Below are positions 1 through 64,000 of a DNA stretch of 64,000 bases, piece by piece. Each line of letters starts with the position of its first letter. The stretch's first letter is position 1. The notes beneath the pieces are model-generated. The model searched no databases. It was not told where the DNA came from and worked only from the letters and a program-made list of their open reading frames with translations. Position numbers and translations under genes: made by a program. This DNA comes from an uncultured Lachnospiraceae bacterium (GTDB taxonomy: Bacteria > Bacillota > Clostridia > Lachnospirales > Lachnospiraceae), in the NCBI GenBank assembly GCA_947567595.1, contig CANOMQ010000007.1, positions 1 through 64,000 of the forward strand, read 5' to 3'.

Positions 1-53
1 TAAGACGTCGCCCTCTCACGGCGAAAACAGGGGTTCGATTCCCCTACGAGCTG
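1..53 (+). tRNA. tRNA-Glu (CTC), 3' part only
   Basis: The window opens inside a tRNA. These bases are identical to the last 53 bases of the complete tRNA at 106-177: anticodon loop CTCTCAC (anticodon CTC), the T arm with GGTTCGATTCC, and the 3' acceptor strand ACGAGCT plus the discriminator G. The acceptor and D arms lie before the window. With the next gene it forms a tandem pair of identical tRNA-Glu copies about 50 bp apart. Confidence 0.92.
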
Positions 54-105
54 TTAAGCGGTAAAAAACGCGAAAAAAAGTTTATATGATTTTATCATTT
101 CATAT

Positions 106-177
106 GGCTCGTTGGTCAAGCGGTTAAGACGTCGCCCTCTCACGGCGAAAACAGGGGTTCGATTCCCCTACGAGCTG
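106..177 (+). tRNA. tRNA-Glu (CTC)
   Basis: Full 72-nt cloverleaf. The acceptor stem GGCTCGT (106-112) pairs with ACGAGCT (170-176), with discriminator G177. The anticodon stem TCGCC/GGCGA closes the loop CTCTCAC, giving anticodon CTC, which reads GAG. The T loop TTCGATT is canonical. CCA is not encoded. A U-tailed hairpin follows at 211-240, so the two tRNAs probably form the end of one transcript. Confidence 0.95.
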
Positions 178-210
178 TTGACTGTTATAAAACAGCCCAA
201 CCCGAGAAAG

Positions 211-240
211 CACCTGATAGTTAGTTTTCAGGTGTTTTTT
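211..240 (+). terminator. Rho-independent terminator after the tRNA-Glu pair
   Basis: CACCTGA (211-217) pairs with TCAGGTG (228-234) around a short loop and is followed by six T. It lies 34 bp after the tRNA. The rest of 241-505 holds only the gltA promoter; I see no gene there. Confidence 0.85.
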
Positions 241-362
241 AACTCTTGTTAAGAGCTCTTATAAGAAAAGTCAGAGTATTTTCCATAGGAATTCTGAAGG
301 TTCTTTTGTCACAATTTTTTCAGAAATTAATAATGTTTAAAAAAAGTTAATACTTAATTCAC

Positions 363-391
363 TTGTTATACAGTCTGTTTTCAGATATAAT
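363..391 (+). promoter_or_regulatory. Sigma-A type promoter for gltA
   Basis: TTGTTA (363-368) and a perfect TATAAT (386-391) are separated by 17 bp. This would start transcription near 398 and leave an untranslated leader of about 105 nt before the citrate synthase ATG at 506. No operator is obvious. Confidence 0.75.
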
Positions 392-505
392 AGAAGGTGA
401 GCAGATATGTTAATGCAGAAATAATCAGGAAAGGAAATAGTTATAAGGCGTGGATTTTGATGGTATCTGGCAAATGGGCGCTGAATAATTATTCAGGTGT
501 AAGAT

Positions 506-1924
506 ATGGGAACAAAGATTGAAGATACAATTAATGCGTTTACAGATAAGTATACAAAAATATGTGTGGACAACAGCGCGATTGATCCGGAACTGTTTGA
601 CACGTACGGCGTAAAGCGGGGACTGCGTGACAAAAACGGTAAGGGCGTGTTGTCGGGGCTTACGAATATTTCCATGATAAAATCTTCGGAGGAGATTGAC
701 GGAAAGACGGTTCCATGCGACGGACAGCTTTATTACAGAGGGTACAATATTTTTGATTTGGTGCGCGGCTTTAATCAGGATAACCGTTTCGGGTTTGAGG
801 AGTGTGCGTATCTGCTGTTGTTTGGCAGCCTGCCCAACAGGGAGCAGCTTACGGATTTTAAACGCACGTTAGGGTGCAGCATGACGCTTCCGACGAACTT
901 TGTGCGCGACGTCATCATGAAGGCGCCAAGCCATGACATTATGAATTCGCTGACAAAGAGCGTGCTGACGCTTGCGTCGTATGACGATACGGTAAAGGAC
1001 GTGTCACTCGACAACGTGCTACGTCAGAGCCTGATGTTAATCAGCGTTTTTCCGATGCTTTCCGTGTACGGGTATCATGCATACAATCATTATGAATGTG
1101 ACGAGAGCTTATATATCCACCGTCCGGACCCCAATCTGTCAACGGCGGAGAACCTGCTTCGGATGTTAAGACCGGATATGTCTTATACGGCGATTGAGGC
1201 GAAGGTGCTTGACGCGGCTTTGGTGCTTCATATGGAGCATGGCGGCGGTAACAATTCGACGTTCACGACAAGGGTGGTAACGAGTGCCGGCTCCGATACA
1301 TATTCGGTGATTGCGGCAGCGCTTTCTTCGCTCAAAGGTCCAAAACACGGCGGTGCGAACATCAAGGTGGTTCAGATGATGGAGGATTTGCGGCGCAATG
1401 TTGATGATGTGACCGACGAGGATCAGGTAAGGGCGTATTTGTACCGGCTTCTGAATAAGGAGGCGTTTGACAGAAGCGGACTGATTTATGGAATGGGACA
1501 CGCGGTTTACTCGATTTCCGATCCGAGGGCACTGGTGTTTAAGAACTTTGTGGAACGGCTTGCGATGGAAAAGAAGCGTCATGACGACTTTGACCTGTAT
1601 TCGATGATTGAGCGGCTTGCGCCGGAGGTGATTGCCGAGAAGTGCAGGATTTACAAGGGCGTCAGCGCGAATGTGGATTTTTACAGCGGATTTGTGTACA
1701 GTATGCTGGATATTCCGCTTGAGCTTTACACGCCGATTTTTGCGATTGCACGAATTGTCGGCTGGAGCGCGCACCGCATGGAGGAGCTGATTAATGTGGA
1801 TAAGATTATCAGACCTGCGTATAAGAGCGTTGCGTCGCTTAAGACGTATGAGACGCTTCAGGAGCGTTCCATGCCAAAGCTGAGCGGGCGTGACGAGACA
1901 ATCTATAAGCTGCCGATGAATTAA
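506..1924 (+). CDS. gltA: Citrate synthase
   Basis: This 472-residue protein condenses acetyl-CoA and oxaloacetate to citrate. In a fermenter this usually feeds the oxidative branch to 2-oxoglutarate and glutamate. All three catalytic residues of the family are visible: His281 in GPKHGGAN, His332 in GHAVYSISDPRA and Asp391 in NVDFYSG. HGGGNNST (about 245-252) is the conserved substrate-side loop. It is longer than the roughly 370-residue Bacillus type because of an N-terminal extension of about 100 residues. The gene stands alone: no aconitase or isocitrate dehydrogenase is next to it, and the next operon starts from its own promoter. A 2-methylcitrate synthase activity cannot be excluded from sequence alone. 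Confidence 0.93.
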   Translation: MGTKIEDTINAFTDKYTKICVDNSAIDPELFDTYGVKRGLRDKNGKGVLSGLTNISMIKSSEEIDGKTVPCDGQLYYRGYNIFDLVRGFNQDNRFGFEECAYLLLFGSLPNREQLTDFKRTLGCSMTLPTNFVRDVIMKAPSHDIMNSLTKSVLTLASYDDTVKDVSLDNVLRQSLMLISVFPMLSVYGYHAYNHYECDESLYIHRPDPNLSTAENLLRMLRPDMSYTAIEAKVLDAALVLHMEHGGGNNSTFTTRVVTSAGSDTYSVIAAALSSLKGPKHGGANIKVVQMMEDLRRNVDDVTDEDQVRAYLYRLLNKEAFDRSGLIYGMGHAVYSISDPRALVFKNFVERLAMEKKRHDDFDLYSMIERLAPEVIAEKCRIYKGVSANVDFYSGFVYSMLDIPLELYTPIFAIARIVGWSAHRMEELINVDKIIRPAYKSVASLKTYETLQERSMPKLSGRDETIYKLPMN

Positions 1925-1977
1925 AGCAGACGTGGTTTGTGCAAAATGCGACAAATGGAAGTTTTTTGAAAAAACTA

Positions 1978-2006
1978 TTGCATTTTTTATAGGAAAGTGT
2001 TAAGAT
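1978..2006 (+). promoter_or_regulatory. Promoter of the rimP-nusA-infB operon
   Basis: TTGCAT (1978-1983), 17-bp spacer, TAAGAT (2001-2006). It precedes the long translation operon and the leader hairpin at 2036-2066. Confidence 0.65.
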
Positions 2007-2035
2007 AAGTAAAGTTAAATAAGGTTAGATGATAG

Positions 2036-2066
2036 AGAGTGAGCTTGCGAGTTCACTCTTTTGTTT
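2036..2066 (+). terminator. Terminator-like leader hairpin before rimP (possible attenuator)
   Basis: AGAGTGAG (2036-2043) pairs with the strand ending in TTCACTCT (2052-2059), capped by a small loop and followed by TTTTGTTT. It lies about 30 nt after the predicted transcription start and only 13 nt before the rimP start, so it cannot serve an upstream gene efficiently. An attenuator controlling the nusA operon is my inference, fitting NusA's role in pausing and termination. Confidence 0.55.
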
Positions 2067-2079
2067 ATGAGGTGGGCTG

Positions 2080-2556
2080 ATGGCAAAAAAAAATTCTTAT
2101 GAGGAACGCGCGGAGGCGCTGCTTGTGCCGATTGTGCAGGCGAATGATTGTGAAATTTATGACGTGGAGTATGTGAAGGAAGGAAGCGACTGGTATCTGA
2201 GGGCTTACATTGATAAGCCGGACGGTGTGAGTATCATTGACTGTGAGAATGTGAGCCGGGCATTTTCCGAGAAGCTTGACGAGGAGGATTTTATCCCGGA
2301 CGCGTATATTTTGGAGGTGTCAAGTCCGGGGCTTGGAAGGGCGCTTAAGAAGGACCGGCATTTTGAGCGGAGCCTTGGTGATGAGGTGGAGGTCAAAACC
2401 TATAAGCCGATTGACAGACAGAAGGAATTTATCGGTATCCTAAAGGCATATGATAAGGATACTGTCACGATAGAATTAGAAGGGGTTTCTGAAACGAAAG
2501 ATATGGTCTTTGCAAGGTCTGATATTGCGATTGTCAGACTGACGCTTGATTTTTAA
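2080..2556 (+). CDS. rimP: Ribosome maturation factor RimP
   Basis: RimP (YlxS family, DUF150) helps assemble the 30S subunit. The 158-residue product has the usual two parts: an N-terminal alpha/beta domain (about 1-80, with YDVEYVKEGSDWYLRAYID and the strongly conserved EVSSPGLGR near 85) and a C-terminal SH3-like barrel from about residue 95 (EVKTY...FIGILKAYDKDTVTIEL). It is the first gene of the nusA-infB operon, its usual place in Firmicutes. GAGGTGG lies just before the ATG. Length is normal. Confidence 0.93.
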   Translation: MAKKNSYEERAEALLVPIVQANDCEIYDVEYVKEGSDWYLRAYIDKPDGVSIIDCENVSRAFSEKLDEEDFIPDAYILEVSSPGLGRALKKDRHFERSLGDEVEVKTYKPIDRQKEFIGILKAYDKDTVTIELEGVSETKDMVFARSDIAIVRLTLDF

Positions 2557-2613
2557 TCCGGTAAGGAGATATAGAGGAAATATGTCGTTTATACGGCGTA
2601 CGGGTCGCGCGGT

Positions 2614-2640
2614 GAGTAGGAAAAAGAGCGTTTCCTACTC
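2614..2640 (+). other. Intercistronic hairpin between rimP and nusA
   Basis: GAGTAGGAAA (2614-2623) and TTTCCTACTC (2631-2640) form a perfect 10-bp stem around a 7-nt loop. No T run follows, so it is not a standard terminator; it may be an RNA processing or stability element. It ends 26 nt before the nusA start, just upstream of the AGGAGGG ribosome binding site. Confidence 0.6.
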
Positions 2641-2666
2641 TATTAGAATAGGAGGGTAAAGGAAAA

Positions 2667-3953
2667 ATGAACAAGGAATTAATGGAAGCACTAAACATTC
2701 TCGAAAAGGAGAAGGAAATCAGCAAGGAAACGCTTTTTGAGGCGATTGAAAATTCACTTCTGACAGCCTGCAAAAACCATTTTGGAAAGGCTGACAACAT
2801 TACAGTCCAAATTGACAGAGAAACCTGCGATTTCCTTGTGTATGCCACGAAGGAGATTGTGGCGTCGCCTGACGAGGTGGAAGATGACGTTTTGCAGATT
2901 TGCATTGACGACGCGATTAACATTTCCAAAAATGCGGTGATTGGGGACACCATCAATGTGGAAATCAAGTCAAAGGAATTTGGGCGGATCGCCACGCAGA
3001 ATGCAAAGAATGTCATTTTGCAGAAAATCCGCGAGGAGGAGAGAAGCGTCGTTTACAACCAGTTCTATGAGAAGGAAAAGGACGTGGTGACGGGAATTGT
3101 GCAGCGCTACACGGGCAGGAACATCAGCATTAATTTAGGAAAGGCGGACGCAATCCTAAATGAGGCGGAGCAGGTAAAGGGAGAAGAGTTCAAGCCCACG
3201 GAGCGCATTAAGGTATATATCCTTGAAGTGAAGAACACGCCTAAGGGACCAAGAATTATGGTGAGCCGTACCCACCCGGAGCTTGTAAAGCGGCTGTTTG
3301 AGTCGGAGGTTACGGAGATTAAGGACGGCACGGTCGAGATTATGAGCATTGCGCGTGAGGCGGGAAGCCGTACGAAGCTTGCGGTAAAGACAAACAATCC
3401 GAATGTGGACGCGGTCGGCGCGTGTGTCGGAATGAACGGTGCGCGTGTGAACGCGATTGTCGAGGAGCTGCGCGGGGAGAAGATTGACATTGTAAACTGG
3501 GACGAAAATCCCGGAAACTTTATCCAAAACGCGCTCTCTCCTGCAAAGATTGTTGCCGTGTTTGCCGATCCGGACGAAAAGACGGCAAAGGTTGTCGTGC
3601 CGGATTACCAGCTTTCGCTTGCAATCGGTAAGGAAGGGCAGAACGCGAGACTTGCGGCAAGGCTTACGGGATATAAGATTGACATTAAGTCAGAGACGCA
3701 GGCGAAGGACGCGGAGGGCTTCCGGTATGAGGACTATATGTATGACGAGGACGGGGACGTCTACTATGAGGAGGAGTACGAGGAAGGCGAATACGAAGCG
3801 GAATACGAGGAAGGCGAGTATGAAGCCGAATATGAGGAAGGCGAATACGAAGCGGAATATGAAGACGGGGAATATGCGGAAGTGGAAACGGACGAGGACG
3901 AGACAGCGGTAGCACAACCGGAGATTGGAGAGGAAGAGGAGACGTTGGCATAA
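2667..3953 (+). CDS. nusA: Transcription termination/antitermination factor NusA
   Basis: NusA binds RNA polymerase and modulates pausing, termination and antitermination. The 428-residue protein shows the N-terminal RNAP-binding domain (about 1-125), an S1 domain (about 135-200, DVVTGIVQRYTGRNISINLG), and two KH domains (about 200-350; second KH motif IGKEGQNARLAARLTG). The C-terminus is unusual: about 60 residues of very acidic sequence containing three copies of the nonapeptide EEGEYEAEY and a fourth degenerate copy, coded around 3770-3880. Firmicute NusA lacks the E. coli AR domains, so an acidic tail here is an addition rather than a replacement. The stop codon is immediately followed by the ylxR ATG. 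Confidence 0.95.
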   Translation: MNKELMEALNILEKEKEISKETLFEAIENSLLTACKNHFGKADNITVQIDRETCDFLVYATKEIVASPDEVEDDVLQICIDDAINISKNAVIGDTINVEIKSKEFGRIATQNAKNVILQKIREEERSVVYNQFYEKEKDVVTGIVQRYTGRNISINLGKADAILNEAEQVKGEEFKPTERIKVYILEVKNTPKGPRIMVSRTHPELVKRLFESEVTEIKDGTVEIMSIAREAGSRTKLAVKTNNPNVDAVGACVGMNGARVNAIVEELRGEKIDIVNWDENPGNFIQNALSPAKIVAVFADPDEKTAKVVVPDYQLSLAIGKEGQNARLAARLTGYKIDIKSETQAKDAEGFRYEDYMYDEDGDVYYEEEYEEGEYEAEYEEGEYEAEYEEGEYEAEYEDGEYAEVETDEDETAVAQPEIGEEEETLA

Positions 3954-4259
3954 ATGGCAAAGAAAATTCCGATGAGGCAATGCATAGGCTGTGGTGAGAT
4001 GAAGGGCAAAAAGGAGCTGCTTCGCATTCTGCGCACACAGGACGGGGAAATTGTTCTTGATGTGAGCGGGAGGCAGAACGGCAGGGGCGCTTACATATGT
4101 CCGAATGCAGAATGCCTGAAACGGGCGAGAAAGTCGAAGGGACTTGAGCGGTCATTTAAAATGAAGATAGAGGACGAAATCTACGACAGTCTGACAAAGG
4201 AGATAGGGATATTTGAAGAGAGTATATGCAATGCTGGGAATGGCGATGAAGGCAGGTAA
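3954..4259 (+). CDS. rnpM: YlxR/RnpM family RNA-binding protein
   Basis: The 101-residue protein carries the DUF448 signature: MRQCIGCGEMKGKKELLRI near the start and GRGAYICPNAECLKRARK at about 45-62. YlxR of Bacillus has been renamed RnpM because it binds the RNase P RNA and modulates the enzyme; I assign that role by family. Translation is probably coupled to nusA, since the ATG directly abuts the nusA TAA. Its 3' end overlaps ylxQ by 47 bp. The order nusA-ylxR-ylxQ-infB is typical of Firmicutes. Confidence 0.9.
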   Translation: MAKKIPMRQCIGCGEMKGKKELLRILRTQDGEIVLDVSGRQNGRGAYICPNAECLKRARKSKGLERSFKMKIEDEIYDSLTKEIGIFEESICNAGNGDEGR

Positions 4260-4560
4260 GGTGGCAAGCGGGGAATTTGCCACGGAAAAAAGCGTAAAGG
4301 GCGGTCAGGCGCATTTGGTTTTGGTAGCGGAGGACGCTTCCGACAACACGAAAAAAATGTTTACAAACATGTGTTTGTTTTATGAGACGCCAAGGTGTGT
4401 GTGCGGCACAAAGGAAGAGCTGGGCTTTGCAATCGGAAAAGCAATGCGCGCCTCACTCGCGGTTACGGATGAAAATTTAGCAAAAGCAGTATCAGAACGG
4501 TTGGAGCAGGCTGGGAAACAGATTGATAACAACGCAAATTCGCATTTGGAAAGGGTATGA
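4213..4560 (+). CDS. ylxQ: YlxQ-type ribosomal protein L7Ae family protein (TTG start)
   Basis: A 115-residue L7Ae/L30e/S12e/Gadd45 family protein, a small RNA-binding fold that recognises kink-turns. Visible family features are the AGKVASGEFATEKSVK helix and the VAEDASDNTKKMF motif. I take the TTG at 4213 as start because AAAGGAG lies about 10 nt before it and the following residues match the family's N-terminus; the ATG codons at 4231, 4240 and 4246 would cut into the first helix. It overlaps ylxR by 47 bp and ends 6 bp before infB. Confidence 0.85.
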   Translation: MKRVYAMLGMAMKAGKVASGEFATEKSVKGGQAHLVLVAEDASDNTKKMFTNMCLFYETPRCVCGTKEELGFAIGKAMRASLAVTDENLAKAVSERLEQAGKQIDNNANSHLERV

Positions 4561-4566
4561 TAAAAT

Positions 4567-7539
4567 ATGGCTAAAATGAAAGTATATGATCTTGCGAAGG
4601 AGCTCGGCGTCAAAAGCGCCGAAATCCTGACCGTATTAAAAAGTAAAGGTATCGAGGTAAAAAGTCACATGAGTGTATTGGAGGACGAACAAATCGCGGA
4701 GGTAAAAAAGGCGATCAAGGCGCCCGGGGAGCCTGCGCAGATCAAGGCGGCGGAGGCGCCAAAGCCTGCGGCAAAAAATAAGGAAGACGCACCAAAGTCT
4801 GCAGGGACGCCTAATCCTGCGGCGGAAAACAAGGCGGAGGCACCAAAGCCCGCGCCTATGAAAAAGAAGAAGAGCATTATCTTTGTCAGCAATCCGGATA
4901 ATTCCAGAATGAAGGGGGCGCAAATTCCGAGAAAGCCTGCGCATCCTGTGGAGAAGAAGGCAGAGCCTGCAAAGACGGTGCCGACTGTGGCAAAGCCTGC
5001 GGCGCCAAAGCCTGTGGAAGCACCAAAGCCGGTGGAGGAGCCTGTAAAAGCGAAAGCACAGGAGCAGCCAAAGCCAATGCCTGAGATGAAGGAGCCTGTG
5101 GAGGCAGAAAAGCCAGCAACTGCTGCTGTGGAAAATAAGCCGGAGAATAAGACGGAAAACAAGGCTGAGGTCAGAAGCGAGGGCAGGACGGAGAATAAAG
5201 CCGACAACAGAAGTGACAACAGGGGCGAAAATAAAGGGGATAACAGAGACAGAGGCGGACAGCGCCGCGACGGACAAAGAGACAACAATCGAGACAACAA
5301 CCGAGAGAATAATCGGGACAATAACCGCGATAATAACCGTGGCGGGGACAGAGGCGGACAGCGCCGCGACGGACAAAGAGAGAATAATCGGGACAACAAC
5401 CGAGAGAATAATCGGGATAATAACAGAGGCGGACAGCGCCGCGACGGGCAGGGCTTTAACGGCGGCAGACGTGACAGTCAGGGCGGCAGACCGGGACAGG
5501 GCTTTAACGGCGGACGTGACAATGACCGCGGACGCGATAACCGCGGCGGTTTTGCAGGCAAGGGACAAGGAAAGAACAGCAGTTTTGTACCGGAAAGTCC
5601 GATGAAAGACGCTGAGAAGCATAGGGATGAGGAAAAGCGCCGTATCAGTCAGGAGAAGGATAAGAGAAACCGCAAGGACTTCATGTACGAGGAGGACGAT
5701 AACGCGTCAAAGAACGCAAAGGGCAAAAACAAGCCCGGCAAGTTTATCAAGCCTGAAAAGAAGCCCGTGGAGAAGGTTGAGGAGCAGATTAAGGTCATCA
5801 CGCTTCCCGAGAAGATTACGATTAAGGAGCTTGCGGATAAGATGAAAATCCAGCCGTCGGCAATTGTCAAGAAGCTCTTTTTACAGGGACAGATTGTCAC
5901 GGTCAATCAGGAGGTTGCCTATGAGACTGCGGAGAATATTGCGATGGAATATGATATTCTCTGTGAGCAGGAGGTCAAGGTTGACGTGATTGAGGAGCTC
6001 TTAAAGGAGAGCGAGGAGGATCCGGCGTCAATGGTTCCAAGACCGCCCGTAATCTGCGTTATGGGGCATGTAGACCACGGAAAGACATCGCTTCTTGATG
6101 CAATCAGAAAGACGAATGTAACAGATAAGGAAGCAGGCGGTATCACACAGCATATCGGCGCTTATACGGTCAATATCAACGATCAGAAGATTACGTTTTT
6201 AGATACACCCGGGCATGAGGCGTTTACAGCAATGCGTATGCGCGGTGCGAACTCAACGGACATTGCGATTTTGGTGGTAGCGGCGGACGACGGTGTCATG
6301 CCGCAGACGGTTGAGGCGATTAACCATGCCAAAGCAGCAGGCATTGAAATTATTGTTGCGGTAAACAAGATTGATAAGCCGGGTGCCAATATTGAGCGTG
6401 TGAAGCAGGAGCTTACGGAATATGAGCTGATTTCCGAGGACTGGGGCGGAAGCACGGTGTTTGTGCCCGTTTCGGCAAAGAGCGGAGAAGGTATTGAGCA
6501 GCTTCTTGAAATGATTTTGCTCACGGCAGAGGTGCTTGAGCTTAAGGCAAATCCGAAGCGGCGCGCAAGAGGTCTTGTAATTGAGGCAGAGCTTGACAAG
6601 GGACGCGGTCCGGTTGCGACGATTTTGGTGCAGAAGGGTACGCTCAAGGTCGGCGATTTCGTGTCTGCGGGCGCAGCGAGCGGCAAGGTGCGTGCGATGG
6701 TTGACGACAAGGGCAGAAGAGTAAAAGAGGCAGGTCCTTCTACGCCGGTTGAAATTCTCGGACTTGGCGATGTACCGAATGCAGGTGAAATTTTTATTGC
6801 GCATGAAAATGATAAAGAAGCGAAATACTATGCAGAGACGTTCGTCGCGCAGAACAAAGAGAAGCTTTTGGAGGATACAAAGGCGAAGATGTCGCTTGAT
6901 GACTTGTTCTCACAGATACAGGCAGGTAATCTGAAAGAGCTGAATCTGATTATCAAGGCGGACGTACAGGGCAGCGTGGAGGCAGTAAAGCAGAGCCTTG
7001 TGAAGCTTTCCAATGAGGAGGTTGTCGTAAAGTGCATTCACGGCGGCGTTGGTGCGATTAATGAATCAGACGTCATTTTGGCGTCGGCGTCCAATGCGAT
7101 TATCATTGGATTTAACGTGCGTCCTGACGCGCAGGCGAAGGCGACGGCGGAGCGCGAGGGCGTGGACGTAAGGCTGTATAAGGTAATTTATCAGGCAATT
7201 GAGGATATTGAGGCGGCAATGAAGGGTATGCTTGATCCTGTTTTCGAGGAGAAGGTGATTGGTCATGCCGAGGTACGGCAGATTTTCAAGGCGTCGGCGG
7301 TCGGCAATATCGCAGGCTCATATGTGCTTGACGGTATTTTCCAAAGAGGCTGCAAAATCCGTATCAGCCGCGAAGGGGAACAGATTTACGAGGGTGAGCT
7401 TGCTTCCCTGAAACGTTTTAAGGACGATGTCAAGGAGGTTCGTGCAGGCTTTGAGTGCGGCCTTGTGTTTGAGGGCTTTGACAGTATGCAGGAGCTTGAT
7501 ATTGTAGAGGCATATATTATGGTGGAGGTACCGCGTTAA
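4567..7539 (+). CDS. infB: Translation initiation factor IF-2
   Basis: IF-2 is the GTPase that brings initiator fMet-tRNA to the 30S subunit and promotes subunit joining. The 990-residue protein has the N-terminal IF2_N helix module (about 1-50), a long low-complexity linker (about 55-400), a second IF2_N region (about 415-470), and the G domain with GHVDHGKT (G1), DTPGHEAF (G3), NKID (G4) and SAKSG (G5), followed by the beta-barrel, IF2 and C2 domains. The linker changes from Ala/Pro/Lys-rich to a basic, Asn/Arg/Asp-rich stretch built from repeats such as RDNN, RENN and GGQRRDGQ (coded about 5200-5560), which makes the protein longer than the Bacillus form. The final TAA overlaps the rbfA ATG by one base. 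Confidence 0.96.
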
Positions 7540-7931
7540 TGAGGAAAAACAGCGTAAAAAATACACGTGTGAACGGTGAGGTACATCGTGTGCTTGCAGA
7601 GATTATCCGAAGTGAGATAAAGGATCCGCGCATTCACCCGATGACCTCCGTCGTCACGGTGGAGGTGGCGCCGGATTTAAAGACCTGTAAGGCGTGGATT
7701 AGCGTGCTCGGGGACGAGGAGGCGCAGCAGAATACGCTTGCAGGTTTAAAGAGCGCAGAGGGGTATATCCGCAGTCTTCTTGCAAAGAAGATTAACATGA
7801 GGAATACGCCGGAAGTGAAGTTTATATTGGATCAGTCTATCGCGTATGGCGTGTCAATGACCAAAAAGATTGATGACATCAACAGGGAAGACGACGCAAA
7901 GCATGTGGAGACAAACGAGGATTTTGAGTGA
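7539..7931 (+). CDS. rbfA: Ribosome-binding factor A
   Basis: A 130-residue RbfA with the KH-like fold: VHRVLAEIIRSEIKDPRI near the N-terminus, SVVTVEVAPDLKTCKAWISVLG in the middle and LRNTPEVKF-like sequence (MRNTPEVKFILDQS) toward the end. It assists late 30S maturation and 16S 5'-end processing. The ATG overlaps the infB stop in TAATG, so translation is coupled. It is followed after 29 bp by nrnA. Confidence 0.94.
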   Translation: MRKNSVKNTRVNGEVHRVLAEIIRSEIKDPRIHPMTSVVTVEVAPDLKTCKAWISVLGDEEAQQNTLAGLKSAEGYIRSLLAKKINMRNTPEVKFILDQSIAYGVSMTKKIDDINREDDAKHVETNEDFE

Positions 7932-7960
7932 TTGATTATAGTATAAGGGTAGTGATTTGA

Positions 7961-8929
7961 ATGGAAAAAATAAATTTGTTAGAAGAATGTAAGGGTGCGA
8001 AAAGCATTGTTATTTCGGGGCATATCAGACCGGACGGCGATTGTGTCAGCTCTTGTATGGCGTTGTATCTTTATCTGAAAAAGGCGCTTTTGGATGCGCA
8101 GGTTACGGTCTGCCTAGAGGAGCCGTCAGAGGTGTTTGGATGTATTCAGGATTTTGACTGTATCGACAGCAGCTTTCAGGTGTCGGCGCCGGATGTGTTT
8201 ATTGCACTTGACTGTGAACGGTCAAGGCTTGGAGCGGCGGGTACGCTTTTTGACGGCGCAAAGAAGCGCATTAACATTGATCATCATGTGAGCAATGTGA
8301 GCGGCTGCGGCGATGTCAATTATGTCGTACCGGGTATCAGCTCGACAGCGGAGCTTGTCTATGATCTGATGGAAAAGGAATATGTGGACGTGGAGATTGC
8401 AAAGGCAGTATACATAGGAATTATCCATGATACGGGAATTTTTAAATACTCCAATACGTCACCGAAAACGCTAAGGATTGCGGCGGAGCTGATTGAATAC
8501 GGCTTTGATTTTCCGGCGATTATCGACGAGACATTTTATGAAAAAACATATGTTCAGAACCAGCTTTTGGGAAGGGCGCTTTTGGAAAGCATTGTCTTTA
8601 TGCATGGCAAATGTATTGTCAGTGCAATCAACCAAAAGACGCTTGCCTTTTACAATGCAAAGCCCAAGGATTTGGAGGGGATTGTCAACCAGCTTCGCAT
8701 TATTAAGGGGGTGGAGTGTGCAATCTTTCTGTACGAGACGGGCAGTCAGGAGTATAAGGTGAGCCTTCGCTCGTGCAAGCTCGTTGATGTCAGCAAGGTC
8801 GCGTCGTTTTTTGGCGGCGGCGGACATGTGCGGGCAGCGGGGTGCAGCATGAACGGGAATTTTTACGATGTCATTAACAATATTTCGGCGCAGATTGCGC
8901 GTCAGTTGGAAGCACACGGTGAAGCATAG
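7961..8929 (+). CDS. nrnA: DHH-family oligoribonuclease / pAp phosphatase NrnA
   Basis: A 322-residue DHH/DHHA1 phosphoesterase. The DHH motif is in NIDHHVSN (about residue 108), an upstream metal site in SGHIRPDGDCVSS (about 20-32), and the DHHA1 motif in FGGGGHVRAAGC near the C-terminus. NrnA degrades very short RNAs and converts pAp to AMP; in some species relatives cleave the c-di-AMP product pApA. Its place between rbfA and truB is the usual one. The specific substrate cannot be told from sequence. Confidence 0.9.
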   Translation: MEKINLLEECKGAKSIVISGHIRPDGDCVSSCMALYLYLKKALLDAQVTVCLEEPSEVFGCIQDFDCIDSSFQVSAPDVFIALDCERSRLGAAGTLFDGAKKRINIDHHVSNVSGCGDVNYVVPGISSTAELVYDLMEKEYVDVEIAKAVYIGIIHDTGIFKYSNTSPKTLRIAAELIEYGFDFPAIIDETFYEKTYVQNQLLGRALLESIVFMHGKCIVSAINQKTLAFYNAKPKDLEGIVNQLRIIKGVECAIFLYETGSQEYKVSLRSCKLVDVSKVASFFGGGGHVRAAGCSMNGNFYDVINNISAQIARQLEAHGEA

Positions 8930-8958
8930 CTTCATGGTGCCGCAGGGAACGGAGCAGT

Positions 8959-9861
8959 ATGATAAACGGTATCATGAATATATACAAGGAAGCCGGATAT
9001 ACGTCGCATGACGTGGTGGCGAAGCTTCGGGGAATTGTGAGGCAGAGAAAGATAGGGCATACGGGGACGCTTGACCCGGACGCGGTCGGGGTGCTTCCGG
9101 TATGCTTTGGAAACGCGACAAAGCTCTGTGATTTGATGACCGATAAGAGCAAGGAATACGAGGTGTGTATGCGGCTTGGCGTCACGACGGACACACAGGA
9201 TATGAGCGGAAACGTTCTATGCGAACGTCCTGTAGCAGTGGACGAGGAGGCAGTTACGTCTGCGGTCATGCACTTTGTGGGAGGCTATGAGCAAATTCCC
9301 CCGATGTATTCCGCTTTGAAAGTGAACGGGAAAAAGCTTTATGAGCTTGCGAGACAAGGCAAGGAGATTGAACGGCAGCCGCGTCACGTGGACATTCCCC
9401 GAATCCGGATTTTTGAGATGAGCCTGCCGCATGTGCGTTTTTCGGTGGAATGCTCAAAGGGCACTTATATCCGTGCGCTGTGTGCGGATATTGGTGAAAA
9501 GCTTGGGTGCGGGGCGGCGATGGAATCGCTAAAGCGCACAAGGGTTGGTGCGTTTCGAATCGAGGACGCGGTGACGCTTTCGCAGGTGGAACGGCTGATG
9601 GAGAGCGGAGAATGTGAAAAATATATCATGCCGTCTGACCGTGTGTTTATGGAGTATGCCGGCGCGGTGGTAAAGCCGGAGGCAGAGCGCGCGTTGTTAA
9701 ACGGAAATAAGCTGTTTATTGCACAGCTTGACTTGGAAGAGAAGAAATTTTTTCAGGACGGTGAACTGCTGCGTGTCTATAACGGAAAACGGGAATTTCA
9801 GGCGGTGTATCTGTTTGTGAAAAACGAGGGCTGTTTCAAGCCCTATAAAATGTTTCTGTAG
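8959..9861 (+). CDS. truB: tRNA pseudouridine(55) synthase
   Basis: TruB makes the pseudouridine at position 55 of the tRNA T loop. The 300-residue protein has the catalytic Asp39 in HTGTLDPDAVGVLP, the second conserved block QIPPMYSALKVNGKKLYELAR, and CSKGTYIRALCADIG. A PUA-like C-terminal domain follows from about residue 230. GGAACGGAGC precedes the ATG. It continues the operon from nrnA with a 29-bp gap. Confidence 0.94.
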   Translation: MINGIMNIYKEAGYTSHDVVAKLRGIVRQRKIGHTGTLDPDAVGVLPVCFGNATKLCDLMTDKSKEYEVCMRLGVTTDTQDMSGNVLCERPVAVDEEAVTSAVMHFVGGYEQIPPMYSALKVNGKKLYELARQGKEIERQPRHVDIPRIRIFEMSLPHVRFSVECSKGTYIRALCADIGEKLGCGAAMESLKRTRVGAFRIEDAVTLSQVERLMESGECEKYIMPSDRVFMEYAGAVVKPEAERALLNGNKLFIAQLDLEEKKFFQDGELLRVYNGKREFQAVYLFVKNEGCFKPYKMFL

Positions 9862-9891
9862 TGTTTGGAGAAAGTAGCAGGCAGGGTGCGC

Positions 9892-10839
9892 ATGAAAATT
9901 ATTGAACATACGACAAAATTTCAGATTGGGGAGCCAACTGCCGTCGCAATTGGAAAATTTGACGGGTTTCACAGGGGACATCAGAAGCTATTGGCAGAGC
10001 TTCGCAAACAAAAGGACAGAGGACTTGCGTCGGCTGTCTTTACTTTTGTGCCTTCTCCGGCGGCATTTTTCAGTCAGAAGCCGCTGCGGGAGTTATCAAC
10101 CATAGCGGAAAAGCGCAGGATTTTTGCACAGGCGGGCGTTGATTATCTGATTGAGTTTCCGTTTGTTTGGGAAATTGCCGATATGGAGCCGGAAACTTTT
10201 ATTGATGATGTGCTTGCTGGCATGATGAATGCGCGCTGTATCGTGGCGGGAGAGGATGTGTCTTATGGAAGGAAGGGTGCGGGCGACTGTGCGCTTTTGA
10301 AAAAAAAGGCGTCCCAAAGAGGCTATGATGTGCAGATTATTGACAAGGTGCTTTATCATGGAAGGGAAGTCAGCTCTACGTATGTGCGGGAGGCGGTGAA
10401 GGAAGGCAGTATGGGACTTGCGGCTTCGCTGCTTGGTGCGCCGTATGCCGTATGCGGTGAGGTGGTACATGGCAAACGGCTTGGCAGGACGCTTGGTATG
10501 CCGACGGTCAATCTTCTTCCGCCGCCGGAAAAGCTTTTGCCGCCAAAGGGTGTGTATTACTCCTATGTGTACCTGCACAGCCGGGAGGGCAACAGGCGTT
10601 TTGACGGGGTGCAGCTTCCTTCGATTACGAATATCGGCACCAAGCCCACGGTCAACGACGTGCGTCAGATGGGCGTGGAGACGTACCTTTATGATTTTAA
10701 TGCGGACGTGTATGGGGAGACGATAGAGGTTTATTTACTGGAGCATAAAAGACCGGAAATGTGCTTTGGCAGCGTGGAGGAGCTAAAGGCGCAGATGCAG
10801 GCGGATATTGCGGCGGGGAGGCGGTATCATGGGATTTGA
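9892..10839 (+). CDS. ribF: Bifunctional riboflavin kinase / FAD synthetase
   Basis: RibF phosphorylates riboflavin to FMN and adenylylates FMN to FAD. The N-terminal nucleotidyltransferase domain has GKFDGFHRGHQ (residues about 24-34, the HxGH motif) and SSTYVREA; the C-terminal riboflavin kinase domain has GKRLGRTLGMPTVNL and the GIGTKPTVN-type motif NIGTKPTV. I start at ATG 9892 (315 residues), since the family begins at about this point; an in-frame TTG at 9865 lacks a ribosome site. It closes the operon, and a new promoter follows at 10876. Confidence 0.92.
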   Translation: MKIIEHTTKFQIGEPTAVAIGKFDGFHRGHQKLLAELRKQKDRGLASAVFTFVPSPAAFFSQKPLRELSTIAEKRRIFAQAGVDYLIEFPFVWEIADMEPETFIDDVLAGMMNARCIVAGEDVSYGRKGAGDCALLKKKASQRGYDVQIIDKVLYHGREVSSTYVREAVKEGSMGLAASLLGAPYAVCGEVVHGKRLGRTLGMPTVNLLPPPEKLLPPKGVYYSYVYLHSREGNRRFDGVQLPSITNIGTKPTVNDVRQMGVETYLYDFNADVYGETIEVYLLEHKRPEMCFGSVEELKAQMQADIAAGRRYHGI

Positions 10840-10875
10840 TGAAAGCTTGTTCATAAAAAATTAAGATTGTTTTAG

Positions 10876-10904
10876 TTGACAGAACTGGGGGATAATGATA
10901 AGAT
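10876..10904 (+). promoter_or_regulatory. Strong promoter of the NlpC/P60 gene
   Basis: A perfect TTGACA (10876-10881), 17-bp spacer and TAAGAT (10899-10904) place the transcription start near 10911, about 46 nt before the ATG. Confidence 0.8.
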
Positions 10905-10956
10905 TGTGATTGTAACAAAAATGTAACAAGTTTGTAATAAAAGGAATTATTGTTTT

Positions 10957-12210
10957 ATGAATAGGATAAATAGACTCAGATACATGGGATTAGTGGCTGG
11001 AGTGGGACTTGCCGTAGTGCTTTTGGGAAATGGCGCTTATGCAAATCCGAAGGAGACCGAGGTCTATGATGAGGGCACGGAAGCAAAAAACGAAGAAGAT
11101 TTGGGAATAGAGGTAATTGATTTTAATGATTACCCGTCGGAAGCAGAGACTGCTGAGGAGAGCGGACGTTCGGCGGGCGCAGGACGGGAAATCGGGCTTG
11201 AGAATATGGAGCCTGAGACAATAGATGCGGAAAACAGTGAATTGCAGACTGCGGAGTATGACGCGTCTGTCGAAACACAGGCACTTGAGGGCGAAACGCA
11301 GGAGGCGCTTACAGAAGGCGAACCTGCGGTGCAGGCTGAAACCGTGCAGGTGGAGGAGCAGCAGCCGGTAAACCACTGGGGCTACACCAATCTTGGTATC
11401 GCCCATGTGGATAATCACCTGAATATCCGGCAGGAGCCGGGCGAGGACGGCAAGCTTGTCGGAAAGCTTCCAAAAGACGCGGCGTGTGAAATTCTTGGCA
11501 TTGAAAATGGCTGGGCGCATATCAAGTCTGGGAAGGTTGAGGGATATTGCAGCACCGATTATCTTTATACAGGCTCTGAGGCATTAAGAAGAGGTCAGGA
11601 AGTCGCGTCGATGATTGCGATTGTCAATACGCAGACCTTGAAGGTCAGGGAAGAGCCGAACACAGAGAGCGTTGTGATTACGCTTATTCCGCAGGAAGAG
11701 GAACTTGAGGTTGTTGAGGTTATGGACAACGGCTGGGTAAAGTTTCTGCTTGATGACGAGGAGGCGTATGTTTCGGGAGAGTTTGTAGACGTTGAGGAGC
11801 GTTTGGAGAAGGCGGTAACGCTGACGGAGCTTTTGTACGGACAGGGTGTTTCCGATGTGCGCGTTGACCTTGTGCAGTATGCAAAGCAGTTTGTCGGAAA
11901 TCCGTACGTGTGGGGCGGCACGAGTCTTACAAACGGCGCGGATTGTTCGGGCTTCACGTTAAGTATTTATAAAAAGTACAATGTATCGCTTCCGCATCAT
12001 GCGGCGTCGCAGGCGCAGATGGGGACGAAGGTATCGATGGGTGAAATTCAGCCGGGCGATTTGGTGTTCTATGCGAAGAACGGCAGTATTAACCATGTGG
12101 CGATTTACATAGGAAACGGACAGGTAATCCACGCGTCAAGTCCGAAGACGGGGATTAAGATTTCCAGTGTAAATTACCGTACACCGGCGGGGGCTCGCAG
12201 GTATTTGTAG
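10957..12210 (+). CDS. Secreted SH3 and NlpC/P60 cell-wall endopeptidase
   Basis: A 417-residue exported peptidoglycan hydrolase. Residues about 5-30 form a signal peptide (LVAGVGLAVVLLGNGAYA), then an acidic linker (about 35-130), two bacterial SH3 domains (about 135-200 and 210-280) for wall binding, and a C-terminal NlpC/P60 domain (about 295-417). The catalytic triad is visible: Cys330 in NGADCSGF, His380 in NHVAIYIG and His392 in VIHASS. Family members cleave the gamma-D-Glu to diamino acid bond of stem peptides. It is transcribed alone: own promoter upstream, terminator at 12233-12265. Confidence 0.9.
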   Translation: MNRINRLRYMGLVAGVGLAVVLLGNGAYANPKETEVYDEGTEAKNEEDLGIEVIDFNDYPSEAETAEESGRSAGAGREIGLENMEPETIDAENSELQTAEYDASVETQALEGETQEALTEGEPAVQAETVQVEEQQPVNHWGYTNLGIAHVDNHLNIRQEPGEDGKLVGKLPKDAACEILGIENGWAHIKSGKVEGYCSTDYLYTGSEALRRGQEVASMIAIVNTQTLKVREEPNTESVVITLIPQEEELEVVEVMDNGWVKFLLDDEEAYVSGEFVDVEERLEKAVTLTELLYGQGVSDVRVDLVQYAKQFVGNPYVWGGTSLTNGADCSGFTLSIYKKYNVSLPHHAASQAQMGTKVSMGEIQPGDLVFYAKNGSINHVAIYIGNGQVIHASSPKTGIKISSVNYRTPAGARRYL

Positions 12211-12232
12211 GAAGACTGGATATAAAGATAAA

Positions 12233-12265
12233 AACAGGCAGCAGTTTGGGGGCTGTCTGTTTTTT
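12233..12265 (+). terminator. Terminator of the NlpC/P60 gene
   Basis: AACAGGCAGC (12233-12242) pairs with GCTGTCTGTT (12252-12261) with one G-U wobble and runs into a T tract. It directly borders the group II intron remnant starting at 12269, as expected for introns that insert behind terminators. Confidence 0.85.
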
Positions 12266-12268
12266 GTG

Positions 12269-12398
12269 GTGCGCCCAGTATGGGCGCAATCTAATCGGTG
12301 AAAGTCCGTAACACGCCCTAGTAGTGGGAAGTGTATAGCCAAGAGCAAGGGTGTCCATCGTGAGGTGGAAGCTGAAGAAAGCTGACATTATGGCAATT
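12269..12398 (+). mobile_element. Group II intron 5' end remnant (class C-like domain I)
   Basis: The segment begins GTGCGCCCAGTATGGGCGCA, the characteristic 5' end of bacterial group II introns, and continues with GGTGAAAGTCC, AGCCAAGAGCAAGGGTGTCC and GTGGAAGCTGAAG. These match, block by block, the start of domain I as I remember it from class C introns such as the Oceanobacillus one. Similarity fades after about 12398. There is no reverse transcriptase gene, no domain V/VI and no 3' end, so this is an inactive fragment. Its position right after a terminator's T tract is the class C insertion habit. Confidence 0.8.
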
Positions 12399-12450
12399 GA
12401 TGAAGAAAAATGTTTTTTGGTTTGATAAATACAAGGATTATATTAAAAGT

Positions 12451-12511
12451 AACCTTATGGGAATGAATGTTGTCGGAACATTTTGCTATTCCTATAAGGT
12501 TGTTTTTATTT
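12451..12511. terminator. Long hairpin, probably a bidirectional terminator
   Basis: AACCTTATGGGAA (12451-12463) pairs with TTCCTATAAGGTT (12489-12501) around a 25-nt loop and is followed on the plus strand by GTTTTTATTTT. The minus-strand HTH fragment ends just beyond it at 12511. Confidence 0.65.
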
Positions 12512-12760
12512 TATTCTATAGTATTTTTATGTTTTAGAGAATGGTTTTGTAAAATCATCAACGCGTCTTCTTTGGCACGTACATCTGCATTGCGTGCGGC
12601 GGATAACAGTTCTGTTTCGTACGAAGTAAACGCGTAAGAGGCAACGTTGCAGTTTTCGATAATGTAATCTATAGTTACGCCTAAAATTTCGGATAATTTA
12701 ATCAGAACCTCAATCGGAGGCTGGCGGTCGCCTGTTTCGTATCGGGAATATACAGAAGCA
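12511..12760 (-). pseudogene. XRE-family HTH regulator, 5' truncated
   Basis: On the minus strand the frame ending at 12511 encodes the recognition part of a Cro/CI-type helix-turn-helix: VYSRYETGDRQPPIEVLIKLSEILGVTIDYII, then about 45 residues of tail. That is the second half of an XRE domain, normally preceded by about 30 residues with the first helices. Upstream of about 12757 the frame turns into antisense of the Ig-like gene, so the N-terminus is gone. The open frame continues to 12933 only by chance. The two genes are cut at one point and read away from each other. Confidence 0.75.
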
Positions 12761-14357
12761 AGGGAAAGCAGCAGCGTTGAGGAAAGCAGCATCACAGAGG
12801 AAAGTGCCGCCGAAGAGGAGAGCACACCGGAAACCGCCTCAGTTCCGGAAGAGGGCGATATATCAGATGGGCTGTACATTTCCGGCTTACAGACCAAAAC
12901 ATACACCGGAAGCGCCATCAGGCAGGACATCAAGGTATACTACAACAAAATCCCGCTAAAAGAGGGAAAAGACTACACAATATCCTACAAAAACAATAAA
13001 AACGCAGGAACCGCGCTCCTTACGATAAAAGCGAAGGGCAACCTCACCGGTTCCGTCACGAAAAGCTTTACCATTCAGCCAAGGGAATTAAATGACAGGG
13101 ATGTCATAATTGAGGACACGGTATATATCCATGACAATAAAGCGCACAAAAAAGCCCCCAAAGTAACCTACAAAGGAAAGGCGTTAAAGGAAAAAAGGAT
13201 TTCAAGGTCACAAGCTTTGGCAAGGGCAACTACACATCAGCAGGCACATATACCGCGACAATTAAGGGAATTGGAAATTTCAAGGGAAGCGTTTCCAACG
13301 CCAAAATCATCATCGTTGACAAAAACAAGACATCTGTAAAGCCATGCTCGAAAAAATACCCGTGCAGGAATACCAAAACGGAGCAGAGATAAAGCTGCCT
13401 GACAGGCTGATTAAAGTTACGCTTGCAAAGACCACACTGAAAAAGGATGTCGATTATACCGTCAGCTATGTCAACAATATTTATCCCGGAAAAGCCACGC
13501 TGATTATAAAAGGCAAGGGAGAATATGCGGGAACAAAGAAAGTAAGCTTTACCATAAAACGCACCCCGGTCACTTTGACGCAGGGCATGATTGCAAACCA
13601 GTCCAAAATAAAAACCGTCAAAATGCAGAAGAACGGAGCAATGCCAAAGCCAAAGCTTGTAGCGGACAAGAGCACACTTGTAGAAGGAAAGGATTATGCG
13701 CTGTCTTATAAAAACAATAAACAGACAGGCACCGCAGCCATTACCATAAAGGGATTGGGAAATTATGCCGGAAGCCTTACAATGCCGTTTCAGATAACAG
13801 CAAAGGAACTGACAAGCCCTGACCTTGCCATACGTGTACCAAACGTAGCGTACAGCGGAAAGCCCAATCAATATCAAAGCAATCCGGTGCTGACCGACAG
13901 CGACGGAGGTATCCTTGTGAAAAATAAGGATTATACAATCGAGGGATATTGCGTGGGAACAAAAAAGCTGGATAAGGGCAGTAATCCAATGGAAGGGACG
14001 GCAATCACGGTCACGTTAAAGGGAACGGGCGGCTATACGGGAACGGTAAAAGCAACATATACATTAAAAGGGACAAGCCTTTCAAAGGCGGTTATCAAAA
14101 TAGCGCCCCAAGCCTACACCGGAAACCATGTCATGATAAAAGCTTCGGACATTACATCTGCCACAATAAAAGACGGAAAGGCAAAAAAGACATTGAAGCT
14201 TGGAACGGATTTTGAGATTGCAGCCTATCGCAATAATATAAAGAAGGGTACGGCGACAGTCATATTCAAAGGGATTGGAGACTATGCGGGTGAAAAGAAG
14301 GTGCAATTCAAAATCCTGCCGACTGCCATAACGGGTAAAAACGGGCGTGTTTACTGA
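12758..14357 (+). pseudogene. Ig-like/beta-repeat surface protein, 5' truncated and twice frameshifted
   Basis: A repeat-built protein in three frames. Piece one (about 12758-13195) has a Ser/Glu-rich stretch and one repeat with YTISYKNNKNAGTALLTIK. After a shift in the A run near 13190-13195 the second piece continues FKVTSFGKGNYTSAGTYTATI. A second shift near 13338 leads into the intact 3' frame at 13344-14357 (337 residues) with four more repeats, for example YTVSYVNNIYPGKATLIIKG and FEIAAYRNNIKKGTATVIFK. Each repeat is about 85-95 residues and ends in a GxGxYxGxxxxxF strand typical of extracellular beta-sandwich domains in Clostridia. No start, signal peptide or ribosome site remains. Sequencing error could explain the shifts but not the missing 5' end. 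Confidence 0.75.
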
Positions 14358-14392
14358 CTTGATTGAAAATACGTGTATTTATTTGGTTAGCA

Positions 14393-14431
14393 AAAAAGAC
14401 AACTGCTCCTTTAACGGTCAGTTGTCTTTTT
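14393..14431. terminator. Bidirectional terminator between convergent genes
   Basis: AAAAAGACAACTG (14393-14405) and CAGTTGTCTTTTT (14419-14431) form a perfect 13-bp stem with A/T flanks that give a U tail on either strand. It overlaps the stop codon of the minus-strand gene. Confidence 0.9.
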
Positions 14432-14672
14432 CCGCATCCTCCTGCTCCGGCAAAAATTCCGCCATTGTATGCTTCTTCTGTATTCTCCCGACACAAAATA
14501 AAACCAGCCACGCCAAAATCGGAATGGCGACAATACAGAACAAAAGCGCCATAAACCGGTTCCCTGCCTCGCCGGGACCTGCCGTAAAGGCGGAAATCAC
14601 AAAGGCAATTATCAGCAGAACAATCGCTGCAAGCGCGGCAATGGCGACAAGCTGTTTCGGTTTTTTTTTCAT
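14418..14672 (-). CDS. Small two-helix membrane protein
   Basis: An 84-residue protein of unknown function. I start at ATG 14672 because GGAAAGGACGG lies just before it; an upstream start at 14711 would add 13 residues without a ribosome site. After a basic N-terminus (MKKKPKQ) there are two hydrophobic helices (about 8-30 and 38-62), then a short charged cytoplasmic tail (RIQKKHTMAEFLPEQEDAE). It is divergent from the SEC-C gene. I do not recognise the family. Confidence 0.7.
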   Translation of the reverse strand: MKKKPKQLVAIAALAAIVLLIIAFVISAFTAGPGEAGNRFMALLFCIVAIPILAWLVLFCVGRIQKKHTMAEFLPEQEDAEKDN

Positions 14673-14754
14673 GGGCAACCGTCCTTTCCAAAATTTCATA
14701 AAACGTATCAAAACTGATTATAATAAGAAATTATAAGAAATGCAACCGTTTCCT

Positions 14755-14783
14755 TTGACTTTCGGTAAACTTTGGTATATACT
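14755..14783 (+). promoter_or_regulatory. Promoter of the SEC-C gene
   Basis: TTGACT (14755-14760), 17-bp spacer, TATACT (14778-14783); transcription would start near 14790, about 60 nt before the ATG at 14853. Confidence 0.75.
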
Positions 14784-14852
14784 AGTACTGCTTGGCTACA
14801 GGCATTCAGACCGCACGAAAAGATGCGATAAAGACGAAAGGATGTAAAAATC

Positions 14853-15368
14853 ATGGCAGAGAACAAGACATTATTGGATCAGTGGAGGAGTGTGGCATAC
14901 AACGAAAATACCGATAAAAACACGCTTCAGAAGCTTTGGATTGACTATTTTCAGAAGGAAAAGGAAGTTTACCAGCAGCTTTTGGCAAATCCCGATGAGG
15001 AAGTCAAGGGTACGGTAAAAGAGCTTGCGGAGAAATATAATATAGACATCATGACAATGACCGGCTTTCTTGACGGCATTAACGACAGCTTAAAGACACC
15101 CAATCCGATTGAGGAAATGGACGAGGACACACAGGTCAGCCTTGCGTTTGAAAAAGAACTGTTGTACAAAAACATGGTGGCAGCGGAGGCAGACTGGCTT
15201 TACGGTTTGGAGGCATGGGACGAAATCCTTGGCGAGGAGCGCAAGAAGGAGCTTTACAAGGAGCAGAAATCTTCGACGACAATCGTAAAAGAGGCAAAGA
15301 TTTATCCAAACGATCCGTGTCCCTGCGGAAGCGGCAAAAAGTATAAAAAATGCTGTGGCAAAAAATAG
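14853..15368 (+). CDS. SEC-C motif protein
   Basis: A 171-residue soluble protein whose last 23 residues are a SEC-C zinc motif ([20 protein letters not shown]), the same metal-binding tail found at the end of SecA. Residues about 1-140 are helical, acidic and unlike any catalytic domain I know. SEC-C motifs mediate ribosome or SecB-type contacts in SecA, so a role near nascent chains is possible but unproven. The gene has its own promoter and is followed by the thrS T-box. Confidence 0.75.
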
Positions 15369-15371
15369 TGC

Positions 15372-15400
15372 TTTACAACTGCAGAAAATAGGATTAGAAT
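15372..15400 (+). promoter_or_regulatory. Promoter of the T-box-thrS transcript
   Basis: TTTACA (15372-15377), 17-bp spacer, TAGAAT (15395-15400), just after the SEC-C stop codon. Start near 15407 fits the beginning of the T-box leader. Confidence 0.6.
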
Positions 15401-15414
15401 AATAGAAAATCAGA

Positions 15415-15660
15415 AACAGGAAACACGATGACGAGAAGAGTACGATATTGGAATGTATCAGAGAGGAATACCGTCTGTGCTGAAAGTATTCTTACAGGAA
15501 ATATCCGAAAACTACCTCCGAGTGACCCCAATCCGGTCCGTTGATTACGTTATAATCATGAGTGGTCTGTTTTTTGTATGAGGCAAAAAACAGGCAAGCA
15601 GGGTGGAACCGCGTTGATACGTCCCATGCATTACGGATTCGTAGTGTATGGGATTTTTTT
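15415..15660 (+). promoter_or_regulatory. T-box leader (tRNA-Thr responsive)
   Basis: The T-box sequence AGGGTGGAACCGCG is at 15600-15613 and is followed by the terminator CCCATGCATTACG/CGTAGTGTATGGG (15623-15652) with seven T. The upstream part has a stem I region with GAGGAATACCGTCTG around 15472-15486, where ACC (Thr) is a plausible specifier codon. Uncharged tRNA-Thr would stabilise the antiterminator and allow expression of the downstream genes. The thrS gene 300 bp downstream supports threonine as the signal. The specifier call is by eye. Confidence 0.88.
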
Positions 15661-15723
15661 ATTCAATAAGGCGTATGAAAGCGGGCCGGGAAAAGATTAA
15701 AAAAGAGCAAAGGAGATGAACCA

Positions 15724-15933
15724 ATGGAAGAATTGAAAACAGAAGTTACGACAAACTACAGCCGATACCTGCTGCCAGCATTATGTTTTGTGGTAGGGAT
15801 TTTAATTGGTTTTTTGCTGGCACCGGTAAAGAGCGGAAGGGTAACGCTTTTTAGCGGCAATACAATCGGATCAAACAATGGCAGTAAAAACAGCGCCGCG
15901 GACATATTGATGGGCGGACAAAAAAGTAAATAA
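15724..15933 (+). CDS. Small single-pass membrane protein in the T-box-thrS unit
   Basis: A 69-residue protein with a short polar N-terminus (MEELKTEVTTNYSRY), one transmembrane helix (about 16-34, LLPALCFVVGILIGFLLAP) and a Gly/Ser/Asn-rich tail. GGAGATGAACC precedes the ATG. It lies between the T-box terminator and thrS, 22 bp before thrS, with no promoter of its own that I can see, so it should be induced on threonine starvation. I do not recognise it. The helix with its N-terminal Ser/Thr residues resembles YtxH-like small membrane proteins in layout only. Confidence 0.75.
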   Translation: MEELKTEVTTNYSRYLLPALCFVVGILIGFLLAPVKSGRVTLFSGNTIGSNNGSKNSAADILMGGQKSK

Positions 15934-15955
15934 AAGGAAAGGGGAATGAGAGAAC

Positions 15956-17920
15956 ATGAAAATCACATTAAAGGACGGCTCCGTAAAGGAGTACGGCGAA
16001 GCAAAGGCAATCATTGACATTGCAAAGGACATTAGCGAGGGACTTGCGCGCGTGGCATGTGCGGGCGAGGTGGACGGCGAAACGGTTGATTTAAGAACGG
16101 TACTGGACAAGGATTGTGAATTAAATATCATTACGGCGACCGATGAAAAGGCGCTCCATGTAATCCGCCACACGGCATCGCATGTGCTTGCGGAGGCGGT
16201 AAAGCGCCTGTTCCCGAACGCGAAGGTGACAATCGGACCTGCGATTGACGAGGGCTTTTATTACGATTTTGACGCGGAGCCGTTTTCAAGGGACGATTTG
16301 GACAAAATTGAGGCGGAAATGAAAAAAATCATCAAGGAAGGGCATGAAATCACACGTTTTACGCTTCCAAGGGCAGAGGCGATAAAATATATGGAGGAAA
16401 AAGGCGAGCCGTATAAAGTGGAGCTAATTCAGGATTTGCCGGAGGATTCCGAAATCAGCTTTTACGATCAAGGCGGATTTGTAGATCTTTGCGCAGGACC
16501 GCATCTGATGAGTACAAAGGGCGTGAAGGCGTTTAAGCTGACCTCGTCATCAATGGCGTACTGGAGAGGCGATTCCAACAAGGCGCGCCTGCAGCGTATT
16601 TACGGTACGGCTTACAACAAAAAGGAGGAGCTTGCAGCGCATTTGGAGCGCATGGAGGACGCGAAACGCCGCGACCACAACCGCCTTGGACGGGAAATGG
16701 ATTTGTTTACGACCGTGGACGTCATCGGTCAGGGACTGCCGTTATTTACACCGAAGGGCACGAAAATGATTATGAAGCTCCAGCGCTGGATTGAGGACTT
16801 GGAGGATAACGAGTGGGGTTATATGAGAACGAGGACGCCCTTAATGGCAAAATCGGATTTGTATAAGCTTTCAGGGCATTGGGATCATTATAAAGAGGGC
16901 ATGTTTGTGTTCGGTGACGAGGAGAAGGATAAGGAAGTCTATGCGCTGCGTCCGATGACCTGTCCGTTCCAGTATTATGTTTACAAAAATTCGCAGAAAT
17001 CCTACCGAGACCTTCCATGCAGATACAGCGAGACCTCTACGCTTTTTAGAAACGAGGATTCGGGAGAGATGCATGGACTGACACGTGTGCGTCAGTTTAC
17101 AATTACGGAGGGGCATTTGATTGTCAGACCGGATCAGATGGTGGAGGAATTTAAAAACTGTCTTGCGCTTGCAAAATACTGTCTGGAAACGCTTGGCGTG
17201 AATGACGACGTGACCTATCACCTTTCGAAATGGGATCCTGACAACAGGGAAAAATATATCGGCGAGCCGGAGGTTTGGAATGAGACGGAGCAGCATATCC
17301 GGGACATTTTGACAGAGCTTGAAATCCCGTTTGTGGAAGATGTCGGTGAGGCGGCGTTCTATGGTCCAAAGGTGGACATTAACGCAAAGAATGTTTACGG
17401 CAAGGAAGACACGATGATTACGGTTCAGTGGGACGCGCTGCTTGCGGAGCAGTTTGACATGTATTATATCGACCAAAACGGCGACAAGGTTCGTCCCTAC
17501 ATTATCCATAGGACGTCGATGGGCTGCTATGAGCGTACGCTTGCATGGCTGATTGAAAAATATGCGGGCAAGTTCCCGACATGGATGTGCCCCGAGCAGG
17601 TGCGTGTGCTGCCGATTTCGGATAAGTATGAGGACTATGCGCAGAAGGTCTGCAAAACATTGAAAAAGGCAGGAATTGACGCGACGGTTGACAGCCGTTC
17701 GGAGAAAATCGGCTTTAAAATCCGCGAGGCAAGGCTGGATAAGCTGCCGTACATGCTTGTAGTCGGGCAGCAGGAGGAGGCGGACAATACCGTATCCGTA
17801 AGAAGCCGCTTTTTGGGGGACGAGGGTGCAAAATCGCTTGACACTTTTATTGCGGACATTACGGAGGAAATCAGGACAAAGCAAATCCGCAAGGAAGAGC
17901 AAAACGAGGAAAATAAATAA
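15956..17920 (+). CDS. thrS: Threonyl-tRNA synthetase
   Basis: The 654-residue class II enzyme charges tRNA-Thr. Domains in order: TGS (about 1-60), editing/SAD domain with HTASHVLAEAVKRLF (about 68-82) and the second metal-site motif CAGPHL, catalytic core (about 240-540) with MTCPFQYYVYK (zinc-binding Cys), motif 2 around RYSETSTLFRNEDSGEMHGLTRVRQF, motif 3 HRTSMGCYERTLAWLIE, and the C-terminal anticodon-binding domain (VRVLPISDKYEDYA onward). AAGGAAAGGGG precedes the ATG. Expression is governed by the T-box at 15415-15660. Confidence 0.97.
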   Translation: MKITLKDGSVKEYGEAKAIIDIAKDISEGLARVACAGEVDGETVDLRTVLDKDCELNIITATDEKALHVIRHTASHVLAEAVKRLFPNAKVTIGPAIDEGFYYDFDAEPFSRDDLDKIEAEMKKIIKEGHEITRFTLPRAEAIKYMEEKGEPYKVELIQDLPEDSEISFYDQGGFVDLCAGPHLMSTKGVKAFKLTSSSMAYWRGDSNKARLQRIYGTAYNKKEELAAHLERMEDAKRRDHNRLGREMDLFTTVDVIGQGLPLFTPKGTKMIMKLQRWIEDLEDNEWGYMRTRTPLMAKSDLYKLSGHWDHYKEGMFVFGDEEKDKEVYALRPMTCPFQYYVYKNSQKSYRDLPCRYSETSTLFRNEDSGEMHGLTRVRQFTITEGHLIVRPDQMVEEFKNCLALAKYCLETLGVNDDVTYHLSKWDPDNREKYIGEPEVWNETEQHIRDILTELEIPFVEDVGEAAFYGPKVDINAKNVYGKEDTMITVQWDALLAEQFDMYYIDQNGDKVRPYIIHRTSMGCYERTLAWLIEKYAGKFPTWMCPEQVRVLPISDKYEDYAQKVCKTLKKAGIDATVDSRSEKIGFKIREARLDKLPYMLVVGQQEEADNTVSVRSRFLGDEGAKSLDTFIADITEEIRTKQIRKEEQNEENK

Positions 17921-18047
17921 TTCATAAAAAAGAATAACGCAGGTTTGATTATGGCATACTAATCACAGGTTCATCGTTCAATGGACTCTGTTAATATTAC
18001 ATTAATCTGGAAGCACAATTTTTGGGGCTTCGGAATGGAGGGAAACA

Positions 18048-18362
18048 ATGTCAGAATTAACCTGTGGCGTATCAAACTGTACCTATAACAAGGATTACTG
18101 CTGTTGCAAAGGCGACATCATGGTGGGCGGAAAGCACGCCTGTGACTGCGACAATACCTGCTGTGAGAGCTTCCACAAGAGAAGCGGCGACAGCTTTACA
18201 AGCGCCGTTTCACACCCGAGCAAGACTATCAGCATTGACTGTGAGGCGGTAAAGTGTGTCTATAACAGCGATTACCGCTGCCATGCGGACCATGTTGACA
18301 TCAAGGGCGGAAACGCAGGCACAAGCATGGAGACGCTTTGCGCGACTTTTAAGGAAAAATAA
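18048..18362 (+). CDS. DUF1540 protein with two Cys-rich modules
   Basis: A 104-residue Cys-rich protein built of two DUF1540 repeats: residues about 4-42 (CGVSNCTYNKDYCCCKGDIMV...CDCDNTCCESF) and about 61-101 (CEAVKCVYNSDYRCHADHVDI...TLCATF). The pattern CxVxxCxYNxxxxCxA and a terminal Cys suggest a small metal-binding or disulfide fold. Function is unknown; the family is common in Clostridia. It lies between thrS and the infC leader, with GGAGGG before the ATG and no visible terminator after it. Confidence 0.85.
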   Translation: MSELTCGVSNCTYNKDYCCCKGDIMVGGKHACDCDNTCCESFHKRSGDSFTSAVSHPSKTISIDCEAVKCVYNSDYRCHADHVDIKGGNAGTSMETLCATFKEK

Positions 18363-18372
18363 GTAAAAGCCA

Positions 18373-18401
18373 TTGACAGGGCGGAGAACATGTGGTAAAG
18401 T
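18373..18401 (+). promoter_or_regulatory. Promoter of the infC-rpmI-rplT operon
   Basis: TTGACA (18373-18378), 17-bp spacer, TAAAGT (18396-18401). It begins only 10 bp after the DUF1540 stop codon and precedes the operon leader. Confidence 0.75.
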
Positions 18402-18407
18402 ATTTTT

Positions 18408-18635
18408 GTTTGAGACATTCAGACAGGTACAATAAAGCAGAGTATCCGCTCTCACCCTATGGCAGGCAGCTTATAGGCGTTTATGAATTTTGAATTTTAT
18501 TCGATGATGTTTTGTGCGTATGTTAGGATGCGCAAAAGAAATCAGATGACAGGAATAAAAAGAAAAACAAAGTGGATAATTCTGTAATTATCCACTTTTT
18601 TATTTTCTTATGATTTATTATGGAGGTGTAAGGTT
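18408..18635 (+). promoter_or_regulatory. infC-rpmI-rplT leader RNA (L20-leader type) with attenuator
   Basis: About 230 nt lie between the predicted start near 18408 and infC. The leader includes the block ACATTCAGACAGGTACAATA and CCGCTCTCACCCTATGGCAG and ends in a perfect 13-bp attenuator stem, AAAGTGGATAATT (18569-18581) with AATTATCCACTTT (18586-18598), then a T run. In Firmicutes this operon is autoregulated by ribosomal protein L20 binding a leader structure that mimics its rRNA site. Assignment to that class is from position and general design; a covariance search is needed for certainty. Confidence 0.7.
18569..18603 (+). terminator. Attenuator hairpin of the infC leader
   Basis: Thirteen-base-pair stem with a CTGT loop and a U tail, ending 33 nt before the infC start and clearly inside its own operon. 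It would stop transcription when the leader is folded in the off state. Confidence 0.85.
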
Positions 18636-19142
18636 ATTAGCGATTTAATGATTAACGAACAGATTAGGGACAGAGAGGTGCGTGTGATCGGGGCGGACGG
18701 TGAACAGCTTGGTATCATGTCGCCAAGAGACGCGATGAAGCTTGCAGAGGAGGCAGGTGTTGATTTGGTGAAAATCGCGCCTACGGCAAAACCCCCTGTA
18801 TGTAAGATTGTTGATTATGGAAAATTCAAGTATGAGCAGACAAGGAAGGAGAAGGAAGCGAAGAAAAAGCAGAAGATTATCGACGTAAAGGAAATCCGCC
18901 TATCTCCAAACATTGACACGAATGACCTGAACACAAAAATCAATGCTGCCCGCAAGTTCCTGACAAAGGGGGATAAGGTCAAGGTAACCTTGCGTTTCCG
19001 CGGACGCGAGATGGCTCATATGCAAAACAGCAAGCATATCCTTGTGGATTTTGGCGAGAGCCTAAGCGATATTGCCGTTGTCGAGAAGGAGCCAAAGGTT
19101 GAGGGCAGAAGCATGACAATGTTTTTAGCTGAAAAACGATAA
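18636..19142 (+). CDS. infC: Translation initiation factor IF-3, probable ATT start
   Basis: IF-3 binds the 30S subunit, prevents 50S joining and proofreads the start codon. N-terminal domain: MINEQIRDREVRVIG; C-terminal domain: RLSPNIDTNDLNTKINAARKFLTKGDKVKVTLRFRGREMAH. The ribosome site GGAGG is at 18622-18626. An ATT in frame at 18636 is at ideal spacing (9 nt), while the first ATG at 18648 is 21 nt away. AUU is the classical IF-3 start in other bacteria, because IF-3 itself discriminates against it and so limits its own synthesis. From ATT the protein is 168 residues; from ATG 164. Confidence 0.93.
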   Translation: MSDLMINEQIRDREVRVIGADGEQLGIMSPRDAMKLAEEAGVDLVKIAPTAKPPVCKIVDYGKFKYEQTRKEKEAKKKQKIIDVKEIRLSPNIDTNDLNTKINAARKFLTKGDKVKVTLRFRGREMAHMQNSKHILVDFGESLSDIAVVEKEPKVEGRSMTMFLAEKR

Positions 19143-19246
19143 GCAGTTATTCCCACAAAACGGCTTAGGTCAGTTAAAATATAGAAAATGTGCAGCGGTC
19201 TGACGTTGGACAACTGCAAAATAGTATGATTTAGGAGGAAACAGAT

Positions 19247-19444
19247 ATGCCAAAAATGAAAACAAGCAGATCAGCAGCAAAGCGCTTTAAGGTAACAGGA
19301 ACAGGTAAATTAAAGAGAGCAAAAGCTTACAAGAGCCATATCTTGACAAAGAAGTCCGCAAAGAGAAAGAGAAATCTCAGAAAGCCGGCAATTACCGACG
19401 CAACGAATGTTAAGAATATGAAGAAGATTTTACCGTACGCATAG
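19247..19444 (+). CDS. rpmI: 50S ribosomal protein L35
   Basis: A 65-residue, very basic protein: [39 protein letters not shown]. Usual length. TAGGAGGAAAC precedes the ATG. It sits between infC and rplT as in nearly all Firmicutes. Confidence 0.97.
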
Positions 19445-19497
19445 TCTGTGTCAGAAGAAACGGTAAAGGATTGTGAATTTGTTAGGAGGATTAGAAA

Positions 19498-19854
19498 ATG
19501 GCAAGAATCAAAGGCGGTTTAAACGCAAAGAAAAGACATAACAGAGTGTTAAAGCTCGCAAAGGGCTACAGGGGCGCACGCTCTAAGCAGTACAGGGTTG
19601 CAAAGCAGTCCGTAATGAGGGCGCTGGCTTCTTCATACGCAGGCAGAAAGGAAAGAAAACGTCAGTTCAGAAGGCTTTGGATTGCACGTATCAACGCGGC
19701 GGCAAGACTGAACGGCTTATCGTACAGCAGGATGATGCACGGCTTAAAGGTTGCAGGCGTTGACATCAACAGAAAAATGCTCGCAGAGATGGCAGTCAAT
19801 GACGCAGAGGGCTTTAAGACACTCGCAGAGCTTGCAAAGAGCAGTGTTGCATAA
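19498..19854 (+). CDS. rplT: 50S ribosomal protein L20
   Basis: A 118-residue basic protein, essential for early 50S assembly and the likely autogenous regulator of this operon. Family motifs: [29 protein letters not shown] near the start, [13 protein letters not shown] and [30 protein letters not shown] precedes the ATG. A terminator follows at 19888. Confidence 0.97.
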
Positions 19855-19887
19855 GCTTTGTGATTTTGACAACAGAAGAAACCGGAT

Positions 19888-19920
19888 AAAAAATTGGGCG
19901 CTGATGTGCTCAATTTTTTT
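19888..19920 (+). terminator. Terminator of the infC-rpmI-rplT operon
   Basis: AAAAAATTGGGC (19888-19899) pairs with GCTCAATTTTTT (19908-19919) through one G-U pair, followed by a T run. Confidence 0.85.
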
Positions 19921-20099
19921 GTCGTATGGGAAGTCGTGAAATGTTTGTAAAAAATTGTAAAAAAATTAACAAATTCCGTATGAAAGCAAAAATGTATGAT
20001 ATAATCCATAAAGAAAGAAAAGTTTTTTGACGATGCCGGGCATATCAGACCAGATGAAAATGGAAAAATTTGCAAATGGCAGTCAAATGGAGGGTAATC

Positions 20100-21566
20100 A
20101 TGAGTGTATTAGAAAATTTGGAACCAAGGAATGTATTTCACTATTTTGAGCAAATCTGCCAAATCCCGCATGGTTCGGGAAACCTTGACAGGATAAGCGC
20201 TTATTTGGAGCAGTTTGCAAAGGACAGGGGGCTTTTTCATATCAGGGATCAGGCAAACAATGTCATTATCGTAAAGGAAGCAACTGCGGGCTATGAGGAC
20301 ACGGAGCCGGTTATTTTGCAGGGACATATGGACATGGTTGCGGTTAAGGAGCCGGACTGTGATTTGGATTTGGCTAAGGACGGACTGCGGTTACAGGTGG
20401 AGGGCGATTTCGTGTCCGCAAAGGGAACCAGTCTTGGCGGGGACGATGGCATTGCGGTTGCCTATATCCTTGCGCTCCTTGACGCCGACGACATACCGCA
20501 CCCACGCATTGAGGCGGTTATCACGACGGATGAGGAGGTCGGAATGGACGGTGCCGTGGCGATTGATTTGTCCATGCTGACAGCAAAAAGAATGCTCAAT
20601 ATTGACTCGGAGGAGGAGGGAATTCTTCTGACAAGCTGCGCGGGCGGATTGCGGGCGGACTGCCGCCTTCCCATAACCCTGACGGACAGACCAAACGATA
20701 GTGTATGCATGGAAATCAGCGTTGGAGGGCTTGCAGGAGGGCATTCCGGCACGGAAATCAATAAGGAGCGCGGGAACGCCATTAAAATGCTGGGAACTGC
20801 ATTACAGCAGCTTTTGGAGCGCATGGAGCTGCATATCGTGGACATTAGTGGCGGTGAAAAGGACAACGCGATACCGATTGCGGCACATGCGGTTGTGTGC
20901 GTTGCAAAAAGCGGGCAGAAGGAACTGGTGCAGGCGCTGGAGCGGATTGCGCAGGAGACCAAAAAGGAGTATCAGTCCAAGGAGAAGAAGCTTTATATCA
21001 GCGCTGTGCCATACGAAGAAGATAAGGTAAAAACAGAACAGATATTTGGCAAAGAGAGCACGGCAAGACTTGTGGGATTTCTGACAACAATGCCAAACGG
21101 TGTGATGGCAATGAGTGCGGATATTGAGGGGCTTGTGGAAACGTCGCTCAATGCGGGGATTTTGCGCTATGAATGTGAGAAGGGCGAGGCGGTTGTGAGC
21201 TTTGCAGTCAGAAGCGCGATAGAGACGTCAAAGGAAAAGCTTAAGCTGTGGCTTCGCACGCTTACAAGGGCGTTTGGCGGTAAGATGGATACGCACGGCG
21301 ATTATCCGGGCTGGCAGTATAATCCGGACTCAAGGCTTCGGGCGGACATGATTCGGATTTATCAGGAGCTGTTTGGCAAGGAGGTCAGGGTGGAGGCGCT
21401 CCACGCGGGGCTTGAGTGCGGCGTCATGATTTCAAAGATACCGGGGCTTGACTGTGTGTCCTTTGGACCGGATATTTTTGACATTCACACGACAGACGAA
21501 CGGCTTAGCATTTCCTCAACGAAACGGATGTGGGATTACCTTTTGGCAATCTTAAAACAGAAGTAA
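20100..21566 (+). CDS. pepD: PepD-type aminoacyl-histidine dipeptidase (M20 family)
   Basis: A 488-residue cytosolic M20 metallopeptidase of the PepD class, which hydrolyses Xaa-His and other dipeptides. Metal and catalytic motifs in order: LQGHMDMVAV (first metal His, about residue 79), GTSLGGDDGIAVAYILALL (bridging Asp), TDEEVGMDGA (catalytic Glu) and DIHTTDERLSI near the end (last metal His). The dimerisation domain lies between about 205 and 390. The start is ATG 20100, directly behind GGAGGG; an in-frame ATG at 20070 has no ribosome site. No terminator is seen before the HflK-like gene 60 bp downstream. Confidence 0.9.
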   Translation: MSVLENLEPRNVFHYFEQICQIPHGSGNLDRISAYLEQFAKDRGLFHIRDQANNVIIVKEATAGYEDTEPVILQGHMDMVAVKEPDCDLDLAKDGLRLQVEGDFVSAKGTSLGGDDGIAVAYILALLDADDIPHPRIEAVITTDEEVGMDGAVAIDLSMLTAKRMLNIDSEEEGILLTSCAGGLRADCRLPITLTDRPNDSVCMEISVGGLAGGHSGTEINKERGNAIKMLGTALQQLLERMELHIVDISGGEKDNAIPIAAHAVVCVAKSGQKELVQALERIAQETKKEYQSKEKKLYISAVPYEEDKVKTEQIFGKESTARLVGFLTTMPNGVMAMSADIEGLVETSLNAGILRYECEKGEAVVSFAVRSAIETSKEKLKLWLRTLTRAFGGKMDTHGDYPGWQYNPDSRLRADMIRIYQELFGKEVRVEALHAGLECGVMISKIPGLDCVSFGPDIFDIHTTDERLSISSTKRMWDYLLAILKQK

Positions 21567-21626
21567 GGCATTACAGGCAGGACATTAGAAATTACAATAA
21601 CATTACAATTTCAGAATGGAGAAACG

Positions 21627-22676
21627 ATGGAGAATAATTTTAGGGAATTTAGAGGCGAAAACCAGCAGGGCGATGAGAAAAAAGAGAAGAAGGAGAAAAA
21701 GAAAATCCCGTTTCGCAGGGTTGCCGTGATAATAGCGGCGGCGCTTGTGATAGGCGCTTTGGGCATTGAGTCCGTATACTCGATTGGGGAGCAGGAACAG
21801 GGCGTCGTGACAACCTTTGGCAAGGCGACAGGCGTTGCGACCTCGGGGCTGCATTTTAAAATCCCCTTTGTGCAGAAGGTGACAAAGGTAAACACGATGA
21901 TTTTAGGCTTTCCAATCGGCTACCGGCTTGGTGAGGAGTCGGACAGCGCCGATTTGCTGGCGGCAGAGTCCCTTATGATTACCTCGGATTTTAATTTTGT
22001 CAATGTTGATTTTTATGTGGAGTATAAGGTATCCGATCCGGTAAAATACCTGTATCATTCCAAACAGCCGGAGGAAATCCTAAAAAACATCGCGCAGTCG
22101 TGTATCAGGAACATCATCAGCAACTATGTGGTCGATGATGTAATCACGACCGGAAAGAGTGAAATTCAGGCGGCAATCCGGGAAATGATGACAGAGAAGC
22201 TTGAGGAGCAGGATATTGGGCTCATACTGGTCAATATTTCCATGCAGGACGCAGAACCGCCCACAGACTCGGTTATCGAGGCATTTAAGGCGGTAGAGAC
22301 GGCAAAGCAGGGCAAGGAGACCGCATTGAACAATGCAAACAAATACCGCAACCAGAAGCTTCCCGAGGCGAATGCGCGGGCAGACCAGATTATACAGGAG
22401 GCAGAAGCGCAGAAGCAGGAGCGTATTAATGAGGCAAGCGCGCAGCAGGTGCGGTTCCAAAAAATGTATGCGGAATATGAAAAAAATCCGGTCATCACGA
22501 AGCAGAGAATGTTTTATGAGGCGATGGAGTCCGTGCTTCCGGGCGTGAAGCTGATTATTGACGATGGCAGCGGCAATCTTAATAAAACCCTTTATCTTGA
22601 CGAGTTACAGCTTGAGGATATTACGCAAAAGCCGGAAAATACAGATGACACACAGACGACAGAACAGGAGGATTAG
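21627..22676 (+). CDS. hflK: HflK-like SPFH/band 7 membrane protein
   Basis: A 349-residue SPFH protein. Residues about 1-30 are polar and Lys/Glu-rich, one transmembrane helix follows (about 33-53, VAVIIAAALVIGALGI), then the band 7 domain beginning YSIGEQEQGVVTTFGKATGVATSGLHFKIPF. A long charged coiled-coil runs from about 225 to 290. HflK and HflC together form a membrane cage around the FtsH protease and modulate it; no ftsH is present here. The partner follows after 6 bp, so the two are co-translated. Naming by family and gene pairing. Confidence 0.85.
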   Translation: MENNFREFRGENQQGDEKKEKKEKKKIPFRRVAVIIAAALVIGALGIESVYSIGEQEQGVVTTFGKATGVATSGLHFKIPFVQKVTKVNTMILGFPIGYRLGEESDSADLLAAESLMITSDFNFVNVDFYVEYKVSDPVKYLYHSKQPEEILKNIAQSCIRNIISNYVVDDVITTGKSEIQAAIREMMTEKLEEQDIGLILVNISMQDAEPPTDSVIEAFKAVETAKQGKETALNNANKYRNQKLPEANARADQIIQEAEAQKQERINEASAQQVRFQKMYAEYEKNPVITKQRMFYEAMESVLPGVKLIIDDGSGNLNKTLYLDELQLEDITQKPENTDDTQTTEQED

Positions 22677-22682
22677 GCAGCT

Positions 22683-23552
22683 ATGAAAAAGACATTTGGA
22701 AAATTATTGATTGTGGTGGTATTGCTGGGAGTGCTGTTTGTGGGCGCCAATTCCGTGTTTGTCATCAAGGAAAACCAGTATGGGCTTGTGCGGGAATTTG
22801 GCAGGATTGAGCGGGTGATTTCCGAGCCGGGACTTTATCTTAAGATACCGTTTATACAGGAGAAGGATATGGTCACGAAGGAGCTTTTGCTTTATGACAT
22901 TGCAAAATCTGACGTCATTACAAAGGATAAAAAATCCATGATTGTTGACAGCTTCGTGCTTTGGCGCGTGACCGATCCAAAGACGTTTGCACAGACCTTG
23001 AATACCTCTTCGGTGAATGCGGAGGGGCGTATCAATGTGGTTGTCTATAACGCGATAAAAAATGTGATAAGCAGTATGGCGCAGTCGGATATTATTGCGG
23101 CTAGGGGGCGTGAGCTTACCGATTATATCATGCAGAATGTTTCGGGAATCAGCCAGTATGGCATTGAGATTGCAACCGTTGAAATCAAGCTTCTGGATTT
23201 GCCGGAGGATAATAAGGACGCGGTGTTTGAGCGTATGATTTCCGAGCGTGAAAATATGGCGGCGACTTATACGGCAGAGGGAAATTCCGAGGCGCAGGTT
23301 ATCCGCAATACGACGGATAAGGAAACGGCGCTTTTGGTGTCGGAGGCGGAAAAAAAGGCGGAGATTTTAAAGGCAGAGGGTGAAGCGGAATATATGAAGA
23401 TTATGGCGGAGTCCTATGACAGTCCGCAGAAGGCGGAATTTTACAGCTTTATCAGAAGCCTTGACGCATTGGAAAGTGCGATACAGGGCGGGGATAAGAC
23501 GATTATTCTGGATAAGGATTCGCCGATTACGCAGATTTTTTATAACAATTAA
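22683..23552 (+). CDS. hflC: HflC-like SPFH/band 7 membrane protein
   Basis: A 289-residue SPFH protein, the partner of the gene just upstream. An N-terminal signal anchor (about 7-26, LLIVVVLLGVLFVGANSVFV) leads into band 7 sequence (IKENQYGLVREFGRIERVISEPGLYLKIPF). The HflC-type C-terminal part has ENMAATYTAEGNSEAQVIRNTTDKET and SEAEKKAEILKAEGEAEYMKI coiled-coil. Expected to hetero-oligomerise with HflK on the outer face of the cytoplasmic membrane. A terminator at 23570-23616 ends the unit. Confidence 0.87.
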   Translation: MKKTFGKLLIVVVLLGVLFVGANSVFVIKENQYGLVREFGRIERVISEPGLYLKIPFIQEKDMVTKELLLYDIAKSDVITKDKKSMIVDSFVLWRVTDPKTFAQTLNTSSVNAEGRINVVVYNAIKNVISSMAQSDIIAARGRELTDYIMQNVSGISQYGIEIATVEIKLLDLPEDNKDAVFERMISERENMAATYTAEGNSEAQVIRNTTDKETALLVSEAEKKAEILKAEGEAEYMKIMAESYDSPQKAEFYSFIRSLDALESAIQGGDKTIILDKDSPITQIFYNN

Positions 23553-23569
23553 CAATTACTGACAGGGCA

Positions 23570-23616
23570 GACAAAAACCTCATGCGGCGCCTAGGTGGCT
23601 GCGTGAGGTTTTTGTC
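23570..23616. terminator. Bidirectional terminator
   Basis: GACAAAAACCTCA (23570-23582) pairs with TGAGGTTTTTGTC (23604-23616). It separates the hflKC genes from the convergent DUF378 gene and has T tracts in both directions. Confidence 0.85.
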
Positions 23617-23639
23617 ATAGCATTTTTTGAAGCCTTGCC

Positions 23640-23855
23640 TTATGCCTCGTCTGCCGAACCGCCAAGACGCATATAAAAGCATATCAGATAAAGTCCGCAG
23701 ATACCGACCAAGGCATAAATGATTCTCGAAAGCCAGCTCATGCTTCCAAAAACGTACGCGACTAAGTTGAAATCAAAAAATCCGATTAAGCCCCAGTTTA
23801 CGGCGCCGACAATGGCGATGGTCAGTGCAATGGCGTCAATGAATTTATTACCCAT
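23640..23855 (-). CDS. DUF378 membrane protein (YuzA-like)
   Basis: A 71-residue protein with two transmembrane helices (about 6-29 and 40-62) joined by the family motif GAVNWGLIGFFDFNLVAYVFG. DUF378 proteins are widespread in Firmicutes and lack a known function. GGAGGCAAATT precedes the start on the minus strand. It is transcribed alone, away from the 24-kb intergenic region. Confidence 0.88.
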   Translation of the reverse strand: MGNKFIDAIALTIAIVGAVNWGLIGFFDFNLVAYVFGSMSWLSRIIYALVGICGLYLICFYMRLGGSADEA

Positions 23856-24137
23856 AATTTGCCTCCATGCTGTGATAATATGGTAGGAGCAGTGAATACT
23901 GTCTCCTACAAGGTAGTGTGGTAATAAAATGAAAAGTTATGCAGGAGCTGCCGGATTTTTATAAAATATTATTAATAATCAGTAAAAAAGGCAGTAAAAG
24001 CTGTGATATTTTCATAAACTTTACATATTAAATTGAAATAAATGTTATAATGTGATACGATATCAATGCACTGATTTTTGTAATGGTTCAGTATGGAATT
24101 TTGAACTGGATTTTGCATATTTTAACTGCCACAGGTA
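23856..24137. other. AT-rich intergenic stretch without a gene
   Basis: About 280 bp between the DUF378 gene and the promoter at 24138. It holds the upstream region of the minus-strand gene and several AT runs but no open frame with a ribosome site and no strong hairpin. Confidence 0.6.
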
Positions 24138-24166
24138 TTGACAAAATCAATAAATGTGAGTATATT
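24138..24166 (+). promoter_or_regulatory. Promoter of the basic-tail protein gene
   Basis: A perfect TTGACA (24138-24143), 17-bp spacer, TATATT (24161-24166). It leaves a leader of about 155 nt before the GTG at 24327, with a 10-codon frame in it. Confidence 0.75.
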
Positions 24167-24180
24167 AATAGAGGTGCATT

Positions 24181-24213
24181 ATGAAGTCTGTAAACAGCAA
24201 CGGTCAGTCATAA
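24181..24213 (+). other. Possible 10-residue leader peptide
   Basis: ATG at 24181 is preceded by AGAGGTG at 6-nt distance and encodes MKSVNSNGQS before a TAA. It is the first ribosome-binding-like site in the leader. Whether it is translated or regulatory is unknown; no attenuator hairpin follows closely. Confidence 0.3.
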
Positions 24214-24326
24214 ACAGCTAAAGCGGGATTCTTTGAGATGCTGGTTTGAATGGAAGCATGGCAGGGGTGCCGGTTTGGGACTATGGAAAAGATAAAAATA
24301 GAGGATTAGTTCAGGAGAGGTTAGAA

Positions 24327-24830
24327 GTGAGAAAAAAGGTAGAAAAAAACACAGCAGCAAAGAAAACAGTTGAGAAAAAAACAGTCAGCGCCGTAAAGGC
24401 AGCAGAGTCTGTAGCTAAGGTTGAGGAGACGCCCGAGGTTCAGGCAGAGACTCCGGCAGAGGAAAAAACTCAAGCTCCGGCAGCAGAGCCTGTAGTGGAA
24501 GAGAAGCCTGCAGAGGCAGCTAAGACAGCGGCGAAGAAGACGGAGAAGTCCGCGGCGGCAAAGAAGACGACAAAGGCAGCAACAGCAAAGAAGGAGCCGG
24601 CAGAAAAGCCCGCGAAGACAACAAAGGCAGCAGCTTCACAGAAAATCGTTTTGCAGATGAGCGGCAGAGAAGAGCTGTCCATGGAAGGTCTTGTTGAGCG
24701 TGTAAAGCAGGCATATGTAAATGAAGGTCATTCGGCAGCTTCGATTAAGAATGTTGAAGTATACATAAAGCCGGAGGAGGGCATGGCTTATTATGTGATT
24801 GATGGCTATGCGTCAGGTATCAGCTTATAA
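24327..24830 (+). CDS. Lys/Ala-rich DUF6465-like protein, GTG start
   Basis: A 167-residue protein with two parts. Residues 1-105 are a low-complexity, Lys/Ala/Glu-rich tail with many AKKT-type repeats, resembling histone H1-like and other nucleic-acid-binding tails. Residues about 107-167 form a compact domain (KIVLQMSGREELSMEGLVERVKQAY, then NVEVYIKPEEGMAYYVIDG) that matches the DUF6465 family of Lachnospiraceae. I choose GTG 24327 because AGGAGAGG lies 6 nt before it; an ATG at 24246 has no such site. The function is unknown; nucleoid or RNA association is a guess from the tail. Confidence 0.75.
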   Translation: MRKKVEKNTAAKKTVEKKTVSAVKAAESVAKVEETPEVQAETPAEEKTQAPAAEPVVEEKPAEAAKTAAKKTEKSAAAKKTTKAATAKKEPAEKPAKTTKAAASQKIVLQMSGREELSMEGLVERVKQAYVNEGHSAASIKNVEVYIKPEEGMAYYVIDGYASGISL

Positions 24831-24854
24831 AATTCAAAAATAATATTGGATTAG

Positions 24855-24885
24855 AAACCCCAAACCGTACGGTTTGGGGTTTTTG
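24855..24885 (+). terminator. Terminator of the basic-tail protein gene
   Basis: AAACCCCAAACC (24855-24866) and GGTTTGGGGTTT (24871-24882) form a perfect 12-bp stem with loop GTAC, followed by T residues. Confidence 0.92.
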
Positions 24886-25047
24886 TGAATATAGAGTACA
24901 TTTTAGAAGCCGTGTATAATTTTTCCAAGTTTGTTTATATTGATAAGGAACTGTATCTGTTATTTTCCTACAGTTTTTAAGTGATAACATGGGTGTTCCA
25001 TTGTAGAAATCATTCATGAAGAAATATGGGCATATCAGGAGGATTGT

Positions 25048-25662
25048 ATGAAACGTATTCCAAAACATATTGGTATTATTCCAGATGGCAACAGACGTTG
25101 GGCAGAGCAAAATGGGCTAAAAAAAGAAGGTGGTTATGCATATGGATTAGAGCCCGGAGTGAGACTGCTTCGGGCAGCACAAGATCAAGGGATACAGGAG
25201 ATTACTTATTATGGCTTTACCGTTGATAACTGTAAGCGTCCGAAAGAGCAGGTCACTGCATTTTCAAAAGCCTGTGTCGAGGCTGTGAAAATGATTGAAC
25301 GGGAAAATGTAAAGCTGTATGTGATTGGCAATACCAGCTCTCCGAGTTTTCCTATGGAACTACTTCCCTATGCAGAACGTGAGCATTCTTCTGGTTTTGA
25401 AAAAGGGATAATAAAGGTCAATTTTTTGGTAAATTATGGTTGGGAGTGGGATATGAAAAATGGCTGGGCATCCAACGAAATACCAAGAATTGATATGGTA
25501 ATTCGTTGGGGTGGAATGTGTCGTTTATCAGGATTTCTACCAATTCAGACCGTTTATTCAGATTTTTATAGCATAAAGGAGCTATGGCCGGATTTTCAGG
25601 AAAAACAATTTTTAGATGCGTTAGAATGGTATCAGAAGCAGGATATTACATTAGGGGGATAA
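25048..25662 (+). CDS. Atypical short cis-prenyltransferase (UppS family)
   Basis: A 204-residue member of the undecaprenyl diphosphate synthase fold, about 40 residues shorter than housekeeping UppS. Visible motifs: HIGIIPDGNRRWAE at residues 7-20 (the catalytic Asp13 is kept, but the usual DGNGRWA is DGNRRWA), GFTVDNCKRP in place of FSxENWxRP, and IRWGGMCRLSGFLPIQTVYSDFY in place of IRTSGExRxSNFLLWQxAYxE. The RWGG/LSGFLP form marks a divergent subfamily rather than decay. The product chain length is unknown. It is AT-rich compared with the core genes, has AGGAGG 10 nt before the ATG, and stands among accessory genes, so recent acquisition is likely. Confidence 0.82.
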   Translation: MKRIPKHIGIIPDGNRRWAEQNGLKKEGGYAYGLEPGVRLLRAAQDQGIQEITYYGFTVDNCKRPKEQVTAFSKACVEAVKMIERENVKLYVIGNTSSPSFPMELLPYAEREHSSGFEKGIIKVNFLVNYGWEWDMKNGWASNEIPRIDMVIRWGGMCRLSGFLPIQTVYSDFYSIKELWPDFQEKQFLDALEWYQKQDITLGG

Positions 25663-25666
25663 TTGA

Positions 25667-25707
25667 AAAAGCCTGCGGTTTCAAGCGTTCTATAAACCGC
25701 AGGCTTT
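25667..25707 (-). terminator. Hairpin between uppS-like gene and HEPN remnant
   Basis: AAAGCCTGCGGTTT (25668-25681) and AAACCGCAGGCTTT (25694-25707) form a perfect 14-bp stem. The T run is on the minus-strand side, so it chiefly terminates the minus-strand genes, but it may act both ways. Confidence 0.8.
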
Positions 25708-25716
25708 CAGAGCTCC

Positions 25717-25797
25717 TTATTCAAGCTTTTGAAAATATTGTTCTACCATATCAATTACTTCTTTTGCATCGCCAGTATCGTCTAAATTAAGCTGCAT
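25717..25797 (-). pseudogene. Possible C-terminal scrap of a HEPN partner protein
   Basis: A 26-codon frame (MQLNLDDTGDAKEVIDMVEQYFQKLE) whose ATG overlaps the end of the nucleotidyltransferase gene. In intact MNT/HEPN modules a HEPN protein of about 120-140 residues follows in just this way and ends in a similar acidic helix. I infer an internal deletion that kept the last helix. It could also be a random small frame. Confidence 0.4.
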
Positions 25798-26124
25798 ATA
25801 ATTCTACTCCTTCTTTTTTGATATGATAATAAAACGGATATGCCCGCAGCCATTTCTGAAAATGATTGTAATTTTTAACAAGCGGCATGATTGTCAGATT
25901 ATTATCAAAGTTATAATTAAAGGTTATATCGGAAAGAGAACGTCCCTTTCCGGCAATTTTTTCGTCTGTCAAATCGACCAATATCATAATATCAATATCC
26001 GAATCTGTTCTGAAATCTCCGCGTGCATACGATCCATATAAAATCACGGTTTTAAGGAATTTCTATATAGGTTATGCACATCTTCAACGTATCTGCGCAA
26101 CAGTTCCTGTAAATTTTCAGACAT
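25787..26124 (-). pseudogene. MNT-type nucleotidyltransferase with frameshift
   Basis: A minimal nucleotidyltransferase, the antitoxin/AMPylator half of MNT-HEPN modules. It starts at ATG 26124 behind GGGAGGAGG and reads MSENLQELLRRYVEDVHNLYRNSLK. A missing base near 26048-26056 (expected AAAACCGTG, found AAACCGTG) then puts a stop in frame. The next frame continues VILYGSYARGDFRTDSDIDIMILVD, containing the intact GSYARG-x-SDID active site, to a stop at 25787. Apart from the single lesion the domain is complete, so the break is recent or a sequencing error. Confidence 0.75.
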
Positions 26125-26155
26125 ATTGCGCCTCCTCCCATTGTCTGTTTTGTTT

Positions 26156-26184
26156 AGTATACCTTGTTCCAATGCCAAAAGCAA
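26156..26184 (-). promoter_or_regulatory. Promoter of the nucleotidyltransferase gene
   Basis: On the minus strand TTGCTT (26184-26179), 17-bp spacer and TATACT (26161-26156). Confidence 0.55.
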
Positions 26185-26237
26185 CTTTCTTTTCTGCCGT
26201 TGATTTCCGTGAGCAATAAGCCCAAAAACAGCTTGAA

Positions 26238-26925
26238 TTATGCGTTCAAAATCTCCTCAATCGCGTCTCGCTCTTCCTGACAAAACTGCGTATTTTCAAG
26301 CATTCCGACATTATCCAAGATCTGCGACGCGCTTGATGCACCGATTAAAACACTCGTAATATCCCCGTCCCGCAAAATCCATGCAAGCGCCATCTGCGCA
26401 AGACTTTGCCCGCGTTTCTTTGCAAGTGCGTTCAGTGCGCGTACCTTGCTTAACGTTTCCTGCGTTATCGCAGCCTCCTTTAGAAAGCGCCCGTCCGTCC
26501 GGACACGGCAGTCTGTGATGATAAAAAATATCCACATATTCCAGCCCCATTCGCCGAAGACTTTGGTCAAGACTTGCCACCAAATACTTTTTGCTGCCCC
26601 AGTTTCCGTAGGGTCCCGGCCACATGTCATAACCCGCTTTTGTGGAAATAATCAGTTCGTCCCTGTAAACGCCAAGACTTTTTTCCAAAATGCGCCCAAA
26701 ATTCTCCTCCGCGCAACCCGGTGCAGGACCGTAATTGTTTGCCAAGTCAAAATGCGTAATCCCGTTATCAAACGCTGTTTCGCACATTTGAACCATGTTA
26801 TCAAAATTGCCGTTAGAGCCGAAATTATGCCACAGCCCCAACGATACCGCAGGAAGCAGCAGCCCGCTTGCGCCGCAGCGGTTATATTTCATTTTGTCAT
26901 AACGCGTTTCTTTTGCAATATACAT
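26238..26925 (-). pseudogene. Aldo/keto reductase, frameshifted with central deletion
   Basis: The N-terminal part (start 26925 behind GGAGGA) is a typical AKR of the YghZ/Kv-beta class: YNRCGASGLLLPAVSLGLWHNFG, FDLANNYGPAPGCAEENFG (catalytic Asp/Tyr region) and DELIISTKAGYDMWPGPYGNWGSKKY up to LEYVDIFYHHR. Here about 90-100 residues that should carry the NADPH-site Asn and the Gln/Ser of the barrel are missing, and the frame changes near 26495. The C-terminal piece then reads FLKEAAITQETLSKVRAL...QMALAWILRDGDITSVLIGASS and ends at 26238. About 229 codons remain of roughly 330. Not functional. Confidence 0.8.
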
Positions 26926-26978
26926 CGTAATCCTCCATTTCTGACAATGAAAAATGTCTGTGTATCAATAGGTGTGCT

Positions 26979-27002
26979 AAAAAGTGACACACGTGTCATT
27001 TT
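26979..27002 (-). terminator. Small terminator-like hairpin after the lipoprotein gene
   Basis: TGACAC and GTGTCA make a short stem followed on the minus strand by five T. It lies between the small lipoprotein gene and the reductase remnant. Confidence 0.45.
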
Positions 27003-27015
27003 GCATAGCATGAAA

Positions 27016-27180
27016 TCAAAACTTATTTTGTTCCGCTGATTGGTCTGATTGCGATGATTCATTGAAAGCCATTACAGATGTTACAGCGGAAGTGTCTCCA
27101 AGTTCTTTTTGCGGGCAGCCAGCCAATGCACCGGCAAGCAGAAAACTTATACATATCATTTTTTTATTAAATCGGTTCAT
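27016..27180 (-). CDS. 54-residue putative lipoprotein
   Basis: Minus-strand frame from ATG 27180 to TGA 27016. It has a ribosome site (AAGGGGCGG), an N-terminal basic and hydrophobic signal (MNRFNKKMICISFLLAGALAGC) and a lipobox LAGC at residues 19-22, followed by about 32 polar residues. Such a short mature part suggests either a mini-lipoprotein or the front end of a truncated gene. It has an extended -10 promoter at 27252-27280. Confidence 0.55.
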   Translation of the reverse strand: MNRFNKKMICISFLLAGALAGCPQKELGDTSAVTSVMAFNESSQSDQSAEQNKF

Positions 27181-27251
27181 AAAAACCGCCCCTTTCGAAA
27201 TTGTATTCTATTTAATTCATGCCCATTCGGGCACGTATATTGTCTGACGCT

Positions 27252-27280
27252 ATTATAGCATAATTGCATCCGCAATACCA
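27252..27280 (-). promoter_or_regulatory. Extended -10 promoter of the small lipoprotein
   Basis: Minus strand: TGCTATAAT (TG-extended perfect -10, TATAAT at 27257-27252), 17-bp spacer, weak -35 TGGTAT. Confidence 0.5.
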
Positions 27281-27319
27281 TGAAATTTTTACGGAACTGT
27301 GCACAGAGTCCCCCACATT

Positions 27320-28252
27320 CTAGTCTTCGTATATCGCAGCCATAGTGTGTATTCTGCGTTTCAGTTCGGCACGAATATGTAACGGCTCTAAGCACTCACA
27401 CTTGTTGCCAAAACCAAGAAGAATGCCGTAATAATATTCATTCTCGATAAACGGAAAATCAACAATGTAATGTTCGTCACTATCGGAAGAAAAGCGATCA
27501 TAAGTGCAATAATCAAGTACCCGGTCCATGATTGATTGATGAATGCGGATTTTTAGTTCCGTTTGCATTTCCTGCAGAATTTCCTCATAGTGAAAAACCG
27601 GTTTTTGAAAATCCCGCGGCGTGAAATTTTCCGCTTTTATTTGCAGATTTGATATACGGGATAAACGGAATAGGCGAAAATCATTCCGAATCAGGCAATA
27701 TCCTTGAAAATACCAATGACCGCTTTTTAAAACAAGCTGATACGGCTCAACGGTCCGTACCGTTTTGGCTCCGTGATGCGCTATGTATTCAAACGAAACC
27801 AGCCTGTAACTCTGTAGCGCTGTTTTGATACGATCCAAATAGGATTGTGTGCTTCGATTGCCAATCCAAGGGTTTAAATCAATACAGATTTGGTTCGCTC
27901 TCAATTCAATGGCATTTGCTTTGTCCGCGGGGATAAAACGTTTGACTTTTGCGAGGGCATGGATTAGCTCCTTTCCCCGTATCATATCAGAAAGGCTTGA
28001 AAGCCCCATGAGGATCGCGGAAAGGTCATCAGCCGAAAAAACGGTTTTGTCAATTTTATAGTTTGGCATAATTTCAAAGCCGCCGCCCACTCCCGAAACG
28101 GAGCGGATAGGAATACCTGCCATGTTGATTGTGTCGATATCGCGGTAGATTGTGCGGGGCGACACTTCAAACAGATCCGCTAATTCCTGCGCCCCAATCC
28201 GCTCTTTATCAAGAAGCACCATAATGATACTAACGAGCCTGTCAATTTTCAT
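27320..28252 (-). CDS. WYL-domain transcriptional regulator
   Basis: A 310-residue DeoR/YafY-like regulator. N-terminal HTH_11 winged helix (residues about 1-60, MKIDRLVSIIMVLLDKERIGAQELADLFEVSPRTIYRDIDTI) and a WYL ligand-sensing domain (about 135-225; the motif appears in SFEYIAHHG...YQLVLKSGHWYFQGYC), then the WCX C-terminal domain. The start is ATG 28252 behind GGAGG. It is divergent from the DJ-1-like gene across 120 bp that contain an inverted repeat; such regulators usually control the divergent neighbour and themselves. Confidence 0.88.
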   Translation of the reverse strand: MKIDRLVSIIMVLLDKERIGAQELADLFEVSPRTIYRDIDTINMAGIPIRSVSGVGGGFEIMPNYKIDKTVFSADDLSAILMGLSSLSDMIRGKELIHALAKVKRFIPADKANAIELRANQICIDLNPWIGNRSTQSYLDRIKTALQSYRLVSFEYIAHHGAKTVRTVEPYQLVLKSGHWYFQGYCLIRNDFRLFRLSRISNLQIKAENFTPRDFQKPVFHYEEILQEMQTELKIRIHQSIMDRVLDYCTYDRFSSDSDEHYIVDFPFIENEYYYGILLGFGNKCECLEPLHIRAELKRRIHTMAAIYED

Positions 28253-28289
28253 TGGAGAGCCTCCTTTCAAAATTTTTCTTGTGCGATTG

Positions 28290-28315
28290 ATTGTTGCCAT
28301 AATGCTGTCAACAAT
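28290..28315. promoter_or_regulatory. Inverted repeat, candidate operator of the WYL regulator
   Basis: ATTGTTG (28290-28296) and CAACAAT (28309-28315) are perfect inverted arms 12 nt apart, in the middle of the divergent intergenic region. A minus-strand TTGACA (28312-28307) overlaps the right arm. Confidence 0.5.
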
Positions 28316-28372
28316 TCCATGATACAATAAAAAGACAAACAAATCAAATGCACAATGCAAATGGAGGAATTT

Positions 28373-29017
28373 ATGCTTACAATTTATGTTTATGTTCTTG
28401 ACACATTAGCCGACTGGGAATTAGGTTATATTACTTCGGAGTTACATTCGGGGCGCTTTTTCAAAAAGGACACCGGGCGTGTATCGTTTCAAACAGTCAG
28501 TTATTCCAAAGAGCCAATCCGTACAATGGGAGGGCTGACAGTCGTACCTGATTGTTTGGTTGCGGATATTGTTGTCAAAGAAACAAGCGTATTGCTGTTA
28601 CCGGGTGCAGATACATGGAGTGACCACCTGAAACACGGCGTAATTATTCAAAAAGCAAGGGAACTGCTCACGGTAGGGGCGACCGTCGGTGCAATTTGCG
28701 GGGCGACTGTTGCACTTGCTGATTTTGGGCTGTTGGACCATCGGCGGCATACCAGCAATGGACAGGGATTTCTCGAACGGTTTTCTCCCGCTTATAAAGG
28801 ACAGGAGTTCTATGTAGATGAGCCATCGGTAGCAGATCAGAACCTCATTACAGCAAATCCTACGGGGGCTTTGCTGTGGGCAAGACAAATCATTGCGCAT
28901 TTAGGTGTTTTTCAGGCAGACACATTGGAATTTTGGTACGAATATTTTCGTACCGGAAATGCAGAGGCTTTCTATGCCCTTATGCAAACAATAGCGCCTG
29001 ACAATGAAAAGGGATAA
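28373..29017 (+). CDS. DJ-1/PfpI (class I glutamine amidotransferase-like) protein
   Basis: A 214-residue DJ-1/PfpI superfamily protein. The nucleophile elbow with Cys is in VGATVGAICGATVALADFG (about residues 101-119), followed by HRRHTSN. An acidic residue before the elbow is not the classical Glu pattern of peptidases, so the reaction is unknown; relatives are glyoxalases, chaperones or regulators of detoxification. GGAGG lies 5 nt before ATG 28373. The divergent WYL regulator is its likely controller. Confidence 0.8.
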   Translation: MLTIYVYVLDTLADWELGYITSELHSGRFFKKDTGRVSFQTVSYSKEPIRTMGGLTVVPDCLVADIVVKETSVLLLPGADTWSDHLKHGVIIQKARELLTVGATVGAICGATVALADFGLLDHRRHTSNGQGFLERFSPAYKGQEFYVDEPSVADQNLITANPTGALLWARQIIAHLGVFQADTLEFWYEYFRTGNAEAFYALMQTIAPDNEKG

Positions 29018-29210
29018 AGCGTTAATAAGAGTTGACGGGTAGTGAAGCTGTGAATGAACTGTTGTCATAGTGTGGGAAATTTAAAAATAAAATGGATTCC
29101 GATCGGTGCATGTGGTAAGATAATGGTGCAAAGTGACATTACGAACTTTGTTTTTGGGTCAAAGATGAATCAATTACAACAAGCAGCCATATCCATGCCT
29201 TTCCATTTTG

Positions 29211-29444
29211 ATGAAAGGGAGTCATGCCTGCGTCCATTATTTTCAAAACGACGATGGAGAAGTGTGGCAGTCCTGCGGGGATTTTGACGAAGAAGTGACC
29301 TTCCTTGCAGGTGGCGAGGCGTGGACGGCGCCGGAGTATGTAATCATTCCGCTTGAACAAGCCATTGACGGTATGGAAGAATTTTGGGATACATTGGAAC
29401 GCCCAAAGTGCATCGAGTGGGATAGCTTGTGGGAAGAAGAATAA
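29211..29444 (+). CDS. Small acidic protein, 5' end doubtful
   Basis: A 77-residue frame: MKGSHACVHYFQNDDGEVWQ, then CGDFDEEVTFLAGGEAWTAPEYVIIPLEQAIDGMEEFWDTLERPKCIEWDSLWEEE. The composition is protein-like and strongly acidic, yet no ribosome site precedes it. The preceding frame (MNQLQQAAISMPFHFDERES from 29166) leads into it after a one-base shift, so the true gene may start at 29166 and be frameshifted near 29215. I do not recognise the family. It ends 17 bp before the GNAT gene. Confidence 0.45.
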   Translation: MKGSHACVHYFQNDDGEVWQSCGDFDEEVTFLAGGEAWTAPEYVIIPLEQAIDGMEEFWDTLERPKCIEWDSLWEEE

Positions 29445-29461
29445 ATGGGAGGTTTTTATCA

Positions 29462-29926
29462 ATGGACTATAAAATCATACGGCTGATTGATAATCCCGAA
29501 CAAAAAAATCAAGCCGCGCAATGGTTCCACGAAAAATGGAACATTCCGCTATCCGCATACATGGAAAGCATGGAAGCGTGCCTGACAAACGCAACCCCTG
29601 TGCCGCAATGGTACATAGCTATGGAAAATGGCAAAATCATCGGCGGCTTAGGCGTCATCGAAAACGACTTCCACAACAGGAAAGACCTTGCTCCAAACGT
29701 CTGCGCCGTCTATGTCGAACAAGACAAACGCGGCAGGGGCATAGCAGGAGCGCTGCTTAATTATGTGTGCACGGATATGAGAGAAAGGGGTATTGACACC
29801 TTATATCTTTTAACAGACCACACGGCATTTTATGAGCGTTACGGGTGGGAATTTTTCTGTATGGTACAGGGCGACGGCGAGCCGGGAATGTCGAGAATGT
29901 ATGTTCATAAGTCATTATCTCATTAA
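29462..29926 (+). CDS. GNAT-family N-acetyltransferase
   Basis: A 154-residue acetyltransferase. The acetyl-CoA site is visible as VCAVYVEQDKRGRGIAGALLNYV (motif A, RGRGIA at about 93-98) and motif B as LTDHTAFYERYGWEF. Substrate unknown. Start ATG 29462 is preceded by GGGAGG; the longer frame from 29429 lacks a site. It follows the small acidic gene and faces the HxlR gene. Confidence 0.85.
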   Translation: MDYKIIRLIDNPEQKNQAAQWFHEKWNIPLSAYMESMEACLTNATPVPQWYIAMENGKIIGGLGVIENDFHNRKDLAPNVCAVYVEQDKRGRGIAGALLNYVCTDMRERGIDTLYLLTDHTAFYERYGWEFFCMVQGDGEPGMSRMYVHKSLSH

Positions 29927-29948
29927 CTCGTTACATTAAATGTTTTTT

Positions 29949-30254
29949 TTACTGCTGCTTTTTATACGCTATCCCCCATTCTTCCATAGCGTTAATAATC
30001 GGAAGCATGGATTTTCCTAATTCACTAAGGGCATATTCCACCCTTGGCGGTACTTCCGGAAAGACCGTACGGGTAACAATGCCGTCGCTTTCCATAGAGC
30101 GCAGGCTATCCGTTAATACTTTCTGACTGATACCCTCCAATGATTTTTGAAGCTCATTAAACCGCCACGGTTTGACACGCAGATTGCGCATAATCAACAA
30201 TTTCCATTTATTTCCGATAAGCTGCACCGTTGTAGCGAGAGGAAAACCTCTCAA
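29949..30254 (-). CDS. HxlR-family transcriptional regulator, start unclear
   Basis: An HxlR/MarR-like winged helix: TTVQLIGNKWKLLIMRNLR, RFNELQKSLEGISQKVLTDSLRSMESDGIVTRTVFPEVPPRVEYALSELGKSMLPII. The core is complete, about 100 residues. The family normally starts about 10-15 residues earlier with a CP motif next to the redox-sensitive Cys; here it begins RGFPLATT from a TTG at 30254 with no ribosome site, so the N-terminus may be damaged and the sensing Cys replaced by Phe. It is divergent from the radical SAM remnant. Confidence 0.7.
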   Translation of the reverse strand: MRGFPLATTVQLIGNKWKLLIMRNLRVKPWRFNELQKSLEGISQKVLTDSLRSMESDGIVTRTVFPEVPPRVEYALSELGKSMLPIINAMEEWGIAYKKQQ

Positions 30255-30342
30255 AACACAAAGAAAAAAACACAGGAGGAAAATTCCTCTGCTCCTGATT
30301 GGGCAGTCGCATTTTCCTTCGGAAAAACAAGGAGGTTTTGCA

Positions 30343-30870
30343 ATGAAACAATATTTCGCTTTTCAATGGCACATTACGGACTAACGCTGCAAACACTGTT
30401 ATATTTTTTCGGAAAATAACTGTAAAGCATTGGACAGCATGTCTTGGGAGCAAATGCAGTCTGTCTTTGAAAACTGCCTTGAAATGTGCAATCAATACAA
30501 CCGCCTTCCCTATTTTTACCTCATCGGCGGCGACCCAATCCTGCACCCCGATTTTTGGAAGCTGTTAAACCTGTTCAAAGAAAACGGCGTACCCTTCACC
30601 ATACTTGGCAATCCGTTCCACTTAAATGACACCGTATGCAGGCAGCTAAAAGAGATGGGCTGTGAAAAATACCAAATGTCCCTTGACGGCATGGAAAAAA
30701 CACATGACTGGTTTCGCAAACCCGGCTCTTTTCACTGCACACTGGAAAAAATACAGTGTATCAAAAAAGCGGGAATCCGTTCTGTCATTATGACAACTGT
30801 GTCCGGGACAAATATTTCTGAAATCCCTGATATTATTGACACCGTGGTAAAACACAAGGCAGACGTGTGA
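30343..30870 (+). pseudogene. Radical SAM enzyme with in-frame stop and missing C-terminus
   Basis: ATG 30343 follows AAGGAGG and reads MKQYFAFQWHITD, then TAA (30382-30384), then RCKHCYIFSENN in the same frame. The CKHC is the second half of a radical SAM CxxxCxxC cluster motif; the first Cys is absent. The frame continues with family features (YFYLIGGDPILHPDFWKLL, FTILGNPFHL, YQMSLDGMEKTHDWFRKPGSF) to a stop at 30870. About 175 codons remain; SPASM-type relatives have 350-450. The stop, the lost Cys and the missing C-terminus all argue for a dead gene. Confidence 0.8.
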
Positions 30871-30950
30871 GGATATGGAAAATGGAACAATAAACGGTAA
30901 AATTGTGATGAATGTGGACGGTGGTGCGCTAAATAACCAAGGGATATGAT

Positions 30951-31787
30951 TTACAACGCATTTTTAGGACACGCCCGCACGCACTCAAAACACAGGATAC
31001 ACTCCGTCCCATTTTTCCGCGTCCGCGCATTGTCCGTCACATCGACATTCATCGGGCAGACCTGCCGGCATTTTCCGCACGATACGCATTTGCGTTTGTC
31101 GCACTTGATACGCAGCAGGGAAAAGTACGACATCGGCTTTAAAAACACCGTAATCGGGCAGACATATTTGCAAAACGCGCGGTTGTCCTTGAGCGCAAAC
31201 GCCAAAGCAATCCCGGCGGCATAATACAGGCAATTCCCAATCAGAAACGCCCAAAACATGATACGCTCCATGTCACTTACCTGCGCAAGGAATAAGGCGC
31301 TGACAAAAAGAAAGGACAGCACAAACATGACATACCGGAACCAGCCCCACTTTTTTCGCGGCTGCTGTGGGATTTTATAGGGGAGCAAATCCAAAATCAT
31401 CGCCGTCCAGCAAGCGAACCCGCACCACCCACGCCCGAAAATCAACGGACCAAAAATTTTTGCCACCGCATAGTGAATGGTCGCTGCCTCAAAAACGCCC
31501 GTAAACAGATAGTACCAAAACCCCTCAATCTGCATGTTTTCATTGGAAAGCAATCCAAGATAAACAAGCATGTACGTCCCGACCAAAAACTGCGCAACCC
31601 TGCGCGCGTGCCGGTAGCGCAGTTGAAACAGCAGAAAACCGACGGCAATCGCTGTGCCGATATAGCTGAAATTAAACAGGTAAAAGGCATTGCGCTTGGC
31701 AAGCCAAAGCGTGACGGCAATCGTCTCGAAAACCAGCCACATCATGGTGGGCAAAATCCATTTTTTTATCGTATCAAACCGCTTCAT
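30951..31787 (-). CDS. NapH/CcoG-like membrane 4Fe-4S protein
   Basis: A 278-residue membrane polyferredoxin. Five to six transmembrane helices occupy residues about 10-215, with the NapH-type cytoplasmic motifs GRGWCGFACWTAM (about 118-130) and FCKYVCP (about 207-213). Two classical 4Fe-4S motifs lie at the C-terminus: CVSCGKCRQVCPMNV and CILCFECVRACP. Proteins of this kind pass electrons across or along the membrane. The ATG overlaps the PadR stop in ATGA, so it is the second gene of a PadR-led pair and probably its target. No quinol or nitrate partner is nearby. Confidence 0.85.
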   Translation of the reverse strand: MKRFDTIKKWILPTMMWLVFETIAVTLWLAKRNAFYLFNFSYIGTAIAVGFLLFQLRYRHARRVAQFLVGTYMLVYLGLLSNENMQIEGFWYYLFTGVFEAATIHYAVAKIFGPLIFGRGWCGFACWTAMILDLLPYKIPQQPRKKWGWFRYVMFVLSFLFVSALFLAQVSDMERIMFWAFLIGNCLYYAAGIALAFALKDNRAFCKYVCPITVFLKPMSYFSLLRIKCDKRKCVSCGKCRQVCPMNVDVTDNARTRKNGTECILCFECVRACPKNAL

Positions 31788-32332
31788 TCCATATCCTCCA
31801 ACTGCGCAATGCACCGCTGCGCCCACTCGATACAGGTTTTGATAAAGCAAAATCCGAAATCCGCCGTAAACTGCCAGTAGACGGTCTGATAATCGTTTTT
31901 ATTGGAACCATACGCTTCGATACTTGCGGGCACGGACTGCATTCGCTCCAAATACGCCTCGCAATCCGCCCGAAACTGTCGTAGCTTGTCAATGCTCTGT
32001 GCAGGCGGCACGTTTCCACTAAAAAAGACCTTCATCAGAAAAACGCTTTTCAATTGCAGCGCGCTTTCCCCTTCGCTTTCGGCAAGCCAGTCAAAAAACG
32101 CCTTTTGCCCTGCTTCGGTTATGGAAAAAACCGTTTTGTTCGGACGCTCCGACTGGATAACTGTTTCCCCGCGGATGTAATCCTTCTTTTCCAGCTTTTT
32201 CAACTCCAAATAAATATGACTGTTTTGCGCGTGCCAAAAAAATGCTAAAGAGGATTGAAACGCCTTTACCAAATCATAGCCGCTCATCGGTCCGTAATTT
32301 AAAAAACCTAAAATTCCAAACGCTAAAGACAT
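31784..32332 (-). CDS. PadR-family transcriptional regulator
   Basis: A 182-residue PadR-like repressor of the Vir_act_alpha_C class. N-terminal winged helix (residues about 5-80, AFGILGFLNYGPMSGYDLVKAF, then SHIYLELKKLEKKDYI) and a C-terminal helical dimerisation domain. The start is ATG 32332 behind GGGAG. It is the first gene of a two-gene operon with the polyferredoxin. A perfect 24-bp palindrome overlaps its promoter, strongly suggesting autoregulation. Confidence 0.87.
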   Translation of the reverse strand: MSLAFGILGFLNYGPMSGYDLVKAFQSSLAFFWHAQNSHIYLELKKLEKKDYIRGETVIQSERPNKTVFSITEAGQKAFFDWLAESEGESALQLKSVFLMKVFFSGNVPPAQSIDKLRQFRADCEAYLERMQSVPASIEAYGSNKNDYQTVYWQFTADFGFCFIKTCIEWAQRCIAQLEDME

Positions 32333-32417
32333 TGCACCATCTCCCTGTTTTTTATGCTGTATGTTGGACACGATAGCTGCTCTTGATTGGAACGAGCAGA
32401 CTATTGTTGCAAGAAAA

Positions 32418-32441
32418 TAATAGTATAATATTATACTATTA
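32418..32441. promoter_or_regulatory. Perfect 24-bp palindrome, probable PadR operator
   Basis: The half-site TAATAGTATAAT (32418-32429) is followed by its exact reverse complement (32430-32441). The palindrome covers the -10 box of the minus-strand promoter at 32433-32461, about 100 bp upstream of padR. Confidence 0.75.
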
Positions 32442-32461
32442 TAAAATGATACTAATGTCAA
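32433..32461 (-). promoter_or_regulatory. Promoter of the PadR-polyferredoxin operon
   Basis: Minus strand: TTGACA (32461-32456), 17-bp spacer, TAGTAT (32438-32433). The -10 lies inside the palindrome, so bound regulator would exclude RNA polymerase. Confidence 0.65.
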
Positions 32462-32562
32462 TATCCGATGTTGTTTTAATACTTTTCCTTTCTGCCTTAT
32501 TTTTATTGCGCCTGACTCTTTTACGGCAAATTTCCCTGTAACAAAGCAAAGAGCAGAAGCCC

Positions 32563-33405
32563 TTACCCATCTTGTTGCTCACCGTCCCCTTTCCTGTCAA
32601 AAAATATGTCACGGTAAACGCCGGGAGCAAGCCCGATAAATTTTGTAAAATAATTTGTAAAATGGCTTTGATCCGAAAATCCTGTTTGTATAGCCACTTC
32701 TACGGGCTGCATACCTTTTCCCAACAAAGCCTTTGATTCATTGATACGGATTGTTTCCAAATATCGGTACGGGGTAATGCCTTTTATTTTGGTAAAAGCC
32801 CGAAGCAAGGCAGATTTACTTAAACCGGCATAGTGGCATATCTGATCTAAATAAATCCGTTCATTAAAGTGCTGCCCAATAAATTCACAAGCTTTTTCAA
32901 TTTCCTGCGGACATTCCGGCATACAGCTTTCAAAAGGTTGTCCGTACTTTTGCACCAGTTCTGAAATAAGGAATAAAAGAGTTTCTTCCTTTCCAAAATC
33001 TGAAATTCCATTTATTACCATTTCGTGAAGCGGACGCAGATAACAGGTAATTTCATCATCATAAATAACATTTTTTGAAAAGCCGGGAAGCTCCCGTCTG
33101 CCTGTTACTTCTTCCATTAAATCAAGCATGATACTTTTTGAAATATTAAATCCGCGATAATCAAAAGTTCCGTTGTCGCTTTGAACACAAGCATGGTTAT
33201 CCCCCGGATTAAAAAGTATGACGTTGCCCCTTTCTATAATGTATTTTTTATTTTTACAAGATAAGACACGTTGCCCGTCCTCAACAAAGCCTACCACATA
33301 ATACTCATGGAAATGGTTTGGAAATGGCTGCCGGGTTCCCTCAAAATGATAGGCTTCAATCCTTATTTCATCATCATAAACTACAGTCCTTGTTTCCTTC
33401 TCCAT
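32563..33405 (-). CDS. AraC-family transcriptional regulator
   Basis: A 280-residue regulator with an N-terminal cupin sensing domain (about 15-140; FPNHFHEYYVVGFVEDG, GNVILFNPGDNHAC) and two C-terminal AraC-type HTH motifs (about 180-275; YLDQICHYAGLSKSALLRAFTKIKGITPYRYL and VEVAIQTGFSDQSHFTNYFTKFIGLAPGVYR). I start at ATG 33405, preceded by AGGAG; a start at 33429 is possible. No sugar genes are nearby. It is divergent from the gene at 33611. Confidence 0.87.
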   Translation of the reverse strand: MEKETRTVVYDDEIRIEAYHFEGTRQPFPNHFHEYYVVGFVEDGQRVLSCKNKKYIIERGNVILFNPGDNHACVQSDNGTFDYRGFNISKSIMLDLMEEVTGRRELPGFSKNVIYDDEITCYLRPLHEMVINGISDFGKEETLLFLISELVQKYGQPFESCMPECPQEIEKACEFIGQHFNERIYLDQICHYAGLSKSALLRAFTKIKGITPYRYLETIRINESKALLGKGMQPVEVAIQTGFSDQSHFTNYFTKFIGLAPGVYRDIFFDRKGDGEQQDG

Positions 33406-33610
33406 ATTTTTTTGCTCCTTTCTGCACATATTGTACCGCTGAAATATCAGAAAGACTTGTAAAATATCTTCAAATTTTTGTTTCATGCAAAAAGACAGGA
33501 AATCTCTTGCAACGCCTGCGCAGGCTGTTTATAATAAATGCAGATAACGAAAGCTGGCAGACCACCAAAAAAGCAATCAAAATAACGATTTTTACAACGG
33601 GAGGACGAAA

Positions 33611-34645
33611 ATGGATAGCAATCATATGAATAATACAGTGAAAAATATGGAAGAGCAGGGTATGCAGGCACTTGCCGTCGAGGAAAACGACCTTGAACAA
33701 ATGCGGAAGAAATACCAGTATGAAATGAGCCGTTTTAAGCCATTTGGCAAGGTATCCGAGGAACAGGAACGGTTTCGCCATTTGGTCAAAGTGACAGGTT
33801 TTATTACATTCCATTTAGACCCAAAATACTGGAATGCATGGACGCAGGAGTGTATCGAGAACAAGGACTGGCAGGGCTTGTGCCGTATCACAAACCAGCG
33901 CTTCAAAAGTGCGGCGCTGCCGAATATTTATGGGGGTTATCATCATGAAAGCAGCCCGTGGCTCGTGCTGGAAGGCGCCGCTTGTGGAAATACCGCGCAT
34001 ATCCCGCAAATACTGCCGCCGGAGCTTGCATTGGTCAAAAATTGCCTGTCCCCGTTTGCACCCGTTGCGTCCCATCTGATGGTCGGACTGTGGTATCACG
34101 ATAAAAAAGCGCTTGCGGAAGGCGTTGACATGGGGGAGCGTCTTTTGGCACAGAAAAAGCCGACGCTTTTGGAAAAGGCAATGGTCGCGTTTCTGATGGA
34201 TTTGCAGGAAGAGAATATGGAAAAAGGCTCACAGGATTTGCTTGCTGTCTGTAAGAGTTACCGGAAATTCCATCGGTTTCCGTTCGGGATAAGACCGTTT
34301 GGCGTCTATGCTCATGGCTTGTATGCCTTTGCCCGTCTTGTCCTGCCCAAAGAGCAGTTTGAACAGCTACAAATGCCAAAGCATGATGTGTTTCTTGAGG
34401 GCTATGCCAAGTGGCTGCTTGAAACGCCTAACCCTGATTTATCCCTTTATTATCGTTATCCCGAGGATATGAAGTGGGTAAACGAAATCATGGAGGCGCC
34501 CTGTGCAAGGCTAATTCTCCATCAGTTCAATTTAGACAATCCCAACATAAAGCCAAAGGAACGGACGGATTGGAGCGCGGACGGCGTGAACTGGGTAAAT
34601 CATTTTGCTGATGCGCTTTGGAACGCGGGCGTGGGGAAATGCTAA
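33611..34645 (+). CDS. Helical-repeat protein, possibly an Imm49-like immunity protein
   Basis: A 344-residue soluble protein without signal peptide or membrane helix. GGGAGG precedes the ATG. It is rich in Trp and helical segments, such as FHLDPKYWNAWTQECIENKDWQGLC, then SHLMVGLWYHDKKALAEGVDMGERLLAQKKPTLLEKAMVAFLMDL and FGIRPFGVYAHGLYAFARLVLP. This arrangement reminds me of Imm49-type immunity proteins, but I cannot confirm it from sequence alone. Its neighbours include another immunity-type gene (SUFU) and broken genes. Function unknown otherwise. Confidence 0.5.
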   Translation: MDSNHMNNTVKNMEEQGMQALAVEENDLEQMRKKYQYEMSRFKPFGKVSEEQERFRHLVKVTGFITFHLDPKYWNAWTQECIENKDWQGLCRITNQRFKSAALPNIYGGYHHESSPWLVLEGAACGNTAHIPQILPPELALVKNCLSPFAPVASHLMVGLWYHDKKALAEGVDMGERLLAQKKPTLLEKAMVAFLMDLQEENMEKGSQDLLAVCKSYRKFHRFPFGIRPFGVYAHGLYAFARLVLPKEQFEQLQMPKHDVFLEGYAKWLLETPNPDLSLYYRYPEDMKWVNEIMEAPCARLILHQFNLDNPNIKPKERTDWSADGVNWVNHFADALWNAGVGKC

Positions 34646-34675
34646 GGGGTTACTTTTGAATTGCTTTGGGTTTTA

Positions 34676-35109
34676 TCATATAGTTTTATTGAGGAAATCA
34701 TCTATCTGTTCCAGTATTTCCAAATCACTCTGATAGGAAAAGTCCGAAGCCTCAATGGTCAGCGTTTTTCCCAAAACCTTCTCTTTGCGGATAAATTCCG
34801 CCGTTTTCAGGAAGTCCGCTTTTACATCTAATGTCGTCGTCAGATGTACGGGGTGCCTGTTTTCCGCATTCATGCGGTGAACATATCTGTGATACAAAAC
34901 CTCCGCATTGCCCCGCAAAATCAATGTGAGTACATCGTATCGGTTTTCTTTGGCAATCAGGTGCAGTTTTTTCAACTCGCGCTCATGAAAATTCGCTTCA
35001 AGAATAAGGTCGGCGTTGGTTGGAGAAAACCTGGCAAAGCGCTCAGCGTGTCATAAAAATCAAATTCAATCGGTATCAGACGGTCTTTGTGTCGGTCTTG
35101 CTGCGGCAT
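34676..35109 (-). pseudogene. P-loop kinase-like protein, 5' truncated and frameshifted
   Basis: The 3' frame encodes HLIAKENRYDVLTLILRGNAEVLYHRYVHRMNAENRHPVHLTTT, typical of the lid and C-terminal part of small AAA/zeta-like kinases. Upstream the frame shifts near 35020-35045: one frame gives FSPTNADLILEANFHERELKKL, the next gives RLIPIEFDFYDTLS back to an ATG at 35109 behind GAGGGGG. The Walker A part that should lie about 60 residues further upstream is absent. The 5' end abuts a long inverted repeat at 35133-35179. Confidence 0.7.
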
Positions 35110-35132
35110 GAAAAATCCCCCTCTATTTATTT

Positions 35133-35179
35133 CTATACTATTTGCAGCATTTTGCCTGATTATGCTGCAAATAGTATAG
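35133..35179. repeat. Perfect 18-bp inverted repeat
   Basis: CTATACTATTTGCAGCAT (35133-35150) and its exact complement (35162-35179) flank an 11-nt loop. No T tract follows on either strand, so a terminator is unlikely. It lies between the 5' ends of the truncated kinase gene (minus) and the ABC exporter gene (plus), where it could be an operator or a scar of a mobile element. Confidence 0.75.
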
Positions 35180-35286
35180 AAAAGTCATGCGTATATGCAC
35201 TTGTAAATTCATTTTTTCCTTGATAAACTGTAAAAAGTATAACAGACAACGGCAACGATGTAAAGCAGAACAGGAAGGGAGACAAT

Positions 35287-36987
35287 ATGCAGCGACTGAT
35301 AAAATACGCAAAACCATACTGTTGGCAGCTTATTTTCACCATAGCGGCGGGTATCGGGTGTTCTGCCGCAAACGTGTGGATTATCGACATTTTAAAGCAA
35401 CTCATTGATGTGTCCATGAAAAGGCAGCTTGCCGATACACTGCCAAATCTCGCTGTAAATGCCATACTGGCAATTGTTTTAGGCATTTTATCCAACTATT
35501 TTGTCGTGCGCATGACAGGATACTTTGGCGCAGGAGTTTTGAAGGATTTGCGCCGCGATTTTACAAACCATATGATGAAAATGGCGCCGGATTTTATGGA
35601 GCGGCATAATTTTGGCGATATGATGGAGCGGGCGTCGTCGGACATTGATACCGTTGCGGCATATATGCAGACTTATTTTAAGGATTGTTTGTACGTGCCG
35701 ATTATTGTGATTGTATTTGCCGTATATCTGTTTTCCATGCAGCCGCTGCTTGCTGCAGCATGTCTTGGCCCGCTGCTCGTTATGGTGCCGCTGAGTATCC
35801 GTCTGTTAAAACCTGTCAAAATGGCGCAGTCTGCATATATAAAGCAGTTAGGCATGACAAACAATCATCTTCAGGAGGCGTTTGACGGGGCAGATGTGAT
35901 AAAGGCGTATCATTTACAGACAAAAATGCAGAAGAATTATTATGCTGCGCTGAAAGAAACGTTTGACATTTCCAACCGAAACGATTTATGGCAGTATAAC
36001 ATTGAGCCGCTTTCTTGTCTGATAAGGGAGGCGCCAAGAGCTGCCGCGCTGTGTTTTGGAGGGTATCTTGCCCTTAATGGGTATGTGACACTGGGGGTAC
36101 TGACGGCATTTATCGGCGGCATTGAGAAGATTAACGAACCGCTTGTGGGGGCATACCAGCTGGTTGTCAGGGCGCAGATGGCAATGATATCGATTCGGAG
36201 AGTATTCGAAATCATGGAAATGCCTATAGAAGAGGCGGGCGGTAAGCAGACAGAAATGGACGAGAATAGTAAGTATATGTTTATGTTTCGGGATGTGTCG
36301 TTTGCCTATGCGGGACAGGAAGAACAGGAGAAGATGGTTTTGGCGCATTTGGACTTGGCAATCGAAAAAGGAAAGCGCGTTGCCATTGTCGGAAAAAGCG
36401 GCTGCGGCAAATTGCTTGTTTATAGTCCTGTGCTGGCATTGTTTTCCATTGGCTTTTGCATTATAACGGTGTCGTTTTCCATTCAGATTAATCGGCAGAT
36501 TAACCGGACGGACAAGGATATTCAGAAGAAAATGGCGCAGCTTACGGCGCGGCTGAGCGATATTTTGTCGGGCTTTCCGATATTGAAGATGTTTCGCGGC
36601 GCGTCAATTGTCGTTGACTTTTTCCAAACCGAAAACGAACAGGTGGCGGGCGAGGAAAAACGGCGTGTGAAAAAGCTGGCGGCGCTCGAAATGCTGTCGT
36701 TTTTCTTTGGAATATTGGCAAGCTTTGGAACGATTGGCGTGGGTGTACTTTTGGCGGCGCGCGGCAGAAACCTTTAAGGAGGGCAACGCCAGCGCATTGC
36801 GATTGCAAGGGCATTTTTGCGCGACGCGCCAATTCTTTTGATGGATAAACCCTCCTCCGCATTGGACGTGCAGAGCGAGAAAAAAATCCAACAGGCGATG
36901 AAAGCGCTTGCGCGGCAGAAGGTGGTCATCATGGTGACGCACCGGATGGGGGCGTTTGCAGAGTTTGATCGGGTGGTGCGGTTGTAG
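35287..36987 (+). pseudogene. Two ABC exporter genes collapsed into one broken frame
   Basis: A composite 567-codon frame, start ATG 35287 behind AGGAAGGGAG. Codons 1-374 are an ABC exporter: six-helix membrane domain, then the start of its ATPase up to Walker A (GKSGCGK, ending near 36410). Sequence then jumps into the late membrane domain of a second exporter (LLVYSPVLALFSIGFCIITVS, QLTARLSDILSGFPILKMFRG). Near 36770 it jumps again to an ATPase tail: NL, a TAA (36775-36777) where LSGGQ should have Ser, then GGQRQRIAIARAFLRDAPILLMDKPSSALD. The Walker B catalytic Glu is Lys (codon 36847). Heterodimeric exporters are encoded by adjacent genes, so two deletions in such a pair explain the structure. 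Confidence 0.85.
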
Positions 36988-37053
36988 GAAGGATTATGGG
37001 ATTGGAAAGAATTTTTATGCGAATGTTATGGGGAGATGCACGGAGGATTTATC

Positions 37054-37599
37054 ATGAAAAAAGGTTTACTATGTGCTATTCTTTTTTCCATTGTGTTATG
37101 TGTCGGGCTTTGTATGGGAAGGCAGAAAGGGGAAATTTTTCTTGAAGAAACGGGGAGTGGAAAAGCGGTTGTTTTATATGACGGGCAAACACACAGAATG
37201 GAAACCATTCCTGTCATAGAAAAAACGAGTGTCACGCCGATAACGGATACAATGTATGAAATCACACAAAGTGTCGGATCGCCTGCGCGGTATGTTTTTT
37301 ATTATGATATGGAAAATGGCAGGGTGTCGGACGTGTTTTTTAACCCGATTTTAATTTCTGCGGGCAATGAACCAAGTCGGTATATTGCGTATATGGAAGA
37401 CGGAATGCTGTTTGTTTGTGATATTTTTGACAAAGATATTTTTTGTGAAAAAATAGAAAGGGATTTTACAAAGACGGCAGATCCGGTTTCTGCGGTTATT
37501 GATATTATGCTTGGGGAAGACGGTCTGCTGGTTTTGAAATATTATCAAGGGGACGCGTATAATGTTGTGACGGAAACGATTACGTTGTCATTGGAGTAA
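37054..37599 (+). CDS. Secreted or membrane-anchored protein of unknown function
   Basis: A 181-residue protein. ATG 37054 follows GGAGG; a start at 37036 would add six residues. Residues about 3-22 form a signal peptide or anchor (KKGLLCAILFSIVLCVGLCMG). The mature part has beta-rich sequence with FYYDMENGRVSDVFFNPILISAGNEPSRYIAYMEDGMLFVCDIFD, suggestive of propeller-like or other extracellular beta folds. I do not recognise it. It stands alone behind the broken ABC gene. Confidence 0.65.
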   Translation: MKKGLLCAILFSIVLCVGLCMGRQKGEIFLEETGSGKAVVLYDGQTHRMETIPVIEKTSVTPITDTMYEITQSVGSPARYVFYYDMENGRVSDVFFNPILISAGNEPSRYIAYMEDGMLFVCDIFDKDIFCEKIERDFTKTADPVSAVIDIMLGEDGLLVLKYYQGDAYNVVTETITLSLE

Positions 37600-37813
37600 T
37601 CATAAGGGGTTTTATGATGGCTGTGGGCAGGAACTCCATATTAAACTGTACATACCTTCTGACAGCTTCATCCTCCGGCATATCAATCATTCGCAGCGCG
37701 TTATTCCATAAAATATCTTTTCACCGGCAGCATGTAAAAATTTTTGAAAAATTCCGGATTTTCTGTCACACAGCCATAAAAATGTTGTCTAATATAATAG
37801 GAGGTACAAGTTT

Positions 37814-38357
37814 ATGAACAGAAAAACGAACGAAGAACTACAGGCTTTAGCCAAAGCTGCGGTGGAAGGCGACAAAGAAGCCCTTGAAACGCTTGCCATG
37901 AGTGTACAGGACATGGTATTTAATTTATCCCTGCGAATGCTTGGGACGTTTGCGGACGCGGAGGACGCGACGCAGGACATTCTGCTGAAAATGGTCACGC
38001 ATTTATCCTCGTTTCGGGGCGAAAGCGCTTTTCCGACATGGGTGCTGCGCATTGCGGTCAATCATCTGAAGGATTATAAGAAACATATGTTTGTGAGCCG
38101 CCCGCTCAATTTTGCGTTTTACGGGGCGGATATTGAAAACGCGAACATACAGGATGTGCCGGATTTGACGCAGAATGTAGGCGGCTGCCCAGATTCCGCT
38201 TGAGGCGATGATGGATGTGAAAAATGCGATGGAGGAAATTGACGAGCTGTCGCAGGATTTTTCGTTCTGCAAGCCGTATCAGTCAACAGAACGCACGAAA
38301 GGGCTGGTACGGGAGTTTTTAAATTCAAGCCAGCTTTCCATTGTGCAAAATTCGTGA
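37814..38357 (+). pseudogene. ECF-type sigma factor with region 4 deleted
   Basis: The frame from ATG 37814 (behind AGGAGG) has an intact sigma region 2: LSLRMLGTFADAEDATQDILLKMVTHLSSFRGESAFPTWVLRIAVNHLKDYKK. It then runs through VPDLTQN and stops at 38203. Region 4, needed for -35 recognition, is missing. A following frame (about 38197-38357), IPLEAMMDVKNAMEEIDELSQDF...FLNSSQLSIVQNS, fits as the C-terminal extension seen after region 4 in some clostridial ECF factors, so an internal deletion of roughly 80 codons plus a frame change is likely. The identity of that tail is an inference. Confidence 0.65.
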
Positions 38358-38365
38358 AAAAGGAG

Positions 38366-38388
38366 AAAAGCCCTACGGGGCTTTTTTT
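38366..38388 (+). terminator. Terminator after the sigma factor remnant
   Basis: AAAAGCCC (38366-38373) and GGGCTTTT (38378-38385) around loop TACG, with a T run. Confidence 0.88.
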
Positions 38389-38399
38389 CGTGTTTTTCA

Positions 38400-38428
38400 T
38401 TGCAACCCAGTGATTATTATGATAAAAT
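38400..38428 (+). promoter_or_regulatory. Promoter of the SUFU gene
   Basis: TTGCAA (38400-38405), 17-bp spacer, TAAAAT (38423-38428), about 58 bp before the ATG at 38486. Confidence 0.6.
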
Positions 38429-38485
38429 CAAAACAGACGAACAAAAGTTTGCGCACATTGTAAAAGAGAGGAAAGGACGAACAAT

Positions 38486-39076
38486 ATGGAACAGGAATAT
38501 TCAGATAAAGAACAAAGACAGTTGGTATTGCAGCGGCTCAAGGAGGTTTTTGAAAATCCGGTTCAGGTCGAACCCTTTGTGTCGGACGACGAACAGGCTT
38601 CCGTTGAGATTGTAAGCCGTGCGGACAGTCCTTTTGAAGGAGTGACTTCTTATTCAACCTTGGGTGTTTATCAATGCGAAAATCTGCTGACAGCAGATGA
38701 TAAAGAATTGAATGTGGAATTTTTGGGGATTTGCGATAGCAGGAATAACTGGTTTGGCGGGCTTTTATCGACCTGTGCATTTGCCATGATAAAAGGAAAA
38801 GTGCGGGCGCATCCGTTTGAGGTCTATAAGGATATTATTCCGGTATACCAGCCCAACATTGACATGAAGCACATTCTCTTAATTCCGCCGTTTTCCCTTC
38901 GTCATGAATTGGGCGTAATAGAAACTGACAATCGTGTCATAACTTGGCTGATGTTAAATCCCATATCAGAAAACGAATATGCGTTTATGCAGAAAAACGG
39001 TTATGAGAAGCTGCTTGATGTATTTGTGGAGCAGGATATAGATGTTTATGATTTATATAGAAGGTCTGTTTTTTGA
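38486..39076 (+). CDS. Suppressor-of-fused (SUFU) domain protein
   Basis: A 196-residue SUFU-family protein. Family hallmarks: TSYSTLGVYQCENLL, the ELNVEFLGIC strand, LSTCAFAMIKGKVRAHPFEVY, MKHILLIPPFSL, TWLMLNPISENEYAFMQKNGYEKLLDVFVEQDIDVYDLYRRSVF. In bacteria SUFU proteins are mostly immunity proteins against polymorphic toxins. No toxin gene is next to it, so it is an orphan here. It has its own promoter and a preceding terminator. It follows a broken sigma factor and precedes another small orphan gene. Confidence 0.8.
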   Translation: MEQEYSDKEQRQLVLQRLKEVFENPVQVEPFVSDDEQASVEIVSRADSPFEGVTSYSTLGVYQCENLLTADDKELNVEFLGICDSRNNWFGGLLSTCAFAMIKGKVRAHPFEVYKDIIPVYQPNIDMKHILLIPPFSLRHELGVIETDNRVITWLMLNPISENEYAFMQKNGYEKLLDVFVEQDIDVYDLYRRSVF

Positions 39077-39157
39077 GTTGTTTCGGGGAATAATGGCTGA
39101 TGGCGGAACGAAGCGCCAAAGCGGGTAAAGTTTGCTATCAATAGAAGAAAGAAGGAT

Positions 39158-39958
39158 ATGGAAATGGACGACACAATCATTATAAAAAAGGATGCTGTCA
39201 AGCTGGTACGCAAGCGCTTGAAGGAGCTGCTTAAGCCACTCGGATTTCAGCCTCATCCAAAGGAGCGAAACCGCCTGATGCGCGTCCGGGAAGAACTGAT
39301 TGACGAGGTCAGCCTGCGCACGGACGGTACGCATCTGACGCCCTGCTTTCACATTTATTATAGAAAAGCGCCTTTTACGAGCCTGTATGTGGATTTGGTG
39401 AATAATTCCCTGTGGCGTGTCATGAAGGCGCAGGAACAGATTGAAACACATCTTTGGTGGAATGTGGAAATTCCGATGGAAGGCCCTTATTATTACAAGC
39501 TGGAACATTTTGAGGCTGTGTGGAAGGACGTGGTGCTTGCATTGGAGCGTTATATTCTGCCATATATGGACGCGATGAGCGTGGAGAAGCTGCTTGATTT
39601 TATGGTGAACCCCCAAAGGCGGCCAGACGGGGAGAAAGAGATTTTCCGAGTTTCTCAGATTGTGGTTTTTTGTGACATATATTTTGCGTGTATGGATCAG
39701 GCTGCGGTGTATGGCGTTGGCATGTGGCTTGCGGGGGAGTATGCAAAGGGACTGCCGTATATTATTTTTGCCATGAACAAGTACCGTGAGCATATGAGAC
39801 CGCATATGCAGGAGATGGAACAGTTTAATGAGGGGCGTGTCTTGGGAGTTTTAGATGCCATGATGGCTGTTTATGAGACAAGACCGGAGCAATTAAAGGA
39901 GAAGGTAGTGCAACTGACGGATAAGATTTCCGAAAACTGGGCGGATTATATGATGTGA
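39158..39958 (+). CDS. Soluble protein of unknown function (DUF4304-like start)
   Basis: A 266-residue cytosolic protein. The N-terminal part (KKDAVKLVRKRLKELLKPLGFQPHPKERNRLMRVREELIDEVSLR) resembles the beginning of DUF4304-type immunity proteins, where a helix leads to GFxxxxxxxxR and two strands. The C-terminal half is helical, with PYIIFAMNKYREHMRPHMQEMEQFNEGRVLGVLDAM. The similarity is weak and by eye. GAAGGAT lies before the ATG. It lies 81 bp after the SUFU gene, possibly in one transcript. Confidence 0.5.
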   Translation: MEMDDTIIIKKDAVKLVRKRLKELLKPLGFQPHPKERNRLMRVREELIDEVSLRTDGTHLTPCFHIYYRKAPFTSLYVDLVNNSLWRVMKAQEQIETHLWWNVEIPMEGPYYYKLEHFEAVWKDVVLALERYILPYMDAMSVEKLLDFMVNPQRRPDGEKEIFRVSQIVVFCDIYFACMDQAAVYGVGMWLAGEYAKGLPYIIFAMNKYREHMRPHMQEMEQFNEGRVLGVLDAMMAVYETRPEQLKEKVVQLTDKISENWADYMM

Positions 39959-39963
39959 TTTAT

Positions 39964-40000
39964 ATTCCCGCAAGCCATTTGTCTCGTTGCTCGCGGGAAT
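39964..40000. terminator. Hairpin between convergent genes
   Basis: ATTCCCGC (39964-39971) pairs with GCGGGAAT (39993-40000). It lies between the stop codons of the genes ending at 39958 and 40021. The T runs are weak. Confidence 0.5.
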
Positions 40001-40020
40001 AAAATAAAGGCATAAAAATA

Positions 40021-40539
40021 CTACATCACATGCAATTCCCGAAAGATGAGTGTCATATGCGCATCGTCTGTTTTCTGTATCCAAAACAGGGCGCTTAAAT
40101 CGCTGTGCTCGCCGTCAAGCAGGATACAGTCGCATATGATGTCGCCGATGATATGCGGATAATCCAAATCGGTTATTCCCCACGTTTTTGCCATTTCGGG
40201 CGATACGGCGTAATCAAAAATATCAATGTCAATTTTCTCCAGCAATTGCTCTTTGTCAGGACGTGCCAAAATGGAAGTGACCTTGTAGTCAACCTTGCAA
40301 TCCGCGCCGTATTCACGCTTGATATCTTCTTTTGTGAACCACGGCATGCCATAGGTATAAACTGCTGCCTCTAAGTTTTGGGGCGTCCATATCCATTGCC
40401 TGCCATCGACCGTCTGCGTGTCATCATGCAGGAAAAGCTCCAACGCCTCCGCGTAGTTCTCCTGCGCTAACAGTTCAATCCATTCTACGATTAGATTTTT
40501 GATTTCCGCCTTGCCGGCGTTTATGGGTAAAGTTTTCAA
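40021..40539 (-). CDS. Cytosolic protein of unknown function
   Basis: A 172-residue, acidic protein without signal or membrane segments. The N-terminal region (EIKNLIVEWIELLAQENYAEALELFLHD) looks like the first helices of an NTF2/SnoaL-like fold; the rest has VDYKVTSILARPDKEQLLEKIDIDIFDYAV and ISDL-type strands ending IQKTDDAHMTLIFRELHVM. GGAGGTACATTT precedes the ATG on the minus strand. I do not recognise it; its size and setting would fit another immunity-type orphan. Confidence 0.5.
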   Translation of the reverse strand: MKTLPINAGKAEIKNLIVEWIELLAQENYAEALELFLHDDTQTVDGRQWIWTPQNLEAAVYTYGMPWFTKEDIKREYGADCKVDYKVTSILARPDKEQLLEKIDIDIFDYAVSPEMAKTWGITDLDYPHIIGDIICDCILLDGEHSDLSALFWIQKTDDAHMTLIFRELHVM

Positions 40540-40631
40540 TATAAATGTACCTCCGATTTTTCGTTTGTCTGTTATCTACGGCATCAAAATTATAACACAT
40601 AAAGGGGAATACCGCAAATAGCGGGAGAAAA

Positions 40632-40668
40632 ACAGTTCACATCATAAAAACCACATTTCAATACAGTT
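40632..40668 (+). promoter_or_regulatory. Two LytTR-like half-sites before the response regulator
   Basis: ACAGTT occurs at 40632-40637 (ACAGTTCAC) and 40663-40668 (ACAGTTCCA), the same orientation, 31 bp apart, i.e. about three helical turns, immediately before the promoter at 40672. LytTR regulators such as AgrA and VirR bind ACAGTT-type direct repeats. Spacing is three turns rather than the usual two. Confidence 0.45.
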
Positions 40669-40671
40669 CCA

Positions 40672-40700
40672 TTGCCTTCCCTAAAAAGAAATGATAAAAT
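40672..40700 (+). promoter_or_regulatory. Promoter of the LytTR/GHKL operon
   Basis: TTGCCT (40672-40677), 17-bp spacer, TAAAAT (40695-40700), 40 bp before the ATG at 40741. Confidence 0.6.
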
Positions 40701-40740
40701 AAACTCTTTCAAAGCAAAGAGAAAAACAAGGAGGGATTAC

Positions 40741-41445
40741 ATGATACGCATAGCAATCTGCGACGACGAAAAAACAATGTCGGACAACATCAAATCAATG
40801 GTAACCCATTTTTTCCGCAGCAAAAACACCGACACCGTAATCGTGCAATTTTCCTGCGGCGAGGACTTGCTAAACCACGACACCCCGATAGACATCTTAT
40901 TCCTAGACATTCAGATGAAAACCCTAAACGGTATGGAAACCGCGAAAAAACTGCGCGCCCGCGGCTTTAAAGGATTCCTGATTTTCATAACAATCCTGAA
41001 AGAACTGGTATTCGAGTCTTTCGACGTACAGGCATACGACTACTTGGTCAAACCAATCAAGGAAAGCCATTTCCAAAAAACAATGGAACGCCTTTTTGCC
41101 TCCATGCAGACTGCTAACGAGACAAGCCTGCTGGTACAGAAAGGCTATGAACGCACCATTATCCCGTCTGACGAAATCGTCTTTTGCGAAATCATTGACA
41201 GAAAAGTCTACCTGCACCTCACCTCGTCCGAAGTCGTTGACTATTACGAGCGCATTGAACACTTGGAAACAAAGCTTGGCAGCAGCTTTTTCCGTTGCCA
41301 CAGAAGCTTCCTAATCAACCTCAGGCACTTAAAAAGCTACAAAAACAGCACCGCATACATGGAAAACGGCAGGCAGATTCCGGTATCAAGACTGCGCAGC
41401 AAGGAATTTTCCAACGTGATTTTGCGCTATATGGAAACCATGTGA
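40741..41445 (+). CDS. LytTR-family response regulator
   Basis: A 234-residue AgrA/LytR-type response regulator. The receiver domain (about 1-125) has the acidic pocket ICDDEK, phospho-acceptor Asp56 in ILFLDIQM, and the Lys in YLVKPI. The LytTR DNA-binding domain (about 140-234) includes VFCEIIDRKVYLHL, FFRCHRSFLINLRHLKSY and GRQIPVSRLRSKEF. ATG 40741 lies behind AAGGAGGG; an upstream in-frame start is unlikely. The histidine kinase follows after 32 bp. No AgrB or AgrD-like gene is seen in the neighbourhood. Confidence 0.9.
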   Translation: MIRIAICDDEKTMSDNIKSMVTHFFRSKNTDTVIVQFSCGEDLLNHDTPIDILFLDIQMKTLNGMETAKKLRARGFKGFLIFITILKELVFESFDVQAYDYLVKPIKESHFQKTMERLFASMQTANETSLLVQKGYERTIIPSDEIVFCEIIDRKVYLHLTSSEVVDYYERIEHLETKLGSSFFRCHRSFLINLRHLKSYKNSTAYMENGRQIPVSRLRSKEFSNVILRYMETM

Positions 41446-41477
41446 CACACCTTTACGCAATGGAAAGGAGGGCAGAC

Positions 41478-42830
41478 ATGCCGGCATATCTCGATTTTTT
41501 CTACACACAGATGATGGCAGGTATCCAAGTGCTTGTAGGATTTTATTTCTATATAAAATTATTACATAAAAAAACAAAAACATTTGTTTATATCCTGATA
41601 ACCGTTTTTTGGCTTTTTATGACCACCGTCCTTCCCGACAGCAGCATTATCGATTTTTTATTATATTTTCTCCTTCTGACAGCAAGCGGCATTCTCCTGT
41701 GCCACGCGAATTGGAAACCCGCACTGCTGTACGCCGCACTGACAGTCGAGGTCATGCAGCTAAGCTATGGCATAGTCAATTCCCTGCTGTTAATGCTTTA
41801 CCCGTTCACAGCCAGCCTCAATCAGAAAGTCGTCGGCATTGCCTTCATGATTTTAGGGCACGTTGCATTGCTGCCCGCCATTTTCTGCTACCGCATGATT
41901 TGCAGATATTTTTCCTATTATGAAACCATTCAGAAGCAATCCATGCTCATGGTGCTGATACCGATTTTGCTCATCTTTTTCATGAGTGACTACATCAGCT
42001 CCGTCATTTACGGAAACGTCAGCGTCACAGACAGCAGCGGAAGGATTCTCCATACAAACCACTATCAGATTTTCGTGATACAGCTTTTGGGGATCGCAAG
42101 CCTGTTCTGTATCATGTCCGCCTGCAAAAAACTGCTGCAAAACGTCCGCCTCAGCACAGAGCTGTCGCTGTTAGAACAGCAGGAGCATTCCCTCAGCCAA
42201 TACGTGGCAGAGGCAAGGGCGCGCTACGACAAAACAAAAGCCTTCCGCCATGACCTGAAAAACCACATGACCGTGTTAAGCGAACTGCTGCAAAGCGGCA
42301 AGACAAAGAAAGCGCTGACCTACATTGCGGACATGGCGGAACAGACACAGGAGCTGTCCTTTGCGTGCAGCACCAACAATCCCGTGGCAGACATTTTGGT
42401 GGGAAACAAGCTGGGACTGGCAAAAAGCATGAATATTGACGTCCGCTGTTCCCTGCTTTTGCCTTATCCCTGTTTTGTGCGCGACATTGACTTTTGCATT
42501 ATCCTCTCAAACGCGCTTGACAACGCAATCCATGCCTGTCAGAAAATGGAGGACAGCGATGGGCGCTACATCCACGTATCGGGACGTACACAGGGGGATT
42601 TTCTGCTGCTGGAGGTTGAAAACAGCTTCCGTGGAAACGCGCTTTTCCAAAAAGGAACCGGATTGTCAAACATCAAAGCAGTCGCGGAAAAATATCACGG
42701 CGCAATGCGCACAACAGTACAGGGCAAAACGTTTCTCCTTAGCGTCCTGCTCATCATTCCACGGCAATCAGATAACATCTTACATCAAAACAGTTCAGAC
42801 ACCGCTTTGGACAGTCGAAACAGCAAATGA
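41478..42830 (+). CDS. GHKL sensor histidine kinase (AgrC-like)
   Basis: A 450-residue kinase with an N-terminal sensor of about six transmembrane helices (residues about 5-215), a coiled linker, the phospho-acceptor His258 in AFRHDLKNHM, and a GHKL ATPase domain with the N box LSNALDNAIHAC and a GTGLSNIKAVAEKYHG Gly box. The layout matches peptide-pheromone receptors of the AgrC class, but no pheromone gene was found here. ATG 41478 is preceded by AAAGGAGG. The 3' end of the gene carries a LytTR-like repeat pair that probably belongs to the next gene. Confidence 0.9.
   Translation: MPAYLDFFYTQMMAGIQVLVGFYFYIKLLHKKTKTFVYILITVFWLFMTTVLPDSSIIDFLLYFLLLTASGILLCHANWKPALLYAALTVEVMQLSYGIVNSLLLMLYPFTASLNQKVVGIAFMILGHVALLPAIFCYRMICRYFSYYETIQKQSMLMVLIPILLIFFMSDYISSVIYGNVSVTDSSGRILHTNHYQIFVIQLLGIASLFCIMSACKKLLQNVRLSTELSLLEQQEHSLSQYVAEARARYDKTKAFRHDLKNHMTVLSELLQSGKTKKALTYIADMAEQTQELSFACSTNNPVADILVGNKLGLAKSMNIDVRCSLLLPYPCFVRDIDFCIILSNALDNAIHACQKMEDSDGRYIHVSGRTQGDFLLLEVENSFRGNALFQKGTGLSNIKAVAEKYHGAMRTTVQGKTFLLSVLLIIPRQSDNILHQNSSDTALDSRNSK
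42790..42819 (+). promoter_or_regulatory. Candidate LytTR binding repeats before the coiled-coil gene
   Basis: ACAGTTCAG (42790-42798) and ACAGTCGAA (42811-42819) are direct repeats with a start-to-start distance of 21 bp, the two-turn spacing known for AgrA-type LytTR sites (9-bp repeats, 12-bp gap). They lie inside the 3' end of the kinase gene, 59-88 bp before the ATG at 42878. No clear -10 box follows. Confidence 0.5.
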
Positions 42831-42877
42831 AGGGTGGCGCACCCATCAGAAAAAATTTGAGACAGGAGGGAACCATT

Positions 42878-43384
42878 ATGTCAATGGAAATTCGTGAAAC
42901 CTACAACCGCACACAGACCGATTACGCCGAGCGGAAAAAGACGCAGCAGGCGCTTCGGGAGGAAAAGGCAAAGGAGGCACAGGAAGCAAAGGAGGAGAAG
43001 GAAAAAGCGTCCAAACAGGCAGACGCTCCGAAGGATGAATACATCAGCAGCGAGCAGTCTGGCGCAAAGCCAAGCGGGCTCTACCGGCTTGAGCAGGACG
43101 AAAACGGAAACAAAAAAATCGTTTTTGAAGACCCGAAGAAGGCAAAAAAGAAAGAACGTGCAGAGGAAGCCGCAGAGCAGTGCACAACCGACACGGGCAA
43201 CGTAGACCGCGAAATCGAGAAGCTCAAGGAAAAGAAGCAGCAGATTGAACAGCAAATCCAGTCTGCACAGGGCGACGAGGCAAAGGTCAGGGAATTGCAG
43301 AAAAAACTGGCGCAGGTGGAAAACGAGCTAAGCCAAAAGGACAACGACACCTACAGACGGCAGAACGCGACGGTTACAGGCTAA
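42878..43384 (+). CDS. Coiled-coil protein next to the LytTR system
   Basis: A 168-residue hydrophilic protein without signal peptide. Residues about 15-50 are Lys/Glu/Ala-rich coiled-coil (AERKKTQQALREEKAKEAQEAKEEKEK), 55-95 are polar, and 110-155 are a second coiled-coil (DREIEKLKEKKQQIEQQIQS, VRELQKKLAQVENELSQ). ACAGGAGG precedes ATG 42878. I do not know the family. Its position directly after the kinase gene and behind LytTR-like repeats suggests it is a target of the two-component system. A hairpin at 43418 ends the unit. Confidence 0.7.
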   Translation: MSMEIRETYNRTQTDYAERKKTQQALREEKAKEAQEAKEEKEKASKQADAPKDEYISSEQSGAKPSGLYRLEQDENGNKKIVFEDPKKAKKKERAEEAAEQCTTDTGNVDREIEKLKEKKQQIEQQIQSAQGDEAKVRELQKKLAQVENELSQKDNDTYRRQNATVTG

Positions 43385-43417
43385 ATAAATCTTTATCAGG
43401 ATATCAAAAACCAATGA

Positions 43418-43455
43418 CACCAAAAATGGCGGTGTGCAGTCTGCCATTTTTGGTG
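43418..43455. terminator. Hairpin after the coiled-coil gene
   Basis: CACCAAAAATGGC (43418-43430) and GCCATTTTTGGTG (43443-43455) form a perfect 13-bp stem. T residues lie within the stem rather than after it, so termination strength is uncertain. Confidence 0.65.
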
Positions 43456-43743
43456 CCTTGATAACAGAGCAGGGAAAGCCATCTTAAAAAACTGCGCCTG
43501 CTGATTTTTATACGCGTCCGCATCCTGTTTCGACTGTGCATCAATGCTGGTATGCAAAACTTTTATCCAATTTTCTACAAATCCCCCCACAATCCCCAAA
43601 AAAAGCAATCACCGTTTTTGCTGATTTTGTCTAAGAACAAAAAACTTTCTAAAAATTTAAGGGTTTCTGCGATATTTCCGGCTTTATTTTTCGTATAAAG
43701 TAGCATATGATGGTAACAGAAAGACGAAGGGAGATTAAAATCA
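43456..43743. other. Intergenic stretch, possible gene remnant
   Basis: A minus-strand open frame (to about 43608, reading VENWIKVLHTSIDAQSKQDA then YKNQQAQFFKMAFPALL) has protein-like composition but begins at a TTG with no ribosome site and runs through the hairpin. I regard it as a remnant or chance frame. The remainder is AT-rich and carries the upstream region of the SSB-like gene. Confidence 0.35.
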
Positions 43744-44415
43744 ATGCAAGAAACAATGAAGACAAAAAATGGTTATCATGAACAGGTGATAGAAAATAAT
43801 CAGGTGACGGTGATGGGCGAGATCGTCAGCGATTTTACGTTCAGTCATGAGATTTTTTCGGAAGGCTTTTATATGGTAGATATTCAGGTGGCGCGGCTTT
43901 CGGAGTCGATGGATATCATACCTGTCATGGTTTCGGAGCGACTTCTCGATGTGAGCGGCGACTACAAGGGCATGATGGTGGTCATCAACGGTCAGTTCCG
44001 TTCATACAACAGGCATGAGGAGCATAAAAACAAGCTTGTGCTTTCCGTATTTGCAAGGGAGCTGGAGTTTGTGGATGAGCTGAGTGAGAATATCAAGACA
44101 AATCAGATTTTTTTGGACGGTTATGTGTGCAAGGAGCCGATTTACAGGAAAACGCCGCTTGGGCGCGAGATTGCGGATTTGCTTCTTGCGGTAAACCGTC
44201 CTTATGGAAAGTCCGACTACATTCCCTGCATCTGCTGGGGCAGAAATGCACGCTATGCCGCGAACTTTGCGGTCGGCGAGCGGTGCCTTGTGTGGGGGCG
44301 TATCCAGTCGAGAGAATATATGAAGAAGCTTTCGGAGGATGAACTGGAAAAGCGGGTTGCCTATGAGGTTTCCGTCAGCAAGCTGGAAATACCTGACGAT
44401 GAGGAAGATGAATGA
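43744..44415 (+). CDS. SSB-like protein with two OB folds
   Basis: A 223-residue protein with two single-strand-binding OB folds in tandem: residues about 20-105 (NQVTVMGEIVSDFTFSHEIFSEGFYMVDIQVAR to FARELEFV) and about 118-215 (NQIFLDGYVCKEPIYRKTPLGREIADLLLAVNR, YIPCICWGRNARYAANFAVGERCLVWGRIQSREY). The second has the better SSB signature. The tail is acidic (EIPDDEEDE) as in SSB proteins that recruit partners. It is not the 3'-flanking gene of rpsF/rpsR, so it is a paralogue of housekeeping SSB, of the kind common in Lachnospiraceae. Start 43744 or the Met four codons later. Confidence 0.8.
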   Translation: MQETMKTKNGYHEQVIENNQVTVMGEIVSDFTFSHEIFSEGFYMVDIQVARLSESMDIIPVMVSERLLDVSGDYKGMMVVINGQFRSYNRHEEHKNKLVLSVFARELEFVDELSENIKTNQIFLDGYVCKEPIYRKTPLGREIADLLLAVNRPYGKSDYIPCICWGRNARYAANFAVGERCLVWGRIQSREYMKKLSEDELEKRVAYEVSVSKLEIPDDEEDE

Positions 44416-44509
44416 ATGTTCTAAAGACTTGCAAAATCCTGTCGCTTATGCTATTATGTTTGCGTTATACATATAAGCTATGCGAAGAAAGGATAAAAGG
44501 TATTAATAA

Positions 44510-45001
44510 ATGGGAGATGGTTTAATACAGGTATACAGCGGAGAGGGGCACGGCAAATCCGCCACGGCGCTCGGGAAAGCCATACAGATGGCAGGCATGG
44601 GCGAGGATGTGGTGATTATCAATTTTCTCAAGGGCAATCAGAGCGACGCGTTTTTGAAGCGCATGGAGCCTGAAATCAAGATTTTTCGTTTTGAGAAAAG
44701 CAATGAGGAATTTTCGCAGCTTTCCGAGGAGCGCAAGCAGGAGGAAATCCACAATATCCGAAACGGCTTGAACTTTGCGAAGAAAGTCCTTACGACAGGG
44801 GAATGCGGGCTGCTGATTTTGGACGAAGTGCTTGGACTGATTGACAACGGGATTATCAGCATTGAGGATTTGCAGCATATACTGGAAGCAAAGGCAGAGG
44901 ATGTGGGCATTATCCTTACAGGCATTAAGCTCAACGACGAGGTCTGCCGGTTCGCCGACGAGATTTATCAGATTGAGGCGGTAAACTATAAGATTTATTA
45001 A
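44510..45001 (+). CDS. CobO/CobA-type corrinoid adenosyltransferase-like protein
   Basis: A 163-residue P-loop protein of the CobA/CobO/BtuR family, which transfers adenosyl from ATP to cobalt of corrinoids. Visible features: QVYSGEGHGKSATALGKAIQMAGMG (Walker A; the usual GxGKGKTT is here GEGHGKSAT), VVIINFLKG, and LLILDEVLGLIDNGII (Walker B region). At 163 residues it is somewhat shorter than typical (about 175-200) and the P-loop change is noticeable, so adenosyltransferase activity is not assured. No other cobalamin gene is nearby. Confidence 0.72.
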   Translation: MGDGLIQVYSGEGHGKSATALGKAIQMAGMGEDVVIINFLKGNQSDAFLKRMEPEIKIFRFEKSNEEFSQLSEERKQEEIHNIRNGLNFAKKVLTTGECGLLILDEVLGLIDNGIISIEDLQHILEAKAEDVGIILTGIKLNDEVCRFADEIYQIEAVNYKIY

Positions 45002-45021
45002 ATGTTTATGGAGAATACAAG

Positions 45022-45070
45022 AAAATCCGAAAAGGTATGGTGCGCTTTTGCAGTATTTTTTCGGATTTTT
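45022..45070 (+). terminator. Terminator of the CobO-like gene
   Basis: AAAATCCGAAAA (45022-45033) pairs with TTTTCGGATTTT (ending 45069) across a loop of about 24 nt, with T runs. Confidence 0.75.
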
Positions 45071-45173
45071 GTATGGAAACGGAAATACAATGGCTTGTAA
45101 GCCATAATTTGCGATAAGATTAAAGCTTTGGGATGAACGATTACCAGAAAAGGACGAAATTTTCCGGCAAACG

Positions 45174-45202
45174 TTGACAGTGCGCTTGTCAGACGATATA
45201 AT
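45174..45202 (+). promoter_or_regulatory. Consensus promoter of the lysine riboswitch-dapA transcript
   Basis: Perfect TTGACA (45174-45179), 17-bp spacer, perfect TATAAT (45197-45202). The transcript would start near 45209, right before the riboswitch. Confidence 0.88.
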
Positions 45203-45216
45203 AGATAGAAAAGAGT

Positions 45217-45467
45217 TGTGAAGATAGAGGTTGCGTTTTTTAAAAGTACCTTTTCGGAGGTGTCAGGCACTGATGAGGAACGGGGAAAGGAAAGGACGCC
45301 GAAAGCGGGAGCTGCCCTGAAGGCTCCTGTCTTGGGCATACGGTTAAGAGCCGTATGACTGTCATCATCAGATGAAGCGCTATCGTGTTACCAAAGCCGT
45401 TGTATCTGGCGGAGGTATCTTTCAGTATGGAATGCCGTTCATCTAAGATGAGATGTTCGGCTTTTTT
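45217..45467 (+). promoter_or_regulatory. Lysine riboswitch (L box) upstream of dapA
   Basis: The conserved L-box elements follow in order: GAAGATAGAGG (45220-45230), AGTA (45244-45247), GGAAAGGACGCCGAAAG (about 45290-45307), TTGGGCATACGG (about 45333-45345), GACTGTCATC (45357-45366) and GAAGCGCTATCG (about 45374-45385). The expression platform follows: AAAGCCG (45393-45399) can pair with CGGCTTT, and an alternative terminator stem ends in the T run at 45461-45467. Binding of lysine should stop transcription of dapA-dapB, the first steps of lysine and diaminopimelate synthesis. Confidence 0.9.
45434..45467 (+). terminator. Riboswitch-controlled terminator
   Basis: GCCG (45434) with CGGC (45458-45461), and TCATC with GATGA inside, followed by six T. 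It ends 53 nt before the dapA ATG. Confidence 0.75.
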
Positions 45468-45520
45468 CATATCAGGCATTTATTTTAGGATGATATTATA
45501 TATGAAGGAGGATTTTACCA

Positions 45521-46408
45521 ATGGCAATTTTTACAGGATCAGGAGTGGCAATTGTTACACCGATGAAGGAAAACAGGGAAGTGGATTATGAGGCGTTTGC
45601 AAAGCTGATTGAATTTCAGGTGGAGAACGGCACGGACGCGATTATCGTCTGCGGTACGACAGGCGAGTCCTCAACGCTGACGCACGAGGAGCACATTGAC
45701 GTTATCAGATACTGCGTAAAGCAGGTAAACGGCAGGCTTCCCGTCATTGCGGGAACCGGCTCAAACTGTACCGAGACGGCGATTTATCTTTCGCAGGAGG
45801 CAGAGAAGGCAGGCGTGGATGCACTGTTGTTAGTGACGCCTTACTACAATAAGGCAACGCAGAACGGATTGTATGAGCACTACAAGATGATTGCGGAGTC
45901 CGTGAAGCTGCCAATTATTTTATACAATGTGCCAAGCAGGACTGGCTGCAATATCGCCCCGGCTACGGTGGTACGCCTTTGCAGGGACGTGGAGAACATC
46001 AAGGGTGTGAAGGAAGCAAGCGGCGATATTTCGCAGATTGCAAAGCTGATGGCATTGGCGGACGGCTGTGTGGATTTGTATTCCGGAAACGACAATCAGA
46101 TTGTGCCAATTCTTTCACTTGGCGGAAAGGGCGTGATTTCCGTGACCTCCAATGTCGCGCCGCAGCAGACGCACGACATCTGCCAGCTTTATTTTGACGG
46201 GAAGGTTGCAGAGAGCTGCAAGGAGCAGCTTCGCATGATTGAGCTTTGCGACGCGCTGTTCTGTGAGGTCAATCCCATTCCGGTGAAGAAGGCGTTGAAT
46301 TTGATGGGAATGAACGCGGGTGTGCTGCGCCGTCCGCTGACCGAGATGGAGCCGGAGAATGCGAAGAAGCTTGAGACGGCAATGCGTAATTACGGGATAT
46401 TAAAATAG
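45521..46408 (+). CDS. dapA: 4-hydroxy-tetrahydrodipicolinate synthase
   Basis: DapA condenses pyruvate with aspartate semialdehyde, the first committed step to DAP and lysine. A 295-residue TIM barrel with the family signatures: GTTGESSTLTHEEH (about 44-57), YNVPSRTG (about 133-140, catalytic Tyr), and the Schiff-base Lys164 in GVKEASGD. GAAGGAGG precedes the ATG. It is controlled by the lysine riboswitch and followed by dapB after 54 bp. Confidence 0.96.
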   Translation: MAIFTGSGVAIVTPMKENREVDYEAFAKLIEFQVENGTDAIIVCGTTGESSTLTHEEHIDVIRYCVKQVNGRLPVIAGTGSNCTETAIYLSQEAEKAGVDALLLVTPYYNKATQNGLYEHYKMIAESVKLPIILYNVPSRTGCNIAPATVVRLCRDVENIKGVKEASGDISQIAKLMALADGCVDLYSGNDNQIVPILSLGGKGVISVTSNVAPQQTHDICQLYFDGKVAESCKEQLRMIELCDALFCEVNPIPVKKALNLMGMNAGVLRRPLTEMEPENAKKLETAMRNYGILK

Positions 46409-46462
46409 GAAGCTTTGATAAAATCTGATAAAAACCAAGAAGAAGAAAGGATAACGGACGAC

Positions 46463-47224
46463 ATGACAAAGGTGATAATGCACGGCTGCAACGGAAAAAT
46501 GGGGCAGATGATTTCCAATATCATTGCCGCAGAGGACGATATGGAGATTGTGGCGGGCGTGGACGCGTCTGACCATATCAGAAATACCTATCCTGTTTTT
46601 CGCAGCATTGATAAATGTGATGTGGCGGCGGACGTGGTCATTGATTTTTGCGCGGCGGCGGCGGTTGACGCACTGCTCGATTATTGTGTGGAGAAACAAA
46701 TCCCCTGCGTATTGTGCACAACGGGGCTTTCGGAGGCGCAGCTTGCGCATGTTGACGAGGCGGCAAAAAAGGTTGCGGTGCTAAAGTCCGCAAACATGTC
46801 GCTTGGCGTGAACATGCTCTTAAAGCTGTTAAAGGACGCGGCGCAGGTGCTTGTTCCGGCAGGGTTTGACATTGAAATCGTGGAGAAGCACCACAACCTC
46901 AAGGTTGACGCGCCTAGCGGCACGGCGCTTGCGCTTGCGGACTCGATTAACGAGGAGTTTGACAACCAGTTCGAATATGTGTACGACAGGAGTCAGAAAA
47001 GAGAGCGGCGCACGGACAAGGAAATCGGAATCAGTGCGGTGCGGGGCGGAACGATTGTGGGCGACCACGACATTATTTTTGCGGGTGAGGACGAGGTGAT
47101 TACGTTTTCACACCGGGCGTACTCCAAGGCATTGTTTGGAAAGGGCGCGGTGCAGGCGGCGAAGTTCCTGAAAGGAAAGCCGGCAGGCAGGTATGACATG
47201 AAAGATGTGATTGGTGGGGTCTGA
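46463..47224 (+). CDS. dapB: 4-hydroxy-tetrahydrodipicolinate reductase
   Basis: DapB reduces the DapA product with NAD(P)H. The 253-residue protein has the nucleotide-binding motif MHGCNGKMGQMIS at its N-terminus, the substrate motif EIVEKHHNLKVDAPSGTALALAD (catalytic His/Lys, about residues 133-155) and RGGTIVGDHDIIFAGEDEVITFSHRAYSK. I start at ATG 46463, giving the family's usual N-terminus; the frame from 46415 adds residues without support. Its end abuts the hisA gene, so the three genes dapA-dapB-hisA probably share one transcript. Confidence 0.95.
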   Translation: MTKVIMHGCNGKMGQMISNIIAAEDDMEIVAGVDASDHIRNTYPVFRSIDKCDVAADVVIDFCAAAAVDALLDYCVEKQIPCVLCTTGLSEAQLAHVDEAAKKVAVLKSANMSLGVNMLLKLLKDAAQVLVPAGFDIEIVEKHHNLKVDAPSGTALALADSINEEFDNQFEYVYDRSQKRERRTDKEIGISAVRGGTIVGDHDIIFAGEDEVITFSHRAYSKALFGKGAVQAAKFLKGKPAGRYDMKDVIGGV

Positions 47225-47225
47225 T

Positions 47226-48002
47226 ATGGAGTTTCGGCCTTGTATTGACATTCATAACGGAAGGGTGAAGCAGATTGTCGGCTCTTCGCTTGCGGATACG
47301 GGAAATCGTGCGACGGAGAATTTTGTTGCGGAAAAAGGCGCGGATTATTATGCCGGACTGTACCGGGAACGCGGGATTAAGGGGGGGCATATTATCCTCT
47401 TAAATCCTGCGTCCAGCGAATATTATGAGGCGACAAGGGCACAGGCGTTTCGTGCGCTGAAGAGCTATCCGCAGGGGCTTCAGATTGGCGGCGGAATCAA
47501 TGATACGAACGCGGAGGCGTACCTTGACGAAGGGGCGTCCCATGTGATTGTGACCTCGTTTGTTTTCCAAGGCGGGCGCATTCATATGGAAAATCTGGAG
47601 CGCATGAGGGCGGCAGTGGGGAAGGAACGGCTGGTGCTCGATTTAAGCTGCCGTATGAGGGACGGCAGATATTATATTGTGACAGACCGCTGGCAGAATT
47701 TTACCGATGAGGTTATCGACGGGCGCACACTCGATATGCTGAAGGACTATTGTGATGAGTTTCTGATTCATGCGGTGGACGTGGAAGGAAAAAATCAGGG
47801 AATTGAGGAACCGCTTGTGCGGGCGCTTGCAGGCTGGAAGGGCGCTACGCCGATAACCTACGCAGGGGGCGTGCACAGCTATGAGGATATCCGGCTGTTA
47901 AAGGCGCTTGGCGGCGGAAAAATCCATGTCACGGTCGGAAGCGCGCTGGATTTGTTTGGCGGCTCCTTGGCGCTTGACACCATTATGGAATTGATTGGAT
48001 AA
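47226..48002 (+). CDS. hisA: Phosphoribosylformimino-AICAR ribotide isomerase, HIS6 type
   Basis: HisA catalyses the Amadori isomerisation of ProFAR to PRFAR in histidine synthesis. This 258-residue protein is of the form seen in fungal and plant HIS6 rather than the common bacterial HisA: it begins MEFRPCIDIHNGRVKQIVGSS, has GLQIGGGINDTNAEAYLDEGASHVIVTS, DLSCRMRDGRYYIVTDRWQNFTD, EFLIHAVDVEGKNQGI and HVTVGSALDLFGG. The catalytic Asp at the N-terminal strand (CIDIH) and the second Asp in HAVDVEG are in place. ATG 47226 overlaps nothing but starts right after the dapB stop. No other his gene is here. Confidence 0.9.
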   Translation: MEFRPCIDIHNGRVKQIVGSSLADTGNRATENFVAEKGADYYAGLYRERGIKGGHIILLNPASSEYYEATRAQAFRALKSYPQGLQIGGGINDTNAEAYLDEGASHVIVTSFVFQGGRIHMENLERMRAAVGKERLVLDLSCRMRDGRYYIVTDRWQNFTDEVIDGRTLDMLKDYCDEFLIHAVDVEGKNQGIEEPLVRALAGWKGATPITYAGGVHSYEDIRLLKALGGGKIHVTVGSALDLFGGSLALDTIMELIG

Positions 48003-48038
48003 GGGAGTGTAGATACGCAGGATAATTGAGGTGGGAAT

Positions 48039-49751
48039 ATGAAGAGTGCAGAGGCGATTGCCAGAAAAACAATCGCTCCTTTATATGTGCTGGGATTACT
48101 GGGAATGCTTGGTATCCTGATTGCGGTCGGTATCACAAGGCAATACGATGGAGTGTTCGGGGGCACCGTGGACTGTGTGAATATCAGCGGCGGATGGACG
48201 CTTGATTTGGCGGGAACGGAGCCGGCGGATTTAAGTAAGCTTGGTTCCTATATGGACGAGGAGAGCGGTATCCTGTCCATTTATCAGAGGCTTCCCGACA
48301 TGGAGGGCGACAGGGCGCTCATTTACCGGTCAAAGGACGTGTATACAAAGGTTCTGATTGATGGTGTGGAGCTTTACAGGACAGATGTATATGACTCCGG
48401 GTTTTACAACCGCTCGCCGGGCAATCTTTGGAACATGGTGGAAATTGATGACCGTTATTCCGGTGCAGTTATACAGATACAGATTGAGATGGTATATGAC
48501 GCGAACGCAGTCACGGTTGACGCTACAATGTGGGGGGACAAGGCGGACATCATTTTAGCCTTTTGCCGGGACAAGCTTCTGGCGGTCGCGGTGAGTGCGC
48601 TGATGATTCTCATAGGGCTGGTGCTGATTGCGTTTGATTTGATGCCGGCATATGGACAGGCGAGGAAAGACCACAGCATGATATGGCTTGGACTGTATTC
48701 CGCGCTGATTGGTATATGGAGCCTGATTGAGACGAACGTCATGCAGTTTTTCGTGGCGGATATGCGCATTTTGCAGTTGATTAACAACATGGTGATGATT
48801 ACGGACAGTATGCCGCTGCTGCTTTATCTGGACTGCGAATATCAGATTTTCAAAAACCGGTTCATGCGGGTATTCTGCTTTCTGAATGCGGTTTACATAC
48901 TGGTTTGCGCAGGAATGCAGCTTTTAGGGCTCAACGATTTGCACGGTATGCTCGCGGGGGCAATCCTTACGCTGGTTGTAAGCTGCGTGTCACTGCTTGC
49001 ATGGGTGGTAATCCGGCTTCGCAGAATGCTTAAGGAGCACAAGCAGGTGCTGCATTATGTCCTACAATTGTCAGGGCTGTGCAGCTTATGGATTTCCGCG
49101 CTTTGTGAAATGATGCGCTACTCGCAGTCTGACCATATGGACCGCGCGGAGTACCTTCGGATTGGAATGCTTGTTTTTGTGGTCTGCCTTGCAGTCAGCA
49201 GCCAGCTTGAGACGTACCGGCTGTTGGAAAACGGCTTAAAGTTTGACATTATCCGAGGGCTTGCCTATTCGGACGGACTGACCGGACTTGGAAACAGGAC
49301 TGCTTACTTAGAGCAGCTTGAGGCGTATGCGGGCGGCGATACCGGAATTTCAAAGCTTGGGATTGTGTTTCTTGACGTGAATAATTTAAAGAAGGTCAAT
49401 GACAATCAGGGGCATGAAAAGGGCGACGAGCTGATTATGCTTGCGGCGCGTATCATTGAGAAAAGCTTTGGCAGGTTTGGAAAATCGTACCGCATTGGCG
49501 GCGATGAATTCTGCGTCCTGCTTACGGGTATATCGCTGCAGGAAAAGTATGAGGAGGGGCTTGGCGAATTCCGGCGTTTCATTGAGGGGGAAAACAGGTC
49601 GAAAAAGCATACCTTTGAGGTGCAGATTGCCAATGGGTTTTGTATCTGCGACAGTCTGAATAAGGAAAAGATTGATGAGGCGGTCATGTCGGCGGATAGC
49701 AGGATGTATGAGAATAAGAGCCTGCTGAAAAAAGGTTATGTGAACGCATAA
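48039..49751 (+). CDS. Membrane-bound GGDEF diguanylate cyclase
   Basis: A 570-residue membrane sensor that should make c-di-GMP. An N-terminal helix (about 12-35) leads into an extracytoplasmic beta-rich domain (about 45-175, with YRSKDVYTKVLIDGVELYRTDVYDSGFYN, of the 7TMR-DISM type), then about seven transmembrane helices (about 180-390) and a C-terminal GGDEF domain (about 405-565). The active site is intact: DGLTGLGNR, DVNNLKKVNDNQGHEKGDELI and GGDEF at 487-491. A similar extracytoplasmic domain with the motif LLDGKELYR begins the truncated gene at 63495. The ligand is unknown. Confidence 0.88.
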   Translation: MKSAEAIARKTIAPLYVLGLLGMLGILIAVGITRQYDGVFGGTVDCVNISGGWTLDLAGTEPADLSKLGSYMDEESGILSIYQRLPDMEGDRALIYRSKDVYTKVLIDGVELYRTDVYDSGFYNRSPGNLWNMVEIDDRYSGAVIQIQIEMVYDANAVTVDATMWGDKADIILAFCRDKLLAVAVSALMILIGLVLIAFDLMPAYGQARKDHSMIWLGLYSALIGIWSLIETNVMQFFVADMRILQLINNMVMITDSMPLLLYLDCEYQIFKNRFMRVFCFLNAVYILVCAGMQLLGLNDLHGMLAGAILTLVVSCVSLLAWVVIRLRRMLKEHKQVLHYVLQLSGLCSLWISALCEMMRYSQSDHMDRAEYLRIGMLVFVVCLAVSSQLETYRLLENGLKFDIIRGLAYSDGLTGLGNRTAYLEQLEAYAGGDTGISKLGIVFLDVNNLKKVNDNQGHEKGDELIMLAARIIEKSFGRFGKSYRIGGDEFCVLLTGISLQEKYEEGLGEFRRFIEGENRSKKHTFEVQIANGFCICDSLNKEKIDEAVMSADSRMYENKSLLKKGYVNA

Positions 49752-49917
49752 GTCGAAAAGTGGTATTTTATGTAAATTCTTAATTAAATAAAGAGAATAT
49801 TGAATTAAAAATATTTGAAAAATATTGCATAAATAGTTGTTCGTTTTACCCTGTCTGTGATAAAATAATACTAGAAACACGAAGAAGTCAGAATAGACAG
49901 ACAGGAGGTGGGCAGGA

Positions 49918-50661
49918 ATGGAAGAGCGTGTAGAAAAAAAGGTGCAGAAACAAAGGAAGAAAAGTGTCAGCTACAACATTCTGTTTATGCCGGATGATGA
50001 TACAATGGCTATGAGAACATTTTCCATCAAGATGGAAGTGCTGGTTTTGTTTTTTGCGGCGATTGCGTTTTTAGTCGTCATAGCGCTCACGTACTGTTCT
50101 ATTTTGATGAAGGAGCTTGATGCTGCGAATAACAGCATTTTGGCACTCAGAATGCAGAGCGAGGAAATTATAGAGGAAAACAGCCGTCTTGTGTCGGAAA
50201 ACGAAAAGCTTCAGGAAAAGGTGGACATCTTGAGTGATACGGTCAATGATAAACTGTATCAGGAGGAGCAGCGCGAGGCACAGCGGGCAAAGAGCTGTAT
50301 GCCGTCAGGGTTTCCGCTGAAAGGAACGGCGTCCTATAACGCAAACGAGACGGAGCTTGACGGGCAGCCGATTGCGTATTTTCAGGTCGCGCCGGGAACA
50401 GGCGTGATTGCGACGGCAAACGGTACGGTTTCGTCGGTTGCCGGAAGCAGCGGCAACGGTTACATCATCATGGTAGACCACGGGAACGGCTATTTTTCCG
50501 TATACAGGAACGGCTCAAAGCCGAAGGTCGATGAGGGCGACGAGGTTACGAAGGCGACAGAGCTGTTTGTGATTGAGGCGGGACAGGAGCGGCTTGGGTA
50601 TCAGATCATTCAGGAAAACCAGTATATCAATCCGTTGGAATTTATGGAAACGTATGGATAA
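49918..50661 (+). CDS. LytM/M23-like membrane protein with degenerate active site
   Basis: A 247-residue protein. Residues 1-40 are cytosolic and basic, one transmembrane helix follows (about 43-65, VLVLFFAAIAFLVVIALTYC), then a coiled-coil (about 70-115, ALRMQSEEIIEENSRLVSENEKLQEKVDIL) and a LytM-like barrel (about 130-247). The metal ligands of M23 peptidases are lacking: there is no HxxxD before VIATANGTVSSV and the usual HxH is replaced by YFSVYRN. It resembles the non-catalytic regulators of cell division hydrolases or SpoIIQ-like adaptors. GGAGGTGG precedes the ATG; a terminator follows. Confidence 0.78.
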   Translation: MEERVEKKVQKQRKKSVSYNILFMPDDDTMAMRTFSIKMEVLVLFFAAIAFLVVIALTYCSILMKELDAANNSILALRMQSEEIIEENSRLVSENEKLQEKVDILSDTVNDKLYQEEQREAQRAKSCMPSGFPLKGTASYNANETELDGQPIAYFQVAPGTGVIATANGTVSSVAGSSGNGYIIMVDHGNGYFSVYRNGSKPKVDEGDEVTKATELFVIEAGQERLGYQIIQENQYINPLEFMETYG

Positions 50662-50666
50662 AACAG

Positions 50667-50703
50667 CGGCACATTCATTTTGTCTGATGAATGTGCCGTT
50701 ATT
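50667..50703. terminator. Bidirectional terminator
   Basis: CGGCACATTCAT (50667-50678) and ATGAATGTGCCG (50687-50698) form a perfect 12-bp stem between two convergent genes, with TTATTTT following on the plus strand. Confidence 0.85.
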
Positions 50704-50704
50704 T

Positions 50705-50998
50705 TCAGGGCGTTTTTCCCAATCGTTCAAATATCAGTTCATAGCCGTCGCTTCCATAATTCAGGGAACGGTTTACGCGGCTGATGGTCGCAGTCGAGGC
50801 GCCTGTTTTTTCCGCGATTTCCAGATACGTCTTATGATCGCGCAGCATGGTGGCGACCTCAAAGCGCTGTGAGAGGGAGAGAAGCTCGTTTACGGTGCAC
50901 AAATCCTCCAAAAAATTGTAGCCTTCCTCCTTGGTCTCAATGCATAAAAGCGCATCAATCAAATGGTCGACGGCATCTGTTTTAATCTTTTTGTTCAT
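50705..50998 (-). CDS. yerC: YerC/YecD-family TrpR-like regulator
   Basis: A 97-residue, all-helical TrpR-related protein: HLIDALLCIETKEEGYNFLEDLCTVNELLSLSQRFEVATMLRDHKTYLEIAEKTGASTATISRVNRSLNYGSDGYE, with the HTH at about residues 55-80. Widespread in Firmicutes; the regulated genes are unknown. I start at ATG 50998 behind AGAGG; a TTG at 51016 is possible. Confidence 0.88.
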   Translation of the reverse strand: MNKKIKTDAVDHLIDALLCIETKEEGYNFLEDLCTVNELLSLSQRFEVATMLRDHKTYLEIAEKTGASTATISRVNRSLNYGSDGYELIFERLGKTP

Positions 50999-51133
50999 AT
51001 GTCTGTCCTCTTTCAATGTGAATTTGGTATCCGGTCAGTGCTTTCGCGCTGTAAAGTTTTACAGTTTTAAATATTGTAACATAGAAACGAACATCTGTAA
51101 ACACAGAAACATATTAAAAATATTATAAAGGTC

Positions 51134-51162
51134 TTGATAAGTAGTTTTTAATACTATATAAT
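51134..51162 (+). promoter_or_regulatory. Promoter of the DUF1836 gene
   Basis: TTGATA (51134-51139), 17-bp spacer, perfect TATAAT (51157-51162). Confidence 0.75.
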
Positions 51163-51222
51163 GTAGCTTAGCAGTAGTGCGCAAGCAGCCGCGCGGTTGG
51201 AAGCGGCAGATTGAGAGGAACT

Positions 51223-51852
51223 ATGGATACAAAGGACTTATTGAATAAAATAATGGAGAATGTTGACAGCATCGGGCATATCAATGCGTCGGACATTCCG
51301 AATATTGATTTGTACATGGATCAGGTGACGACCTTCATGGACAAAAACCTGCGCAGGGGTTCGCGTTATCCTGACGCCGACAAGGTGATGACCAAGACCA
51401 TGATTAACAATTATGCAAAGAATGATTTGCTGCCGCCTCCGGTGAAAAAGAAGTATTCACGTGAGCACGTGCTGGTGCTGATTTTTATCTACTATTATAA
51501 AGGAATTCTTTCGATTAATGATATTCAGACCTTGTTAGCGCCTGTGACGGACAACTTTTTCCAGAAGGACGGCGGCTTTGACATTGAGACCATCTATGAG
51601 GAGGTCTTTGGCATGAAGGCAAAGCAGATGGAGCGGCTCAAGGCAGATGTGATTGACAAGTATGACTGCGCAATGGAGACCTTTGAGGACGCGCCGCAGG
51701 AGAACAAGGAGTTTTTAAAGCTGTTTTCCTTTATCTGTGCCCTAAGCTTTGACGTTTACATGAAAAAGATGATTATCGAGCGGCTGATAGACGGCATGCG
51801 GGATACGCGCGAGCAGGACGCCAAGGCGAAAAAAAAGAGTGAAGAAATATAG
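51223..51852 (+). CDS. DUF1836 protein
   Basis: A 209-residue cytosolic protein of the DUF1836 family, common in Firmicutes. The N-terminal half holds a MerR-like helix-turn-helix appearance: IPNIDLYMDQVTTFM, KVMTKTMINNYAKNDLLPPPVKKKYSREHVLVLIFIYYYKGILSINDIQTLL. This suggests DNA binding, and members are thought to be regulators. The tail is Lys-rich (AKAKKKSEE). I start at ATG 51223 behind GAGAGGAA. The gene is followed by a small gene of unknown function after 56 bp. Confidence 0.82.
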   Translation: MDTKDLLNKIMENVDSIGHINASDIPNIDLYMDQVTTFMDKNLRRGSRYPDADKVMTKTMINNYAKNDLLPPPVKKKYSREHVLVLIFIYYYKGILSINDIQTLLAPVTDNFFQKDGGFDIETIYEEVFGMKAKQMERLKADVIDKYDCAMETFEDAPQENKEFLKLFSFICALSFDVYMKKMIIERLIDGMRDTREQDAKAKKKSEEI

Positions 51853-51908
51853 AAAAAAGCCGATATAAGATAATGGAAGGGTAAACTATTTCGGAAGGGA
51901 GGGATTTT

Positions 51909-52295
51909 ATGTCAATAGCAGCTATTGCGGGTTTTTCTTCGCTTCGTGATTACAGGATATCGTCCATTCATGGCAATCCGTACAGTATGTATGCCATTCA
52001 GAAGATTGGCAGGAATATAGGAAACCAGCGCGGGCGGGCGCTTGTAATCGGTCAGGAAAAACCGGAAGAGGAGTTATATGTAAAGGATTACGGCGAGCTT
52101 TCCAAGACAAAGAACACGGCGACAGGTGATTTTGCCGAGCTGTTAAGTATGCAGGAGAGCAGGCTTTCCGATAATGGGCAGACACAGGAGGACGACGGTT
52201 ATGCGTCTTATTTAAAGGATACCATCGGTATGATGGGCTTTCAGAATGGTCTGCGCGAGCGGTTAAACGGCGTCGGGTTTGCATTGTTTGAATAG
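51909..52295 (+). CDS. Hypothetical protein, no recognised domain
   Basis: A 128-residue soluble protein. GGGAGGG precedes the ATG. N-terminal MSIAAIAGFSSLRDYRISSIHGNPYSMYAIQKIGRN is moderately hydrophobic but not a signal peptide; the middle is acidic; the end is KDTIGMMGFQNGLRERLNGVGFALFE. No catalytic motif seen. It could be co-transcribed with the DUF1836 gene. Function unknown. Confidence 0.6.
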   Translation: MSIAAIAGFSSLRDYRISSIHGNPYSMYAIQKIGRNIGNQRGRALVIGQEKPEEELYVKDYGELSKTKNTATGDFAELLSMQESRLSDNGQTQEDDGYASYLKDTIGMMGFQNGLRERLNGVGFALFE

Positions 52296-52341
52296 TTTGA
52301 ATTATTTTGTGAAAAAAAATAAAAAAAGTTATTGTCAGACT

Positions 52342-52370
52342 ATTTACAAAATTATGTAAATGTGATAATA
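52342..52370 (+). promoter_or_regulatory. Promoter of the candidate small RNA
   Basis: TTTACA (52342-52347), 17-bp spacer, TAATAT (52365-52370). No gene with a ribosome site follows before the terminator at 52473-52506. Confidence 0.55.
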
Positions 52371-52376
52371 TAATTC

Positions 52377-52506
52377 TTGCAAAGAGATTATGTTATCTTG
52401 ACTGGGGAGTCAAATAATTAATGATTTGTGTAGAAGGGAATGCAATCAATTGCATCTGCAATTCATTGCGTTGCAAAAAGAGCCATTGGGGAATGGCTCT
52501 TTTTGC
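52377..52506 (+). ncRNA. Candidate structured small RNA, about 130 nt
   Basis: Between its own promoter and a strong terminator lie three hairpins. (1) TTGACT (52398-52403), loop GGGG, AGTCAA (52408-52413). (2) GCAATCAATTGCA (52442-52454), 2-nt loop, TGCAATTCATTGC (52457-52469), 12 pairs with one C-C mismatch. (3) the terminator GCAAAAAGAGCCATT, loop GGGG, with its exact complement (52473-52506). No open frame of more than a few codons is present. The L,D-transpeptidase gene downstream has its own promoter beginning at 52507, so this is not its leader. I know no family that matches. Confidence 0.45.
52473..52506. terminator. Perfect 15-bp terminator with GGGG loop
   Basis: GCAAAAAGAGCCATT (52473-52487), loop GGGG, AATGGCTCTTTTTGC (52492-52506). 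Ends the candidate small RNA, and would also stop read-through from the gene ending at 52295. Confidence 0.9.
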
Positions 52507-52535
52507 TTGCCAAAAAATGTCAAATAGTGTATGAT
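52507..52535 (+). promoter_or_regulatory. Promoter of the L,D-transpeptidase gene
   Basis: TTGCCA (52507-52512), 17-bp spacer, TATGAT (52530-52535), start near 52542, 35 nt before the GTG at 52577. Confidence 0.7.
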
Positions 52536-52576
52536 TAAACTTGTTATGTAACTTTTGAAAGGAGTATGGTTTAGAA

Positions 52577-53434
52577 GTGAAAAGAGTTTTTACACTGCTG
52601 CTTGCCCTGTGTATGTGTGTTGGCATTTTAGATGGGACTTGTGGGTTTCGGGTGAGCGCTAAGGAGGAGAAAAAGGATTACATGATTATGGTGAACCGCG
52701 CTGCGAACTGTGTGACGGTGTATGAGAAGACGCAGGACGGGGAAGCTGTTCCGGTCAGGGCGTTTATCTGCTCTTGCGGACGGGAAGGGCACGAGACGCC
52801 GCTTGGCACGTTTCGGACAAGCAATTATTATGACTGGCGGCTGATGGTGGACGGCTCATACGGGCATTACGCGGTGCGGTTTAACCGCGGTATCATGTTC
52901 CATTCCATTCCGTACTATACAAAGAACGCGGGCGACATGGAGTGGGAGCAGTACAATCTTTTGGGACAGGCGGCATCGCTTGGCTGTGTGCGCCTTGCCT
53001 GTGCGGACGCGAAGTGGATTTACGATAACTGCAAGGCGGGCACGGTGGTGACGGTGTATGATGACGCGCAAAATCCGGGACCGCTCGGACGTCCGGAGGA
53101 GATTAAGATTTCGGCGGAGAATGCATATAAAACATGGGACCCGACGGATACCGACGCGGACAATCCTTGGAATACGCTTCGTCCGGCGTTTCACTTGACC
53201 AATGGGAGTGGCGACGGCGTGATGTACCTTCCGGTGGGAGCGACTGCCCATGATATCTACAATGCGCTGGCAGTGCGTACACCGCAGGGGGAAGTACGTG
53301 AGCTGGGGACGTACCAGCTTAGAATGACGGGAATTTATGATTTGAACAGCGCAGGAAGCTATGTTGCCCATGTGTACGGCACGGATATGCTGGGCGTGAG
53401 GGTGGAACAGGATATGCTGATTTGTGTGCAGTAG
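52577..53434 (+). CDS. Secreted L,D-transpeptidase (YkuD family)
   Basis: A 285-residue exported enzyme that makes 3-3 cross-links in peptidoglycan or related amide bonds. Signal peptide at about 1-25 (RVFTLLLALCMCVGILDGTCGF), YkuD catalytic domain at about 35-165 with His109 in MFHSIPY and the nucleophile Cys137 in SLGCVRLACADAKW. The C-terminal part (about 195-285) is a separate beta-rich module with YLPVGATAHDIYNALAVRTPQG, perhaps for surface binding. It starts at GTG 52577 with GGAG 12 nt upstream; no ATG is suitable. Own promoter and own terminator. Confidence 0.88.
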   Translation: MKRVFTLLLALCMCVGILDGTCGFRVSAKEEKKDYMIMVNRAANCVTVYEKTQDGEAVPVRAFICSCGREGHETPLGTFRTSNYYDWRLMVDGSYGHYAVRFNRGIMFHSIPYYTKNAGDMEWEQYNLLGQAASLGCVRLACADAKWIYDNCKAGTVVTVYDDAQNPGPLGRPEEIKISAENAYKTWDPTDTDADNPWNTLRPAFHLTNGSGDGVMYLPVGATAHDIYNALAVRTPQGEVRELGTYQLRMTGIYDLNSAGSYVAHVYGTDMLGVRVEQDMLICVQ

Positions 53435-53448
53435 CACCTGAAACAGTG

Positions 53449-53485
53449 TGCGCCGCGAAAGGAGTGAAAATGCTTTCGCGGCGCA
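53449..53485. terminator. Hairpin between convergent genes
   Basis: TGCGCCGCGAAA (53449-53460) and TTTCGCGGCGCA (53474-53485) form a perfect 12-bp GC-rich stem between the L,D-transpeptidase gene and the convergent binding-protein gene. Confidence 0.75.
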
Positions 53486-53508
53486 ACTTGTATTTCGGGT
53501 GTTATTTT

Positions 53509-54540
53509 TTATGGCTTTGCCTGCTTGGAGAAGGTATTGTCCACGAGCGTCTCATAAGGGACGTATTCTTCAAGCTCTCCGGCTTCCATCAGAATATTCT
53601 GTAGGAGCATGAAGCTGTCCTCGGAAAATACAAGGTCGTTTTTCCAAGTGTCCTGCGACTGATAACGGTTTACAATCGTGATGATTGTGGAAAGCTCCGT
53701 CTCCGGGAACTGCGGTTGAATAACGGCTGCTATTTCTTCTGCAGTGTGGCTTGCCACATAGTCCATGCCTTTTTGCAATGCTTTTGTGAATGCAAGAATG
53801 ACCTCCGGCTTTTCCTCGAGATAGCTTTTCTTTGCGCTGAATGCGGTGTAGGGCACATAACCGGAGTCTACGCCAAGGGAAGCGACGATATAGCCCTTGC
53901 CCTGTACCTCAAGCGACGTTGCGTGCGGCTCAAACTCCACGGTAAAGTCGGCATATCCTGCATCGCCCTCCTTCGCACCGGAAAACGCCGCGGCGGTGGA
54001 ACCAAAGTCAATGCTTGTGTCCATTGTAAGGTCGCTGTCGGGATCGATTTGGTTCATTTTGAGAATGTATTCAAAGACCATCTGCGGCATACCGCCCTTT
54101 CTGCCGCCAAGCACATAAGTCCCCTTTATCATATCCCACTCAAAATTGTCAATCGGGGTACGGCTTACAAGGAAATTTCCCGCGCGCTGTGTGAGCTGTG
54201 CAAAATTGACCGCATAATCCTGCGCGCCCTGCAGGTAGGTGTAGATGGACGCCTCGCTTCCCATAAACCCAATGTCTGCCTCCCCTGTAAGCAGTGCAGT
54301 CATCGTCTTGTCGGCGCCATAGCCTGTCACAAGCGCAAGGTCAATGCCTTCCTCGGCAAAATATCCCTCCTCAATTGCAACGTACATCGGCGCGTAAAAA
54401 ATGGAATGTGCGACTTCATTTAAGGTTACTTTGGTCAGACCGGGTTTGCCGGCAGCCTCCTTGCCGCCGCAGCCGCTTAGAAGCATTGCGATGATAAGCA
54501 CGACGGCGAGCAAAACGGAGTGTATTTTACGGTTTTTCAT
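53509..54540 (-). CDS. NMT1/SsuA-type ABC substrate-binding lipoprotein
   Basis: A 343-residue lipoprotein with lipobox LLSGCG (Cys at about residue 23) and the NMT1-type periplasmic-binding fold: VTLNEVAHSIFYAPMYVAIEEGYFAEEGIDLALVTGYGADKTMTALLTGEADIGFMGSEASI. Relatives bind sulfonates, nitrate, thiamin precursors or other small ligands. ATG 54540 has GGGAGAC upstream. No permease or ATPase lies nearby, so this is an orphan binding protein that may use a transporter elsewhere. The substrate is undetermined. Confidence 0.85.
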   Translation of the reverse strand: MKNRKIHSVLLAVVLIIAMLLSGCGGKEAAGKPGLTKVTLNEVAHSIFYAPMYVAIEEGYFAEEGIDLALVTGYGADKTMTALLTGEADIGFMGSEASIYTYLQGAQDYAVNFAQLTQRAGNFLVSRTPIDNFEWDMIKGTYVLGGRKGGMPQMVFEYILKMNQIDPDSDLTMDTSIDFGSTAAAFSGAKEGDAGYADFTVEFEPHATSLEVQGKGYIVASLGVDSGYVPYTAFSAKKSYLEEKPEVILAFTKALQKGMDYVASHTAEEIAAVIQPQFPETELSTIITIVNRYQSQDTWKNDLVFSEDSFMLLQNILMEAGELEEYVPYETLVDNTFSKQAKP

Positions 54541-54609
54541 AATAGAGTCTCCCATGATTGTTTTGATTATCATATGCGCAAAAAGGAAATCAGGTGCTTG
54601 GAAAAACCA

Positions 54610-54638
54610 TTGAAACGGCAGTAGGGAAATGATATAAT
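54610..54638 (+). promoter_or_regulatory. Promoter of pcrA
   Basis: TTGAAA (54610-54615), 17-bp spacer, perfect TATAAT (54633-54638), about 54 nt before the pcrA ATG. Confidence 0.75.
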
Positions 54639-54691
54639 TTTGAATGGCGGATAAACGGGAAGACGATGAAAAGCAGAAAGGATAAGAGAGA

Positions 54692-57181
54692 ATGGGACTT
54701 TATGATCGATTAAATGAACAGCAGCAGAAAGGGGTTTTTACCACAGAAGGTCCTGTGTTAATCCTTGCAGGCGCAGGAAGCGGGAAGACGAGCGTACTCA
54801 CAAACCGTATTGCGTATTTAATTCATGACGCGGGGGTACGGGCGTGGAACATCATGGCGATTACGTTTACCAACAAGGCGGCGGGTGAAATGCGCGAGCG
54901 TGTTGACGCGATTGTCGGTCATGGCTCCGAGGCGGTGTGGGTATCGACGTTCCATTCCACGTGTGTGAAGATTTTACGGCGTTATATTGACAGAATCGGG
55001 TTTGACAGAAATTTCACGATATACGATACCGACGATTCCAAGAGTGTGATGAAGGACGTGTGCAAAAAGCTTGAAATTGACACAAAAATGCTCAAGGAAC
55101 GCACGATTTTGGGTGCAATTTCCCACGCGAAGGACAGTCTGATTTCCACGACGGAGTATGAGCGGGCAGTCGCGGGCGATTATATAAAAAAGCGTATTTC
55201 AATGGCATATGCGGAGTATCAGTTGACGCTTCGAAAAAATAACGCCCTTGATTTTGACGATTTGATTGTCAAGACGGTGGAGCTTTTTCAAAGCTGCCCC
55301 GATGTGCTGGAAAATTATCAGAACAGGTTTCATTATATTATGGTCGATGAATATCAGGACACGAATTTGGCGCAGTTTGAGCTTATCCGGCTGCTTGCCG
55401 CGAAAAACAAGAACTTGTGTGTGGTGGGTGACGATGACCAGTCCATCTATAAGTTCCGGGGGGCAAATATCCGAAACATTCTTGATTTTGAGGAGACTTA
55501 TCCCGAGGCAACGGTCATTAAGCTGGAGCAGAACTACCGCTCCACGCAGAATATCCTTGACGCAGCCAACGCGGTGATTAAAAACAATACGGAGCGTAAG
55601 GATAAGGCGCTTTGGACCAATCAGGGTGCCGGGAACTGCATTCATTTCCGGGAATTTGACAACGCCTTTGAGGAAGGGCAATACATAGCGGGTGATATTA
55701 AAAAGAAGAAGCGGGAACTTTTGTGCGATTACCGTGATTGCGCCGTGCTGTACCGGACGAATGCGCAGTCGCGTATTTTGGAAGAAAATTTTGTCGCGCT
55801 CAATATTCCCTATAACATTGTCGGAGGCGTAAATTTCTATGCGAGAAGGGAAATCAAGGATATTCTTTCTTATTTAAAGACGATTGATAACGGGAAGGAC
55901 GATTTGGCGGTCAAACGGATTATCAACGTGCCAAGGCGCGGAATCGGTGCGGCAAGCATTTTAAAGGTGCAAAGCTATGCAGATGAAATGGGGCTTAGCT
56001 TTTTTGAGGCGCTTGAGCAGGTGGAAGAAATTCCTTCGATTGGGAAGGGCAAGGCGGCGGAAAAATTAAAAAGCTTTGAACTGATGATACGAATGTTTCG
56101 GACAAAGCTGACGCAGGGAAACGGCAGTCTTGAGGATTTGATAACAGATGTAATTGAAACAACCGGATATGTGCAGGAGCTCGAAGCGTCTGACGAGGAG
56201 GACGCAAAGGACCGGATTGAAAATATTGATGAGCTGATTACAAAAATAGTCAGCTATGAGATGGAGCTGGATAAAAAAGGCGAGAAGGCGACGCTTTCGG
56301 GATTTTTGGAGGAGGTCGCTTTGGTGGCGGACATTGACAATGTGAACAAAGACGACAATAAGGTGCTTTTGATGACAGTTCACAGCGCGAAGGGACTGGA
56401 GTTTCCGCAGGTGTATTTGTCGGGACTGGAGGACGGTGTTTTTCCAAGCTATATGACGATTACCTCGGACGACCCTTTTGAGGTCGAGGAGGAGCGCAGG
56501 CTTGCCTATGTGGGGATTACGCGGGCAAAGGACGATTTGACAGTGACATATGCAAAGTCACGCATGATTCGGGGACAGACGCAGTACAACCGGGTGAGCC
56601 GTTTTGTCAGCGAAATTCCCGTGGAGCTTTTGGATAACAGACCGTCGGCAGCAAGGCGCCGCGATGATGACTATGATTATGAGGAAAACTCCTATCAGAA
56701 GAATATTTTTAAGACAAAGCCGTTTGCGTCGGGGCAGAATAACTGGCTGGAGGCTGCCGCCTATTTGGACAGGCAGCAGAATGCTCCGGCGGTAAAGCTG
56801 GACGATACGGTGTTTGATTTGCAGCCCCCTTCACAGAATGCTTCCGGCAAAGGGCATACGCAGACCGTTTCCCTTGAGAAAAAGAGCTTTGCCCAAATCG
56901 TCGCTTCAAAGCCAAAGGCGGTGGTAAAGAAGAAAGAAACGCCTTCCGCAAATAAGCCGTATATCGCAAAGTCCTTGGACGGACTGACAAAGGGCGTGCC
57001 TGTGATGTCGCAGGGAGAACTTGGATATGTGAAGGGCGACCGCGTGACGCATGTGAAATACGGAGCGGGAACGGTGCTTGACATTGTGAAGGATACAAGG
57101 GATTTCAAGGTGACGGTGGACTTTGATGCGTATGGGAATAAGATTATGTATGCGGCGTTTGCCAAGTTAAAAAAATTATGA
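54692..57181 (+). CDS. pcrA: ATP-dependent DNA helicase PcrA/UvrD
   Basis: An 829-residue superfamily 1A 3'-5' helicase for repair, replication restart and plasmid replication. Motifs: Walker A LAGAGSGKTSVL (about 26-37), TFTNKAAGEMRER, DFDDLI, Walker B VDEYQDTN, GDDDQSIYKFRGA, VHSAKGLEFPQVYL, and YVGITRAKDDL near 610. The C-terminal linker (about 660-770) is poorly conserved and the end is the Tudor-like domain that contacts RNA polymerase (GDRVTHVKYGAGTVLDIVKDTRDFKVTVDF). Starts behind AAAGGATAAGAGAG. No ligA is next to it, unlike in Bacillus. Confidence 0.95.
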   Translation: MGLYDRLNEQQQKGVFTTEGPVLILAGAGSGKTSVLTNRIAYLIHDAGVRAWNIMAITFTNKAAGEMRERVDAIVGHGSEAVWVSTFHSTCVKILRRYIDRIGFDRNFTIYDTDDSKSVMKDVCKKLEIDTKMLKERTILGAISHAKDSLISTTEYERAVAGDYIKKRISMAYAEYQLTLRKNNALDFDDLIVKTVELFQSCPDVLENYQNRFHYIMVDEYQDTNLAQFELIRLLAAKNKNLCVVGDDDQSIYKFRGANIRNILDFEETYPEATVIKLEQNYRSTQNILDAANAVIKNNTERKDKALWTNQGAGNCIHFREFDNAFEEGQYIAGDIKKKKRELLCDYRDCAVLYRTNAQSRILEENFVALNIPYNIVGGVNFYARREIKDILSYLKTIDNGKDDLAVKRIINVPRRGIGAASILKVQSYADEMGLSFFEALEQVEEIPSIGKGKAAEKLKSFELMIRMFRTKLTQGNGSLEDLITDVIETTGYVQELEASDEEDAKDRIENIDELITKIVSYEMELDKKGEKATLSGFLEEVALVADIDNVNKDDNKVLLMTVHSAKGLEFPQVYLSGLEDGVFPSYMTITSDDPFEVEEERRLAYVGITRAKDDLTVTYAKSRMIRGQTQYNRVSRFVSEIPVELLDNRPSAARRRDDDYDYEENSYQKNIFKTKPFASGQNNWLEAAAYLDRQQNAPAVKLDDTVFDLQPPSQNASGKGHTQTVSLEKKSFAQIVASKPKAVVKKKETPSANKPYIAKSLDGLTKGVPVMSQGELGYVKGDRVTHVKYGAGTVLDIVKDTRDFKVTVDFDAYGNKIMYAAFAKLKKL

Positions 57182-57283
57182 CAAATTGCTTCAAAATGGT
57201 AGTAAAATTGAAAAAAAGATGATATCATATATACAACGGTATTTTACCAAGCGTGAAATAAAAACAGAAAGGGGCTTTTTGAA

Positions 57284-57616
57284 ATGAAGAAGTGGGACGA
57301 TTTAGTAGAATATTTGCAGGATAAAAATTTGGTCAGCAGTGATATCCTGAGTAAATATTGTGCGAAAAATGAGCTCAAGACAGAAAATGAAAAGAAGGCA
57401 AATACGTTATTGTGGGTTCTTGCAATTATCGGTGCGGTTGCGGCAGTGGCAGCCATCGCGTATGCAGTATACCGCTACATGACTCCTGACTATCTCGACG
57501 ATTTCGATGATGAGTTTGATGATGACTTTGAGGACGATTTCTTTGATGATGAGGAAGACGAGGCGGAGACAGAGCAGGACGCTGAAAAGGAAAATGATTA
57601 TACAACTGTGAAATAA
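57284..57616 (+). CDS. Single-pass membrane protein with acidic tail
   Basis: A 110-residue protein. Residues about 1-40 are a charged helix (DDLVEYLQDKNLVSSDILSKYCAKNELK), a transmembrane helix runs about 44-64 (LWVLAIIGAVAAVAAIAYAVY), and the rest is a very acidic tail rich in Asp/Glu/Phe (YLDDFDDEFDDDFEDDFFDDEED). GAAAGGGG precedes the ATG. Family unknown to me; acidic tailed membrane proteins of this size are frequent in Lachnospiraceae. Terminator follows. Confidence 0.7.
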   Translation: MKKWDDLVEYLQDKNLVSSDILSKYCAKNELKTENEKKANTLLWVLAIIGAVAAVAAIAYAVYRYMTPDYLDDFDDEFDDDFEDDFFDDEEDEAETEQDAEKENDYTTVK

Positions 57617-57629
57617 GTTGGCGGACAGT

Positions 57630-57661
57630 AGGGGTGCTGATAAAAAAGCACCCCTGTTTTT
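57630..57661 (+). terminator. Terminator of the acidic-tail membrane protein gene
   Basis: AGGGGTGCT (57630-57638) and AGCACCCCT (57647-57655) with GTTTTTC after it. Confidence 0.9.
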
Positions 57662-57796
57662 CGTTTTATGCACAGCCCCGTGCATAATGTGAAAAACCAT
57701 ATATGATAGTTTTTCACATAGAAATATGCCACTAAAGTGGCGCACGGAACTTGATTTGAACGATGTCAACAGGCAGAATAAGAACGGAGAGGGATT

Positions 57797-59218
57797 ATGA
57801 AAAAAGGACAGATTTATGAAGGATATGTGGAGCGTCTTGATTTTCCAAATAAGGGAATTGTGCGCTGTGAAGAGGAAATTGCGGTCGTAAAAAACGTACT
57901 TCCGGGGCAGCGTATCTCCTTTATGGTCAATAAAAAACGAAAAGGGAAAGCAGAAGGACGGCTTTTGGAGGTGCTAGGGCAGGCAGAAGGGGAACGGCAG
58001 AGTCCCTGTCCGCATTTTGGAGCCTGCGGCGGGTGCAGCTATCAGAACCTTCCATATGAAGGGCAGCTTCAATTAAAGGAAGAACAGGTGCTGCGCCTGC
58101 TTCGCCCGATGTTTGAAAAGCAGATGTTATTAAAAGGAGAAGACGGCGATTTGGATACCTATATTGACCGGATTTTTGAGGGGATTAAGCCAAGCCCTGT
58201 CCAGACGGATTACAGGAACAAAATGGAGTTTTCCTTTGGCGATGAATATAAGGACGGTCCGCTTGCGCTGGGAATGCATAAGCGGGGGAGCTTTTATGAT
58301 ATTGTGCCTGTGAGGGACTGCCGCATTGTCGATGCGGATTATCGGGCAGTGCTTTCCTGTGTGCTGGATTATTTTAAAGAAAATAACAGCAGTTATTTCC
58401 ATAGAATACGCCATGAGGGATATCTGCGGCATCTGCTGGTCAGGAAGGCGCAAAAGACGGGCGAGCTGCTGATTGCACTTGTGACGACGACGCAGGAGGA
58501 ACAAAACCTTACGCCGCTGGTGGACAGGCTTTTGCAGCTTTCGCTTAAAGGAAAAATAACAGGTGTGCTTCATATAAAGAATGATTCTGTTGCAGATGTT
58601 GTACAAAGCGACGAGACGTGTATTTTGTATGGGCAGGACTATTTTTATGAGGAGCTTTTGGGGCTTCGTTTTCAGATTTCCCCGTTCTCGTTTTTTCAGA
58701 CGAACACACTGGGCGCGGAGGTGCTCTATGAGACGGCGCGTGATTTTTTGGGAGATATTTCGGGGGACGGAAAGCGGGATAAGACGGTGTTTGACTTGTA
58801 TAGCGGGACAGGAACGATTGCGCAGCTATTGGCTCCGGTGGCAAAGCAGGTGATTGGCGTGGAAATCGTGGAGGAGGCAGTCGAGGCGGCGAGAGAGAAT
58901 GCAAGGCGCAACGGACTGGATAACTGTACGTTTATTGCAGGGGACGTGCTTAAGGTGATTGATGGGATTGCGGACAAGCCGGATTTTATCGTGCTCGACC
59001 CGCCGCGGGACGGGGTTCACCCAAAGGCGCTGCGAAAGATTATTGATTACGGGGTGGACAGGCTGGTTTACATAAGCTGCAAACCGACAAGCCTTGCGCG
59101 GGATTTGGAGATGCTTTTGGACGGAGGGTATGCGATGGAACGGGTGGCGGCAGTTGACCAGTTTCCTTGGACGGCGAATGTTGAGACCATTTGTAAATTT
59201 GTGCGGGACGGAAAATAA
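57797..59218 (+). CDS. rlmD: 23S rRNA (uracil-C5)-methyltransferase, RlmD/RlmC type
   Basis: A 473-residue RNA m5U methyltransferase of the TrmA/RumA group. N-terminal TRAM domain (about 1-60, YEGYVERLDFPNKGIVRCEE), a 4Fe-4S motif CPHFGACGGC (about 72-81), and a C-terminal Rossmann methylase: SAM motif DLYSGTGTIAQLLA, VIGVEIVEEAVEAARENARRNGL, motif IV DPPRDGVHPKAL, and nucleophile Cys428 in YISCKPTSL. Firmicutes use one enzyme for U747 and U1939 (RlmCD), and this could be either; the exact target is not visible from sequence. tRNA-Leu follows after 70 bp. Confidence 0.9.
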   Translation: MKKGQIYEGYVERLDFPNKGIVRCEEEIAVVKNVLPGQRISFMVNKKRKGKAEGRLLEVLGQAEGERQSPCPHFGACGGCSYQNLPYEGQLQLKEEQVLRLLRPMFEKQMLLKGEDGDLDTYIDRIFEGIKPSPVQTDYRNKMEFSFGDEYKDGPLALGMHKRGSFYDIVPVRDCRIVDADYRAVLSCVLDYFKENNSSYFHRIRHEGYLRHLLVRKAQKTGELLIALVTTTQEEQNLTPLVDRLLQLSLKGKITGVLHIKNDSVADVVQSDETCILYGQDYFYEELLGLRFQISPFSFFQTNTLGAEVLYETARDFLGDISGDGKRDKTVFDLYSGTGTIAQLLAPVAKQVIGVEIVEEAVEAARENARRNGLDNCTFIAGDVLKVIDGIADKPDFIVLDPPRDGVHPKALRKIIDYGVDRLVYISCKPTSLARDLEMLLDGGYAMERVAAVDQFPWTANVETICKFVRDGK

Positions 59219-59288
59219 TGGAAATAATGGAAATAATTGAAAAATGTGTTGACATATTCCAAAAAACACGGTAAAATACTAGTTGTTT

Positions 59289-59371
59289 GCAGGAGTGGTG
59301 GAATGGCAGACGCGCAGGCTTCAGGTGCCTGTGGTAGCAATACCGTGTGGGTTCAAGTCCCATCTCCTGCA
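59289..59371 (+). tRNA. tRNA-Leu (CAG)
   Basis: An 83-nt type II tRNA with a long variable arm. Acceptor GCAGGAG (59289-59295) pairs with CTCCTGC (59364-59370), discriminator A59371. The anticodon loop TTCAGGT between CAGGC and GCCTG gives anticodon CAG, reading CUG. The variable arm is GTGGTAGCAATACCGTG-like and the T loop is TTCAAGT. CCA is not encoded. T-rich sequence follows directly. Confidence 0.93.
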
Positions 59372-59417
59372 TTTTTTATTGTCTTTTTTCTGTGAGCAAT
59401 GAAAGACACCGCTCTGC

Positions 59418-60239
59418 TTATTTTTTGCAGACCGGTATTTCAATCTGCACAATATAATCTTCCACACACTCAATCACATTTTCATTAATCCCCATTTCAT
59501 ACGAATAGCCGGACAATGACAAATTTTTTGCCTTGGCAAAGTCAAGAATTTCCTCATAACGCTGCGGGATTTTGTCCCAGCCGCCTTTGTGAAAGGCTCT
59601 CACATACGTCCCTTTGGGCTGGATATGCAGCCCTTTTTTATGTGTCAGAAACGGGATTTCGATAAAGAGCTTGGTGTAATCGTCAAAATTCCCGTTTTGC
59701 AGGCTTGCGACAGGAATCATGGAGCCGTAGGAGGCGTCGTGGAGGCGTCCGAGCTGGTACTGCTCCGTTTTGGCGGTAATCAGTTCGACCTCTTCCTCAA
59801 AGGTGGTGTCTTTGTCGATGTCCACTGTGACAAGGCAGCGTTCTTCTTTTTCGAGGATACGGATTTCGGATAAATCCATTGTCAGCAAAGTTTCCATGTT
59901 TTGGTGGTAATTGCATAAGGTCTTGCGGACTGCCTGCAGGTGCAAGATACTGCGGTCTAGGTCTGCTATTTTTTCCGCAAGGAGCTGCTTCATGTTGGCG
60001 GCGGAGCGGTTTTTCATGAAATCCAGTATTTCGGCTATGGACACGTCGAGCTCGCGCAGCAAAAGAATGGTTTCGAGGACGGGGCTTTGGTGGTAGCTGT
60101 AGCAGCGGTAGCCGTTTTCGGGGTTGATGGCGGCGGGCTTGAAGAGTCCGATTTCGTCGTACCACATCAGGGTTTTTTTATTGATGCCGTGCAGCGCGGC
60201 AAATTGTCCGATGGTGAGGAGTTTGTCTTGTCCGTTCAT
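59418..60239 (-). CDS. MerR-family regulator with GyrI-like effector domain
   Basis: A 273-residue BmrR/TipA-type regulator. N-terminal MerR HTH (about 5-75, LLTIGQFAALHGINKKTLMWYDEIGLFKPAAINPENGYRCYS), linking helix (about 75-115) and a C-terminal GyrI-like ligand-binding domain (about 130-270, SIMIPVASLQNGNFDDYTKLFIEIP-type strands). These proteins bind lipophilic drugs and activate efflux genes by twisting promoters with 19-bp spacers. Such a promoter (60279-60309) lies directly between this gene and the divergent MATE exporter. GGAGC precedes the ATG. Confidence 0.88.
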   Translation of the reverse strand: MNGQDKLLTIGQFAALHGINKKTLMWYDEIGLFKPAAINPENGYRCYSYHQSPVLETILLLRELDVSIAEILDFMKNRSAANMKQLLAEKIADLDRSILHLQAVRKTLCNYHQNMETLLTMDLSEIRILEKEERCLVTVDIDKDTTFEEEVELITAKTEQYQLGRLHDASYGSMIPVASLQNGNFDDYTKLFIEIPFLTHKKGLHIQPKGTYVRAFHKGGWDKIPQRYEEILDFAKAKNLSLSGYSYEMGINENVIECVEDYIVQIEIPVCKK

Positions 60240-60278
60240 TTTGATGGTGTGCTCCTTTCAAAAAAGTGAAAATTTTGC

Positions 60279-60309
60279 TTGACCGTACTGTTACTGTATG
60301 GTTTATGAT
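60279..60309 (+). promoter_or_regulatory. MerR-type promoter with 19-bp spacer (MATE gene)
   Basis: TTGACC (60279-60284), exactly 19 bp, TATGAT (60304-60309). The spacer contains the imperfect dyad ACCGTAC (60282-60288) / GTATGGT (60296-60302), the expected operator position. A second perfect inverted repeat, CTGTATGG/CCATACAG (60294-60301 and 60313-60320), overlaps the start region. Confidence 0.75.
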
Positions 60310-60373
60310 ACTCCATACAGGGAAGAAATGCAAGCCTGTGGCGGTGTTTTTTGTTGATATGGAGGAAAAACAG

Positions 60374-61705
60374 ATGGAAAAGGAAAATGTTTATTTAAAG
60401 CCTGTTACATTGAAAAATATTTTGAAATTTGCGGTTCCGACAATTGCGATGACGGTGTTTATGTCGTTTTACACAATGGTTGACGGACTGTTTGTGTCGA
60501 ATTTGATTGGCACGGACGCGCTGTCCGCGATTAATCTGACGGCGCCGGTTATCCAGCTTGTCACGGCGATTTCGACAATGCTTGCGACGGGCGGCAGTGC
60601 GGTGATTATGAAAAAGATGGGGGAGCAGAAGACAAACGAGGCGCGGGAGGACTTTGCGTTTCTGATTTTGGTGAATGTCGTGGTCGGGGTGGTGATGTGC
60701 GCGCTTGGGTATCTGACAATGCATTCGGTGTTTGCGGGTATGCATTTGTCGACGGACGTGGAGGGGTATTGTGTGGAGTACCTGAGCCGTTATCTCTTGT
60801 TTACGGTGCCGATTTTGCTGATGAATAATTTCACGCTTTACATGATTGCGAGCGAGAAGGCGACGCTTTCTTTGGTCTGTTCGGTGACGGGCGGGGTGCT
60901 GAATATGGTGTTGGATTATGTGCTGATTGCGGGCTTTGACATGGGGATTGGCGGCGCGGCGGTTGCGACGGGGCTTGGCTATTCGGTGACGGCGGTCGTG
61001 GGGCTGTTTGTGTTTTGCAGGAAAAAGAGCCTGCTGCATTTTCAAAAGCCTGTGGTTCGGGGGCGGGTGCTTGTCAATGCGGCGACAAATGGGTGTTCGG
61101 AGATGGCGACGGCGCTTGTCACGGGGATTATCACAATGATGTTTAACTGGACAATGCTGCGCTATGTGGGGGAGGACGGCGTTGCGGCGGTTACGATTAT
61201 CATGTATGTGCTGATGTTTGCAAGCTCCCTGTATACGGGGTATTCGTATGGGGTAGCGCCGATGATTAGTTTTTATTATGGGGAGCAGAACCGGGAGAAG
61301 TTAAGGAAGCTGGTTGCGGTCAGCCTGAAGGTGATTGCGGTGATTTCCGTTTTGACGGTTGCGGCGTCGTTTGCGCTGACAAGACCACTGGTGTCCGTTT
61401 TTGCAAGACCGGATAATCCGGTTTATGATTTGGCGGTGACGGGGAACCGGATTTGCACGTTTGCGCTGTTTTTTATCGGGTTCAATATTTTTGCGAGCGG
61501 GTTGTTTACGGCGTTGTCAAACGGGGTGGTTTCGGCGGTGCTTGCGTTTTCGCGGTCGTTTGTGTTTATGTTAGTTACAATGCTGGTGCTTCCGGTGTTT
61601 TTGGGCGTGAACGGGATTTGGCTTGCGACGCCTGCAGCGGAGCTGATGGCGCTTGCGCTGTCGGTGGGAATGTTTGTGCGGTACCGGAGGCGGTATGGGT
61701 ATTAG
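60374..61705 (+). CDS. MATE-family multidrug/cation antiporter
   Basis: A 443-residue membrane transporter with twelve predicted transmembrane helices in two bundles. Signature MATE segments: KFAVPTIAMTVFMSFYTMVDGLFVSNLIGTDALSAINLTAPV at the N-terminus and GVAAVTIIMYVLMFASSLYTGYSYGVAPMISFYYGEQN in the second half. Start ATG 60374 follows GGAGG by 8 nt; the upstream frame to 60266 overlaps the promoter and is not used. Regulation by the divergent MerR protein is strongly suggested by the 19-bp spacer promoter. Substrate unknown. Confidence 0.9.
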   Translation: MEKENVYLKPVTLKNILKFAVPTIAMTVFMSFYTMVDGLFVSNLIGTDALSAINLTAPVIQLVTAISTMLATGGSAVIMKKMGEQKTNEAREDFAFLILVNVVVGVVMCALGYLTMHSVFAGMHLSTDVEGYCVEYLSRYLLFTVPILLMNNFTLYMIASEKATLSLVCSVTGGVLNMVLDYVLIAGFDMGIGGAAVATGLGYSVTAVVGLFVFCRKKSLLHFQKPVVRGRVLVNAATNGCSEMATALVTGIITMMFNWTMLRYVGEDGVAAVTIIMYVLMFASSLYTGYSYGVAPMISFYYGEQNREKLRKLVAVSLKVIAVISVLTVAASFALTRPLVSVFARPDNPVYDLAVTGNRICTFALFFIGFNIFASGLFTALSNGVVSAVLAFSRSFVFMLVTMLVLPVFLGVNGIWLATPAAELMALALSVGMFVRYRRRYGY

Positions 61706-61714
61706 GGGAATTGG

Positions 61715-61744
61715 CGGCTGTGATAAAAAGCAGCCGTTTTTTCT
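61715..61744 (+). terminator. Terminator of the MATE gene
   Basis: CGGCTG (61715-61720) and CAGCCG (61731-61736) with a T run to 61744. Confidence 0.8.
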
Positions 61745-61899
61745 TTTCGGTGCAGTATTTGGAAAAGGAGGGGCGTGTGGCGCTTGGTGATAAAAAGTGA
61801 AAATGTAGTAGTTATCATGGCGGGATTGTGATAGACTATAGGTAATGCCAAAGTCAGGCTTGGCAGGAATTTGGAAATGATTGAAAAGGGGTTACAGGA

Positions 61900-62520
61900 A
61901 TGAAAAACAAGATGGTAATTACAACGCTTATGGGAACATTGCTGATAAGCGGTCTGATATTAAGCGGCTGTGGTGACAAGCCGTCTGCCCCGCAGCCTTC
62001 GCAGGAGCAGGGCACTGTGCAGCAGGCAGAAACGGACGAGGGTGAGACAGACGGCGGGGGCGGCATTTTGGCGTCTTTTTCGGCGGACACACTGGACGGC
62101 GGAACGTACACGCAGGACAATTTTTCTGACACGGATGTCACAATCATCAACTTTTGGGCGACCTTTTGTGGTCCATGCCTTGCGGAAATGCCGGATATTG
62201 CGGCGTTTGAGAAGGCACTGCCGGACAATGTGCAGATGATTACGGTCTGCCTTGACGGCGTGGGCAATCCGGACGGGGTGCAGGATATTTTGGACGAGGC
62301 TGGCTATGAGGGCACGACGCTTTTGGACGGGGACGGCGATTTTGCAAGTGTCTGCGGGGAAATTTTATATATTCCGACGACCATCTTAGTAGACCAGAAC
62401 GGGAATATGCTGGGCAACGCGATTGTCGGCGGGCAGCAGGATTTGGAGGAAACATACAAGGCGGCGGTCAACGACGCGCTGCTTGCGATGGGAAAGGCGG
62501 AGATTGGAGATGAAGAATAA
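61900..62520 (+). CDS. TlpA/ResA-like thioredoxin lipoprotein
   Basis: A 206-residue lipoprotein facing the outside. Lipobox LILSGCG (Cys at about 24), an acidic linker (about 27-60), and a thioredoxin fold (about 62-200) with the active site Cys90-Gly-Pro-Cys93 in NFWATFCGPCLAEMP and the cis-Pro loop in YIPTTILVD. CGPC is the oxidoreductase type used for reducing extracytoplasmic proteins or peroxides. ATG 61900 follows AAAAGGGG. Its stop overlaps the next gene by 11 bp, showing a tight redox operon with the CXXC mini-protein and polyferredoxin that could supply electrons. Confidence 0.88.
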   Translation: MKNKMVITTLMGTLLISGLILSGCGDKPSAPQPSQEQGTVQQAETDEGETDGGGGILASFSADTLDGGTYTQDNFSDTDVTIINFWATFCGPCLAEMPDIAAFEKALPDNVQMITVCLDGVGNPDGVQDILDEAGYEGTTLLDGDGDFASVCGEILYIPTTILVDQNGNMLGNAIVGGQQDLEETYKAAVNDALLAMGKAEIGDEE

Positions 62521-62653
62521 GCGTCGGGTGATTTCGTTTGGCATTTTGGCGCTTTCGCTTGTGCTGATTGGAATCGGCGTTGGAAACGGGGAGCATTTGG
62601 AGGTTCTGCAAAAGGCGGTGATGGTATGTCTGGAATGCATCGGAATCGGTTGA
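62510..62653 (+). CDS. CD1871A-family CXXC mini-protein
   Basis: A 47-residue membrane peptide: KKxRR-type start (MKNKRRVISFGILALSL), one transmembrane helix (about 8-25), and the C-terminal motif AVMVCLECIGIG with the CxxC at about 40-43. It matches the CD1871A family that occurs beside membrane polyferredoxins in Clostridia. It overlaps the thioredoxin gene by 11 bp and the polyferredoxin gene by 28 bp, so all three are co-translated. A likely role is handing electrons or thiols between them; unproven. Confidence 0.82.
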   Translation: MKNKRRVISFGILALSLVLIGIGVGNGEHLEVLQKAVMVCLECIGIG

Positions 62654-63498
62654 AGCGGCTGTCTTTTCAGCGGATTTGCCAAGTGGCGTTTGCTGTTTTG
62701 ATCAATGGCTATGTGGTCGGTTTTCAGAAGGGAAAAATTTATACGGGTAAGAGCAAGGCGCTCTGCGTTCCCGTGCTGAACTGTTATTCGTGTCCGGGCG
62801 CACTGGGGGCGTGTCCGATTGGCTCATTGCAGACGGTGCTTGGCGCAAGAGGGCACCATATTCCGTTTTATGTGCTGGGAATGCTGATGCTGGTCGGGAT
62901 TTTGATTGGGCGCGCGGCGTGTGGTCTTTTGTGCCCGTTCGGGCTGGTGCAGGATTTGCTGCATAAAATTCCGGTGCCGAAAATCAAGGTGCCGTTAAAG
63001 ATTGATAAGCCTGCGCGGTACCTGAAATATGGGATTTTGCTTGTGACGGTGCTTTTGTTACCGCTGTTTGCGGCGGATAAAACAGGGATTGCACCGCCGT
63101 ATTTTTGCAAATATATCTGTCCTGCGGGGACGCTTGAGGGCGGCATTCCGCTTTTGCTTGCAAACGAGACCTTGCGCAGGGCGGCAGGGGCGCTATTTAC
63201 ATGGAAGCTTTTGGTGCTTTTAGTGATTGTGTTTGCGTCGGTCTGCATTCATCGTCCGTTCTGCCGTTATCTTTGTCCGTTGGGGGCGTTTTATGCGCTG
63301 TTTCAGCGGTTTAGCTTTTATCAGCTTCGGCTGGACAAGGAAAAGTGTGTTGACTGTAAGCAGTGTGAGCGCTCGTGTCCGATGGCGGTGGAAGTCACAA
63401 GGAATATCAACAGCCCCGAATGTATCCGCTGCGGGAAGTGTAAGGCAGTCTGCCCTGTGGGGGCAATTTCTTCGGGGAAGGTAGGGAGAGAGTCATGA
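62626..63498 (+). CDS. Membrane polyferredoxin (NapH/CcoG-like)
   Basis: A 290-residue membrane protein with about four helices (about 14-30, 83-105, 128-146, 190-207). It has several Cys clusters: CVPVLNCYSCPGALGACPIGS (about 47-67), CGLLCPFGLVQD, YFCKYICPAG, FCRYLCPLG, and two 4Fe-4S motifs at the C-terminus (CVDCKQCERSCPM and CIRCGKCKAVCP). The first cluster with PGALGACP is typical of this subtype. It probably moves electrons from cytosolic carriers across the membrane to the thioredoxin lipoprotein. ATG 62626 overlaps the upstream mini-gene; its stop overlaps the next ATG. Confidence 0.87.
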   Translation: MSGMHRNRLKRLSFQRICQVAFAVLINGYVVGFQKGKIYTGKSKALCVPVLNCYSCPGALGACPIGSLQTVLGARGHHIPFYVLGMLMLVGILIGRAACGLLCPFGLVQDLLHKIPVPKIKVPLKIDKPARYLKYGILLVTVLLLPLFAADKTGIAPPYFCKYICPAGTLEGGIPLLLANETLRRAAGALFTWKLLVLLVIVFASVCIHRPFCRYLCPLGAFYALFQRFSFYQLRLDKEKCVDCKQCERSCPMAVEVTRNINSPECIRCGKCKAVCPVGAISSGKVGRES

Positions 63499-64000
63499 AA
63501 TATTTACGAAAGCTTGCAGGTTTTACCGTTCTTTTTATTGCTGTGTTTATGGTATTTGCACTAATCCGGTATCAGGCGGACGCGCAGGTATCGCTTATGT
63601 CGGAGCGCCTGCAATATGATTTTGATGAGGACTGGCGCGTCGCTGTGCGGGACGAGGCGGCAAGGGACGTGACGCTGCCGTATTTCGTGACACATCCCGA
63701 GACGGGGACGCTTGTGTTTGAAAATACGCTGCCAGAGGACTTTGAGGGCACGACCATGCGCTTTTTTTCCAAGAATGCGTGGGTGCGTGTTCTTCTGGAC
63801 GGAAAGGAGCTTTACAGGCAGGAGGAGGGCGAAGGGACAGATGTGGAGCATTGTGTGGACATTCCCGAGGCGTTTTCCAAAGGGGAGCTGCAAATCGAGC
63901 TGACGGTTTTGGAGCCGGACACAGAGACGGCGCTCGGGGAGATTGTCCTTGAGATGCAGGAAATTGTCGTGCTTGGGCTGAACGCGAATAACCTTGTTGA
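63495..64000 (+). CDS. Signal-anchored sensor-like protein, runs off the window
   Basis: ATG 63495 overlaps the polyferredoxin stop in ATGA, behind GTAGGGAGAGAG. The frame is open to the end of the window (168 codons). It begins with a transmembrane anchor (about 6-24, LAGFTVLFIAVFMVFALI) and continues as an extracytoplasmic beta-rich domain with FFSKNAWVRVLLDGKELYRQEEG, the same kind as in the GGDEF protein at 48039 (KVLIDGVELYR). That suggests a 7TMR-DISM-type membrane sensor, perhaps with a GGDEF output, whose C-terminus lies beyond the window. Confidence 0.65.
   Translation, partial: MKYLRKLAGFTVLFIAVFMVFALIRYQADAQVSLMSERLQYDFDEDWRVAVRDEAARDVTLPYFVTHPETGTLVFENTLPEDFEGTTMRFFSKNAWVRVLLDGKELYRQEEGEGTDVEHCVDIPEAFSKGELQIELTVLEPDTETALGEIVLEMQEIVVLGLNANNLV

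Follow-up and report, generated by a model that had tools for sequence, protein, structure and literature searches.

RosA of Bacillus subtilis is a stand-alone small RNA (sRNA) of about 229 nt, with a sigma-A promoter and a terminator. It is reported to have three G-rich regions, in which GGGG motifs were mutated, and no C-rich region, to bind the C-rich RoxS and FsrA, and to have a narrow taxonomic range (PMC8216469). RsaI/RsaOG of Staphylococcus aureus, for which a length of 111 nt is given (PMC9266662), is described as having two G-rich regions through which it binds other sRNAs (PMC8216469). As for RNAs that act on the CsrA protein, two papers state that FliW is anti-correlated with the UvrY system, which drives antagonist RNAs (PMC4682653), and that no sequestering of CsrA has been reported in Gram-positives (PMC7430163).

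Here, we describe an element located in a stretch of 64,000 nucleotides (hereafter, the window; contig CANOMQ010000007.1 of GenBank assembly GCA_947567595.1) from an uncultured Lachnospiraceae bacterium. Very probably, this element encodes a small regulatory RNA that was not catalogued before and that a few gut bacteria possess; its exposed GGGG loops would most likely pair with C-rich RNAs. To our knowledge, no sRNA has been studied by experiment in this clade of Lachnospiraceae, and no paper on sRNAs of the clade was among those listed by our literature search, subscription journals lying mostly outside its coverage.

Like RosA, the window's RNA is predicted to be stand-alone, with its own promoter and terminator, three G-rich regions, no C-rich region and a narrow range. 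Unlike RosA, with its length of about 229 nt, it measures 98–146 nt across its seven copies and carries GGGG in hairpin loops; the likeness described here is one of make-up. Moreover, the RsaE/RoxS family, which would supply a RoxS-type partner, was found in 0/38 genomes of the genus. The window's RNA also resembles RsaI/RsaOG in being a small stand-alone RNA with G-rich regions. RsaI, however, has a C-rich pairing region, whereas a run of three or more C was found in none of our seven RNAs.

Layout of the Locus and Predicted RNA

The element spans positions 52334–52506 on the + strand, inside the 281 bp that separate a 128-aa ORF (end 52295) from the gene of the L,D-transpeptidase YkuD (start 52577). 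In order, it comprises a promoter, a first hairpin closed over GGGG, a linker with AAGGGAA and a terminator hairpin whose loop is GGGG as well. The features of the locus are as follows:

51909..52295, + strand: upstream 128-aa ORF, without a Pfam match
52334..52348, + strand: conserved 15-mer GTCAGACTATTTACA, which includes the -35 hexamer TTTACA (52343–52348); 14 of its 15 letters are the same in all seven copies
52366..52371, + strand: -10 hexamer TAATAT, after a spacer of 17; TAAAAT in G013, G020 and G023
52379..52506, + strand: predicted sRNA of about 128 nt, its start placed from the position of the -10 hexamer
52387..52413, + strand: Module A, ATTATGTTATC and then hairpin 1, near-invariant
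52398–52413, + strand: hairpin 1, TTGACT-GGGG-AGTCAA, with its GGGG loop at 52404–52407
52424..52440, + strand: Module B, linker ATTTGTGTAGAAGGGAA, with AAGGGAA in all seven copies and a preceding part that deviates in G006
52439..52472, + strand: middle hairpin, predicted for the window's genome, not conserved
52473..52506, + strand: terminator hairpin, with its GGGG loop at 52488–52491 and a covarying stem
52507..52535, + strand: separate promoter of the downstream gene, TTGCCA-17-TATGAT (motif ATRGTGTANNAT)
52577..53434, + strand: L,D-transpeptidase gene (YkuD, PF03734), directly 3' of the RNA in all seven copies

The promoter proposed in the first-pass annotation reads TTTACA-17-TAATAT, is of the sigma-70 type (9/12 consensus letters) and, with either TAATAT or TAAAAT as its -10 hexamer, was found in 7/7 copies. 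Promoter-like sites are frequent locally (7 in 2001 bp, versus a shuffled mean of 3.1) and, since they are so common here, the weight given to the RNA promoter comes from its conservation.

The predicted RNA, folded as 129 nt, reaches -49.8 kcal/mol against a shuffled mean of -27.9 (z -6.7; 0/200 shuffles as good), and a slightly longer stretch around it gives a z of -6.4. Three hairpins are indeed predicted for the RNA of the window's genome, as initially proposed, but the middle one is not conserved: G031 has a different one, and G006 and G010 have none. The observation that the GGGG loops are flanked by T and A holds, a U-A pair closing GGGG in both hairpin 1 and the terminator. The latter, also correctly recognized at first sight, has a stem of at least 15 bp followed by a T-run, 13 pairs of which make up the stem compared across the copies; a consensus scan did not list it. 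Among the 48 terminator-like hairpins of the window, a GGGG apex is present in two, the RNA's own and a weak one at 60991.

On the + strand, the unit contains no ORF of at least 40 aa, in agreement with the first reading, and a 77-aa ORF overlaps it on the minus strand. A small ORF was also considered and rejected, as no shorter frame is continuous through all seven copies: the frame starting with ATG-ATT-TGT runs for 37, 28 and 26 codons in the window's genome (G000), G031 and G010, and in G006 it is interrupted by a stop as early as codon 4. As a side observation, the upstream 128-aa ORF adjoins a DUF1836 gene and, by eye, also lies 5' of YkuD in many congeners.

The window's element has no Rfam match at the gathering score. 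When E-values up to 10 were allowed, ten matches appeared, none of them credible; the lowest E-values belong to STnc50 (0.06, minus strand), EF0408_EF0409 (0.18) and rli61 (0.35), all far under their gathering scores. The TwoAYGGAY motif is an Rfam family in which a purine-rich loop is repeated in two hairpins; it is absent from these ten matches and, unlike it, the window's RNA has GGGG as its loop. RsaOG is likewise an Rfam family. Elsewhere in the window, a lysine riboswitch aptamer was recognized at 45217–45390 on the + strand (115 bits).

Distribution and Conservation among Relatives

Using BLASTN on 60 genomes, the window's own included, we recovered, besides the window, near-full copies in G031, G006 and G010 and partial ones in G013, G023 and G020, the remaining matches (many, with E up to 1) being all short. 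When the three partial loci are read in the correct orientation, the linker and the terminator are present there also. A covariance model built on the promoter and hairpin 1 identified the element in 7 of the 38 genomes of the genus (own genome included), as a single copy in each. Across 397 genomes of the family, this model gave one match, in the window's own genome, under stricter filters that weak copies could escape. An exact-pattern scan of the GTDB collection retained 6 contigs, all from Lachnospiraceae and corresponding to the same six congeners, among which are Lachnospiraceae bacterium COE1 and UBA7110. The element was therefore not found in other genera, within the 397 family genomes and the GTDB exact-pattern scan, and the viral contigs gave 0 matches.

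The promoter and hairpin 1 are identical to those of the window at 97, 96 and 96 of 97 positions in G031, G006 and G010, a comparison that amounts to four species, while the fourfold sites of the neighbouring YkuD gene are identical at 72/116, 47/108 and 49/101 positions, respectively (44–62%). The identity of the RNA is thus far above that of the neighbouring fourfold sites, from which we conclude that the RNA is under strong selection. In G013, G023 and G020, 71, 73 and 69 of 98 columns are identical to the window, and the YkuD fourfold sites have fallen to chance level (19/73, 17/68 and 15/73; 21–26%). Even against these three genomes, ATTATGTWATC and hairpin 1 are near-invariant, in their letters no less than in their structure. 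Such constancy could be expected from an RNA that binds a protein other than CsrA through hairpin 1 and its flanks, a reading that we consider quite unlikely and for which we have no candidate protein.

In hairpin 1, the only variation is a C to T change in three of the seven copies, which retains a G-U pair, and on the + strand only; its sequence is too conserved for any covariation to be demonstrable. In the terminator stem, on the other hand, both partners of 5 of the 13 pairs have changed in a compensatory manner (6 distinct rows), and 97.4% of the stem's cells are paired, two end cells of 78 being unpaired. Its covariation score of 0.43 is reached by 0/500 shuffles, slid alignments giving 0.10–0.21; of the five covariation measures, one, the number of further pair types, does not exceed its value in the shuffles (7 versus 8.7). 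An RNAalifold prediction for the promoter and hairpin 1 was set aside, since it paired promoter bases too and reached only -6.6 kcal/mol.

The G-U pairs, found at three terminator positions and at one hairpin-1 position, allow pairing on the + strand only, and transcription of the + strand is supported for this reason. A minus-strand RNA with CCCC loops is disfavoured, because the changes that give G-U on the + strand would be A-C on the minus strand. Taken individually, the RNAs of G013, G023 and G020 have fold z-scores of -1.8, -2.9 and -2.6, less significant than that of the window's RNA. In these three genomes, an insert separates hairpin 1 from the linker, whose AAGGGAA is retained despite the altered spacing. 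The first-pass annotation had named the lack of structural conservation in relatives as a way to refute a new stand-alone small RNA; the structure proved to be conserved in seven genomes, and this conservation, together with the compensatory changes of the terminator, supports the proposal.

A regulon defined by GTCAGACTATTTACA was considered and rejected: the genome holds 59+42 sites with up to three mismatches, versus 96+91 for the reversed control. One site, with a single mismatch, falls within a 101-codon ORF. In G013 and G023 (loci of the L005–L007 set), AATAGTC-A-GACTATT forms an inverted repeat of 15 bp that overlaps the -35 hexamer; the repeat is imperfect in the window (52330–52344) and in G020. 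We take this repeat to be loosely CodY-box-like, and a CodY-family gene is present in the window's genome.

Relation to the YkuD Gene

The YkuD gene was found in 32 of the 38 genomes of the genus, and its locus was obtained for 30 of them, i.e., 7 RNA-bearing and 23 RNA-less. As first noted, the downstream gene has its own promoter. Indeed, ATRGTGTANNAT is located upstream of YkuD in 15/23 RNA-less loci (of the other eight, four had no anchor and were scanned whole for it). It is also found in 4/7 RNA-bearing loci, the other three showing TTTACA-17-TACAAT. By eye, the gap of 11 RNA-less loci contains little beyond a terminator and the YkuD promoter. The RNA thus seems to have come or gone in one piece, ahead of a YkuD promoter that would work without it. 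Since YkuD keeps its own promoter in most RNA-less loci, we favour a separate sRNA gene over a leader. A single clade of RNA-bearing genomes is not supported by a YkuD tree of 26 of the 30 loci (G016, G028, G001 and G018 were missed by the motif filter and left out); this tree has long branches and needs two changes.

The RNA lies 5' of YkuD in 7/7 copies, although the upstream genes of G013 and G020 are DUF4340 and ABC-auxiliary genes. This linkage may be plain inheritance. It would also suit a cis element of YkuD, an attenuator close to the promoter, with read-through contributing to the expression of YkuD, as the RNA is on the same strand and directly 5' of the gene even where the preceding gene differs. 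We judge such an attenuator clearly improbable. The YkuD promoter sits between the terminator and the gene, and is the one kept in most RNA-less loci; no antiterminator fold was found, the best contiguous upstream pairing with the 5' arm of the terminator being 3–4 bases in each of the seven copies; and the terminator stem changes whereas hairpin 1 hardly varies.

In the window, no terminator was located in the stretch from the 128-aa ORF to the RNA promoter, and the RNA could therefore arise from the upstream message too. This observation fits a reading without any RNA function, in which the terminator would be an alternative one for the upstream gene and would neighbour a conserved DNA site. 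However, a hairpin-and-T terminator also precedes the RNA promoter in G013, G020 and G023 (by eye), and these genomes nonetheless keep the promoter and hairpin 1. The G-U changes of the + strand fit RNA pairing, and AAGGGAA is retained as well, so that we hold the absence of an RNA function for very unlikely. A real, new, clade-restricted sRNA gene is, in our view, highly probable; judging by these comparisons, it would be an autonomous gene, with its own promoter and its own terminator, for an RNA of about 100–145 nt.

GGA Sites and CsrA

RNAs of the CsrB type have many GGA sites. The first-pass annotation had pointed to GGA in each loop of the window's RNA, and to CsrA sequestration as a possible function. 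As letters, GGA does occur near the hairpin loops and in the linker, which recalls CsrB, CsrC and RsmZ. As part of the loops, it does not hold equally well: the A closes both stems, and the terminator apex reads GGGGCT in 3/7 copies. GGA is present in hairpin 1 and in the linker of 7/7 copies, and in the terminator loop of 4/7.

The presence of csrA, which had been left to be checked, was established in the window's genome, and a search detected the gene in 35 of the 38 genomes of the genus. In G031, where the search missed it, both ends of csrA are readable around a run of N; with the six genomes found by search, all seven RNA-bearing genomes thus have the gene. By search, fliW is also present in 35/38 genomes, including the seven RNA-bearing ones. 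In G016, G028 and G019, five, seven and eight csrA-like matches were seen, mostly of a second, lower-scoring type, and csrA seems to be multiplied in some congeners.

The flagellin leader of the window's genome (gene assigned by the Pfam flagellin family) contains AAGGGAC and a hairpin with the 7-nt loop GAGGGAG. Given these similar GGGA sites, the AAGGGAA linker bears some likeness to what may be a local CsrA site. An RNA whose GGAs, in hairpin 1 and in AAGGGAA, bind a CsrA dimer could then either titrate the protein off the flagellin message or be itself acted upon by CsrA. The presence of csrA in every RNA-bearing genome, the two GGA sites kept in all copies and the GGGA sites of the flagellin leader, one of them in a hairpin loop, all speak for such a CsrA-binding RNA. 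Several points weigh against it. The terminator loop retains GGGG in 7/7 copies but GGA in only 4/7; in hairpin 1, the A of GGGGA belongs to the stem. Unlike CsrB, CsrC and RsmZ, the RNA has two conserved GGA sites only, and its hosts possess FliW. Moreover, csrA does not follow the RNA (35/38 versus 7/38 genomes). The reported anti-correlation of FliW with the UvrY system (PMC4682653) and the absence of reported CsrA sequestering in Gram-positives (PMC7430163) point the same way. We thus regard CsrA binding as rather unlikely, and CsrA sequestration does not stand as the best reading. The more specific proposal, in which hairpin 1 and AAGGGAA would imitate the flagellin leader's GGGA sites and so titrate CsrA in a Gram-positive gut bacterium that has FliW, appears very doubtful; if it were true, an RNA would take part in controlling motility in these species.

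Exposed G-Runs and Possible Partners

All seven RNAs contain, in order, GGGG, GGG and GGGG, with one extra GGG in G023. In the fold models of the seven copies, the GGGG loops are on average 85–100% unpaired, the first G of the terminator run being 42% unpaired in G013, G020 and G023. For AAGGGAA, the mean unpaired fraction is 73–100% in four of the seven models and 36–54% in those of G013, G020 and G023. At the terminator apex, GGGG is kept in every copy while the letters of the stem change around it, which suggests that the loop holds the functional letters. We infer that the G-runs are the active sites.

Most likely, the RNA would act in trans and recognize other RNAs by base pairing. Its two rigid hairpins would present GGGG as open loops, the AAGGGAA linker constituting a third G-run, and these G-runs would catch C-rich stretches, either in regulatory RNAs, as a sponge does, or in messages. 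We favour pairing with C-rich partners because the make-up of the RNA matches that of RosA and because GGGG is kept while the stems change. An autonomous sRNA acting in trans by G-rich pairing with C-rich RNAs is, from sequence and analogy, a tentative reading, to which we give a little less than an even chance. The element would be a candidate G-rich sponge outside Bacilli or, if it bound CsrA, a candidate for the first RNA antagonist of CsrA in a host with FliW; both readings would extend a scheme so far reported from B. subtilis and S. aureus.

The complement of the linker shows no excess in the genome (30+33 sites versus 28+34 for the reversed control). Two sites match it with two mismatches: one lies opposite a 317-codon ORF, and the second is in sense orientation within a 129-codon ORF, about 110 nt after its start. 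For hairpin 1, the exact 12-mer complement, GACTCCCCAGTC, occurs once elsewhere in G000, opposite a reading frame. With up to two mismatches, GACTCCCCAGTC has 129 sites, the element's own included (50+79), versus 94 for the control (50+44), and the excess is confined to the reverse listing (79 versus 44). The best six near-matches outside the element each lie opposite the longest local frame. No partner thus emerged from the linker and hairpin-1 complements or from the RsaE/RoxS family, which speaks against the pairing reading, as do the more closed linker and the less significant folds of G013, G020 and G023.

The insert that G013, G020 and G023 (loci L005, L006 and L007) carry ahead of the linker contains a conserved GTGCGCAAC; within it, the 6-mer TGCGCA is self-complementary and may form a kissing loop.
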